A stretch of 43,145 nt of DNA, taken from Thermotogae bacterium (GTDB taxonomy: Bacteria; Hydrothermota; Hydrothermia; LBFQ01). Every line of letters starts with the position of its first letter. The first letter of the stretch is position 1. The stretch is from positions 69,944 through 113,088 of the forward strand of contig JAADDJ010000052.1 in the NCBI GenBank assembly GCA_013153965.1, written 5' to 3'. A program made the position numbers and the translations under genes. Under the pieces are notes generated by a model. The model saw only the letters and a program-made list of their open reading frames with translations. It had not been told where the DNA came from and did not search any database. Positions 1 to 43,145 of this stretch are shown piece after piece.

Positions 1-573
1 ATCCAGAGTCTCGGCCACCCATCCGCCGGAGTTTCCACTGTAGGGACCGGCTACGGATATCCATGTGGCTCCCCCATCCGACGAACACAGTACGTACCCC
101 TTGTCGTAGCTTTCGGTGTTGTAGTAGTGGTTGAAGGCCAGAAATAGGACGGTGCTGCCCAAAGTGTTTATGTTGGGGGAGTAGAGAGTATCGTTCATGT
201 TGTTGAGGTAGTTGCCTCCGAGCACCGTTCCCCAGCACCCGTCGCCGCCGTTGCATCCGGATATGGAAGCGTCCTCACCCCACTGCCACAGGGCGGTGTC
301 GCAACCCACATAGACGACACTCGGAGAGTAATCGTTTCCGCCGCCGCGCCTCTTGGAGGTAAGGGCCATATGCTCCTTTATCGTCTCGGCGTAGTGGAGA
401 GCCTCCTTGCGAGAGTCTATCTTCAGCAGTCGCATCACCTCACCGGCCAACTCATCGGTGGGCATGCTCAGGATTCTCTCGGTCACCTCGCGCTCTTTTA
501 CGCCGAGGTCCTTGGCATACCTGTGGATGAACTTTTGACTTACCGATAGATCCATCAGTAGGAACCACAACAT
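1..573 (-). CDS. Partial secreted-type protein, C-terminus beyond the window edge
   Basis: This gene is missing from the ORF track because its stop codon lies outside the window. Translating the minus strand from the ATG at 573 gives 191 residues open to the edge. It begins MLWFLLMDLSVSQ, followed by about 70 mostly helical charged residues. After a Gly-rich linker (RRGGGND) comes a Cys/Trp/Gly-rich beta-type region with motifs such as CSSDGGATW and AGPYSGNSGGW, which resemble the extracellular beta-sandwich domains found in large secreted proteins of FCB-group bacteria. The start is fixed by a consensus promoter whose -10 ends 9 nt before the ATG, so the transcript is almost leaderless. MLWFLL would be a very short export signal; an alternative start is the internal ATG giving MDLSVSQ. 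I cannot name a specific function. Confidence 0.75.
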   Translation of the reverse strand, partial: MLWFLLMDLSVSQKFIHRYAKDLGVKEREVTERILSMPTDELAGEVMRLLKIDSRKEALHYAETIKEHMALTSKRRGGGNDYSPSVVYVGCDTALWQWGEDASISGCNGGDGCWGTVLGGNYLNNMNDTLYSPNINTLGSTVLFLAFNHYYNTESYDKGYVLCSSDGGATWISVAGPYSGNSGGWVAETLD

Positions 574-582
574 TGCCCCGTT

Positions 583-612
583 ATTATAGCACTGTCAGCC
601 ATTAAATGTCAA
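583..612 (-). promoter_or_regulatory. Full-consensus sigma-70 promoter of the gene at 1-573
   Basis: On the minus strand TTGACA (612-607) is followed by an 18-nt spacer and TATAAT (588-583), matching both consensus hexamers. The TATAAT is 9 nt from the ATG at 573, so transcription should begin within about 0-3 nt of the start codon. The TGA stop of the upstream gene (611-609) lies inside the -35 hexamer. Confidence 0.85.
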
Positions 613-1454
613 AGGATCCACCTTCGTAGTAGAGCCATGATGGCCACCCCCACCAGTACGAAGAGGGCGCCAAGAAGATAGTAGAGAAGCTCCCGTCTAA
701 TCGGAGGCGTTCCCACGTAGAAGCTTATCCTGTTGTTGCTCTCCCAAACCCTTATTATCTCCCCTTCAAACTCCTCCATACCCGCGAACCTCCCCACCTT
801 GACCTCTATGGGAACGAGGGTATCAACGAGGAGTTTGTAATTCCCGGCCCCCTCCCGCTCAACGGCGAAGTTGTCCTTGACCACCAGATACGAGAGGGCG
901 AAGTTCCCCTCCCCGGGGAGTATCAGAGGGTTGAGGATGACCTCATCTCCCTGACGCAGTATATCCTCCTGACCGGTTGATAGACTGACCTCCACCGCCG
1001 CCTCCGGCAACCTCACCCTCACGGCCGGCCCCCTGAAGGCGAATTTGCTCCTGTTGAGTATGAAGAAGACCTCAACCACCCTGTATCCGCCCCTGTCTCG
1101 GATTATGCCTATATTCTCGGCCAGAAGCATGAGGGCGGACGTATCGTCCGTTATATCATAGACGAAGAGCTCTACCGCCGTATCCCTCCCAACGACCACG
1201 ACGTTGGAGGGGAAGACCTCCCCGGCGTAGAAGACGTTGAAACCTATAACGTGGAAGGCGGGGGGAACTATGGTGTCTCCACCTCCAAATATCCTGACCG
1301 TATCCAAGGGGATGACACCCCCATCCTCGGAGAAGGTCAGTATCTCCACGTCAAGGGTATCCCTCACGTACTCGTTCCTCGTCAGATTCAAAACCTTTAC
1401 CGTTATAGGTTTGACATCCCCCACCCCCACCTGCGCCAACCAGAGCCAGAGCAT
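609..1454 (-). CDS. Membrane-anchored extracytoplasmic protein of unknown function
   Basis: A 281-aa protein with no family I recognise. It opens with the short hydrophobic stretch MLWLWLAQ, then about 240 residues of beta-rich sequence (repeated V/I-x-V patterns, many Thr/Asp/Gly, no Cys). It ends in one strong transmembrane segment (LLYYLLGALFVLVGVAIMALL) followed by RRWIL, whose arginines suggest the extreme C-terminus is cytoplasmic. The predicted topology is an extracytoplasmic domain tethered by a C-terminal anchor. An in-frame TAA lies 9 codons upstream with no start codon between, so a conventional signal peptide cannot be added. The start lies 4 nt after the stop of the preceding gene, so it is the last gene of the long envelope operon and is probably translationally coupled. 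Confidence 0.75.
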   Translation of the reverse strand: MLWLWLAQVGVGDVKPITVKVLNLTRNEYVRDTLDVEILTFSEDGGVIPLDTVRIFGGGDTIVPPAFHVIGFNVFYAGEVFPSNVVVVGRDTAVELFVYDITDDTSALMLLAENIGIIRDRGGYRVVEVFFILNRSKFAFRGPAVRVRLPEAAVEVSLSTGQEDILRQGDEVILNPLILPGEGNFALSYLVVKDNFAVEREGAGNYKLLVDTLVPIEVKVGRFAGMEEFEGEIIRVWESNNRISFYVGTPPIRRELLYYLLGALFVLVGVAIMALLRRWIL

Positions 1455-1458
1455 CCTT

Positions 1459-2310
1459 TTAAGATCCCAAGGCTCTCTTTATCTTCGCGAACATGAGCTT
1501 TGCTATACCCACGTTCTGGTGGTCAAACTCCGCCACCAGATAGGAATCACCCACACGCTCACCGTAAAGGGTATGGCCGTTCTTCAGCGCCAGAACGAGC
1601 CTATCCACCACCTTGCACGATGCCAACGATACGAGGAAGACGAAGTCCTCCTTCCAGTCGCCTTTGAGGACCTCAACCTTGCCCTCCTTGAACCGGAAGA
1701 GCCTGACGAGGCCCTCCTCGTGTATTCCCGCCTCGCCGATGACCACCTCGTACTCCTCCTTCGGAGTCTCGGCCGGGACTTCGGCGACCGTCTCCTCCGC
1801 CTCCGCGGGCTCCTCATGAGCCTCCACGGGAGCGGCAACCGGTACCTCCTCGGCCTCGGCCGTTTCGGGCACGCTCTCCTCCATCTCCGCCGTGATCTCC
1901 GCAGGCTCGGCGACCACCTCCTCCACCTCCGCGGGCTCCTCATGGGCCTCCGCGGGAGCGGCGGTCGGCATCTCCTCGGCCTCCTCCATGGGGAATATGG
2001 CCTTCTCCTCCAACTCCCTCTCCAAATTCTCCAAGAGGGTCTCGGTCTCCGTAGGCTCCTCCTTGCTCTCAAGTACCTGCTTCAACTTCTCCTCCAAGGA
2101 TTCCAGCTCCTGAGTGGTCCTCTGGCGCATTCTCTCCATAACCTCAGGCAAGGTCCGCAGTAGGCGATCCGCCGTATCTATGTCAAACGGCGTATTCTCG
2201 TCTATGGACTCTATATCCACCCCGGAGAGCTCCGCCCAGAGACGTATGGCCTCCGGGTCGTTCCCCAGTTCCTCTTTCCCTTGAAGAACTATCATGTAAA
2301 GTTCAGACAT
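1459..2310 (-). CDS. Glu/Ala/Pro-rich repeat protein with conserved-looking ends, function unknown
   Basis: 283 aa in three parts. Residues 1-100 are helical and acidic. Residues about 100-185 are a low-complexity Ala/Glu/Pro/Val linker with two copies of a 42-residue unit (each containing EAHEEPAE). Residues about 190-283 form a compact alpha/beta domain. The end, with YLVAEFDHQNVGIAKL, is loosely like the last strand and helix of Roadblock/LC7 domains, which I offer only as a guess. There is no signal peptide, so it is probably cytoplasmic. It overlaps the V-ATPase C gene by 8 nt and has an exceptionally strong SD inside that gene. The coupling may mean its product is needed with subunit C, or it may simply reflect genome compactness. 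Confidence 0.7.
   Translation of the reverse strand: MSELYMIVLQGKEELGNDPEAIRLWAELSGVDIESIDENTPFDIDTADRLLRTLPEVMERMRQRTTQELESLEEKLKQVLESKEEPTETETLLENLERELEEKAIFPMEEAEEMPTAAPAEAHEEPAEVEEVVAEPAEITAEMEESVPETAEAEEVPVAAPVEAHEEPAEAEETVAEVPAETPKEEYEVVIGEAGIHEEGLVRLFRFKEGKVEVLKGDWKEDFVFLVSLASCKVVDRLVLALKNGHTLYGERVGDSYLVAEFDHQNVGIAKLMFAKIKRALGS
1801..1986. repeat. Imperfect in-frame direct repeat, offset 126 bp
   Basis: A stretch of about 60 bp at 1801-1860 recurs at 1927-1986 with a few substitutions. The offset of 126 bp is exactly 42 codons, so the repeat keeps the reading frame. It encodes the AAPxEAHEEPAE linker units of the 1459-2310 gene. Slippage or unequal recombination could change the linker length without breaking the protein. 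Confidence 0.85.
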
Positions 2311-3289
2311 GGATCACCTCCTTTATTCTCTCAGGTCCAATGCCGAAAGACTTCGCGTAGATTAGGGTACGGAGGTTTATGGCCTCCATCTCCACCCGCC
2401 AGAGATACTCCATGACGGCGAAGAAGCTGACGGGCTCAACGGAGAATCCCCTCTTCACGTCCTCGTAGAACTTCCGCTCAAAGGCGGAGTCAATCTTCTC
2501 CAAGGAGAAGGCTCCCTCAATGGGAACGTATCTTCGCACCAACTCCTCCAGCTCCTCCACGTCCTCCATGGCGAGCACCTGCCTCTTTATCTTGGGGCTT
2601 ATGAATCCCCCATCCAACCAGTAGGATGGTCTCTCCCCCCCGGAGAGGGAGATGTAAGCCATGGAGATATTCTTGGAGTCTATGGTGTAGTTGTAGAACT
2701 CCTTGACGATGTCGTGTATGTCGCGTCCGAGAACGTTGGAGTAGAAGGAGGAGTATATGTGATACTCAAACTTGGCAAGGTCTCCGTTTCGCAGCGAGAG
2801 GATGGCCTCCCGCGTGATGGTGAAGGGCAATCCCTTGAAGGCTATCTTCGCTCTCTCCGCCGCGGAGACGGCGTCCTCCTCCTGTAGCAGCTCCCTGAGC
2901 CTGACCTCGTCCAAGACACCCGCCGGGAATATGCTCCGCTCAACGACGTGGGGCTCCACGTTGTAGAACTTGCCTCGTATCACGGTTATGAAGTTGTACA
3001 GGTCCCACCTGCTCAGATACGCGTCCAGCGACTCCTTATCCTTTCCCTCCTCAAGGAAGGATTCAACTTTGCGCACCTCGTCGGCGAACGCCCTATTGAC
3101 GGCGGATATGTAGAGCTCCAACCCGGACTTCGTCGTCTTGAGATCCGTCAGGTACCTACCGTACCGGGTATCCTTAAGGACGTTCTCGTAGGAGGATAGG
3201 TCCTCCCTGATCAAGGTCTCGTAAATCTCCGGCTTGAGCAGTCGGGCCCGTCTTCCACGTAGCCTCCCATAGACGTACTCCATGCTCAT
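2303..3289 (-). CDS. atpC: V-type ATP synthase/ATPase subunit C (AC39 family)
   Basis: 328 aa, the usual length for the archaeal/bacterial V-type (A-type) ATPase subunit C. This funnel-shaped subunit connects the central rotor stalk to the membrane ring. Family-typical features are the N-terminal YVYGRLRGRRARLL, repeated helical segments, and the C-terminal block VEMEAINLRTLIYAKSFG that ends AC39/NtpC proteins. It starts 1 nt after the guaB stop, and the next gene's SD lies in its 3' end. None of the other V-ATPase subunits (A, B, D, E, F, G, I, K) is in this window. That is unusual, because subunit C is normally embedded in the ATPase operon. An alternative start is the second ATG, two codons in. 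The family assignment is firm; the rotor's coupling ion cannot be inferred here. Confidence 0.9.
   Translation of the reverse strand: MSMEYVYGRLRGRRARLLKPEIYETLIREDLSSYENVLKDTRYGRYLTDLKTTKSGLELYISAVNRAFADEVRKVESFLEEGKDKESLDAYLSRWDLYNFITVIRGKFYNVEPHVVERSIFPAGVLDEVRLRELLQEEDAVSAAERAKIAFKGLPFTITREAILSLRNGDLAKFEYHIYSSFYSNVLGRDIHDIVKEFYNYTIDSKNISMAYISLSGGERPSYWLDGGFISPKIKRQVLAMEDVEELEELVRRYVPIEGAFSLEKIDSAFERKFYEDVKRGFSVEPVSFFAVMEYLWRVEMEAINLRTLIYAKSFGIGPERIKEVIHV
2311..2323 (-). promoter_or_regulatory. Near-perfect extended Shine-Dalgarno of the 1459-2310 gene
   Basis: The minus strand reads AAGGAGGTGATCC immediately before the ATG at 2310. That is complementary to the canonical bacterial 16S 3' tail (GGATCACCTCCTT) over 13 nt. 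It is encoded inside the last codons of the upstream V-ATPase C gene, so that gene's C-terminal residues are constrained by it. Confidence 0.8.
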
Positions 3290-3290
3290 T

Positions 3291-5713
<2,423 letters not shown>

Positions 5714-5725
5714 CGTCGTACCTCC

Positions 5726-6817
5726 TTAACGTAGGACGAACCTAAAGGTTATTCTACCGCTACAACCGTCGGGTACGTTGGAGGAGAATACCCAGCCGCG
5801 CACGGCGTTCAAGGCGGCGTTGTCAAGGGCGGGATAACCGCTGGAGCGAGCGAGATTCAGGCTCTTGATGGTGCCGTTGGAGTTTAGAACGACCTGAACG
5901 ACGACCGTACCCTGCCAACCCTCACGGCGGGCGCGACGAGGATACTTGGGCTTGACCTTGCGCACGACCTTGCCCTTGATGCATCCCTCAATCTGGATAG
6001 CGCCGCCACCCTTAACCTGAACCGGCTGGCTGGGGCCGGCTATCTCCTCGGCCGAGACGGCGGCCTTGGGCACGGCCACATCCACGTTGGATACGGCCTC
6101 GGCGAGGCCACTGCCGCCTCCTCCATCACCCAAGGAGATACCCCCTCCGCCGCCTTCGCCGCCGAGTCCGAGACCTCCACCCATGGAGCCCTCAAATCCG
6201 GAGGATCCGAGGGATACGGCGGGCACGGCCTCTTGAGCGAGTATATCGGAGGTGCTCACCCCCTTGGATGGCAGGGCCACCACCACGTCGGCCGCCTCCG
6301 CGCTCAGGGACTCGTCCATATCGGCTATATCTATCTTGGCGGCGGTCTCAAGGTTCGCCTCAAGGTCAACCTTCTGAACCTGCACCTGCTCCGGGAGCAT
6401 CTGGGTGCTCGCTATCTGCACCTTCACGTTCTGGGGTACATCCACCTTCAGCTTGGGACCTCCGACCTTTATCGTCGGGCTTACGGTCTTGCTCAGCTTG
6501 GCCTTCAGATTTATCTTGTTGGGTTTGCCCGGCTCCTTCTTGTCTCCGGGCTTCTTCTCGTCCTTCTTCTGAAGGTCCTGCTTCTTCTTCTGCAGGAGTT
6601 TCTTCAACTTGGGCGGTATCTTCTTCTTCTTCTTAAGTTTCTCCTCAAGGAGCTGGATCTCCCTAAGGCGGGCCTCCTCAAGGGCCTCCGCTATCTGCTC
6701 CCTCATCGTGTAGGCGAGGATGGCCAACACAGCCACACCGAACCAGAAGAATACAGCCAACCTCTTCGTCGGCTTGTCCTCCTTATCCTCCGGCAGCTTT
6801 ACCCTTATCTTTGCCAT
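5726..6817 (-). CDS. TonB-family energy-transducing protein
   Basis: 363 aa. One N-terminal transmembrane anchor (about residues 19-39, LAVFFWFGVAVLAILAYTM) is followed by a Lys/Glu coiled-coil and a Lys-rich stretch (KKKKKIPPKLKKLLQKKK). A long linker with a Gly-rich tract (about 205-235) follows, then a TonB C-terminal domain (about 280-363: KPKYPRRARREGWQGTVVVQ, ALDNAALNAVRGW). In this family the protein spans the periplasm and passes proton-motive force from ExbB-ExbD to outer-membrane partners. Cys residues flank the C-terminal domain (EGCIKG and DGCSG) and could form a disulfide. The Lys-rich rather than Pro-rich spacer resembles TolA or AgmX/GltJ proteins as much as classical TonB. Its SD (AGGAGG) and place behind the two exbD genes support one operon and one complex. 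Confidence 0.9.
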   Translation of the reverse strand: MAKIRVKLPEDKEDKPTKRLAVFFWFGVAVLAILAYTMREQIAEALEEARLREIQLLEEKLKKKKKIPPKLKKLLQKKKQDLQKKDEKKPGDKKEPGKPNKINLKAKLSKTVSPTIKVGGPKLKVDVPQNVKVQIASTQMLPEQVQVQKVDLEANLETAAKIDIADMDESLSAEAADVVVALPSKGVSTSDILAQEAVPAVSLGSSGFEGSMGGGLGLGGEGGGGGISLGDGGGGSGLAEAVSNVDVAVPKAAVSAEEIAGPSQPVQVKGGGAIQIEGCIKGKVVRKVKPKYPRRARREGWQGTVVVQVVLNSNGTIKSLNLARSSGYPALDNAALNAVRGWVFSSNVPDGCSGRITFRFVLR

Positions 6818-6848
6818 ATTTACCTCCTATTATAAGGCCGATAGCGGC

Positions 6849-7304
6849 CTATCCGGACCCCTTCCTCTTTACCACCGCCAAGGCCACCCTCTTGGCTCCT
6901 CCCTTCTTCACGGCGTCCAGAACCTCCAGAACCTTACCCCACTGGATGGCCTTGTCCCCGCGGATGACCGTCAGCTGTTGGCCCTTGAGTTCGGGGTCGT
7001 TGTTCTCCATCGCGTACTTCTCCTGCAGCTCCTTTATCTTGGCGGTGATGGACTGGAGGTCGGGCATCTCGTAATCCTGCACGTACATCTTACCCTCTTT
7101 GGTAACGGACACGGGTATGCTCTGCTCCAGCTCCACCTCTATGACGTTGGCCTTGGGTATATCCACCTTGATGGACGTGTTCGTGAATAGGGACTGGGCG
7201 TCCATGATCAGCGTCGCCAGAGTCAGTATCATCACCCCCGCCATGGGGAACAGATACTGACCTATATCCGGCGGCTCCTTAGGTTTCGGCTTCTCCCTCG
7301 GCAT
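6849..7304 (-). CDS. Second ExbD/TolR-type protein, lacking the membrane aspartate
   Basis: 151 aa: a short cytoplasmic basic N-terminus, one transmembrane segment (YLFPMAGVMILTLATLIM) and an ExbD-type periplasmic domain (LTVIRGDKAIQWGKVLEVLD, then GGAKRVALAVVKRK). ExbD and TolR normally carry an Asp at the start of this helix that is essential for proton flow (Asp25 in E. coli ExbD). Here that position appears as Gly (PMAGVM). The only nearby acids are Asp13, before the helix, and Asp35, at its far end. It lies 11 nt after the first exbD stop, with a good SD (AAGGAGG). It probably forms a heterodimer with the catalytic-type ExbD encoded just upstream, or plays a structural role. The family assignment rests on topology, length and operon position. 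Confidence 0.8.
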   Translation of the reverse strand: MPREKPKPKEPPDIGQYLFPMAGVMILTLATLIMDAQSLFTNTSIKVDIPKANVIEVELEQSIPVSVTKEGKMYVQDYEMPDLQSITAKIKELQEKYAMENNDPELKGQQLTVIRGDKAIQWGKVLEVLDAVKKGGAKRVALAVVKRKGSG

Positions 7305-7315
7305 GCTTTACCTCC

Positions 7316-7759
7316 TTATGGACACTTGCTCCTCTTGCGCTTCATTATCAGGACGTCGGAGGCTCCCTTCTCCTTGAGCAGGTCTATCATCTGGATCACG
7401 TCCTCGTATATCACGTCGTTGTCGGCGGAGAGTAGGGCCTGCTTCTTTACGCTACGGGCGAGGAGTTTGGGGATTATGTCGGGCAGGCGGTTGGGATCAA
7501 AGGGCTCCTCGTTGAGGAACACCGTACCGTCCGCGCAGATGTGTATATTGACCTTTATGTCGCTCTTCTTCTTCTTGGGAGTGACGACGTTGCGCCTCTT
7601 GGTGGCGAGGGAGCGGGAGATGAATATACCGGACTCCACGATGAAGGGGATGGTTAGCATGAACATTATCAGGAGCGAGGTGGTCATGTCGGAGAAGGGC
7701 CCCAAGTTGGGCCTTGGGGCCTCTCTCTTCTCTACCTTCTTTTTCCTTCTCTTAGGCAT
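7316..7759 (-). CDS. exbD: ExbD/TolR-type biopolymer transport protein (with membrane Asp)
   Basis: 147 aa from the ATG at 7759; the track starts one codon earlier at a GTG. A basic cytoplasmic N-terminus (PKRRKKKVEKR) precedes a single transmembrane helix that begins GPFSDMTTSLLIMFML, with Asp24 at the position of the essential proton-relay Asp of ExbD/TolR. The periplasmic domain has the family-typical KQALLSADNDVIYEDVIQMI block. It ends in Cys-Pro. The start overlaps the exbB stop as TGATG, so translation is coupled to exbB and subunit stoichiometry is probably set this way. Together with ExbB it should form the inner-membrane proton-driven motor. Confidence 0.92.
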   Translation of the reverse strand: MPKRRKKKVEKREAPRPNLGPFSDMTTSLLIMFMLTIPFIVESGIFISRSLATKRRNVVTPKKKKSDIKVNIHICADGTVFLNEEPFDPNRLPDIIPKLLARSVKKQALLSADNDVIYEDVIQMIDLLKEKGASDVLIMKRKRSKCP

Positions 7760-8463
7760 CACTCGGCGTGCTGCAATTGGCTGATCATTATCAGCAGACG
7801 GCGCGCGGCTACGTCGGTGGTGGCGAGGATACGCTCGGCGGTGTTGGTGACGTAGTTATAGACGGGGATGTTCATCATGGCTATGATCAGTCCCCACCAG
7901 GTGGTAACGAGAGCCGTGGAGATACCCTTACCCACGACCTCGGCTCCACCGGATCCCGTAACGGCTATCTGGTTGAACGCGTCAATCAGACCGTCAACGG
8001 TTCCGAAGAGACCCAGCAGCGGGGCTATGGCGATTATGGATCCCATGGCCGTGGTGAATCGCAGGAGCTTGAACCTCTCAAACGTCATAACCGAGTCCAT
8101 CATGTCGTATATCTGATCCAGCGGGAGGTGTATGTTTTCAAGACCGGCCTTGAGGGTGTTGTGAAGGGGATGGTCCGTACGGCTGAGGTACGCGATGGCG
8201 CCGTCTATGTCGCCGTTCTCCAGATAGGCCTGTATGTCCGCCAAGACCTTGTTGTGGTTGAACTTGGACTTCTTCCAGATGTAGTAGAGCCTCTCGGCGA
8301 TGAGGACGATGGAGATGAAGAAGGTGATGAGGAGCAGGACCATGGTGAGGTTGTCAAAGAAGCCCTTGAAGGTGACTACGCCGTCAACAACGGCGTAGAG
8401 CCTGAACATGTTCAGGATGTTGAATCCCTCCTGAACCGCCGGCAGTGCCATTAGCATTTCCAT
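7759..8463 (-). CDS. ExbB/TolQ/MotA-family proton channel protein
   Basis: 234 aa with three transmembrane segments: about 40-60 (LTMVLLLITFFISIVLIAE), about 140-160 (IIAIAPLLGLFGTVDGLIDAF) and about 180-205. The GLFGTVDGLIDAF block is the diagnostic MotA/TolQ/ExbB signature, and the following STALVTTWWGLIIAM holds the conserved Thr. It forms the pentameric stator ring around an ExbD/TolR pair. A strong SD (AAGGAGG) lies 5 nt before the ATG. It is followed by two exbD genes, a tonB-family gene and an OmpA-like gene, so tolQ and exbB are equally plausible names. Confidence 0.95.
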   Translation of the reverse strand: MEMLMALPAVQEGFNILNMFRLYAVVDGVVTFKGFFDNLTMVLLLITFFISIVLIAERLYYIWKKSKFNHNKVLADIQAYLENGDIDGAIAYLSRTDHPLHNTLKAGLENIHLPLDQIYDMMDSVMTFERFKLLRFTTAMGSIIAIAPLLGLFGTVDGLIDAFNQIAVTGSGGAEVVGKGISTALVTTWWGLIIAMMNIPVYNYVTNTAERILATTDVAARRLLIMISQLQHAE

Positions 8464-8478
8464 AACTTTCCTCCTTTT

Positions 8479-11043
8479 TTACTGCGGTAAGCTCTTCAAA
8501 AGATCCTTCATCTGCTGCGCCTCGGTCGCCCTACCCTGCTGCTCGTAGAGATCAGCCGCCTGCCGCAGGGCGTTGGCCGCATTCCGCACATCTCCGAGCT
8601 CTATGTAGGCCGCGCCCATTATCCGGTAGGCGTCGGGCGTCTTCTGGCTGTTGGGGAAGCGCTTTACGAACTCCTTCGCCGTCTCTATAGCCTGCGGGTA
8701 CTCCTTGACCTGCAGGTAGGCGGAGGCGAGGTAGAACATGACGTCCTCTATGTGCTGCCCGTCGGGGAAGAAGTCCTTGTACTTCTTGAAGGCGTCTATG
8801 GCCTCGCGAGCCTTCTTGTTCTTCAGGTAGAGGGATCCCGCGTAGAAGAGGGCCTCCTCAGCCTTGCTGCTCTGCGGGAAGGTATTACCCAGCTGGAAGA
8901 AGATGTCGGCAGCCTTCAGCTCGTCCCCAGCCTGCATCGCGTCCGCGGCGGCCTTGTAGAGAGCCAGAGCGGTCACCTCGCTCGTCGGCAGGTCCTCCAT
9001 CATCTCGTTTATACGCTCGGGCTCCTCCTTCACGATGTTGAAATAGACACGCTCCAGTCCCTTCTTGGCGTCCTCCGCCACATCGCTGTCAGGGAACTGG
9101 GACAGGATGGTCTTGTACTCCTGCTTGGCCTCGTCCCAAGCCTGCTTACCCTCGTAGCTCTGGGCTATCCAGAGGTGGGCCTGAGGGACGCCCTCGTGGT
9201 CCGGGCAGTGCTCAAGGAACCACCTGAGACGGGCGATGGCGTTATCCCACTCTCCAGCCAGACGGTAGATGTCGCCGGAGCCGAAGGCGGCATCGCAAGC
9301 CTTGGGCTGATCCGGATACTTCTGCATGGTGAGATCCCAGTTGCGAACGGCATCCCCGTAGGACTGAAGGGCCTTGGCGGCGTATCCGGAGTAGTAGAGA
9401 GCCTCGGAGGCGACCTCCGAGCGCTCGGGGGCGAAGATGTATATTCCGTAGAACTTGGCGAAAGCCTCCTGATACTGACCGAGGTTGAAGAGGACCACAC
9501 CCAGACCGAGGTGGGTGGCTATCACGATGGAGGTGTCGGTGGATTGGCCGAGGATGGACTCAAGGTAGGCCTTGGCATCCTGCAGCCTGTCCTGATGTAT
9601 ATACACCCAACCGAGCCCCAGACGGGATAGGACGATTATGTCCCTGTGGAGACCGGCGCGCAGGTTCATGTTGTACAACTTCTCCGCGTTGGCGTAATCT
9701 CCCTTGTAGTAGTGGGCTTCGGCCAGGGCATGGACGAACCAAGAGTTCCACAGCGTGAAGGCCGTATCCTTGGAAACCTCCTCGTTGTAGAGGTTGCCTC
9801 GGGCCATCGCGGCGTCAAAGTCGCGCTGGTTTATCAGGGCGAAGACCATCAGGGCCATGGCGGGACGGCGGAAGAAGGACTTCTCGTAGTTCTCAATCAG
9901 GAACTGGTACTGCTCCATGGCGTCGCGGTACTTCTTGAGCAGATAATGTATGGAGCCCGTCAGGTACTCGCTTATACCCTTCTCCTCGTCCCCGAGGGGG
10001 AAGGATGAGAGCTGGTTGGCCAGCAGGTAAGCGTTGGACGTGTCTCCCTTGTAGTAGTAAGCCTCGGCCATACGGAGGAAGGATATGAAGGTGACGATGT
10101 TGTCGTTGGCGCGGGCACGGGCTATCTGGTAGTAGCGCAGGGCCTCATCGTAGTTCTTCAGGGCCATCTGGATGTTGCCCACGAAGTAGGCGGCCAGACC
10201 GGCCAGCTCAAAGTTGCGCTTCTTCGTAAGCAGCGTCAGCTTCTCAAGGGCCTTGGGCAGGAGGGTGGTATCCTGCTTGCCTCCCTCACCTAAGGCCATC
10301 CTGTAGAGGGCTATACCCCAGTAATACTGGACGTAGTCGGAGAGCTTGTGCCCGTGGAATCGCTCGGTGAATACCTTCGCCAGCTCGGATGTGGCCTTGT
10401 AGTCGCCGTACATGAAGTTGGCCTCTACCATTCCGTAGTATATGAGAGCCTCCTGCGGGGTGCCGGAGTACTTCTCCAGAAGCTCCTTGTATATGGCCAC
10501 GGCGTCCAGAGGTCTCTTGAGGATGGACAGGGCTCGGGCGTAGTAGAACTTAGCCTCAACCACGTCGTCCTTGGCCTGCGCCAGCTTCTCGGACGCCTCC
10601 AAGAATTTGCCCTCACGGTATGCTATGACCCCGTCCAAGAACTTCGTACGGGAGGAGTTCTTGTAGTAGGGGTACTTCTGGAGCTCCAGAAGTTTCTGAC
10701 GCGCCAAGGATATGTCGCCCTTTATGGCGTAGGCCAAGGCGACCTCGTATGCTATCTCCTGCTCCAAATAGGTGCCCTTTACGTCCTTCTCCTTGGCAAG
10801 CTTCTCCCACTCGCGGATGGCCTTATCAAACTTCCCCTGATTGTACAGGGCTTCGGCTATCCTGTACCTGACCTCCTTACCGAATCCGAACTTGTACGCA
10901 GGGCGCAGGATCTTGCGGTATATCCGCTCCGCCTTCCTGTAGTCCCCCTTGCGGAAGAGCGCCTCGGCATCCTTGTGCGCCCTGTAAAAGTCCTTGTAGG
11001 TGAAACCACCTCCAAAGAGTCCTGCTACTAAGAGCGTTGTCAT
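8479..11043 (-). CDS. Large TPR-repeat protein, probably periplasmic
   Basis: 854 aa made almost entirely of tetratricopeptide repeats. Examples are AEALFRKGDYRKAERIYRKI near the N-terminus, AEAHYYKGDYANAEKLYNM near the middle, and IAQSYEGKQAWDEAKQEYKT and IMGAAYIELGDVRNAANALR near the end. The later repeats resemble the BamD/YbgF (CpoB) type, which handle outer-membrane assembly or coordinate Tol-Pal with cell-wall synthesis. The N-terminus is just MTTLLVAG before the repeats begin, so any export signal is extremely short; an in-frame TAA 9 codons upstream with no start codon between prevents extension. A GGGAGG SD sits 9 nt before the ATG. It is encoded 2 nt after the PorV-like gene and 15 nt before exbB, suggesting a scaffold for this envelope machine. 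Confidence 0.85.
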   Translation of the reverse strand: MTTLLVAGLFGGGFTYKDFYRAHKDAEALFRKGDYRKAERIYRKILRPAYKFGFGKEVRYRIAEALYNQGKFDKAIREWEKLAKEKDVKGTYLEQEIAYEVALAYAIKGDISLARQKLLELQKYPYYKNSSRTKFLDGVIAYREGKFLEASEKLAQAKDDVVEAKFYYARALSILKRPLDAVAIYKELLEKYSGTPQEALIYYGMVEANFMYGDYKATSELAKVFTERFHGHKLSDYVQYYWGIALYRMALGEGGKQDTTLLPKALEKLTLLTKKRNFELAGLAAYFVGNIQMALKNYDEALRYYQIARARANDNIVTFISFLRMAEAYYYKGDTSNAYLLANQLSSFPLGDEEKGISEYLTGSIHYLLKKYRDAMEQYQFLIENYEKSFFRRPAMALMVFALINQRDFDAAMARGNLYNEEVSKDTAFTLWNSWFVHALAEAHYYKGDYANAEKLYNMNLRAGLHRDIIVLSRLGLGWVYIHQDRLQDAKAYLESILGQSTDTSIVIATHLGLGVVLFNLGQYQEAFAKFYGIYIFAPERSEVASEALYYSGYAAKALQSYGDAVRNWDLTMQKYPDQPKACDAAFGSGDIYRLAGEWDNAIARLRWFLEHCPDHEGVPQAHLWIAQSYEGKQAWDEAKQEYKTILSQFPDSDVAEDAKKGLERVYFNIVKEEPERINEMMEDLPTSEVTALALYKAAADAMQAGDELKAADIFFQLGNTFPQSSKAEEALFYAGSLYLKNKKAREAIDAFKKYKDFFPDGQHIEDVMFYLASAYLQVKEYPQAIETAKEFVKRFPNSQKTPDAYRIMGAAYIELGDVRNAANALRQAADLYEQQGRATEAQQMKDLLKSLPQ

Positions 11044-11044
11044 C

Positions 11045-12301
11045 TTACCATACCTCCCTTCTCTTTACGGTTACCAGATATCCTCCTCGCTCGTACTCCT
11101 CGCCGCTTATATCCACGACCTTGTAGTAGTAGTAGTAGTTCCCGGGCGGCACGATGCGACCCGAGTCGTCCCTACCGTCCCACTCTATGCGGACCGGAGG
11201 CTCGCCCTCACCGTAGAAGGTGCGAACCACCTCACCGCTCTGCTTCTTTATGACCAGCTCCCACTCCTCAACCTCCTGACGGGGGAAGGTGTGCAGGTAG
11301 AGGAAGGTTATGTTGCTCTCGCCCTCGGCGGGGGATATGAGCTTGGGATCCGAAGAGACCCACACCCTGTAGCCGCCGAACTTGATGGTGGTGGATATCT
11401 GCATGTAATCGTTGAAGGCTCCGTTGGACGCGTAGTTGAACGTGTAGTTCCCGTCAAGGCGGAAGATGATGTCCCTTATCGTAAATTCAAAGCTCCCTCC
11501 GCCCGTCACCTCCTCGTTGTTTATCCCTCCACGTACGTACAGGAAGGATAGGAGACGCGCCTCGCCTCCACCGTAGAACTTGAAACCGTTGTAGTAGGTT
11601 GAATACGCGGCATCTACGACTATCTTCACCCAGCTGAAGGGCCTGAGACCGAGGCCGAACCTCCAGACCTGCGGATAGGAGACCTCGCTCTCGTAGAAGG
11701 TATATTTAGGCGGTATGAAGTGCTGACCGACCAGACCGAAGGAGAAGTAGCGGTTGGGCCTGAACATCATCCCTATGTTCAAGCCGGCGCTGGCGGGTGA
11801 GGACTGATAGACCCGGTGATATACGAACTCCAAGGATGCACCTATGGAGATGGAGCGGGAGAAGGACTTGGAGTAGGCCAGAAGCCCGGCGTTATAGGGC
11901 GGTGAGTCGTCGGTTCCGGGGAATATGGCGTACGCTTGGACCGAATCCAAGCACACGGGCCCGTCCCAGTTGGAGCATATGAGCGAATCCACGAATCGGG
12001 CCGTCGCCGGAGACGAGAGCTGCATCACTGCTATTCCGAAGCTTCCAAAGGTGGATGTGGGGAAGGTGAATGCCCCGTAGTAGAACTGGAATCCGGTAAC
12101 GGGCAGCTGGAAGTATCCCCCGGAGAAATTCACCCTCTGGAGGAAGGCCAAGGCTCCGGGGTTGAAATACACCGCCTCCGCGTCGTCCGATAGGCCGGTG
12201 AAAGCCCTACCGAAACCGTAGGGCCGGGCACCGATGGCGTAGGAGAATATGTACCCCGGTATCCCACCGGTACCCATCTGTGCAAAGAGTATCAGCGTCA
12301 T
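11045..12301 (-). CDS. PorV-like outer-membrane beta-barrel with C-terminal FlgD-Ig domain
   Basis: 418 aa. Residues about 15-315 match the PorV/PorQ/UPF0164-type barrel. The family opening appears as YAIGARPYGFGRAFTGLSDD followed by AEAVYFNPGALAF, and amphipathic aromatic beta strands follow. Residues about 325-418 form a FlgD-type Ig module (ELVIKKQSGEVVRTF, IEWDGRDDSGRIVPPGNYYY). PorV proteins act in type IX secretion and in related outer-membrane roles. No other T9SS gene is seen here, so secretion is only a possibility. The leader is just MTLILFAQ before mature-type sequence. A TAA (the stop of the upstream gene) lies in frame three codons before the ATG, so no longer signal peptide can exist. 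The SD is GAGGTAAGG. Confidence 0.85.
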   Translation of the reverse strand: MTLILFAQMGTGGIPGYIFSYAIGARPYGFGRAFTGLSDDAEAVYFNPGALAFLQRVNFSGGYFQLPVTGFQFYYGAFTFPTSTFGSFGIAVMQLSSPATARFVDSLICSNWDGPVCLDSVQAYAIFPGTDDSPPYNAGLLAYSKSFSRSISIGASLEFVYHRVYQSSPASAGLNIGMMFRPNRYFSFGLVGQHFIPPKYTFYESEVSYPQVWRFGLGLRPFSWVKIVVDAAYSTYYNGFKFYGGGEARLLSFLYVRGGINNEEVTGGGSFEFTIRDIIFRLDGNYTFNYASNGAFNDYMQISTTIKFGGYRVWVSSDPKLISPAEGESNITFLYLHTFPRQEVEEWELVIKKQSGEVVRTFYGEGEPPVRIEWDGRDDSGRIVPPGNYYYYYKVVDISGEEYERGGYLVTVKRREVW

Positions 12302-12307
12302 TTTCCC

Positions 12308-12805
12308 TTACCTCGCTTTTGGAGGGACCTTCACGAGAATGTACTGTTGGCGGGCGGCTCCTCCGAGCGTTCCTCCGGCTATACGCCTGAGGATGGCCAG
12401 ATATACTCCGGGGCTCACGGGCTTTCCGGCCGAGTTGTAGCCGTACCACGTGTAGGTGCATTCCCGAACGTGGGGATCGCTAACGTCCCGAGGCTCGTCC
12501 CGAGGGTACTCAAGCCGCCTCACGAGCACCCCGAAGGGGTCGTATATCTCCACGACGTCGGAGGGCTGGGTCTTGTAGAAGACGGCCGGGCGGGTGGTGC
12601 CATCGCCGTTCAGGGCTACGACACTGGGGAAGGCGAAGGAGTAGTACGTGTTTCCAAGTTCGTCCAGATTCAGCGTATCTATCGTCGGTATGGACTTCGG
12701 CCATACGTCGGAACAGGACCCCGTTTCCGGGCCTTCCTGGGCGTAAATTGCCGTTCCAACACCCAGAAGAACCACAACAGTCAAGGCTCTCAACAACCCT
12801 TTCAT
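12308..12805 (-). CDS. Exported FlgD-Ig-like protein
   Basis: 165 aa from the ATG at 12805. The chosen start gives a textbook signal peptide (MKGLLRALTVVVLLGVGTAIYAQ). It also has TAAAAT 11 nt upstream. The track start at 12853 overlaps the previous stop as ATGA and would add 16 residues, so a coupled longer form is possible. The mature part is short and ends in a FlgD-type Ig module (VEIYDPFGVLVRRLEY, then TWYGYNSAGKPVSPGVY). One Cys lies near the mature N-terminus (GSCSDVW) and one at HVRECTYTW. It sits between the lipoprotein and the PorV-like barrel that carries the same module, so a shared periplasmic assembly is plausible. Role unknown. Confidence 0.75.
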   Translation of the reverse strand: MKGLLRALTVVVLLGVGTAIYAQEGPETGSCSDVWPKSIPTIDTLNLDELGNTYYSFAFPSVVALNGDGTTRPAVFYKTQPSDVVEIYDPFGVLVRRLEYPRDEPRDVSDPHVRECTYTWYGYNSAGKPVSPGVYLAILRRIAGGTLGGAARQQYILVKVPPKAR

Positions 12806-12816
12806 TTTCAACGGGT

Positions 12817-12822
12817 ATTTTA
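12817..12822 (-). promoter_or_regulatory. Possible -10 box upstream of the 12805 start
   Basis: TAAAAT on the minus strand lies 11 nt before the ATG at 12805. The distance allows a leader of about 3-4 nt. It supports the shorter start but is not decisive, because a coupled start at 12853 also exists. Confidence 0.4.
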
Positions 12823-12849
12823 AGGCTTGAATCCGCATCGCATTCCCCC

Positions 12850-13362
12850 TCATTTGAGCAGCACGTTCCTCTTAAAACTTTCGTACTTACCCTTCTCCCC
12901 GAGCTTGGACTCAAGGGCCAACACCAACTTCTCCAACTCCTTGTAGTAAGGTGAGCCCTTCTTCACGGGGCGTATCTGGTACTCGTTGTCCCACGGCCTC
13001 GGGCCCAGTATCTTGAGGACGCCCTGAACCTTTATGTAGTTCAAGGTATCCCCCTCTACCCTTCCAACGTACGCCGTAACCTTCATCTTCGCCTCCTTCA
13101 CACCGTCAAAGACATACACGCAGCAGGAGACTCCCTTCTTCAGGGGTTTCCAGTCGGTCTCTATTATCCCCTCGTCGGGAGAGAACGTGGCGACGGCGTA
13201 TCCGTTCTCGTAGAGGACGTTCTTGAAGGTCTCTATTATGGAGTCTTGGCTGGCTTTGAATCGTACCTCTATAAGGTCGGGGTACCCCGACTTTGGGGGG
13301 AGCGTTGAGCAGGCTCCGAGAACCAGAAACATTCCCACCCCTATGACGGACAACCTTTGCAT
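12850..13362 (-). CDS. Putative outer-membrane or periplasmic lipoprotein
   Basis: 170 aa from the ATG at 13362. The leader MQRLSVIGVGMFLVLGACS has a lipobox (LGAC), so the mature protein should begin at the Cys and be lipid-anchored. The remainder is an alpha/beta domain. The stretch IIETFKNVLYENGYAVATFS followed by GIIETDW resembles the helix-grip repeats of NlpB/BamC-type lipoproteins, but I would not name it on that. The track start at 13416 is rejected because TATAAT lies 7 nt before the ATG at 13362 and only this start gives a clean signal peptide. It appears to be the first gene of the envelope operon and overlaps the next ORF's longest form by 4 nt. Confidence 0.8.
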   Translation of the reverse strand: MQRLSVIGVGMFLVLGACSTLPPKSGYPDLIEVRFKASQDSIIETFKNVLYENGYAVATFSPDEGIIETDWKPLKKGVSCCVYVFDGVKEAKMKVTAYVGRVEGDTLNYIKVQGVLKILGPRPWDNEYQIRPVKKGSPYYKELEKLVLALESKLGEKGKYESFKRNVLLK

Positions 13363-13369
13363 AGTTGAT

Positions 13370-13375
13370 ATTATA
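13370..13375 (-). promoter_or_regulatory. -10 box of the envelope operon (leaderless start at 13362)
   Basis: TATAAT on the minus strand, 7 nt before the ATG at 13362, with no SD in between. A clear -35 is not visible. It probably drives the lipoprotein-to-membrane-protein operon that runs to about 609. Confidence 0.7.
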
Positions 13376-13403
13376 CCCCCGAGACGCGCGCAATAGGAAG
13401 ATA

Positions 13404-14471
13404 TTACACTTCCCATCTGCGTCTTATCTCCTCCAGGAGGGCATCCAACAGCTCCTCCTCCCTAACCCTCCTCACGGGCTTGCCCTTGACGAATATGGTC
13501 CCAGACCCCCTGCCGGCTGCTATGCCGATGTCGGCCTCTCTCGCCTCCCCGGGCCCATTCACCTCGCACCCCATAACGGCCACCTTAAGCGGGAGTTTAA
13601 CGTCTTCCAGAGCCTTCTCCACCCTCTCGGCCAGCGATATGAGGTCTATCTTCGTCCGTCCGCACGTCGGGCACGATATGAGCATGATGCCACGGCTACG
13701 TATCTGAAGGGCCTTGAGAATCTCCCAAGCCACCCGCACCTCCTCAACCGGATCCGCCGTCAGGGACACCCTGAAGGTGTCTCCTATGCCCTCGGCTAAA
13801 AGCGTTCCTATCCCCACCGCCGACTTAACTATCCCCGTCTTCGGCGTCCCGGCCTCCGTCACCCCCAAATGTAGGGGGTAATCTATGCGTTGGGAGAGTA
13901 GTCGGTAAGCCTCTATCATCTGCGGCACGTAGGCGGACTTGGCCGAGACCACGATGTCCTCAAAGCCCTGCTCCTCAAAGAACCTGACCCATCGGACGGC
14001 GCTCTCAACTATACCTTCAACCGTCACGCCTCCGTACTTGTCTATAAGGTCCATCTCCAGAGAGCCAGCATTCACGCCTATACGGATGGGTATGCCGTTG
14101 GCCTTGGCGGCTGCTATCACCTCCTTGACCTTCTCCTTTCCCCCGATGTTGCCGGGATTTATGCGTATCTTGTCGGCCCCGGCATCGGCCGCCATTATCG
14201 CTATCTTGTGGTCAAAGTGTATGTCGGCGACTATCGGTACCTTACCCTTGAAGTGCTCCACTATCTTTCGGAAGGCGGGGATGGTGCGGCGCGAGGGTAC
14301 GGCCACCCTGACTATCTCGCATCCCGCATCTACGAGCCTCTCAATCTGCGCAACGGTGGCCTCAACGTCGTTCGTGTCCGTACTGGTCATAGATTGAACG
14401 GCTATGGGGTTGTCTCCCCCTATGGCCACGTTCCCTATGCGCACGACCCGCGTTCTCTTTCGCTCTATCAC
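13404..14471 (-). CDS. ispG: (E)-4-hydroxy-3-methylbut-2-enyl-diphosphate synthase
   Basis: IspG (GcpE), 355 aa, makes HMBPP from MEcPP in the MEP isoprenoid pathway using a [4Fe-4S] cluster. Recognisable elements are the N-terminal VAIGGDNPIAVQSMTSTDT block and the TIM-barrel segment KIRINPGNIG. The cluster-binding cysteines are in SCPTCGRT and MGCEVNGPGEAREADIG. This is the short bacterial form without the inserted central domain of plant enzymes. The start is a GTG, with TAGAAT 6 nt upstream and no SD. It is transcribed divergently from yidC. It ends 41 nt before the start of the lipoprotein gene, so it could be read together with that operon. Another MEP gene, ispE, lies at 25935-26756. 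Confidence 0.96.
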   Translation of the reverse strand: MIERKRTRVVRIGNVAIGGDNPIAVQSMTSTDTNDVEATVAQIERLVDAGCEIVRVAVPSRRTIPAFRKIVEHFKGKVPIVADIHFDHKIAIMAADAGADKIRINPGNIGGKEKVKEVIAAAKANGIPIRIGVNAGSLEMDLIDKYGGVTVEGIVESAVRWVRFFEEQGFEDIVVSAKSAYVPQMIEAYRLLSQRIDYPLHLGVTEAGTPKTGIVKSAVGIGTLLAEGIGDTFRVSLTADPVEEVRVAWEILKALQIRSRGIMLISCPTCGRTKIDLISLAERVEKALEDVKLPLKVAVMGCEVNGPGEAREADIGIAAGRGSGTIFVKGKPVRRVREEELLDALLEEIRRRWEV

Positions 14472-14477
14472 GATTTG

Positions 14478-14483
14478 ATTCTA
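14478..14483 (-). promoter_or_regulatory. -10 box of ispG
   Basis: TAGAAT on the minus strand, 6 nt before the GTG start, the tightest spacing in the window. It lies back to back with the yidC -10 in a 56-nt divergent region. Confidence 0.5.
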
Positions 14484-14512
14484 TCGCCGTTCGTTTTACG
14501 AGATGGCAGCGG

Positions 14513-14518
14513 TATAAT
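14513..14518 (+). promoter_or_regulatory. -10 box of yidC
   Basis: TATAAT 9 nt before the ATG at 14528, with no SD between. There is no convincing -35. The transcript would be leaderless or have a leader of 1-3 nt. Confidence 0.7.
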
Positions 14519-14527
14519 AGTCGCCCG

Positions 14528-15904
14528 ATGAACGACAGGACTACGCGCCTCCTTCTATTTTTCATCTTCGCCATGGGCTTCATGTTCGTGTGGGATTACG
14601 TGGTCGTGAGGCCCAAGAGGGAGGCGTTGAGGAGGCAGCAGGCTAAGACCCGGGTTGAGAGGAAACCCCAACCCCAAAAGAAGAAGACCCCCACCGTCAA
14701 ACCCCTCAAGCTGGCCGAGATCCGTCTCAACGGATACTCCTACAGGATTGACCTTGAGAGTGGAGCCATCTACTCCCTACTTGACCGCAAGCACAAGGCG
14801 GAGCCCAAAGCTTACATAGTCAAGCCCCTGCGGGTCTCCGCTCCCCCCGAGGTGGATACCATCAACGGGAGGGTTGAGGGGGATGGATTTGAGTACGGGT
14901 TCGGCGAGAACTTCGCCATAGATTTCACATTGGAGACGGACAAACCCATCCAGATCACCACCCCCCTGACGGAGAAGGGACGGTACCAGCGCAAGGACCT
15001 GATGGTGAAGACCAAGGCGGGGGCATTCCATAAGATAAGGTATAAGGATGCGAACCTGAAGTTCCGGGCCGATACCATGCTCTGGTTCGGATTGCGCTCC
15101 AGATACTACCTCGCGGCCGTCAGCGGTTTTAAGGGGAAGGTCGTCTCCTTCAAGGATGGGGATAGGATCACCCTAAGGCTTTACCCGGATGGACCCCAAA
15201 GTTTCAAAATCTTCTTCGGACCGGCCGAGAGGGAGGTGTTGGCCAAGTTCAACCCTCCCCTCAAGGAGGCCTTTGACCTCGGAGGTGGATGGCTCGGATG
15301 GATGGTCTGGCCCATATACTGGGCCTTGGTCTTCTTCTACAAATTCACCGGGCACTACGGAATAGCCATAATCCTGCTCGCCCTCGTTCTGAAGCTCCTC
15401 CTCTCACCCCTCTACGTGAATATGTACAGGTCGGCCAAGGCCATGCAGAAGCTCCAGCCCAAGCTCAAGAAACTCCAGAAACTCTACAAGGATGATCCCG
15501 AGCGTCTCCAGTGGGAGACCATGAAACTCTACCGGGAGGCGGGGGTGAATCCCCTCAGCGGATGCCTCCCGATGCTCCTGATGCTCCCCGTATTTTGGGC
15601 GCTCTACCAGGTCCTTCAGAACGCCATAGAGCTCAAAGGCTCATCCTTCCTCTGGGTGCAGGACCTCTCCATGAAGGACCCCTACTACGCCCTACCCATC
15701 ATAATGGGGCTCGTCAGCGCGGCCAACGCTTGGTTCCAACCCACGGCTGATCCCAACACCAAGCGCACGTCCCTCCTCATGTCCGCTGTCTTCGTCTTCA
15801 TCTTCCTGAATCTGCCGGCGGGGATAGTCCTCTACTGGCTCGCGTACTCCCTCTTCGGTCTCATAGAGCAGAGGATATACCGCTTCATCCTCAAGTCGTC
15901 ATGA
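14528..15904 (+). CDS. yidC: Membrane protein insertase YidC/Oxa1
   Basis: 458 aa, a didermic-type YidC that inserts and folds inner-membrane proteins with or without SecYEG. An N-terminal membrane anchor (about 7-26) precedes a Lys-rich spacer and a periplasmic beta-supersandwich domain (about 60-240). The conserved five-helix core starts at about 268. In it, LSPLYVNMYRSAKAMQKLQP holds the essential groove Arg, and EAGVNPLSGCLPMLLMLPVF is the family signature. The large periplasmic domain fits a two-membrane cell. The usual neighbours rnpA, rpmH and mnmE are absent. It is followed by an M50 protease gene overlapping as ATGA. Confidence 0.97.
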   Translation: MNDRTTRLLLFFIFAMGFMFVWDYVVVRPKREALRRQQAKTRVERKPQPQKKKTPTVKPLKLAEIRLNGYSYRIDLESGAIYSLLDRKHKAEPKAYIVKPLRVSAPPEVDTINGRVEGDGFEYGFGENFAIDFTLETDKPIQITTPLTEKGRYQRKDLMVKTKAGAFHKIRYKDANLKFRADTMLWFGLRSRYYLAAVSGFKGKVVSFKDGDRITLRLYPDGPQSFKIFFGPAEREVLAKFNPPLKEAFDLGGGWLGWMVWPIYWALVFFYKFTGHYGIAIILLALVLKLLLSPLYVNMYRSAKAMQKLQPKLKKLQKLYKDDPERLQWETMKLYREAGVNPLSGCLPMLLMLPVFWALYQVLQNAIELKGSSFLWVQDLSMKDPYYALPIIMGLVSAANAWFQPTADPNTKRTSLLMSAVFVFIFLNLPAGIVLYWLAYSLFGLIEQRIYRFILKSS

Positions 15905-16521
15905 TGAACGTTCTGATACTCCGCATTCTGGTCCTCCCCTTCATGGTGCTGGCTTTGACCTTCCACGAGTTCGCCCACGCTTGGACCGCCTACCGCCTCG
16001 GGGATCCAACGGCGAAGGCCTACGGCCGCCTCTCCCTCAACCCTCTGGTCCATATTGACTGGCTCGGCCTGATCATGATCGTCCTGGTGGGTTTCGGATG
16101 GGCCAAACCCGTCCCCGTTGACCCCTCCCGTTTCCGCAATCCACCTCTGCACATGGCCATCGTGGCGGCGGCCGGGCCGATCTCCAACCTACTCCTCGCC
16201 CTCGTCGGCGTCTTTATATATAGGATAACCGTCTTCACCGCCCCATCCCTACTGCCGATCGTGGATACCTTCGTATGGCTCAACGTCATACTGGCCGTCT
16301 TCAACATGATTCCCCTGCCGCCGCTTGACGGTTGGAGGGTGCTTCAGGGGATAAATCCGTCCCTCTACTGGAACTATGATCTTGAGCATAAACTCCAGTA
16401 CGTCCTTCTGGGGCTGATACTCCTCTCCATCCTCCTGCCCACATTTGACATCCTCGGGATGATCATCTTCCCCATAGCCAAGTTCATATACACCAGCCTG
16501 TTCGCCCTGCTGGGAATGTGA
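15901..16521 (+). CDS. M50-family (site-2 protease type) membrane metalloprotease
   Basis: 206 aa, mostly membrane helices. The zinc motif HEFAH lies in the first helix (about residues 21-25), and the third ligand is in NMIPLPPLDGWRVL (about 135-148). This is the short S2P/SpoIVFB-like group without a PDZ domain. Such enzymes cut transmembrane segments, for instance of anti-sigma factors or leftover signal peptides. The start overlaps the yidC stop; two adjacent ATGs (15901 and 15904) are possible. No substrate can be inferred from the neighbours. A role in clearing or processing membrane peptides beside the insertase is only a guess. Confidence 0.9.
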   Translation: MMNVLILRILVLPFMVLALTFHEFAHAWTAYRLGDPTAKAYGRLSLNPLVHIDWLGLIMIVLVGFGWAKPVPVDPSRFRNPPLHMAIVAAAGPISNLLLALVGVFIYRITVFTAPSLLPIVDTFVWLNVILAVFNMIPLPPLDGWRVLQGINPSLYWNYDLEHKLQYVLLGLILLSILLPTFDILGMIIFPIAKFIYTSLFALLGM

Positions 16522-17396
16522 TGGTCCGGATACACCTACCGGACGAGAGCTTCCCCGTCGTAGAGCCCGTTGAGCTTGAGATAGGTTTCGGCAGGGGGGA
16601 CTTTTTGGATAAGGTGAGCGCCCTTCACCCGCACATAACCTACGTGGGAGTTGATAGGTCCTGGGGGTCGGTCAAGAGGGCCCACCGGCGCCTCAAGGAT
16701 AGGGAGAACGTGCATCTGGTGTGGGGAGACGTTTGGGAGTTTCTGATGTTCGGCTTGAGAGGGGTCCGGTTCCACAGGGTATTCTCCCTATTCCCGGATC
16801 CTTGGCCCAAACGGAGGCACGAGCGGAGGAGGATGTTCAACGAGGATTTCTGGAAACTCCTGTCCATCAGGACCAAGGAGGACGCTCACGTTAGCGTCGT
16901 ATCCGACGAGAGATTCTTCGTCAGATGGGCCTACGACAACGCTATCAGCGCCGGCTGCTGGTGGGGCTACGTCTCCTACACCGAGAGGCGCTTCGGAACC
17001 AAGTACGAGGAGAGATGGCTCCGGGAGGGAAAGAGGGTGTATCAGGCCGTGCTGCTTAAGGATGGGGAGTGCTCCTTTAGAATTCCCGAAACCACCTTGA
17101 GGATACCTAAGATCAAGAGCGTAAGCCGTGAGGTCAAGCCGGGCCACTATCCCCTACCCGACGGCTCCCACCTTTCCGTGAAGGAGGTGGTTGTGGATAG
17201 GGACGGCGATAAGATGCTCATACGGGCCGTCATCTCGGAAGGTTATCTACTACATAAGGTGTGGTTCGTGGTCTTCAGAAGGGGGGATGTTTGGTACGTT
17301 GAGCCCTCCCGTTTCAGCCGATTCTTCCCCACCGAAGGGCTCCAACACGCCCTTGACCTTCTGGCGGAGATGTTGAGCGGGCGAACCCGACCTTAA
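16521..17396 (+). CDS. trmB: tRNA (guanine-N7-)-methyltransferase with C-terminal extension
   Basis: 291 aa. TrmB methylates G46 of tRNA using S-adenosylmethionine. The SAM-binding motif is LEIGFGRGDFL, and the catalytic and tRNA-binding signature is FPDPWPKRRHERRRM, close to the family DPWPKKRH. The standard enzyme ends near KYEERW (about residue 172). About 115 residues follow, including a beta-rich segment (RIPKIKSVSREVKPGHYPLP). Similar extensions occur in thermophile TrmB proteins. The start used is the ATG at 16521, which overlaps the protease stop (TGATG); the track begins one codon earlier at GTG. Its TAA stop forms part of the ctpA -10 box. Confidence 0.93.
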   Translation: MVRIHLPDESFPVVEPVELEIGFGRGDFLDKVSALHPHITYVGVDRSWGSVKRAHRRLKDRENVHLVWGDVWEFLMFGLRGVRFHRVFSLFPDPWPKRRHERRRMFNEDFWKLLSIRTKEDAHVSVVSDERFFVRWAYDNAISAGCWWGYVSYTERRFGTKYEERWLREGKRVYQAVLLKDGECSFRIPETTLRIPKIKSVSREVKPGHYPLPDGSHLSVKEVVVDRDGDKMLIRAVISEGYLLHKVWFVVFRRGDVWYVEPSRFSRFFPTEGLQHALDLLAEMLSGRTRP

Positions 17397-17399
17397 AAT
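17394..17399 (+). promoter_or_regulatory. -10 box of ctpA fused to the trmB stop
   Basis: TAAAAT, whose TAA is the trmB stop codon, lies 8 nt before the ctpA ATG. There is no SD. Confidence 0.6.
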
Positions 17400-17407
17400 G
17401 CCCACCT

Positions 17408-18952
17408 ATGGGACGTTTGAGGATGGCGTTGATGCTTTTGGTCACCTTCATTTTGGGGATCTCCTTCGGCTACGGTTTGACTCTCTTCGCCCAGAGCAGC
17501 GAGGGTGGCGAGGAGAAGTTGAGCTTCAGCCAGATGACGGATGTTCTCATACAGACGTTGAACACCATAAAGAAGTACTACGTGGTTGAGGTCAAACCTA
17601 CCAAGCTCTTGGAGAACGCCGCCAAGGGCATGGTCAGGCTCTCCTTGGATGCCCACTCGGATCTCCTCACACCCGAGGAGACCAAGCGCCTGATGGAGAG
17701 TACGGAGGGCTCCTACGAGGGAGTAGGTATGACCATAGGGGAGCGCAACGGCTTCGTGGTGGTGATAGCCCCCTTTGAGGGAACGCCGGCCTGGAGGGCC
17801 GGTCTGAAGCCGGGAGACAGGATAATCCGCATAAACGACACGTCCGTAATAGGGTGGAATGTGGATCAAGTTTCCAAGCACCTTCGGGGACCGAGGGGAA
17901 CCAAGGTCAAAGTTACGGTCTATCGCCCCGCCATAAACGATACCCTCACCTTCGTAATAACGAGAGATCGCATAGTCCTCAAGGCCGTTCCCTTCTACGG
18001 TATGTTCAACAAGAAGGTAGGATACGTGAAGCTCAACTCCTTCCAAGAGGATGCGGCCGACAAGATATACGAGGCCCTTGAAAAGCTCAAGAGGGAGGGC
18101 GCCAAGGCCGTGGTGTTGGACCTGCGGGGGAATCCCGGAGGGCTCCTGCGTCAGGCCTTCCTGATAGGGGGATTCTTCTTGGGTGAGGGAAAGCTGGTGG
18201 TATATACCGAGGGCAGGATACCCGACAGCAAGGAGAGGTTCTACAGCGAGGGGGACATGGTATTCCCGGAGGAGGTGCCCGTCATAGTCCTAATAGATGG
18301 CGGTTCGGCCAGCGCCTCCGAGATAGTGGCCGGAGCGTTGCAGGATTGGGATAGGGCCCTCATAGTCGGAGATACCAGCTTCGGTAAGGGTACCGTCCAG
18401 CGGATATTCCGCCTCCCCTACGACTACACCCTACGCCTGACCATCGCCCGCTATCACACCCCCTCCGGCAGGTCCATACACAAGGGAAAGTTGGGGGATA
18501 TTGAGAAGGATACGAACACCTACTTCACCAAGATCCTCAAGAGGCCGATAAAGGGCGGTGGCGGGATAGCCCCGGACGTGTATGTGAAACCCCACGTCCT
18601 TCCGAGGCTGGTCCAAAAGGCGGAGGCGAAGGGCGTGATATCCAACTGGGCCACCAAATACACCAGTCGCCACCGCAAGCCCAAGCGTCCCGAGGACATA
18701 AACCTCACGGAGGCGGACCTTCAGGACTTCAAGAGGGACCTGCGGAAGGCGGGCGTGGAATTCTCCGACTGCCGCTTTGATGAAGCTAAGGAGGACTTCA
18801 AGCGTCTCCTCCTCATGGAGATAGCATACCAGTACTTCGGCGAGAGGGGAAGGTACCGCATACTCCTAAGGTACGACCCCGTCTTCAAGAAGGCCTTGGA
18901 GATACTCGGCAAGGCCAAGAGGACCGAAGACCTCTTCAAGATAAAGAGGTGA
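17408..18952 (+). CDS. ctpA: Carboxyl-terminal processing protease (S41, CtpA/Prc type)
   Basis: 514 aa. An N-terminal signal anchor (about 5-28) is followed by a helical cap, a PDZ domain (about 95-170, GVGMTIGERNGFVVVIAPFE and GLKPGDRIIRIND) and the S41 catalytic domain. By alignment with Prc the nucleophile should be Ser302 in GGSASASEIV and the base Lys327 in SFGKGTVQR. These periplasmic enzymes trim or degrade envelope proteins and can control peptidoglycan hydrolases. About 110 residues follow the catalytic core, more than in the shortest CtpA proteins. It appears to be monocistronic, with 58 nt before the next gene. Confidence 0.95.
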   Translation: MGRLRMALMLLVTFILGISFGYGLTLFAQSSEGGEEKLSFSQMTDVLIQTLNTIKKYYVVEVKPTKLLENAAKGMVRLSLDAHSDLLTPEETKRLMESTEGSYEGVGMTIGERNGFVVVIAPFEGTPAWRAGLKPGDRIIRINDTSVIGWNVDQVSKHLRGPRGTKVKVTVYRPAINDTLTFVITRDRIVLKAVPFYGMFNKKVGYVKLNSFQEDAADKIYEALEKLKREGAKAVVLDLRGNPGGLLRQAFLIGGFFLGEGKLVVYTEGRIPDSKERFYSEGDMVFPEEVPVIVLIDGGSASASEIVAGALQDWDRALIVGDTSFGKGTVQRIFRLPYDYTLRLTIARYHTPSGRSIHKGKLGDIEKDTNTYFTKILKRPIKGGGGIAPDVYVKPHVLPRLVQKAEAKGVISNWATKYTSRHRKPKRPEDINLTEADLQDFKRDLRKAGVEFSDCRFDEAKEDFKRLLLMEIAYQYFGERGRYRILLRYDPVFKKALEILGKAKRTEDLFKIKR

Positions 18953-18996
18953 AAACCTATCCTCCGCCCGACGGGTAGGGGGAGCCGTTTCGGCGG

Positions 18997-19002
18997 TAGA
19001 TT
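18997..19002 (+). promoter_or_regulatory. -10 box of the lhgO-like gene
   Basis: TAGATT followed by ATCCCCCT and then the ATG at 19011 (8-nt spacing, pyrimidine-rich, no SD). It lies in the 58-nt gap after ctpA; I see no terminator hairpin that I can support there. Confidence 0.6.
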
Positions 19003-19010
19003 ATCCCCCT

Positions 19011-20180
19011 ATGGTGGTAGTATGCGGCGGCGGGGTGGTCGGTCTGACCATAGCCCGAGAACTGGCGCTGGAGGGGGCGGACGTGATGGTGATTGAGAAG
19101 GAGGAGGACTTCGGCCTCCACGCCTCCGGCAGGAACAGCGGCGTACTCCACGCTGGAATATACTACACCCCCGACAGCCTCAAGGCGAAGTTCGCCATAG
19201 AGGGGAACAGACTCCTGCGCAAGTTCGTCAAGGAGAGGGGCATCCCCATAAACGAGAGTGGGAAGGTGATAGTCGCGCGCGACGAGGAGGACCACGAAAG
19301 GCTCCTCAACCTGTACGAAAGGGCCAAGAGGAACGGGGCGAAGGTGCATCTCATAGACGAGAGGGAGTTGGCCGAGATTGAGCCGAACGCGAGGACGTAC
19401 CGCGAGGCCATATACTCGCCGAATACGGCCGTCGTGAATCCCAAGGATGTGATGGAGGCTCTGGCTGCGGACGTGATGGATACGGGGAGGGTGCGGGCAC
19501 TTTTGGGGGTGAGGTGCATCCGGAGGGCCGGGCCGAGGAAAATCCTGACATCGGCCGGAACCTACGAGTACGACGTACTCATAAACGCGGCCGGCGCCCA
19601 TGCCGAGAAACTCGCTCACACCTACGGCGTGGGCCTAAGATACCGGCTCATCCCCTTCAAAGGCACCTATAGGAAACTCAAGCGTGGCGAGCTCGTCCGT
19701 GGGAACATATATCCGGTCCCCCACCCCAAGAGTCCCTTCTTGGGTGTGCATTTCACCAGAGACCCTTACGGCAACGTCTTCGTCGGTCCCACCGCCATAC
19801 CGGCTCTCGGTAGGGAGAATTACGGCCTGCTTGAGGGCATAGACCTTGAAGCCCCGGTCATACTGTACCGCGATGCCGTGATGTTCCTGCGGAATCCTCT
19901 CTTCAGATACGTGGCCCTCCGGGAGCCGCGCAAGTACTTCAAGCCCTACTTCTACCGGAGCAGCAGATGGATGCTCCGGAACCTTGAGTACGGGGACATA
20001 GTGCCATCGTCCAAGGTGGGCATAAGGGCTCAACTGGTGGATTGGGAGAGCAAGGAGCTCGTTATGGATTTCGTGATAGAGCGGGAGGAGGACAGCATAC
20101 ACATTTTAAACGCCGTCTCCCCGGCCTTCACGGCCTCCTTCCCGTTCGCGCGCTACGTCGTTGATGAATTTCTACGTTAG
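19011..20180 (+). CDS. lhgO: FAD-dependent oxidoreductase, L-2-hydroxyglutarate oxidase-like
   Basis: 389 aa of the DAO/glycerol-3-phosphate dehydrogenase superfamily. The N-terminal FAD-binding Rossmann motif GGGVVGLTIARELA begins at about residue 6 and ends in VIEKE. The block HASGRNSGVLHAGIYY is characteristic of LhgO/YgaF proteins, which oxidise L-2-hydroxyglutarate to 2-oxoglutarate and pass electrons to the quinone pool. The length fits. No signal peptide is seen. Related family members use other 2-hydroxy acids, so the substrate is inferred. The flanking genes belong to unrelated pathways. Its TAG stop starts the next gene's -10 box. Confidence 0.88.
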   Translation: MVVVCGGGVVGLTIARELALEGADVMVIEKEEDFGLHASGRNSGVLHAGIYYTPDSLKAKFAIEGNRLLRKFVKERGIPINESGKVIVARDEEDHERLLNLYERAKRNGAKVHLIDERELAEIEPNARTYREAIYSPNTAVVNPKDVMEALAADVMDTGRVRALLGVRCIRRAGPRKILTSAGTYEYDVLINAAGAHAEKLAHTYGVGLRYRLIPFKGTYRKLKRGELVRGNIYPVPHPKSPFLGVHFTRDPYGNVFVGPTAIPALGRENYGLLEGIDLEAPVILYRDAVMFLRNPLFRYVALREPRKYFKPYFYRSSRWMLRNLEYGDIVPSSKVGIRAQLVDWESKELVMDFVIEREEDSIHILNAVSPAFTASFPFARYVVDEFLR

Positions 20181-20183
20181 AAT
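20178..20183 (+). promoter_or_regulatory. -10 box fused to the lhgO stop codon
   Basis: TAGAAT begins with the TAG stop of the upstream gene and is followed by CCCCCCT and the ATG at 20191 (7 nt). This decides the start of the phosphorylase gene against the track's TTG at 20161. Confidence 0.65.
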
Positions 20184-20190
20184 CCCCCCT

Positions 20191-21051
20191 ATGCGTATAG
20201 GTATAATAGGCGGCTCGGGTTTTTACAACATAGAGGGCTACGACATCCTTGACCGTAGGCACATAGTCAAGACTCCGTGGGGGGAGCCCTCGGCCGATTA
20301 CATCATAGCCGGCAGGGACGGTCATGAGTTCGTCTTTTTGGCGAGGCACGGGAAGAATCACGACATTCCCCCGCATCGCATTCCGTACAGGGCGAACATG
20401 TGGGGTTTCCGCCTGCTTGAGGTGGATAGGATCTTCGCAGTCTCCGCCGTCGGGGCTATAAATCCGGGCCTCAGCGTGGGCGATATAGTCATACCGGATC
20501 AGCTCCTTGACTGCACGAGGACGAGGGGACAGATCACCTACTACGAGGGGAAATTCACCCCCAACGGCGAGTTTGAGCATCCGGGCAGGGGAAAGGATAG
20601 GGTGTATTACGCCCTCAGGGAGAAGAAGGTCGTCCATGTAGATGTGACCAATCCCTTTGACCCCCAAGGCAGGGAGGTGGCGTACGAGGTTCTGAGCGGC
20701 GCCGGACTCAAGGTGGTTCCGAAGGGTACCTACGCCGCCATGGAGGGACCGAGACTGGAGACCGCCGCCGAGATAAGGGCCCTCAAGATACTGGGGGCCG
20801 ACCTCGTGGGTATGACGGCTGTTCCGGAAGCCTTCCTCGCGAGGGAGTTGGAGATATGCTACACCCTCATAACCATCGTCACCAACATGGCCGCGGGGAT
20901 ATCGGCTACGAAGCTGACGACCGACGAGGTCCTTCAGGTCTCATCCAGCAGGAAGCAAAGGATAATTGACCTCATAGCCGAGATAGCCAAACGTCTGCCG
21001 GATGACCTGCCTCCGGAGTGCGGCGAGGCTCTCAAAGGGGCGATAATGTAA
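20191..21051 (+). CDS. MTAP-family purine nucleoside phosphorylase, probably 6-oxopurine specific
   Basis: 286 aa from the ATG at 20191 (MRIGIIGGSGFY, the normal family N-terminus). Signatures are the phosphate loop IGGSG, ARHGKNHDIPPHRIPYRAN, and MEGPRLETAAEI with GMTAVPEAFLARE. The family cleaves 5'-methylthio-purine nucleosides by phosphorolysis. Enzymes acting on adenine compounds have an Asp pair after the late beta strand. Here that position reads IVTNMAAG, with the Asn seen in enzymes acting on inosine/guanosine or methylthioinosine. It is therefore likely a methylthioinosine phosphorylase or 6-oxopurine phosphorylase, in methionine or purine salvage. The family is certain; the specificity is inferred from one position. 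Confidence 0.92.
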   Translation: MRIGIIGGSGFYNIEGYDILDRRHIVKTPWGEPSADYIIAGRDGHEFVFLARHGKNHDIPPHRIPYRANMWGFRLLEVDRIFAVSAVGAINPGLSVGDIVIPDQLLDCTRTRGQITYYEGKFTPNGEFEHPGRGKDRVYYALREKKVVHVDVTNPFDPQGREVAYEVLSGAGLKVVPKGTYAAMEGPRLETAAEIRALKILGADLVGMTAVPEAFLARELEICYTLITIVTNMAAGISATKLTTDEVLQVSSSRKQRIIDLIAEIAKRLPDDLPPECGEALKGAIM

Positions 21052-21067
21052 AACTCTCCATCCTCCG

Positions 21068-21073
21068 TAAAAT
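21068..21073 (+). promoter_or_regulatory. -10 box of the 21082 gene
   Basis: TAAAAT 8 nt before the ATG at 21082, no SD. It fixes the short N-terminus MLWFLISQ of the encoded protein. Confidence 0.6.
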
Positions 21074-21081
21074 ATGGCGAT

Positions 21082-22164
21082 ATGCTGTGGTTTTTAATTT
21101 CGCAACCGCAGAAGGTGGATTCTTCGGAGATAAAGAGGAAGGAAGCCGTCGCATTCGTGGCGGGACAGTCCGCATTGGGATGCTTAGCATACTCCTACCT
21201 CAGCAGCGGAGCAGTGGGCGACTTAACGGGCAACGGAGGGGCGGCGGCGTGCGCTTGCATGACCACCCCTCTGGCCTGCATGACGGCCTCCGCCCTGTAC
21301 GGCATGAAGGTGGGGGTTAAACCCCACGGTGCTCTGGCATCCTTCACGGGTGGAATTGACGGTGTATATTGGGGATACCTCCTGTATTCGGCCATGGCCG
21401 TGAATACGGAGAGTCTTCCGATCGGCTCGTCCCTCTTCGTCCTGTCCTCAAGTTTGCTCCTCAACGCGTCTTGGCTCGCGTACTCGCAGATGGCGAACGC
21501 CTCGGAAGGCTCATACGTCTCCAAGACCCTCTTTTCCTTCCAGAGCGCGTACTACTACTATCAGCTCAAGCGGATGATCTACGGCAGCTATATGAGGATG
21601 GATACGACGGGCGAGATACTCTTTGACGACTTCAAGACGGATATGACCGTACTACCCGCCGTGGCCATAGGCTCCGGAATGGCCGGATGGTTCGCCACCC
21701 GCAACCTCAAAAATTACACGGCGGGCGATGCCCTGTTCCTCTCGGCCAACATAAGTAAGGGCTCAATGGTCCTGAGCAACCTCCTACGCACCGCCTACAT
21801 GCAGACCTTCTGGTCGTCGGATAAGTGGAGCGACCCCTACGAGCGGCTGAAGTACTACACCACCCTTTACACGGGATACTACTTTGACAATCCGAACCTC
21901 AACCGTCTGGGAGGGGCCTTGCAGCTCGCCGGCGCCGCGGTGGGCGGCTATCTCTCATATAAGATAGTGCAGAAGAAGGACATAAGCCTGCTGGGAGGTC
22001 TGGTCTATTCCATGGTTCCCTCGCTCGCCTACTGGGCGGCATGGGGACCCATGGCCCTGATAGGGACTGGGGATCCCCGTATCTACGGGAACTTCATGCC
22101 CCTGATCCAGATAGCCCTTGATCTGGGGGCCTCGTATCTCGTATATGACCTCCTCGTGAAGTGA
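21082..22164 (+). CDS. Unknown Gly/Ala/Tyr-rich multi-segment membrane protein
   Basis: 360 aa, no family recognised. It begins MLWFLISQ, then a short polar stretch, then many hydrophobic segments rich in Gly, Ala, Ser and Tyr (for example AVAFVAGQSALGCLAYSYL, LFVLSSSLLLNASWLAYS, LLGGLVYSMVPSLAYWAAWG). The alternating aromatic and small residues and polar loops (YYYYQLKRMIYGSYMRM) could be an integral inner-membrane protein or an unusual barrel. A cluster of Cys (ACACMTTPLACM, about 55-66) is unusual for an exported protein here. It overlaps murD by 1 nt (TGATG), so the two are co-translated, which hints at an envelope or cell-wall link only by association. Confidence 0.75.
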   Translation: MLWFLISQPQKVDSSEIKRKEAVAFVAGQSALGCLAYSYLSSGAVGDLTGNGGAAACACMTTPLACMTASALYGMKVGVKPHGALASFTGGIDGVYWGYLLYSAMAVNTESLPIGSSLFVLSSSLLLNASWLAYSQMANASEGSYVSKTLFSFQSAYYYYQLKRMIYGSYMRMDTTGEILFDDFKTDMTVLPAVAIGSGMAGWFATRNLKNYTAGDALFLSANISKGSMVLSNLLRTAYMQTFWSSDKWSDPYERLKYYTTLYTGYYFDNPNLNRLGGALQLAGAAVGGYLSYKIVQKKDISLLGGLVYSMVPSLAYWAAWGPMALIGTGDPRIYGNFMPLIQIALDLGASYLVYDLLVK

Positions 22165-23441
22165 TGGACCTTAAGGGGCGGTACGTGGGCATCTTGGGGT
22201 ACGCCCGCAGCGGGCGCGCCCTGAGGGACCTTCTGGATAGGGTGGGGGGGAGATACTTCATATCGGACGTGAGGTCGGTTGAGGGGGCCCACGAGAGGGG
22301 CGAGAACACATACCGGATAATGGGCACCGACATCATATCCCCCTCGCCGGGAATTCCCCCCCACAACAGGATCCTACGCAGGGCCGAGGCCTCATCCATA
22401 CCGATCATATCCGAGCTGGAGCTGGGGTGGCGCTACCTATCGGGAAAGGTCATAGCCATAACCGGCACGAACGGCAAATCCACCGTCGCCCACTTCACCC
22501 ATTCCCTCCTGAAGGGCAGCTTCGTCGGGGGGAACTGGGGCGTACCCGTCTCCTCCCTCGCCTTCAGGGAGGGGATATTCGTCCTTGAGGTCTCATCCTT
22601 CCAGCTGCATTACATCCGCGACTTCCGTCCGGACGTGGCGGTCCTGACCAACGTTTCCCCTGACCACCTGGATTGGCACGGCTCCTTTCAGGCCTATCTG
22701 TTTGACAAGCTCCGCATATTCCAGAATCAGAGGAGGGATGATCTGGCCATCCTCAACCTTGATGATCCCTACTTTCCCATAGCACGAGGGCGAGCACGGG
22801 GAGATGTGATGACCGTGAGCCTCACTTCCCCCAAGGCCGATTACTACTCCGACGGCCGCACCCTCTTCACCCCCCACGGCAAGGCTCAAGTTCCTCCCCA
22901 CCTTGGGAGCGTCCCGAATCTCTACAACCTGCTCATGGCGCTCGCGGCGGCCTCGGCCGTGGCCGACGGCAGGGATATTCTGGAGAGTATAGGCTCCCTG
23001 CGCCCCCTACCCCACAGGGTGGAGCCCGTAGGTGAGGTGGATGGGGTGGTCTTCTACGACGATTCCAAGGGGACGAATCCCGGGGCCACGTCAATGGCCC
23101 TCCGGTCCTTCGCGGGAAAGGTGATCCTCATAATGGGAGGGGACGATAAGGGCCTTGACCTGTCGGTTCTGGAGGACGTCTTGGGGGAGAAGGCGGCCGT
23201 CGTGATCGCCATGGGAAGGAACAGGTACGACATAGAGCGGATGTTCTCCCACGTGGTCCCCGTCATCGTGGCCGAAGGCATGGGGGACGCCGTGAGGCGC
23301 GCATTTTCGGAGGCGAAGAGGAGGGGGCTCCCGGTTCTCCTGTCCCCGGCGTGCGCGTCGTTTGACATGTTCAAGAACTACGCCCACCGCTCGCGGGTCT
23401 TTCGCGAGGAGGTGGAGAAGCTCAGGCGCCGAACTTCTTGA
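22164..23441 (+). CDS. murD: UDP-N-acetylmuramoylalanine-D-glutamate ligase
   Basis: 425 aa. MurD adds D-glutamate to UDP-MurNAc-L-Ala in cytoplasmic peptidoglycan precursor synthesis. The N-terminal UMP-binding domain (YVGILGYARSGRALRDLL) is followed by the ATP P-loop ITGTNGKSTVAHF (about 94-106). The Mur ligase substrate block EVSSFQLH and the C-terminal domain (FYDDSKGTNPGA, ILIMGGDDKGLDL) are present. The start is the ATG at 22164 overlapping the upstream stop; the track begins at a GTG one codon earlier. It is isolated from other mur and fts genes. Its 3' end overlaps the convergent phosphoglycerate mutase gene by 20 nt. Confidence 0.95.
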   Translation: MDLKGRYVGILGYARSGRALRDLLDRVGGRYFISDVRSVEGAHERGENTYRIMGTDIISPSPGIPPHNRILRRAEASSIPIISELELGWRYLSGKVIAITGTNGKSTVAHFTHSLLKGSFVGGNWGVPVSSLAFREGIFVLEVSSFQLHYIRDFRPDVAVLTNVSPDHLDWHGSFQAYLFDKLRIFQNQRRDDLAILNLDDPYFPIARGRARGDVMTVSLTSPKADYYSDGRTLFTPHGKAQVPPHLGSVPNLYNLLMALAAASAVADGRDILESIGSLRPLPHRVEPVGEVDGVVFYDDSKGTNPGATSMALRSFAGKVILIMGGDDKGLDLSVLEDVLGEKAAVVIAMGRNRYDIERMFSHVVPVIVAEGMGDAVRRAFSEAKRRGLPVLLSPACASFDMFKNYAHRSRVFREEVEKLRRRTS

Positions 23442-24612
23442 GCCTCCCGGCCGAGGCCAGAAGGAGGCCCATGAGGTCCGTGGATGGACGAAGGCCCAAC
23501 GCCCCCGTGAGACTCTCCCTCTCAGTAAAGTGCCAAGCCGTCGGCACCCCCGCCCTCTCGCTCGCTATCACGAGGGGGACGTAGTGCCAGGAGTGCCCCC
23601 TTATCAGACATGGCGTGTCGTGGTCTCCGGTGATGGCCAGAACGCCCCCCAACTCCAACAGGCGGGGCACGTAGGAATCAAAGCGCTCAAGGGCCGCCAC
23701 CTTCTTACGCCAGTCCCCATCCTCGCCCGCCTTGTCCGCATCCTTGAAGTGTATGTAGAAGAAATCGTAATCGTTCCAGTTGCGCCGAAGAGCCTCAATC
23801 TCGCTCTCAAAGTCGGGTGTGTCGGATGGAACGGTCATACCCACCAGCTTGGCCAATCCCCTGTACATGGGATAGGATGCCACGCCGAAGGCCTTCAGCC
23901 CCCACTTCTCCTCAAACGTGGGCATATCCGGAAGCATGGCGTAGCCGCGCAGCAGGAAGAAGTTGGCCTGCGGCTCATCCTTGAGGAGCTGCGAAGCCCT
24001 CTCCACTATCTCCCTGAGGACCTCCGCCGTGAATCGGGCTTGGGGCGTCGGGGATAGGGGCTCCGGCTCCCTCGGGGGTAATCCCTCCTTGCCGGGGTCC
24101 GTCTCCGCCACCTCCGGGGACAGACCCTCACCGCGAAGGAGGAGGACGAACCTATGCTCCTTGCCGCTCTTCCATATGACCCTCACGCCCTTGACCTCGT
24201 CTATGGCCTTCAACCGCTCAATCAGGCGCCTGTTCTCCTCCGTCGGAATCCTACCCGCCCTCCTATCCACCACGACGCCGTCCCTGACGGTGGCGAAGTT
24301 TCCCCTTATGGCCAGATCCCCCCTCCTGACCTCCATATCCACGCCGAGGGCCTCAAGTATCCCCCTACCTATGCGGTACTTGAGGGGGTCGTATCCGAAG
24401 AGGGCCAGATGGGCAGGTCCGCTTCCGGGAGTTATGCCGGCGGCCACAGGCTCCAGAGCCCCCACCGGGTACCGGCGAGCCAGCATGTCCAGATTCGGCA
24501 GGTGCGCCAACTCCATCTCCGTGAATCCTCCAAGGACGGGCAGACCGCCGAGGCCATCAACGACCGCGAGTATTATCTTCCTTCCGCTCTGTATGAGCTC
24601 TCTGTAGGGCAT
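23422..24612 (-). CDS. apgM: Archaeal-type 2,3-bisphosphoglycerate-independent phosphoglycerate mutase
   Basis: 396 aa from the ATG at 24612. It interconverts 3- and 2-phosphoglycerate in glycolysis/gluconeogenesis and belongs to the alkaline-phosphatase superfamily. Diagnostic segments are IILAVVDGLGGLP (metal site), TEMELAHLPNLDMLA, AGITPGSGPAHLALFGYDP, and near the end the metal ligands in AITGDHDTP. The length and order match the archaeal ApgM group rather than the ~510-aa bacterial GpmI. ApgM also occurs in thermophilic bacteria, so transfer is possible but not shown. The track start 14 codons upstream is rejected because TAAAAT lies 7 nt before the chosen ATG. Confidence 0.94.
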   Translation of the reverse strand: MPYRELIQSGRKIILAVVDGLGGLPVLGGFTEMELAHLPNLDMLARRYPVGALEPVAAGITPGSGPAHLALFGYDPLKYRIGRGILEALGVDMEVRRGDLAIRGNFATVRDGVVVDRRAGRIPTEENRRLIERLKAIDEVKGVRVIWKSGKEHRFVLLLRGEGLSPEVAETDPGKEGLPPREPEPLSPTPQARFTAEVLREIVERASQLLKDEPQANFFLLRGYAMLPDMPTFEEKWGLKAFGVASYPMYRGLAKLVGMTVPSDTPDFESEIEALRRNWNDYDFFYIHFKDADKAGEDGDWRKKVAALERFDSYVPRLLELGGVLAITGDHDTPCLIRGHSWHYVPLVIASERAGVPTAWHFTERESLTGALGLRPSTDLMGLLLASAGRLKKFGA

Positions 24613-24619
24613 AGGAGGG

Positions 24620-24625
24620 ATTTTA
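24620..24625 (-). promoter_or_regulatory. -10 box of apgM fused to the SpoIID-gene stop
   Basis: TAAAAT on the minus strand, whose TAA is the stop of the upstream gene, followed by CCCTCCT and the ATG at 24612 (7 nt). No SD. Confidence 0.6.
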
Positions 24626-25945
24626 CCGGTGCCACATCCTCTCCATGGAGGCACCCCTGTAGTAGTGCCGCAGGATGCTCCGGTAGTCGTGCCCCCCGAG
24701 GGCCATCCCTATGGCTCCCATCTGGCACATCCCCACCCCATGGCCCCATCCCATCCCCCGCAGGATGAACCTCTCACCGTCGTTATCAACGATGAAGGCG
24801 GATGATGGAAGGAAAGGCTTTCCGAGGAGCTCCCTTATGGCGTACTCGCCCTTCACCGTACGCTCGCACCTGTCCCCGACCACCCTCAGGGTGTGTATCC
24901 GCCCGGACCGCCCTCTTCCCTCCGCGACGAGGGCCAAGACCTTACCCACGCCCAGAGGCTCAAGCATCCGCGCCATCTCGTCGTGCGTATAGGAAACCTC
25001 CCACCTGTAAAGATTCTCTATGGGCGGGAATGAGACGTTGCAGAAGGAATCTTCAACGGCATAGAACTGGCGAAATCCCTCCTCGGTGGATGCGTCGTAC
25101 CCCTCATCCACGCTCCAATCCCTGAAGGATGGAGAGTAGGGCCTATCCACCTCCCCCCACACGACCGAGAAGGTCTCCGTTATGCCCCCGCACGACTTGG
25201 AGTATCGCGCCTCTATCGGCTCCCCTCCGTACGTGAGGACCCATCCCGCCGTCTCCCCAACCGTTCTGACGATATTCTCATCAAGTATGTGGAAACCCCT
25301 GAAGACCTGACAGTGATCCTCGGCGCATATGTCGTAAGGCTCGTTGGGGTGATGTTTTCCGGCGGTGCGCACGAGGTTGGTGCGGGCAGCCACCGCTTGA
25401 GCCTTCAGGGCTTCGGCCGGAGCATTCGGATGCATCTCGGAGGCGGCAACGGCGGCCACGTACCTCTCAACGTCCGTCTCCAGTACCACCTTGACCCCAT
25501 CGCCCCAAGCGTGCGCGTGGAATGTCCCCTCGTACAGGGCCACCTCCTTCCTCTCCCAGTGGAATCCCCTACCCACCCAAGTCTCGGTCCTTATCCTGCC
25601 GCTGAACGTGAAGGGGGACTCAACGACCATCCTCTTTCCGTCGGCCACCACCTCCATAGGACCTCCCCACCCCTCAACCCATATCCGATAGGTCCCTCCC
25701 ACCCTTCCGGCTACGGTGATGGCCTCCGTTATGTCGGGGTAGAGTCCCACCATCTCCCACCTCTCAACGTGGAATCTGCCGAAGGGCTTTCCCAGAGGGG
25801 ACGGTTTGAAGACGGCCCATGAGGAGGATATGGAGCGCCCGGACCTTGAGCGGATCCGTAGGCTCTCGGCCCGACCTCCCGGATACGTGATCCGGCCTTC
25901 GGCCACGAACTCATCGTAAGTTGGAAGACCGACCTTAAGTTTCAT
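24623..25945 (-). CDS. SpoIID/LytB-type amidase-enhancer or lytic transglycosylase domain protein
   Basis: 440 aa from the ATG at 25945. The C-terminal two thirds carry the SpoIID/LytB domain: YVAAVAASEMHPNAPAEALK, then AQAVAARTNL with the conserved Ala-Arg-Thr. A SYTHDEMARML segment and the terminal MGWGHGVGMCQMGAIGMA signature follow. SpoIID-family proteins cut glycan strands or stimulate amidases. The domain occurs widely outside spore formers, so this does not imply sporulation. The N-terminus (MKLKVGLPTYDEF) has no signal peptide, which is odd for a wall enzyme. The start overlaps the ispE 3' end by 11 nt; the track's longer start would extend further into ispE. Confidence 0.87.
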   Translation of the reverse strand: MKLKVGLPTYDEFVAEGRITYPGGRAESLRIRSRSGRSISSSWAVFKPSPLGKPFGRFHVERWEMVGLYPDITEAITVAGRVGGTYRIWVEGWGGPMEVVADGKRMVVESPFTFSGRIRTETWVGRGFHWERKEVALYEGTFHAHAWGDGVKVVLETDVERYVAAVAASEMHPNAPAEALKAQAVAARTNLVRTAGKHHPNEPYDICAEDHCQVFRGFHILDENIVRTVGETAGWVLTYGGEPIEARYSKSCGGITETFSVVWGEVDRPYSPSFRDWSVDEGYDASTEEGFRQFYAVEDSFCNVSFPPIENLYRWEVSYTHDEMARMLEPLGVGKVLALVAEGRGRSGRIHTLRVVGDRCERTVKGEYAIRELLGKPFLPSSAFIVDNDGERFILRGMGWGHGVGMCQMGAIGMALGGHDYRSILRHYYRGASMERMWHR

Positions 25946-26756
25946 GCCAGTGCCACACCTTGAATCTGCGGCGCAGGAGCGGAAGCTCTCCGCCACCCAC
26001 TCCGAACACGGTGGAGCCCGAGCCGCTCATTAGGGCTCTCCAGCCGCGGCGTGCGAGCTCCTCCTTCGCCTCCCTCACGAGAGGAAAGTTGGGGAGAATC
26101 ACCTGCTCAAAGTCGTTCTCACCCTCAAACTCCCCCCTCCTTATGGCCTCCACGAGCCTTCGCACTTTCCTCTCCGCCTCGTCCGGAGGCGTAAATGTAC
26201 CCTCCCGGTCAAACGTCTCGTAGGCCCTCCTGGTGGATACGGATACGCCGGGGAACACGAGGATCCACTCCCCCGGGAGCCTGAGGTCCAGAGGCTCAAG
26301 GTCGTACCCCCGCCCCCGACCTATGGCGGCCCTCGTCGGCAGCAGGAAGAAGGGGACGTCGGCCCCCACCTTCGCCCCCACCTCTATGAGCTCGTGCAGG
26401 GGGAGGTTGAGGTTGAAGAGCCGGTTGGCGACCCGTAGGACGGCGGCGGCGTCGGATGATCCCCCTCCGAGCCCGGCACCCACCGGTATCCTTTTCCTTA
26501 TGGTTATCTTCAGGCAAAGGTTTCGTCCCACGTGATCCCCGAGGTACTTGAGGGCCTTGAAGACCGTGTTGTCGGACGTACTCTTCAACCCCTCACACCT
26601 GACGAGGGAGCTGCTCCAGGGCTCCACGAGTATCTCATCGTAGAGGGGTATCTTGTAAAAGAGGGTGATTATCCGATGGTATCCGTCATTCTCAACACCC
26701 GTTATCCAGAGGCCAAGATTGACCTTGGCGGGAGCCAGAACCCGCAGCATGCTCAT
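25935..26756 (-). CDS. ispE: 4-diphosphocytidyl-2-C-methyl-D-erythritol kinase
   Basis: 273 aa, a GHMP kinase of the MEP isoprenoid pathway, phosphorylating CDP-ME. The start APAKVNLGLWITG, the ATP-binding loop PVGAGLGGGSSDAAAV (about 88-103) and the C-terminal ALMSGSGSTVFGV are all family signatures. The chosen ATG at 26756 overlaps the preceding stop as ATGA and gives the usual N-terminus; the track start adds 22 residues from within the upstream gene. Together with ispG at 13404-14471 it shows that this organism uses the MEP pathway rather than mevalonate. Confidence 0.95.
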   Translation of the reverse strand: MSMLRVLAPAKVNLGLWITGVENDGYHRIITLFYKIPLYDEILVEPWSSSLVRCEGLKSTSDNTVFKALKYLGDHVGRNLCLKITIRKRIPVGAGLGGGSSDAAAVLRVANRLFNLNLPLHELIEVGAKVGADVPFFLLPTRAAIGRGRGYDLEPLDLRLPGEWILVFPGVSVSTRRAYETFDREGTFTPPDEAERKVRRLVEAIRRGEFEGENDFEQVILPNFPLVREAKEELARRGWRALMSGSGSTVFGVGGGELPLLRRRFKVWHWHET

Positions 26757-27409
26757 TCTCCCACCGGGAGTAGGAGGGTCAATCTGAGCAGGAAGGTGTG
26801 CGGTCTGGGCTTTGTAGGCCACACCGTAATATCGGCCTCAACGAAGGGATGGAGACCACCCCCCAGACGCAATCCCATCCAGAACTGGTTCATGGATTGG
26901 GCGTAATCAACGGGCAGGGCCGCCTTCAGGAAGGCCGTCTCCCCGACCATCCTGACGTAGGCACCCTCCAAGGATACGTGGTTGTACGCGTGCCTATCTA
27001 TGAACTTGTTGTAGAAGGCCCGCTCGTCCTTATCGGAGGCCGCGATGAAGTGCCAATCCCCACGAAAGTAGAGGGCGTTGGAGGAGTCCTTCAGCACCCT
27101 ACGGGTGAATGCCACGTTTATACCCGGATACTTGCCGGAGAAAAATCCCGTAGGGAATGAGAGGGAGAAATCCACCCGGTTTATGTCGGCGAATACGAAT
27201 CCCAGGCCCACGCTCATGTCCGAGAGGGAGAATCGCTGCCCCAGAGGGAAGACGAAGGGCGCGTAGAAGTGGAGGGATACCCCGTGGGACGATATGATCC
27301 ACTCCCCGCGGAATGAGGCGTAGGAGAAGTAGCTGCCGAGGGCATCCCCGAAGCCGGTCTCGCCGTTCCAACGGTTGTAGATTATAGGCTCTACGAGGAG
27401 GTACCACAT
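26753..27409 (-). CDS. Putative outer-membrane beta-barrel protein, unknown
   Basis: 218 aa with no Cys and a strong pattern of alternating aromatic/hydrophobic and polar residues in segments of about 10 (ALGSYFSYASF, EWIISSHGVSLHFYAPFVFP, SVGLGFVFADIN, NALYFRGDWHFIAA, FLLRLTLLLPVGE). This looks like an 8-10-stranded barrel. It begins MWYLLVEPIIYNRW with no recognisable signal peptide, so either an ultrashort leader serves or it is not exported. It starts 1 nt after the stop of the vWA gene and overlaps ispE as ATGA. The pairing with a vWA protein could mean a shared surface function, but that is a guess. Confidence 0.65.
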   Translation of the reverse strand: MWYLLVEPIIYNRWNGETGFGDALGSYFSYASFRGEWIISSHGVSLHFYAPFVFPLGQRFSLSDMSVGLGFVFADINRVDFSLSFPTGFFSGKYPGINVAFTRRVLKDSSNALYFRGDWHFIAASDKDERAFYNKFIDRHAYNHVSLEGAYVRMVGETAFLKAALPVDYAQSMNQFWMGLRLGGGLHPFVEADITVWPTKPRPHTFLLRLTLLLPVGE

Positions 27410-27410
27410 A

Positions 27411-29411
27411 TCACCGGTTGTTCAGGTACCACGCGGCGACCCCTCCACCCACGACCAACGCTCCGACTCCTCCCAAGGTGAGCCACACCTGCCTCCACGA
27501 GCCCACCTTGAAGGGGTAGATTATCTCTATGGGGTGGTAGGTGGGTCGCTGAACGCCCCTCATCCTGACGCGGTACGTTCCGGCCACGGCATCCTTGGGT
27601 ATGTGCCAGACCACATCCAACGTCCTCTTGCCGGGAGTGCCCGATACCATGGGATCTATACTCACCGACGGAACCGTGTCGGCCCTCGGCTTGGCGGAGG
27701 CGGGTATTCCCCTGTCCTTCAGGGAGTCGGAATACTCGGAGCCCACGCTCGTGAAGACCAGCGTGAAGGTCGTATCGCAGTGATTCGTTAAAACGAGCCG
27801 GTGGGTGTAGGTACGACCCGGCATCTCCCCGAAGAAGAGGAAGCCGGGTACCTTACTCTTGGTGAAGGCTATGCAGAGGGAGAAGGAGTCCTTGGCGCTG
27901 ACGTTGGGGAACGTGCGCAGCCTGTTGGAATCTTTGACGACCACCCTACCCCTCGCCTCAACCGTGTAGGTCCCTCCGTAGAAGGTCTGGGGGAAGGTGG
28001 CCCTCCAGTATCCGAACTTGTCCCGCTTCAACTCCGGCGTATATACCTGCCCCTTCGGATCCCTTATCGTCAGGGTGTATTGCTCGCTCTTTATGGGCTT
28101 GGAGCGGTTCCTTATGCCCACTACGATCTCCATCGGAGTTCCTATGAGGAACTGCCCCTTGAAGCTGATGTCCAGTATGGGGATATAGACGACCTTGACC
28201 TTCTTCTTAACCCGTATCTCGGCGTCGGTCGGAAGGTGATTGACCACTACCGTGAAGGTGTATTCCCCCTCCGCGAGGCGGGGGAGCATCCTGCCGAACA
28301 CCCCATCGTTGGGGGCTCCGTCGTTATGCTTTCCATCGTCGTAGAGGTCGTACGCCACCTGCCGGCCTTGGGCATCCTCCACATAGACCTTGGCGGAGAA
28401 GTGCTTCCAGTTGGGCTCCTTGGGGGTTATCGGCTCCAGCTGCAGGAGGACGGGGACGGGCTCGGTGGAGGGAGTTTCGGATGCGGGCTTGATTATGCGG
28501 GGAACGGCCATGGATAGGAGTATGGTGGCCCCCTTACTTATCTCAAACTTCCAAGTTCCGGGTTTGGGATTCTTTATCTTCACGATCACGAATCCCCTGC
28601 CGCTCCTCCTCTCACCCTTGACCTCCCTACCGTCGGGGTCGTAAATGCGCAGGTCCTTCTTGGTCTTGGGATTGAAGGCTATGACCATGCTGAATTCGGC
28701 CACCCCCTCCTCCATGGGGAACTCCACTATGGAATTGTGATTGACATCAACCCGGAAGCGGGACTGGCCCGCCCTTATTATGTCCAAGAAGGTCTTGGAT
28801 ATCTGCTTGAGGTCGGATACCGTCCTGTGCTCGCCTCCGCTTATAGCCGAGATGGCCCTCAACTCCTCCACGGGCTCCTGCGTCGTGAATGTGTATATCT
28901 TCCATCCGTTCTTCTTGAAGATGGCGGAGAGTTTAACCAACGAATCCAGATAATCCTGCAGGCTCTCCCCGGGGGGTATGTCCTCCTGCTTTATCTGACC
29001 GTCGGTGAGGACGATGACGTACGCCTCCCTCTCAAACGCCCTCTGATTCAGGAAGGACGCCGCCAGCTTCAGAGCCTCCCTGATGTCGGAGTACCTCTCC
29101 GGCTTCACGTTCTTCAGGGAGTCCTCAAGGATGCTTCGCAGGCCGTGGGGATCCAAGTCCCTTATGACGAAGCGGGCCTTCTCGCCGTAGAAGATGACGG
29201 AGACCTTGACGTTCGCGTTTAGGACGGAGGCTATGTCCATGACCATCTTGGCACCCTGCTGGGCGAGCCCCGATGGATCCAGCTTGACCATGCTGCCGGA
29301 CACGTCTATCAGGAGTACGACCTCCGTGGGAGGTCCCTTAACCTCCCCCACGTCTATCCTCAGCTTTTGCTTTTCAAGGTTAATCTGGGTTGCCAAAAGC
29401 CAAAGTACCAT
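27411..29411 (-). CDS. von Willebrand factor A-domain protein with C-terminal membrane anchor
   Basis: 666 aa. After MVLWLLATQ and a short polar stretch comes a vWA domain (about 28-215). Its MIDAS motif is VVLLIDVSGSM, with further elements in RYSDIREALKLAASFL and AYVIVLTDGQI. Then come several beta-sandwich segments (about 225-560), including FDGVFGRM-like and DPKGQVYTPE Ig-type stretches. One Cys pair is present (LCIAF and LTNHCDTTF). The end is a single transmembrane helix (VWLTLGGVGALVVGGGVAAWYL) and a short tail NNR. It is predicted to be extracytoplasmic and membrane-tethered, with a metal-dependent protein-binding site. The start overlaps the preceding small gene by 32 nt. No MoxR-type AAA partner is nearby, so it is not a typical MoxR-vWA pair. 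Confidence 0.88.
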   Translation of the reverse strand: MVLWLLATQINLEKQKLRIDVGEVKGPPTEVVLLIDVSGSMVKLDPSGLAQQGAKMVMDIASVLNANVKVSVIFYGEKARFVIRDLDPHGLRSILEDSLKNVKPERYSDIREALKLAASFLNQRAFEREAYVIVLTDGQIKQEDIPPGESLQDYLDSLVKLSAIFKKNGWKIYTFTTQEPVEELRAISAISGGEHRTVSDLKQISKTFLDIIRAGQSRFRVDVNHNSIVEFPMEEGVAEFSMVIAFNPKTKKDLRIYDPDGREVKGERRSGRGFVIVKIKNPKPGTWKFEISKGATILLSMAVPRIIKPASETPSTEPVPVLLQLEPITPKEPNWKHFSAKVYVEDAQGRQVAYDLYDDGKHNDGAPNDGVFGRMLPRLAEGEYTFTVVVNHLPTDAEIRVKKKVKVVYIPILDISFKGQFLIGTPMEIVVGIRNRSKPIKSEQYTLTIRDPKGQVYTPELKRDKFGYWRATFPQTFYGGTYTVEARGRVVVKDSNRLRTFPNVSAKDSFSLCIAFTKSKVPGFLFFGEMPGRTYTHRLVLTNHCDTTFTLVFTSVGSEYSDSLKDRGIPASAKPRADTVPSVSIDPMVSGTPGKRTLDVVWHIPKDAVAGTYRVRMRGVQRPTYHPIEIIYPFKVGSWRQVWLTLGGVGALVVGGGVAAWYLNNR

Positions 29412-29658
29412 CTTCCAATTCCTCCAGTTTGCTTATGAGATACTCCACGCTCTCCCTGCTCTGCAGAACCTCCAGAAGGCGATCGTACAGGTCCCCCGGT
29501 ATCAGGACGTCCATTATGGGCCTGCCGAACACCCCCAAGTTCAGGAGCAGGTTGGAGAAGGGTTTCAGCCCTTCCAAAACGAATATGGCCACGCTTCCCA
29601 AGCCCATCCTGTGAAGTTTAAGGGCGAATTTGTCCAAGTCGTGCTGGGATCCTTTCAT
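29380..29658 (-). CDS. Small conserved-looking protein, unknown function
   Basis: 92 aa. Residues 1-60 hold an amphipathic to hydrophobic region (GLGSVAIFVLEGLKPFSNLL, VFGRPIMDVLIPG). A charged helix follows (YDRLLEVLQSRESVEYLISKLEELED). The combination of a hydrophobic LExxKP segment and a final helix with SRESVEYLI recalls small uncharacterised bacterial proteins with a membrane-dipping N-terminal half, but I cannot name a family with certainty. It has its own leaderless-type promoter (TAGATT 8 nt before the ATG) within the panC 3' end. It overlaps the vWA gene by 32 nt and is probably co-expressed with it. Confidence 0.7.
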   Translation of the reverse strand: MKGSQHDLDKFALKLHRMGLGSVAIFVLEGLKPFSNLLLNLGVFGRPIMDVLIPGDLYDRLLEVLQSRESVEYLISKLEELEDGTLAFGNPD

Positions 29659-29664
29659 TTTTTC

Positions 29665-30546
29665 TCAATCTATCCTCTCGTTCCATACGAGCCTGTCCTC
29701 GGGTAGAAGAATGAAGTTGTCTATGAGGCGGGCTTCGGGGAACTTGACGGCCAGGGCCAGAAGGATCTTGCCCTCTATCTCGGAGACGGGCTGCAGGTCG
29801 GGTATGCTCGCTATCTCAACGTAGTCTATCTCCCCGAGGGGGGCCTCCCTCTTGAGGAAGCGGCGCATCTCATCCTTCACCTTCCAAGGGTCCCGCTCTC
29901 CGGAGAAGATCATCTCCTTGCCGAGCTTCAGGGCCCTGTATAGGGCCGTGGCCTGTCTGCGACTCTCCGGAGAGAGGAGGCGGTTGCGGGAGGACATGGC
30001 GAGGCCGTCGGGCTCCCTCACGGTCTCGTGGGGCACCATCTCAACGTCCAGATTCAGGTCCTCCACCATGCGCTTGACGATGTAGTACTGCTGGGCATCC
30101 TTGAGGCCGAATACGGCGAAGTGGGGTTTGGTGATGTTGAAGAGCTTCAGAACCACGGTGGTAACCCCGCGGAAGTGTCCGGGACGATGCGCCCCCTCCA
30201 TGTACCTGTCCAGATTCTGGACCTCCACGAAGGTTGAGAACCCCGGAGGGTACATCTGCTCGGCCGTCGGTGCGAAGAGTATCTGCACGCCCTCCATCTC
30301 CAACTTATACACATCCTCATTGAAGGTGCGTGGGTATTTGGCCAGGTCCTCGGGGTCGTTGAACTGGATGGGATTTACGAAGATGCTGACGATGACGACG
30401 TCGGCCTCCCTCCGGGCCTTCCTTATGAGGCGCAGGTGCCCCTCGTGGAGGGCGCCCATCGTGGGGACGAACCCCAAGAGCTTACCCTCCCGCCTCAGCT
30501 GCTCCGAGAGCAGTTGCATCTTCTTGGGCTCGGCGATGATCTGCAT
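29665..30546 (-). CDS. panC: Pantothenate synthetase
   Basis: 293 aa. PanC joins pantoate and beta-alanine with ATP in coenzyme A synthesis. The ATP-binding signatures are PTMGALHEGHLRLI (about 29-42) and the KMSKS-like AMSSRNRLLS (about 181-190). QFNDPEDLAKYPRT is a pantoate-site block. The length is normal. It begins 1 nt after the archease stop. panB and panD are not in the window. The pairing with archease is probably operon packing rather than function. Confidence 0.96.
   Translation of the reverse strand: MQIIAEPKKMQLLSEQLRREGKLLGFVPTMGALHEGHLRLIRKARREADVVIVSIFVNPIQFNDPEDLAKYPRTFNEDVYKLEMEGVQILFAPTAEQMYPPGFSTFVEVQNLDRYMEGAHRPGHFRGVTTVVLKLFNITKPHFAVFGLKDAQQYYIVKRMVEDLNLDVEMVPHETVREPDGLAMSSRNRLLSPESRRQATALYRALKLGKEMIFSGERDPWKVKDEMRRFLKREAPLGEIDYVEIASIPDLQPVSEIEGKILLALAVKFPEARLIDNFILLPEDRLVWNERID
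29667..29672 (-). promoter_or_regulatory. Internal -10 box for the small gene and vWA gene
   Basis: TAGATT on the minus strand inside the last codons of panC, 8 nt before the ATG at 29658. The spacer GAGAAAAA is A-rich rather than pyrimidine-rich and includes no SD. Confidence 0.5.
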
Positions 30547-30547
30547 G

Positions 30548-30973
30548 TCAGACGTCTATCACCACCGACGCTCTCCAGATACCTCGCTCGCGCTCCACGT
30601 GGAGCTTGTGGCGCGTCACGGCCTTCAGATGGCGCTTCACCTTGTGCTTCTCGGGATCAAAGGGCTCCCCTCCCATCTTCGCCTCCATGACGAACTTGTC
30701 CCCCTCAAAGTCTATATTGACCTCAAACTGGCGATACACCATCTTATTGACCTCAAACTCCGTCAGGAGGAAGGAGAGCCACTTGTGGAGAAGTTCCTCC
30801 AGATCCTCGGCCTCAAACGTGGCCTTCTTCTCCTGATGGATCTTTATGCCGTAAAGGGTTCCCAAGAGCTCACGGAAGAAGGCCCGCGCGCTCTCAACGA
30901 AGAGTTTGTTGAGGTCCATGCTGCTGACCTCAAAGCCTATTTCCGCCGTATGAGAAAGCGGCTTGTATGCCAT
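30548..30973 (-). CDS. Archease, RtcB RNA-ligase activation factor family
   Basis: 141 aa. Archease proteins help the RNA ligase RtcB to turn over and broaden its NTP use. Family features are the start YKPLSHTAEIGFEV with the metal-binding His/Asp-like segment, a central LLHKWLSFLLTEFEV, and the end AVTRHKLHVERERGIWRASVVIDV. The start is moved to the ATG at 30973 because AGGAGG lies 8 nt upstream; the track's GTG is two codons earlier. No rtcB lies in this window. Archease is common in archaea and patchy in bacteria, consistent with a thermophile-like gene mix. Confidence 0.92.
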   Translation of the reverse strand: MAYKPLSHTAEIGFEVSSMDLNKLFVESARAFFRELLGTLYGIKIHQEKKATFEAEDLEELLHKWLSFLLTEFEVNKMVYRQFEVNIDFEGDKFVMEAKMGGEPFDPEKHKVKRHLKAVTRHKLHVERERGIWRASVVIDV

Positions 30974-30988
30974 TCCCACTACCTCCTT

Positions 30989-32650
30989 TTATTTTTTCTC
31001 CTTCGGCTTCTCTTTCCCCTCGCCCTCCTCGGCGAGTTTGAAGGCTACGCAATCGCACTCAATTATGGGCGTGAAAGTGCTCTGGGCCGTTATCTGAAGG
31101 TTCTCCTTGCCGCATCCGGAGTTGGTGAAGGTGTAGGTCAGAACGGCCTGCGCGGAGAAGGGCTTGAACGAGAGGACCGCCTGCTTCTTCCCCTCGTACG
31201 TCAGGGGATCGTTGGTATAAACCGGCACATCCTTGAACTTGACCCTATCGCCACCCACGACGCGGATACCCAGAAGGTCAAATATGGTGTTCTCGTTCCC
31301 TATGCTGCTCTGCATCAGACCGCCGTTTATGTAGTAGCGCATATCAACGTTGGGAACGTTCTCCGGACCGTACAGAACTACGAACACCGTATCTATGGAC
31401 GGGTCCTTCAGGGTCCAAGGGTCAAGCACTCCGCAGTCGGAGTACTTAACGGAGAGGACCTTCCCCTTGTCGCCGGTCTTTCCGGGCTCCTTGCCGGAGA
31501 GGAAGTTGTCGCTAAAGAAGAGGACGTCCCCGCTGTTTATGCCGAAGGTCTGGGCGTACTGAGTGGAGTAATCGGCGTACCTCTTGCACGTGAATTTGTG
31601 GTGGAGGGTATAGACGACCTCAAACTTCAGGTTGGTATTCTGGGACTTGGCATTCACGAGGGTTCTAACCTTCCAAGCGTAGGGGGCCTTGACGACGAAG
31701 TTGTCCCTACCGTTGACGGTCGTATTCACGCCCGTGATTATCTTGGGGTCTCTGGGGCAGGCGGGCTTGAACTCAAGGGCCACGTTTATCGGGTTCTGTC
31801 TGTTGAAGGCCTTGCAGGGAGGAGGCTGGTAGAGAATTACGGGATTCTCGCCCCGGACGATGTGCCATCCGTTCCCCACGGCCTCGCCCGTCGTTATCTT
31901 ACCCGGGGTTCCGGGCTTTAGCCTCACGGCCACGCCGAAGCGTTTGCCGAGGATACGCTTCAGGGACTTACCCTCGTAGTTGAAGGCGTCGCTGACCCTT
32001 ATGGCCACGTACTTATCCTGCGATATGTCGGCCTCTGGTTTCACGTTGACCGACAGGGAGGTCATGGTCTCCTTCAATGCTATGCGCTTGAGGACGTTCC
32101 CGAGCGAATCGGCGAGGCGGTTGGTGGTCAAAATTATGGCCTGCAGGACATCCCTAACGCTGTTGGAGGGTATCCTGACCCCATAAACGTCATAGACGTA
32201 CTCGCTCTCCAAGTTGATCAACCATATCTTCCCCACTATACCGTAAGAATCCTCCCCGATGAGAATATCCACCAGATAGGGAGTTTTGTTGGCCACGGTA
32301 TCATCCCTGTGGAGGGCGGCGTTCTTATCGTTGTTGAGGAGTTTGGAGAAGGTCCCGAACGGGGTCTCGGAGTAGGAGACTCCGACCACCTCCACGGAGT
32401 TGCCGGAGTTCTTGAGTATGCGCTCCTTGGCCTTCTTGGCGATGACGGCGAGATAAGTGCGCAGATTCCCACGGAAATTCTGGGTGTATTTGCCCGCAGG
32501 ATTGACCGCTATCCGCGCCTTAATGTATATCTTGGGGGTGGAGCAAACGCTGTAGGGAAGTTTCCTCGCGGACGTACGTGAGCTCTTGGCCATAAGCGGG
32601 GTGAAATTAAAAGCCAACACAGCCACAGTTAAAAACCCCATTTTTTTCAT
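30989..32650 (-). CDS. Exported Cys-containing protein of unknown function
   Basis: 553 aa. A conventional signal peptide (MKKMGFLTVAVLAFNFTPLMA) is followed by a region at about 60-215 whose order (a serine/lysine helix, a DILIGEDSYGIVGKIWLIN strand pair, a long helix TTNRLADSLGNVLKRIAL) resembles CsgG/TolB-N/FlgT-type periplasmic domains. The rest is beta-rich with scattered Cys (PPPCKAF, KPACPRD, KFTCKRY, SDCGVLD, SGCGKE, ECDCVAF). It ends in a Lys/Glu tail. Even-numbered Cys could be disulfides. No family is recognised. It has TATAAT 8 nt before the ATG and heads the operon running down through panC to apgM. Confidence 0.75.
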   Translation of the reverse strand: MKKMGFLTVAVLAFNFTPLMAKSSRTSARKLPYSVCSTPKIYIKARIAVNPAGKYTQNFRGNLRTYLAVIAKKAKERILKNSGNSVEVVGVSYSETPFGTFSKLLNNDKNAALHRDDTVANKTPYLVDILIGEDSYGIVGKIWLINLESEYVYDVYGVRIPSNSVRDVLQAIILTTNRLADSLGNVLKRIALKETMTSLSVNVKPEADISQDKYVAIRVSDAFNYEGKSLKRILGKRFGVAVRLKPGTPGKITTGEAVGNGWHIVRGENPVILYQPPPCKAFNRQNPINVALEFKPACPRDPKIITGVNTTVNGRDNFVVKAPYAWKVRTLVNAKSQNTNLKFEVVYTLHHKFTCKRYADYSTQYAQTFGINSGDVLFFSDNFLSGKEPGKTGDKGKVLSVKYSDCGVLDPWTLKDPSIDTVFVVLYGPENVPNVDMRYYINGGLMQSSIGNENTIFDLLGIRVVGGDRVKFKDVPVYTNDPLTYEGKKQAVLSFKPFSAQAVLTYTFTNSGCGKENLQITAQSTFTPIIECDCVAFKLAEEGEGKEKPKEKK

Positions 32651-32652
32651 AG

Positions 32653-33333
32653 GTGGAGATTATAAACCCGAAGCGTAGGGCGTTCGCCCGTATAAAGACT
32701 TCCTTGCGGCACGTGATAGTTTGGATAATCTCAAGCGGGATAGTGGGCGCGGCCTTCCACGCGCTGGGATGGATGACGCTCTCCGCCTCGCTCGTCGTGT
32801 CCCTCTTCGGTGCGATGATCCTGCTCCGCCTGGGCCCCTTATGGGCCATACCGCCGCTGGCCTTCGTGGCTGCGGGCTCCCTGCTATCGGAGAATACACC
32901 GAGGGACGCGTTTCAGGTCCTCGCCAACGGGTTGGTGGCCGTGGGATTCGCCCTCATAGGCGACGTGGGGGGCTACATGACGGCCCTATCCGTGGCCTTC
33001 GGCGACACCGTGGCCACCGAAGTTGGCACCCGATTCTCCAAGACGGCCCGGCCGATAACGGACCTGCGCAAGGTGGTCCCGGCCGGAACCTCGGGGGGCG
33101 TGAGCGTGGTGGGTACGTCGGCCGGGATCGCCACCATCCTCGCCCTCTCCCTGTACGCTCGCCTCTTCGGGGAGCCGCTCGCTCCCATTCTGATAGGCTC
33201 AACCGTGGGTTTCATCGCCGACAGCCTCATCGGGGCCGCATGCGAGGGCAGATGGAAAATCTTCAACAACGACCTGACGAACTTCCTCGCGACGCTCATC
33301 GGCGGGACGGTGTATCTGCTTCTTAGGGTTTAG
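32653..33333 (+). CDS. DUF92 (TIGR00297) integral membrane protein
   Basis: 226 aa from the GTG at 32653, with about six hydrophobic segments. The DUF92 signatures are present: SVAFGDTVATEVGTRFSK, a conserved Gly/Thr block VVPAGTSGGVSVVGTSAG, and GFIADSLIGAACEG followed by NNDLTNFLATLIGG. The plant member VTE6 is a phytyl-phosphate kinase, so a prenyl/phytyl phosphate role is possible, but bacterial members are uncharacterised. The start is uncertain: no SD precedes the GTG, and a TTG at 32704 has TATAAA 7 nt upstream. The 3' end overlaps the convergent FKBP gene by 4 nt. Confidence 0.87.
   Translation: MEIINPKRRAFARIKTSLRHVIVWIISSGIVGAAFHALGWMTLSASLVVSLFGAMILLRLGPLWAIPPLAFVAAGSLLSENTPRDAFQVLANGLVAVGFALIGDVGGYMTALSVAFGDTVATEVGTRFSKTARPITDLRKVVPAGTSGGVSVVGTSAGIATILALSLYARLFGEPLAPILIGSTVGFIADSLIGAACEGRWKIFNNDLTNFLATLIGGTVYLLLRV
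32659..32664 (-). promoter_or_regulatory. -10 box of the 30989-32650 operon
   Basis: TATAAT on the minus strand, then CTCCACCT and the ATG at 32650 (8 nt, no SD). It lies inside the 5' end of the divergent DUF92 ORF if that ORF really starts at 32653. Confidence 0.65.
32691..32696 (+). promoter_or_regulatory. Possible -10 box for a downstream DUF92 start
   Basis: TATAAA 7 nt before an in-frame TTG at 32704. If used, it would make a leaderless DUF92 transcript and avoid overlap with the divergent promoter. Tentative. Confidence 0.35.
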
Positions 33334-33833
33334 CAGGTCCTACATCCACCCGTATCCGTCTTACGGCACCCCTTGTCGTCGCACACGTATCCCGGCGGCG
33401 GCCTCAAGCCCACGTCCTTAACTTTGAGGACGTACCTGACGGTCTCCCCCGCCAGCGGGTGGTTGAAATCCACGAGGACGGTGTCGTCCCGCACCTCAAG
33501 GATGGTCATGGCCATAACCTCACCGCTCATCTCATCCCTCATGTATAGGACCTTCCCGGGAACCAGAGGCATGCCCTTGAAGTCGGCTCTGGGCATCTCC
33601 CTGACCAACTCCTCCTTGAACTCCCCGAAACCCTCCTCCGGTGTCAGGACCACCTCCACACTCTCCCCCACCCTCTTCCCCTCAAGGGCCTCCTCCAGCT
33701 TGGGATGGATGTGGCCAAAGCCGTGTCTATATACGAACTCACCCCTATCCACCAGGGTGCCGTCCTTAAGGTACAGAGCGTACTCCACCGTCGCGTAGCG
33801 GGTGGGATAGACCACGTTAAGCGGGGGCGCCAT
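33330..33833 (-). CDS. FKBP-type peptidyl-prolyl isomerase, SlyD-like
   Basis: 167 aa. SlyD-type FKBPs combine prolyl isomerisation with an insert-in-flap chaperone domain. The order here is the FKBP strand VEYALYLKDGTLVDRG, then FGHIHPKLEEALEGKRVGE, an IF domain (about 75-130), and the signature VLVDFNHPLAGETVRYVL. The C-terminal tail contains four Cys and a CDDKGC motif ending CRTC, like the metal-binding tails of SlyD. The start overlaps the end of lon by 17 nt; a GTG a few codons in is an alternative. It is encoded after hsp20 and lon, so it belongs to a proteostasis operon. Confidence 0.93.
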   Translation of the reverse strand: MAPPLNVVYPTRYATVEYALYLKDGTLVDRGEFVYRHGFGHIHPKLEEALEGKRVGESVEVVLTPEEGFGEFKEELVREMPRADFKGMPLVPGKVLYMRDEMSGEVMAMTILEVRDDTVLVDFNHPLAGETVRYVLKVKDVGLRPPPGYVCDDKGCRKTDTGGCRTC

Positions 33834-36171
33834 GCTCCTCTCCGAATACCTCTTTCAGGGCATCCTCCACGTTGTCTATGAAGGCGAACTTGAGGCGCTT
33901 CTTTATGTGCTTGGGCACGTCCTCCAGGTCCTTTGAGTTCCAAGAGGGTAGGAGGACCTTCTTTATGCCGGCCCTGTCGGCCGCCAGCACCTTCTCCTTT
34001 ATGCCCCCGACGGGAAGGACCTTACCCCTCAGGGTTATTTCGCCCGTCATGGCTATATCGGGTGGCACCTTGAGGCCCAAGGCCAAGGAGTACAGGGCTA
34101 TGAACATGGTGATGCCGGCGGATGGACCGTCCTTGGGTATGGCGCCGGAGGGCACGTGCAGGTGTATGAATCCCTTGTCCCAGAAGTCAGGAGTTATCCC
34201 CCTCTCGTAGGAGTACTTGCGGGCCAGGGTGAGGGCCGCCTCGGCCGACTCCTTCATCACATCGCCCAGCTTACCCGTGAGCTTGAAGCCCTTGTCCCCG
34301 GGGACCCTCATGGCCTCAACGAAGAGTATGGAGCCGCCCGTCGGCGTCCATGCGAGCCCCGTCACCACCCCTATCTTCGCCTCCCTCTCGGCGAGCTCGG
34401 GGTAGTACTCGGGAGGTCCGAGGTACTCGGGTATCTTCCTCTTGGTTATGGTCATTTTGCCGCACTTCAGCTTCCCCTCCTCTATCTGCAGGGCTATGCG
34501 GCGCAGCACCCGATTTATTTTACGCATCAGCTCACGCACGCCGGCCTCACGGGTGTATTCCTCAACTATCCGGGCTATCGCCTCCCTCGTGAAGGTGATC
34601 TCGCAGTCCGTAAGACCGGTCGCCTCCTTCTCCCTCGGTATCAGGAACTTCTGGGCTATGTGTATCTTCTCCTCAAGCGTGTAGCCGGGTATCTCTATCA
34701 CCTCCATACGATCCAGAAGCGGAGGGGGTATGGTTAGGGTGGTGTTCGCCGTAGTTATGAAGAAGACCTTGGACAGGTCAAAGGGCAGGTCAAGGTAGTG
34801 GTCCTTGAAGGAGTGGTTCTGCTCCGGGTCAAGGACCTCAAGGAGGGCGGAGGCCGGATCCCCACGCCAATCCGTCCCCAGCTTGTCTATCTCGTCCAGC
34901 ATCATGACCGGATTATTCACCCCCACGTCCCGGAGAGCGGAGATTATCTTGCCGGGGAGTGCCCCCACGTAGGTGCGCCTGTGTCCCCTTATCTCGGCCT
35001 CATCCCTGACTCCACCGAGGCTTATACGCACGAACTTCTTGTTGAGGGCGCGGGCTATGGACTTACCGAGGGAGGTCTTACCCACACCGGGAGGCCCCAC
35101 GAAGCATAGGATAGGGGCCTTGCCCTTGGGATTACGCTTCCGTATGGCTATGTATTCAAGGATACGCTCCTTTACCTTCTCCAGGTCGTAGTGGTCCTCA
35201 TCAAGCACCCGCCGAGCGTTGGCGAGGTCCATGTTATCCTCGCTGCTCTCCATCCAAGGAAGCTCCAGTATCCATTCAAGGTAGGTGCGTATTACGTGAT
35301 ACTCGGGAGAGGCGGAGGGAACCCTCTGGAGGCGCCTCAACTCCCTCTCGGCCACCTTCCGCACCTCCTCGGGGAGCTTCTTCTTCTTGAGCCGCTCCTC
35401 CAGCTCGGCTATCTCCGACTGCTCGTCTGCTATTCCCAACTCCTTCTGGATGGCCTTCAGCTGCTCCCGCAGATAGTACTCCCTCTGCGCCTTCTCCATC
35501 TCCTTCTGGACCTTCCGCTGAATGTTCTTGGCCACCTCCGCTATCTCAATCTCGCGCGTTAGATAGGTCAGGACCTTCTGTAGCCTCTCCTTAACGTCTA
35601 TCGTGGCCAGGACCTCGTACCTCTCCTCCGGCTTCATGTTCTGTATGAGGGAGGCCAAGATGTCGGCCACGGCTCCGGGGGATGGGGCGGTCTTTAGGGC
35701 GTTTATGACCTCGGCGGGTAGCTTGTTGTACTCCACCAGCTTGCGGGCCGCATCCAGAACGCTCTCCTTGAGAGGCTCAACCTCCCTCTCGTCGTACTCG
35801 GGATCCTCAATAACCTCAACCTTCCCCTTCAGGTACGGCTCCGTCTGGGTTATCTCCTTGAGGCGTATCCTCTTGACGCCGCTGAGAAGCACCCTTATGT
35901 TGCCGTCGGGAAGGCGGTTCATCCGGAATATGACCGTGGCCGTGCCTATGGGGTAAAGGTCCTCCATGGAGGTGGCCTCGGTCTCCGGATTCTTCTGCAT
36001 GAATGTGGCGATTATCTTCGGCTCAACGGGTGTGGCCAAGATGTCGTTTATGAGCCTCTTAGAGCGCTCAACGCCCACCAGAACGGGCGCCGTAGAGAGG
36101 GGGAAGATGACCCCTCCCTTTATAGGCAAAATTGCCAACTCTTCTGGAATTTCTATGTTCGGCGTCTGCAT
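33817..36171 (-). CDS. lon: ATP-dependent Lon protease
   Basis: 784 aa, the normal length for cytoplasmic bacterial LonA. The N-terminal substrate-binding domain (about 10-210) is followed by a coiled-coil region with QREYYLREQLKAIQKELG. The AAA+ module has Walker A GPPGVGKTSLGKSIA and the sensor block GVRDEAEIRGHRRTYVGALPG. The protease domain has catalytic Ser684 in PKDGPSAGITMF and Lys725 in VGGIKEK. It degrades misfolded and regulatory proteins. It lies 3 nt after the hsp20 stop. No CIRCE or other heat-shock operator is visible upstream of the operon. Confidence 0.97.
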   Translation of the reverse strand: MQTPNIEIPEELAILPIKGGVIFPLSTAPVLVGVERSKRLINDILATPVEPKIIATFMQKNPETEATSMEDLYPIGTATVIFRMNRLPDGNIRVLLSGVKRIRLKEITQTEPYLKGKVEVIEDPEYDEREVEPLKESVLDAARKLVEYNKLPAEVINALKTAPSPGAVADILASLIQNMKPEERYEVLATIDVKERLQKVLTYLTREIEIAEVAKNIQRKVQKEMEKAQREYYLREQLKAIQKELGIADEQSEIAELEERLKKKKLPEEVRKVAERELRRLQRVPSASPEYHVIRTYLEWILELPWMESSEDNMDLANARRVLDEDHYDLEKVKERILEYIAIRKRNPKGKAPILCFVGPPGVGKTSLGKSIARALNKKFVRISLGGVRDEAEIRGHRRTYVGALPGKIISALRDVGVNNPVMMLDEIDKLGTDWRGDPASALLEVLDPEQNHSFKDHYLDLPFDLSKVFFITTANTTLTIPPPLLDRMEVIEIPGYTLEEKIHIAQKFLIPREKEATGLTDCEITFTREAIARIVEEYTREAGVRELMRKINRVLRRIALQIEEGKLKCGKMTITKRKIPEYLGPPEYYPELAEREAKIGVVTGLAWTPTGGSILFVEAMRVPGDKGFKLTGKLGDVMKESAEAALTLARKYSYERGITPDFWDKGFIHLHVPSGAIPKDGPSAGITMFIALYSLALGLKVPPDIAMTGEITLRGKVLPVGGIKEKVLAADRAGIKKVLLPSWNSKDLEDVPKHIKKRLKFAFIDNVEDALKEVFGEEHGAPA

Positions 36172-36174
36172 GGC

Positions 36175-36561
36175 TCAATCCACTTTTATTTCTATCCTCT
36201 TCTTCTTCTTCGGAACCCTCACCTCCAAGAGGCCGTTCTCATAACGGCTCTTTATACCTTCAACATCTACCTCCGCGTCAAGGCGTATTCTTCTCTCAAA
36301 GGGGCCGAAGTATATCTCGGCTATGTGATAGACTCGCTCCTCCGGGCCTTCGGGCTCGGGACGGTACCCCTTGAGTATCAGGATGCCGCTGTCGTATATG
36401 ACCTTGAGGGAGGACCTGTCGGCCCCTCCCACGGCCAGGTATATGACGAATTCGTCGTCCGTCTCGTACGCGCTGATTGGGGGACGATACACCCTGTAGG
36501 AGCCGCCGCTCGTGAGGCTCCCTATCAGCTCCTCAAACTCCTCAAAGGGATCACGGAACAT
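36175..36561 (-). CDS. Small heat-shock protein (Hsp20/alpha-crystallin family)
   Basis: 128 aa. The alpha-crystallin domain spans about 28-115 (RPPISAYETDDEFVIYLAVG, FGPFERRIRLDAEVDVEGIK, ENGLLEVRVPKKKK). The GLLEV block with the conserved Gly-Leu matches the family's GVL motif. The short N-terminus and very short C-terminal tail (KKRIEIKVD, with IEI as a possible I-x-I motif) are compatible with oligomer formation. ATP-independent holdase function is expected. Its ATG comes 1 nt after the bL35 stop, so it is co-transcribed with a ribosomal protein gene. Confidence 0.93.
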   Translation of the reverse strand: MFRDPFEEFEELIGSLTSGGSYRVYRPPISAYETDDEFVIYLAVGGADRSSLKVIYDSGILILKGYRPEPEGPEERVYHIAEIYFGPFERRIRLDAEVDVEGIKSRYENGLLEVRVPKKKKRIEIKVD

Positions 36562-36562
36562 G

Positions 36563-36763
36563 CTACCTGAGACCGAAGGCTACGAGTACCTTTAGGGCGT
36601 CTCCCTTCTTGAGGTAGGCGGGCTTGCGGAGCCTTCTCTTGCGGCTCTTGCTCTTCTTGGGACCGAGGTTGTGCCTGCGACCGCTGCGGGCATGCTTCAC
36701 CTTACCTTTGGCGGTAAGTTTGAACCTCTTGGCAAAAGCCCTCTTCGTCTTTATCTTGCCCAT
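36563..36763 (-). CDS. rpmI: 50S ribosomal protein bL35
   Basis: 66 aa, the standard length. KIKTKRAFAKRFKLTAKGKVKHARSGRRHNLGPKKSKSR-type composition matches bL35, including the N-terminal KTKRAFAKRFK and RRLRKPAYL blocks. It is a structural protein of the large subunit. In most bacteria rpmI lies between infC and rplT; here neither is adjacent and hsp20-lon-fkbp follow instead. TAGAAT lies 8 nt before the ATG with no SD, so a housekeeping leaderless promoter would drive the chaperone and protease genes too. Confidence 0.95.
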   Translation of the reverse strand: MGKIKTKRAFAKRFKLTAKGKVKHARSGRRHNLGPKKSKSRKRRLRKPAYLKKGDALKVLVAFGLR

Positions 36764-36771
36764 AGGGGACT

Positions 36772-36777
36772 ATTCTA
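36772..36777 (-). promoter_or_regulatory. -10 box of the rpmI-hsp20-lon-FKBP operon
   Basis: TAGAAT on the minus strand, then AGTCCCCT and the ATG at 36763 (8 nt, no SD). The usual L20/L35 autoregulatory leader cannot exist if the transcript starts at the ATG. Confidence 0.65.
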
Positions 36778-36815
36778 CTGCAGAAAGGTCCTTCGCGCTT
36801 TGCGACCTTCCACGA

Positions 36816-36821
36816 TAACAT
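36816..36821 (+). promoter_or_regulatory. -10 box of the enoyl-CoA hydratase gene
   Basis: TAACAT 9 nt before the ATG at 36831, with the pyrimidine-rich spacer TCCCTTCTT and no SD. It is divergent from the rpmI promoter across a 67-nt gap. Confidence 0.5.
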
Positions 36822-36830
36822 TCCCTTCTT

Positions 36831-37610
36831 ATGAGGACGATAAGGTACGAAGTGAAAGACGGCGTCGGAAGGCTCACGCTGAACCGTCCCCACAGGGGGA
36901 ACGCCTTCAACAGGGAGATGCTGGGAGAGATTCTCTCCCTCCTGCGGGAAATCCGCGACGATGAGACCTTGCGGGTGATGATCATCACGGGTGAGGGCAA
37001 GCATTTTTGCGCCGGAGGGGACCTGAACTGGATGAGGGAGATGGGGAAGGCGCCCTACGAGGAGAATTACGAGGACGCCCTGATGCTGTACGACACCTAC
37101 GCCGCTCTGGAGGACGTCCCCGTACCGGTGATATCGTTGGTGAAGGGGGCCGTAAGAGGGGGAGGTATGGGCATCGTGGCCGTCAGCGACGTGGTTATAG
37201 CAGCCGAGGGCTCCACATTCTCCTTCTCCGAGGTGAAGTTGGGGATAGTGCCCTCCGTGGTCTCGTCCTTCGCCCTGCGCCGCATAGGTTTCTCGGCGGC
37301 GAGGCGCCTCTTTTTAAGCGGTGAGGTCTTCGGCCCCGAGGAGGCCATGAGGATAGGACTCATTGATAGGGTGGTTCCCGCCGATGATCTTGAGGCCGCC
37401 GGAGAGGAGATGGTGAGGGAGATATTACGCAACGCCCCGAAGGCTGTCAGGCGCACCAAGGAGCTTCTCAGGCTCTACCGCCCCTTCCACTCGGAGGCCA
37501 TACGCCACATCACGGCCCACATACTGGCCATGACCAGAGCCGGGGAGGAGGCGCAGGAGGGTATAGACGCCTTCCTCAACAAGAGGGAGCCCAACTGGAG
37601 GAACGTTTAA
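36831..37610 (+). CDS. Enoyl-CoA hydratase/isomerase family protein
   Basis: 259 aa, normal for the crotonase family. It has the start VGRLTLNRPHRGNAFNREML and the oxyanion-hole regions KHFCAGGDLNWM (about 58-69) and VKGAVRGGGMGIVAVSDVV (about 104-122). A FSEVKLGIVPSV segment follows, where hydratases usually have catalytic Glu near this point. The closing block is GLIDRVV. These enzymes act on acyl-CoA, most often adding water to 2-enoyl-CoA. MethylglutaconyI-CoA hydratase-type members share the GGDLNWM motif, so leucine breakdown is one option; no pathway partners are adjacent. It has a leaderless-type promoter. Confidence 0.9.
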   Translation: MRTIRYEVKDGVGRLTLNRPHRGNAFNREMLGEILSLLREIRDDETLRVMIITGEGKHFCAGGDLNWMREMGKAPYEENYEDALMLYDTYAALEDVPVPVISLVKGAVRGGGMGIVAVSDVVIAAEGSTFSFSEVKLGIVPSVVSSFALRRIGFSAARRLFLSGEVFGPEEAMRIGLIDRVVPADDLEAAGEEMVREILRNAPKAVRRTKELLRLYRPFHSEAIRHITAHILAMTRAGEEAQEGIDAFLNKREPNWRNV

Positions 37611-37616
37611 CGGCAG

Positions 37617-37622
37617 TATAAT
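37617..37622 (+). promoter_or_regulatory. -10 box of gyrA
   Basis: TATAAT 12 nt before the ATG at 37635, the longest spacing of the set, so a leader of about 3-6 nt is possible. No SD is seen. Confidence 0.6.
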
Positions 37623-37634
37623 AGCCGGCTCAAA

Positions 37635-39992
37635 ATGGGCAAAGTTTTTGAGGTTCCTCTTGAGAAGGAGTTAAAGGAAAGTTATCTGGATTACGCCGTT
37701 AGCGTGATCGTTGGGAGGGCCATACCCGACGCCCGCGACGGCTTGAAACCCGTCCAGAGGCGGATACTCTACGCTATGAAGCAGCTCAACCTCCTACCCA
37801 ACCGACCCTTCCGCAAGTCCGCCACCGTCGTCGGTGAGGTGATAGGTAAGTATCACCCCCATGGAGATCAGGCCGTCTATGACGCCCTCGTGCGCATGGC
37901 CCAAGACTTCTCCCTGCGATACCCCCTGATAGACGGTCAGGGGAACTTCGGCTCCATAGACGGGGATCCCCCCTCGGCCTACCGATACACTGAGGCCCGC
38001 CTCAAGCCCATAGCGTTGGAGGTGATAGGTGAGATAGACGAGGACACGGTGGATTTCGTTCCCAACTTTGACGGTCAGTACGTGGAGCCGGTGATAATGG
38101 CCTCCCGGTTCCCTCACCTTCTGGCCAACGGAACCACGGGTATAGCCGTGGGGATGGCCACGAACATCCCTCCCCACAACCTCGGGGAGATAATAGATGC
38201 GGCCGTGGCCCTGATAGATGACCCGGACCTTCCGGGGGAGAGGCTTTTGGATATAGTGAAGGGTCCCGACTTTCCGACGGGCGGGTACGTCCTCGGCTAT
38301 GAGGGACTCCGTAAGGCCTATCTAACCGGGCAGGGCAAGATAACCATCAGGGCCAAGTACAAGGTTGAGGACCACCGGATAGTCATCACCGAGATACCCT
38401 ACGAGGTGAAGAAGGCGGACCTGATACGCCAGATAGCCGAGCTCGTCAAGGCGGGGAAGGTGGAAGGTATAGGGGACCTGCGGGATGAGAGCGATAAGGA
38501 GGGGATAAGGGTCGTCATAGAGCTCAAGAGGGGAGCCGATCCCCGCATCGTTGAGAACCAGCTTCTCAAGTACTCAAACCTTCAGCGCACGTACGCCATA
38601 AACATGCTGGCCCTGGTAGGCGTCCAGCCCCGCATCCTGACCCTAAAGGGAGCGCTGCTGATATACCTGCAACACAGGGAGGAGGTCGTCCGAAGGCGCA
38701 CCAAGCATCGGCTTGATAGGGCCTTGAACCGTCTGGAGATAGTCCGAGGCCTCCTGAAGGCCATAGACATAATGGATGACGTTATAAGGACGATACGGGA
38801 GGCCGAGAATCCCGCCGCCGCCAAGGACGGTCTGCTGGAGATGGGATTTACCCCCCTGCAGGCCCAGAGCATCTTGGACATGCGCCTATCATCCCTGACC
38901 CGGCTCCAGATGCGCACCCTCCAGAGGGAGAGGGAGGAGCTGGAGGAGAAGGTGGAGAGGTACAGGTCCATACTGGGCGACAGGGACGTCCTGCTTGAGC
39001 TGATGAAGAGGGAGCTTCTGGAGATAAAGGAGAAGTACGCGGACCCGCGCCGCACCGTGATACTCCGTCAGGAGGTCAGCGACTTTGATATTGAGTCCCT
39101 CATAAAGGAGGAGGACGTGGTGGTCGTCTTCACCAAGGGAGGGTACGCCAAGAGGCTCCCGCTGCGGTCCTTCCGCTCCCTCAACCGTCGCACCCAGGGG
39201 AAGAGTGCCATAAAGTTCTACGAGGACGACTCCCCCTCGGCCATAGTCAAATGCTCAACCCACGACGACATAATGGTGATCACCGACAAAGGCTCCGTAT
39301 TCTGGACCAAGGCCTACGAGATACCCGAGACGTCCGCCACGGCACGCGGCCGCTCAATCCGGAACATCTTCAAGAACTACGGGCGGGACGAGAAGGTCGT
39401 ATGGGCCTTCGCCATACCCAAGGACCCGGAGAGGTACGAGCTCGTGGTCCTAAGCGGCAGTGGCCGCATAAAGCGGGTGAAGTTGGATGAGGTTCTGCGG
39501 GGTCGCAAGGGCACATCCATATCCAAGGAGGGCGTGGTGAGCGTCTTCCCCCGCCTTCAGGAGAGGTACGTTCTGGTCGCCTCCAAGCAGGGTAAGGGCT
39601 ACCGCATCCGCATAGACGACATACCCGTTCTCAGGCGTCAAAGCCTCGGCGTGTATGCCATAAAGGGTGAGCCTCTGGTGGCCATCCCCATAGACGAGGA
39701 GGACGAGGTGATAGTGATAACCGAGAGGGGATACGCGAAGCGTATGGCCGTCAAGGAAGTTCCCGTTCTGAACCGTGGGAAGAAGGTCGGTGTGAAACTC
39801 ACGTCGGGTAGGCTCTTCTCCCTCTTCAAGTATCCCGGGAACGACAGCGAGGCCATAATCCTCACGGCCAAGGGGATAATAAATCGGGTGAAGCTTCACG
39901 ATATACCCCTCTACTCCCGCACGGCTCGGGGGGTGATGCTCCTCAAGCTGGCCAAGGACGATAGGGTCGTGGATGTCGTGATAACCGAGTGA
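37635..39992 (+). CDS. gyrA: DNA gyrase/topoisomerase IV subunit A
   Basis: 785 aa. The breakage-rejoining domain has [19 protein letters not shown], the catalytic Tyr118 in YRYTEARL, and the tower and coiled-coil gate ([20 protein letters not shown]). The C-terminal pinwheel has six KGxxKR-type blades (for example [33 protein letters not shown]). The gyrase-specific GyrA box normally reads QRRGGKG; the first-blade loop here reads NRRTQGKS, so ParC-like activity cannot be excluded. In the quinolone region, the position of E. coli Ser83 is Gln79 (HGDQAVYD) while Asp83 keeps the acidic partner. gyrB is not adjacent. Its own -10 lies 12 nt before the ATG. Confidence 0.93.
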
Positions 39993-40011
39993 AGCGACCG
40001 ACGAACTGCGG

Positions 40012-40017
40012 TAGAAT
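40012..40017 (+). promoter_or_regulatory. -10 box of the aminotransferase-ruvB pair
   Basis: TAGAAT, then ACCCCCTT and the ATG at 40026 (8 nt, no SD). Confidence 0.65.
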
Positions 40018-40025
40018 ACCCCCTT

Positions 40026-41363
40026 ATGGAAAGACCCGAGATCAAGACACCTCTACCCGGGCCTAAGGCGCAGGAGATACTGAAAGAGCATCGCAAGTAC
40101 ATATCGCCCTCCTATCCGAAGGGACCGGACCTCGTCTTTGACAGGGCCGAGGGCGTATGGATATGGGACGTGGATGGGAACAAGTTCTTGGACATGTTGG
40201 CCGGCGTGGCCGTCAATTCAACGGGCCACCGCCATCCGGAGGTGTTGGCGGCCATAGAGGAGGCTCTCGGCCGCTTCCTCCACGTCAGCACCGACTTCTA
40301 CCACGACCTGGAGGTCAAGCTGGCCAAGAAGCTGGCCGAGATATTCCCGCGTGAGGGGGATCGTCAGATGGTCTTCTTCACCAACTCTGGAACCGAATCA
40401 ACCGAGGCGGGACTCAAGCTCGCCCGCCACCATACGGGTCGCCAGTACTTCATAGCCTTTGAAGGCTCCTTCCACGGCCGGACCTTCGGCTCCCTCTCCG
40501 TGACTTCATCCAAGAATGTGCATCGTGGCAGATTTTCCCCCCTCGTTCCCGGCGTCTTCTTCATACCCTATCCCAACTCCTACCGTCCCCCCTTCAACGC
40601 CTCCCCGGAGAAGGCCACCGACCAGCTCTTGGACTACGTGGAGCACGTCCTCTTTGAGCGCATAGTGCCTCCCGAGGAGGTGGCCGCCTTCGTTATAGAG
40701 CCCATTCAGGGGGAGGGAGGCTACGTCATGCCTCTGCCCGACTTCTTCCCCAAGCTCCGGGCGTTGGCCGACAGGTACGGCATCCTGATAATTGACGATG
40801 AGGTTCAGGCCGGGCTCGGACGTACGGGAAGGTGGTTCGCCATAGAGCATTGGAACACTACTCCGGATATAATCGGCGTTGCCAAGGGTATCGCGTCCGG
40901 TCTCCCCATGGGAGCGATGATAGCGAAGGCCGAGATAATGACCTGGCCGCGGGGAGCCCACGCGAACACCTTCGGAGGGAACCCGGTAGCGGCATCCGCC
41001 GCCCTAAAGACCCTCCAGCTCATAGAGGAATCTCTGATGGAGAACGCCCGTGTGGTCGGCGATTACTTCCTCAAGAGGCTCAAGGAGCTTCAGGAGAGAT
41101 ACGAGGAGATGGGGGATGTGAGAGGGAAGGGTCTGATGGTCGGCATAGAGTTCGTGAAGGATAGGGAGACGAAGGAGCCCTACCCCGAATTCAGGGATAG
41201 GGTGGTTCTGGAGCTATTCAACAGGGGTGTGGTCTCGCTCGGATGCGGTCCCACCTCACTGCGATTCTCCCCGCCGCTGACTATAGGCAAGGAGCACGTT
41301 GATGTCGCCGTGGACCTGCTTGATGAGGCCTTGAAAGCCACGAGGGAGGCGCTATCACGCTGA
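40026..41363 (+). CDS. Class III PLP-dependent aminotransferase, archaeal GABA/ornithine-aminotransferase-like
   Basis: 445 aa of fold-type I PLP enzymes. Elements are TPLPGPKAQEILKEHRKY at the N-terminus (the PGPKA start is typical of Thermococcales 4-aminobutyrate/ornithine aminotransferases and related racemases), FTNSGTESTEAGLKLAR (PLP phosphate site) and AFEGSFHGRTFGS. Also present are IEPIQGEGGY, LIIDDEVQAGLGRTG (Asp binding the PLP ring), GVAKGIASGLPMGA (Schiff-base Lys) and TFGGNP. The true substrate could be GABA, ornithine, acetylornithine or another amino acid. No arginine-synthesis genes are nearby. Its stop overlaps the ruvB start. Confidence 0.9.
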   Translation: MERPEIKTPLPGPKAQEILKEHRKYISPSYPKGPDLVFDRAEGVWIWDVDGNKFLDMLAGVAVNSTGHRHPEVLAAIEEALGRFLHVSTDFYHDLEVKLAKKLAEIFPREGDRQMVFFTNSGTESTEAGLKLARHHTGRQYFIAFEGSFHGRTFGSLSVTSSKNVHRGRFSPLVPGVFFIPYPNSYRPPFNASPEKATDQLLDYVEHVLFERIVPPEEVAAFVIEPIQGEGGYVMPLPDFFPKLRALADRYGILIIDDEVQAGLGRTGRWFAIEHWNTTPDIIGVAKGIASGLPMGAMIAKAEIMTWPRGAHANTFGGNPVAASAALKTLQLIEESLMENARVVGDYFLKRLKELQERYEEMGDVRGKGLMVGIEFVKDRETKEPYPEFRDRVVLELFNRGVVSLGCGPTSLRFSPPLTIGKEHVDVAVDLLDEALKATREALSR

Positions 41364-42364
41364 GGAAGGACATAGACCTAAGACCCACATCCTTAGACGA
41401 CTTCGTCGGTCAGAGGGATGTAGTTGATAACCTGAAGGTCTTCATAAAGGCGGCGAAGGAGAGGGGAGAGCCTCTGGAGCACGTCCTTCTGGTGGGACCT
41501 CCGGGTCTCGGCAAGACGACCCTCGCCTTCCTCATAGCCAAGGAGATGGGGGCCCAGCTGAAGACGGCATCCGGACCCTCCCTTGAGAAGCCGGCGGACC
41601 TGGCGGGCATCCTGACATCTCTGCCCCCCGGTGGGGTCCTCTTCATTGACGAGATACACCGCCTGCCGAGGGCCGTTGAGGAGTACCTATACACGGCGAT
41701 GGAGGACTTCTACATAGACGTGATAATAGACAAGGGGGCTGGGGCGAGGACCGTACGCCTCCCCCTCCCCCGATTCACGTTGGTGGGAGCCACAACTCGC
41801 ATGGGTCTCCTGACCAAACCTCTGCGGAGCCGCTTCGGAATAGTCCTCAGGTTGGACTACTACTCGGTTGAGGAGCTGGCGGAGATACTTCGTAGGTCGG
41901 CCGAGATTCTGGGTCTCAAGGCCGAGGACGAGGCTCTCGTGGAGATAGCCCGGCGCTCCCGCGGCACACCCCGCATAGCCAACAATCTGCTCAAGCGGGT
42001 AAGGGACTTCGCCCAAGCCGAAGGCAAGGACATATTGGACGCCGAGACGGCCCGTCGGGCTCTGCGAAAGTTGGGGGTGGATGCTCTGGGTCTCACGTCC
42101 GACGACCTCCGCTATCTCAAGGTGCTTCATGAGAAGTTCCGGGGAGGACCCGTGGGTCTGAAGACCCTCGCGGCGGCCCTATCGGAGGATGAGGGAACCC
42201 TTCAGGAGGTGATAGAGCCCTATCTACTTCGCATGGGGTTGATTGAGAGGACGCCGAGGGGCAGAGTTCTTACCATGCGGGGAGCCGAGCACGTGATTAA
42301 AATCTCCCAAAGCTCAAAACTATCCCCAGACGAGAGGACAAAGGGACCTTCCCCGGATTTATAA
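41360..42364 (+). CDS. ruvB: Holliday junction branch-migration ATPase RuvB, non-canonical CTG start
   Basis: 334 aa in this call. The ORF track begins at 41492 (MGPPGLGKT), which cuts away the N-terminal segment that all RuvB proteins have. Upstream in the same frame the RuvB sequence continues as LRPTSLDDFVGQRDV, but there is no ATG, GTG or TTG between the in-frame stop (41324-41326) and the Walker A. The best start is CTG at 41360, overlapping the aminotransferase TGA as CTGA, which gives near-normal length. Other motifs are Walker A GPPGLGKTTLA, Walker B LFIDEIHRL, sensor and arginine-finger block GATTRMGLLTKPLRSRFG, and a C-terminal winged helix (LRMGLIERTPRGRVLT). ruvA and ruvC are not adjacent. 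An ATC or ATA start is less likely. Confidence 0.93.
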   Translation: MRKDIDLRPTSLDDFVGQRDVVDNLKVFIKAAKERGEPLEHVLLVGPPGLGKTTLAFLIAKEMGAQLKTASGPSLEKPADLAGILTSLPPGGVLFIDEIHRLPRAVEEYLYTAMEDFYIDVIIDKGAGARTVRLPLPRFTLVGATTRMGLLTKPLRSRFGIVLRLDYYSVEELAEILRRSAEILGLKAEDEALVEIARRSRGTPRIANNLLKRVRDFAQAEGKDILDAETARRALRKLGVDALGLTSDDLRYLKVLHEKFRGGPVGLKTLAAALSEDEGTLQEVIEPYLLRMGLIERTPRGRVLTMRGAEHVIKISQSSKLSPDERTKGPSPDL

Positions 42365-42365
42365 T
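42360..42365 (+). promoter_or_regulatory. -10 box for the last gene, containing the ruvB stop
   Basis: TATAAT, whose internal TAA (42362-42364) is the ruvB stop codon, lies 8 nt before the ATG at 42374. No SD is present. There is only a weak -35-like AGGACA. Confidence 0.65.
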
Positions 42366-42373
42366 AGTCCGTC

Positions 42374-43145
42374 ATGCTGATACATTTGCTTTTGAGTGTT
42401 CCCTTTGGAGGACCTGACGGGTACGGATACACGTACCTATCCACGCAGGATGGCGACTCCGTGGAGTTCAACTTCATAGACATCTCCTCCACTGGAACGC
42501 CCGTGGGCGCGGGCGACGATTGGTGCTCCGGCTCATCCGACGGAACGTATTACGACCTTGGATTTACCTTCCCCTTCTACGAGGGAGAGACCAACACCAT
42601 ATCCATATGCTCCAACGGTGGAATCCTCTTTGAGGGAAAGGATTTCTACCTCGGCCTGAGCAACTCCGCTCTGCCTTACACCAACAACGTGGGTTTCCTC
42701 GCCCTGATGTGGGATGATCTTGACCCTCCAGAGTACGGTGGAGACATATACTTCCAGAGCTTTACCAGCTGTCCCGACGGTTATCCCGGCGCCTGCGCCG
42801 TCGTCCAATACTACAACGTACCCCGCTACGGCAACAGTGTCCTGATGAACTTTGAAGCCATCATCTACGACAACGGCAACATAAAGCTGCTTTACAACTC
42901 GCAGATATACTACAACGATGCCACCATCGGAATTCAGGATTCAACGGCCGGTCTTGGGACGAATCCCGATTGGTACCTCCAGTACCTCTACGGCGGCTCC
43001 CCCTCCACCCACATTCCCGACAGCGGTACGGCCATCCTCTTCGTGAGGCCCGTGTTTGACTACGACATAGCCGTGGTCTCCGTCCAGCCCTCCGGCAAAC
43101 TGGATGCGGGCCCCATAACCGTTGAGGCCACCCTCTGGAATAGGG
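42374..43145 (+). CDS. Partial secreted beta-domain protein, C-terminus beyond the window edge
   Basis: 257 codons open at the window end, so absent from the track as a complete ORF. It starts MLIHLLLSVPFGG, a short hydrophobic leader with no basic residues. Residues about 55-190 resemble the nidogen-like/FCB surface domain in which a YDLGFTFPFYEG strand is followed by ISICSNGGILF, ALMWDDLDPP, and a YQY-type repeat (AVVQYYNVPRYG, VLMNFEAIIYDNGNIKLLY). After this comes the beginning of a CARDB/Ig-like segment (DYDIAVVSVQPSG). Such proteins are secreted or surface bound. The start is supported by TATAAT 8 nt upstream. Confidence 0.8.
   Translation, partial: MLIHLLLSVPFGGPDGYGYTYLSTQDGDSVEFNFIDISSTGTPVGAGDDWCSGSSDGTYYDLGFTFPFYEGETNTISICSNGGILFEGKDFYLGLSNSALPYTNNVGFLALMWDDLDPPEYGGDIYFQSFTSCPDGYPGACAVVQYYNVPRYGNSVLMNFEAIIYDNGNIKLLYNSQIYYNDATIGIQDSTAGLGTNPDWYLQYLYGGSPSTHIPDSGTAILFVRPVFDYDIAVVSVQPSGKLDAGPITVEATLWNR

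Follow-up and report, generated by a model that had tools for sequence, protein, structure and literature searches.

How many proton carriers does a rotary motor of the ExbBD type need on its plug? Current models for rotation in MotAB, ExbBD and TolQR assume that the central dimer bears a pair of aspartates, which trade protonation states with each other (PMC12905483, PMC12215075, PMC9389320). The locus described here raises the question directly; candidate division WOR-3, from which it comes, appears to use only one. A motor with one aspartate would let one ask, in a natural system, whether two sites must alternate, and it predicts a different count of protons per turn. It also bears on whether paired plug genes, such as aglQ and aglS, form heterodimers. 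Further, the two plug helices would be distinguishable, so that structural studies would have a plug with asymmetry built in.

The stretch of DNA that was analysed (the window) covers 43,145 nucleotides of contig JAADDJ010000052.1 (assembly GCA_013153965.1, positions 69,944-113,088), and coordinates given below are positions within it. The host genome belongs to the phylum known as candidate division WOR-3, and its relatives are filed variously as WOR-3, Candidatus Caldipriscus and Hydrothermota; one near relative stands under a Thermotogota label. The operon is set out in Table 1.

Table 1. The motor operon of the window and the two codons at its relay position.
Feature	Position	Strand	Evidence or remark
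PorV/PorQ-family outer-membrane-like protein, FlgD-type Ig domain	11045..12301	-	NCBIfam PorV_fam 38.4 bits (below cut-off 90); Pfam FlgD_ig 30.8 bits
TPR protein, YbgF/BamD-like repeats	8479..11043	-	Upstream gene of conserved set
ExbB/TolQ-type channel subunit	7759..8463	-	Pfam MotA_ExbB 89.9 bits
ExbD1, Asp-bearing ExbD paralogue	7316..7762	-	Pfam PF02472 63.9 bits
Asp25 codon of ExbD1 (proton-relay aspartate)	7688..7690	-	Sequence and alignment
ExbD2, Asp-less ExbD/TolR paralogue, 151 aa	6849..7304	-	Pfam PF02472 56.8 bits
Gly23 codon of ExbD2, column of relay Asp (ExbD Asp25)	7236..7238	-	Profile and orthologue alignments
TonB/TolA-type force transducer, C-terminal TonB domain	5726..6817	-	Pfam TonB_C 73.7 bits
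Exported protein, FlgD-type Ig domain, weak OmpA-like C-terminus (domains from orthologues)	4763..5713	-	Last gene of conserved set

The exbB and exbD1 genes overlap by four bases, and a ribosome-binding site, aggaggtaaagcATG, precedes exbD2. The domains assigned to the last gene are seen in its orthologues only (FlgD_ig, with a weak OmpA match in one of them); the window's own protein has no Pfam match. No TolB was found among the operon proteins scanned, and a PHROGs search gave no match. Downstream come genes for IMP dehydrogenase and, directly after it at 2303-3289, the C/AC39 subunit of a V/A-type ATP synthase. The host genome has two ExbD pairs in all. The other, on contig C10, belongs to a conventional ExbB-ExbD-ExbD-TonB set in which both ExbDs have the aspartate (SMADIAFLL and SMSDIAFLL).

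ExbD2 has the profile score, the single N-terminal transmembrane helix and the periplasmic fold that mark ExbD and TolR; the relay aspartate is absent. Both paralogues exceed the PF02472 cut-off of 25.4 bits. An AF2 monomer model (mean pLDDT 76) gives a transmembrane helix at residues 14-39 and an alpha/beta periplasmic domain, and its best Foldseek matches are ExbD and TolR (top: 8pek, 8p9r, 8vgd, 5by4). The membrane helix contains ...YLFPMAGVMILTL..., and a profile built from 42 orthologues lays its "pmAgV" on the "PFIDV" of solved ExbD (7ajq, 6tyi) and the "PLLDV" of TolR (9ddm). This register places Gly23 at the position of the essential Asp25. The single ExbD2 sequence gives an identical register with phmmer, at a weak score. 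In ExbD1 the corresponding stretch is "GPFSDMTTSLL", which holds Asp25. The starting point of an earlier note on this DNA, that the upstream ExbD keeps its aspartate in place and the second has glycine there, is thus borne out. The alignment across related genomes that the note had proposed as a check has also been run. The loss proves to be conserved across the phylum, and the two aspartates of ExbD2 that might have served as substitute relays lie off the relay column: Asp13 sits ten residues upstream of it, and Asp35, also misplaced, is Asn in sister genomes.

Strong purifying selection acts on ExbD2. Against congeners and a sister genus its dN/dS is 0.03-0.16, comparable to ExbD1 and ExbB, these values being rough because several dS are near saturation. 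They rule out a pseudogene. An assembly or sequencing error behind the missing aspartate is likewise ruled out, as the same states recur in many independent genomes, 18 public WGS loci included.

How general is the asymmetry? Orthologues of ExbD2 were sought in 147 genomes of the WOR-3 phylum. The gene is kept in 15 WOR-3 families and in many of them it retains its place in the operon, TPR-ExbB-ExbD1-ExbD2-TonB-OmpA-like. In the first 30 orthologous operons, ExbD1 has the relay aspartate in 30 of 30 and ExbD2 in 0 of 30, its residue there being Gly (19), Cys (7), Asn (2) or Ser (2). So clean a split, with ExbD2 under strong purifying selection, is not due to chance. A total of 90 tandem-pair loci were then available for the wider count: the aspartate is in ExbD1 only at 71, in ExbD2 only at 13, in both at 6 and in neither at 0. 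Thus exactly one aspartate is encoded per pair at 84 of the 90. The census was seeded with an Asp-less query, and the 71:13 ratio therefore over-represents the state in which ExbD2 lacks Asp; the zero for pairs lacking both is less affected, since such a locus would be detectable by the same searches. Every one of the 84 replacements at the relay site is small and neutral (26 Gly, 25 Cys, 14 Ala, 14 Asn, 5 Ser), and never acidic or basic.

ExbDs outside tandem pairs have the aspartate in 119 of 120 cases over all loci read. For the sole exception, L053, an ExbB and an Asp-bearing ExbD1 are encoded on a different contig of its genome, and no lone Asp-less ExbD was found in a genome that lacks an Asp-bearing partner. 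In genome G064 the operon is split (L053/L271 and L275), with the Asp-less exbD2 and tonB on one contig and exbB and the Asp-bearing exbD1 on another. Asymmetry is not obligatory for this type of operon, as both aspartates are kept at six loci; at three of the six (L094, L107, L114) each ExbD has an ExbB of its own.

The 13 loci where only ExbD2 has the aspartate deserve separate attention. They come from further families, and there the relay residue of ExbD1 is Asn or Ser; for example, one first ExbD reads ITPMINVALLL, with Asn, and the second ExbD, with Asp, reads ITPLADVSFTIL. The earlier note had named homologues whose second copy retains Asp as evidence against its proposal. Such homologues do exist at these 13 loci, yet in each the first copy has lost its own aspartate, which strengthens the case for a pair made of a catalytic and a non-catalytic chain. 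At seven loci (L052, L057, L062, L073, L080, L143, L144) ExbD1 moreover forms the C-terminal part of a fusion protein with an extra ExbB, a single chain of 358-368 aa that matches both PF01618 and PF02472. The ExbD part of the fusion is always Asp-less, with Asn or Ser at the relay position, and a plain ExbB and an Asp-bearing ExbD2 adjoin. With the fusion, a single dedicated member of the ring would bear the neutral plug chain. Five fused plug chains would be too many for a pore that takes two helices, and this would explain the companion plain ExbB.

ExbD1 and ExbD2 are old paralogues. In a tree made without the relay column they form the two sides of one branch with support 100/100, which means that the aspartate was lost separately in each. 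A single Asp-less family that swapped gene position was considered and rejected; it costs 29 log units (p-AU 0.024) and appears in 0% of bootstrap trees. On a wider tree the state of the site changes at least four times. Examples of this operon from outside WOR-3 retain both aspartates (L106, L108, L158), which suggests an ancestor with two. The asymmetry itself is also found in two other phyla. The small phylum of G354 contributes four genomes with tandem pairs of the type Asp/Ser, Asp/Asn or Asp/Ala, up to three operons per genome; the phylum of G262 contributes an Asp/Asn pair in two genomes out of three. In the other phyla surveyed the ExbD aspartate is present in 65 of 66 (G262 being the exception) and in 30 of 30.

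These observations concern the plug. In the channel, both ExbB pore threonines (Thr148 and Thr181 in E. coli ExbB; PMC12215075) are conserved in 92 of 92 sequences, as is usual for the channel of a 5:2 motor. Side changes are seen in the ExbBs of the window's own order, at the window, L005-L012, L014, L015 and L019. With the E. coli ExbB core as alignment anchor, the conserved third-helix Glu is lost (IAEAL becomes ISTAL, ISTSL or ISSSL), with Thr in its place in the window's own ExbB, and a new Asp stands beside the first pore threonine (GTVDG). This extra Asp is found in 11 of 76 ExbBs of tandem loci, in the window's order only.

The operon encodes a motor that would work like ExbBD and TolQR and belongs to the same sequence family, with one subunit that fails the catalytic hallmark. 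We propose that exbB, exbD1 and exbD2 probably specify a single ion-driven motor of the inner membrane, an ExbB5:ExbD1:ExbD2 assembly whose heterodimeric plug would join one proton carrier to a permanently neutral partner. Here, the pore of the ExbB pentamer would hold one ExbD1 helix and one ExbD2 helix, and Asp25 of ExbD1 would be the sole proton carrier on the plug. The small neutral residue of ExbD2 would mimic a permanently protonated site, and ExbD2 would also supply a periplasmic domain. Small, neutral replacements are what one would predict for a second site that has to act as a protonated aspartate. The geometry of a pentamer and its plug repeats every 72 degrees, so that one proton might be used for each 72-degree step, that is, for each ExbB subunit. 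With steps of that size, a turn would consume about 5 H+, versus the roughly 10 assumed for symmetric plugs. Force would then pass from the TonB-like protein of the operon to a protein on the outer-membrane side; the direction and the physiological output of the motor are presumptive.

If the pair does form one plug, that plug would depart from the usual 5:2 motor, which has an aspartate on each of its two plug chains. Current rotary models use two (PMC12905483), and a one-aspartate plug may therefore work otherwise than proposed. As far as sequence comparison reaches, linkage in the operon and reciprocal loss show that the two chains are functionally complementary, not that they touch. The earlier note had read the pair as a catalytic and a non-catalytic subunit in a heterodimer with a single proton path. 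The first part fits the comparative data, in which the loss is conserved, at least one aspartate remains per pair and either paralogue may be the loser; the heterodimer and the single path we infer. More broadly, and a shade less confidently, we favour on balance a class of motors with a single carrier on a heterodimeric plug. Such a class would have evolved at least twice from a two-aspartate ancestor by reciprocal loss, with the fusion of the neutral chain to an extra ring subunit as a derived form that would fix the composition of the ring.

Might the two genes instead serve two homodimeric complexes that share ExbB, an active ExbB5-ExbD1(2) and an ExbB5-ExbD2(2) that is closed, non-conducting or regulatory? 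ExbD, TolR and MotB are known as homodimers, both paralogues have a full ExbD periplasmic domain, and the three loci with an ExbB for each ExbD make separate motors possible in principle. However, this reading leaves unexplained why either paralogue, though never both together, can have lost the aspartate, why in most loci one ExbB gene is followed by the two ExbD genes side by side, and why the replacement residue is constantly neutral. The absence of a lone Asp-less ExbD from genomes without an Asp-bearing partner also speaks against it, and we consider it unlikely, if still worth real weight. A different reading would move the second proton site to ExbB and spare the plug its second aspartate. 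Precedent exists in the Glu49 of GldL (PMC8986121), and the window's order has indeed gained the GTVDG aspartate and lost the Glu of the next helix. But that gain is confined to one order, whereas the loss in ExbD is phylum-wide, and the remaining ExbD aspartate is never lost alongside; relocation is therefore quite improbable.

ExbD2 might also work outside the pore altogether, as a periplasmic adaptor for TonB or peptidoglycan whose helix is a passive anchor or lies elsewhere in the membrane. Such a role would suit the Foldseek matches, among the top of which are ExbD periplasmic domains bound to TonB or a D-box peptide (8p9r, 8vgd), and current models in which TolA or TonB binds the TolR or ExbD dimer (PMC12905483). 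Yet the helix retains the pore pattern P-M-x-x-V, and in the reciprocal lineages ExbD2 has the sole aspartate and must enter the pore there. This makes a pure adaptor very improbable. Least credible of all is a decaying duplicate that lost its aspartate by drift. Decay does often begin when a catalytic residue is lost, but the dN/dS values, which resemble those of ExbD1 and ExbB, contradict drift, and neither retention across 15 families nor reciprocal loss followed by conserved small residues is the mark of decay. The single-carrier heterodimer remains the preferred reading.

How does the proposed heterodimer compare with known motors? Like the E. coli systems ExbB-ExbD-TonB and TolQ-TolR-TolA, the operon combines a channel with pore threonines, ExbD/TolR plugs and a TonB/TolA-type transducer, and its TPR and OmpA-like neighbours are reminiscent of Tol-Pal. 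The E. coli plug is, however, a homodimer with two aspartates (PMC12215075, PMC12905483), whereas here diverged paralogues have one between them. As regards two plug genes, the closest parallel is AglR-AglQ-AglS of Myxococcus xanthus, which also has one MotA-type channel gene, two plug genes and TonB-like partners. AglQ and AglS both have the aspartate, and whether they form hetero- or homodimers was left open (PMC9389320); the window pair differs in that one plug is Asp-less. GldLM/PorLM, the motor of type 9 secretion, is a 5:2 motor that does not rely on a plug aspartate, its essential carboxylate being GldL E49 in the ring (PMC8986121); GldM is a homodimer without conclusive sequence homology to other motors (PMC9389320). 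In PVC bacteria a TPR gene and a tolQ-like gene likewise stand in a row with two plug-type genes that differ from each other, and the paired TPH-vWA helices are described as Asp-bearing, with no loss from one partner described in the excerpt of that source (PMC12204202). The earlier note's statement that known plug chains are always identical was too strong: AglQ and AglS differ (PMC9389320), and heterologous tolR-like pairs have been noted as well (PMC12204202). No published report of an Asp-less ExbD was found in the open-access literature searched, and the open-licence literature searched gave no direct precedent for dimers of ExbD or MotB that combine a wild-type and a mutant chain.

The transducer, finally, keeps the S-x3-H motor-binding motif in most of these operons, which fits a working force-transducing motor. 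Several variants were seen. The window's family has lost the motor-binding His of the motif from its TonB-like protein, as have L017 and L019. One congener (G041) has the N-terminal part of the TonB-like protein a second time, as a short copy between exbD2 and tonB (L010:1219-1491), and two TonB matches each are present at L119 and L121.
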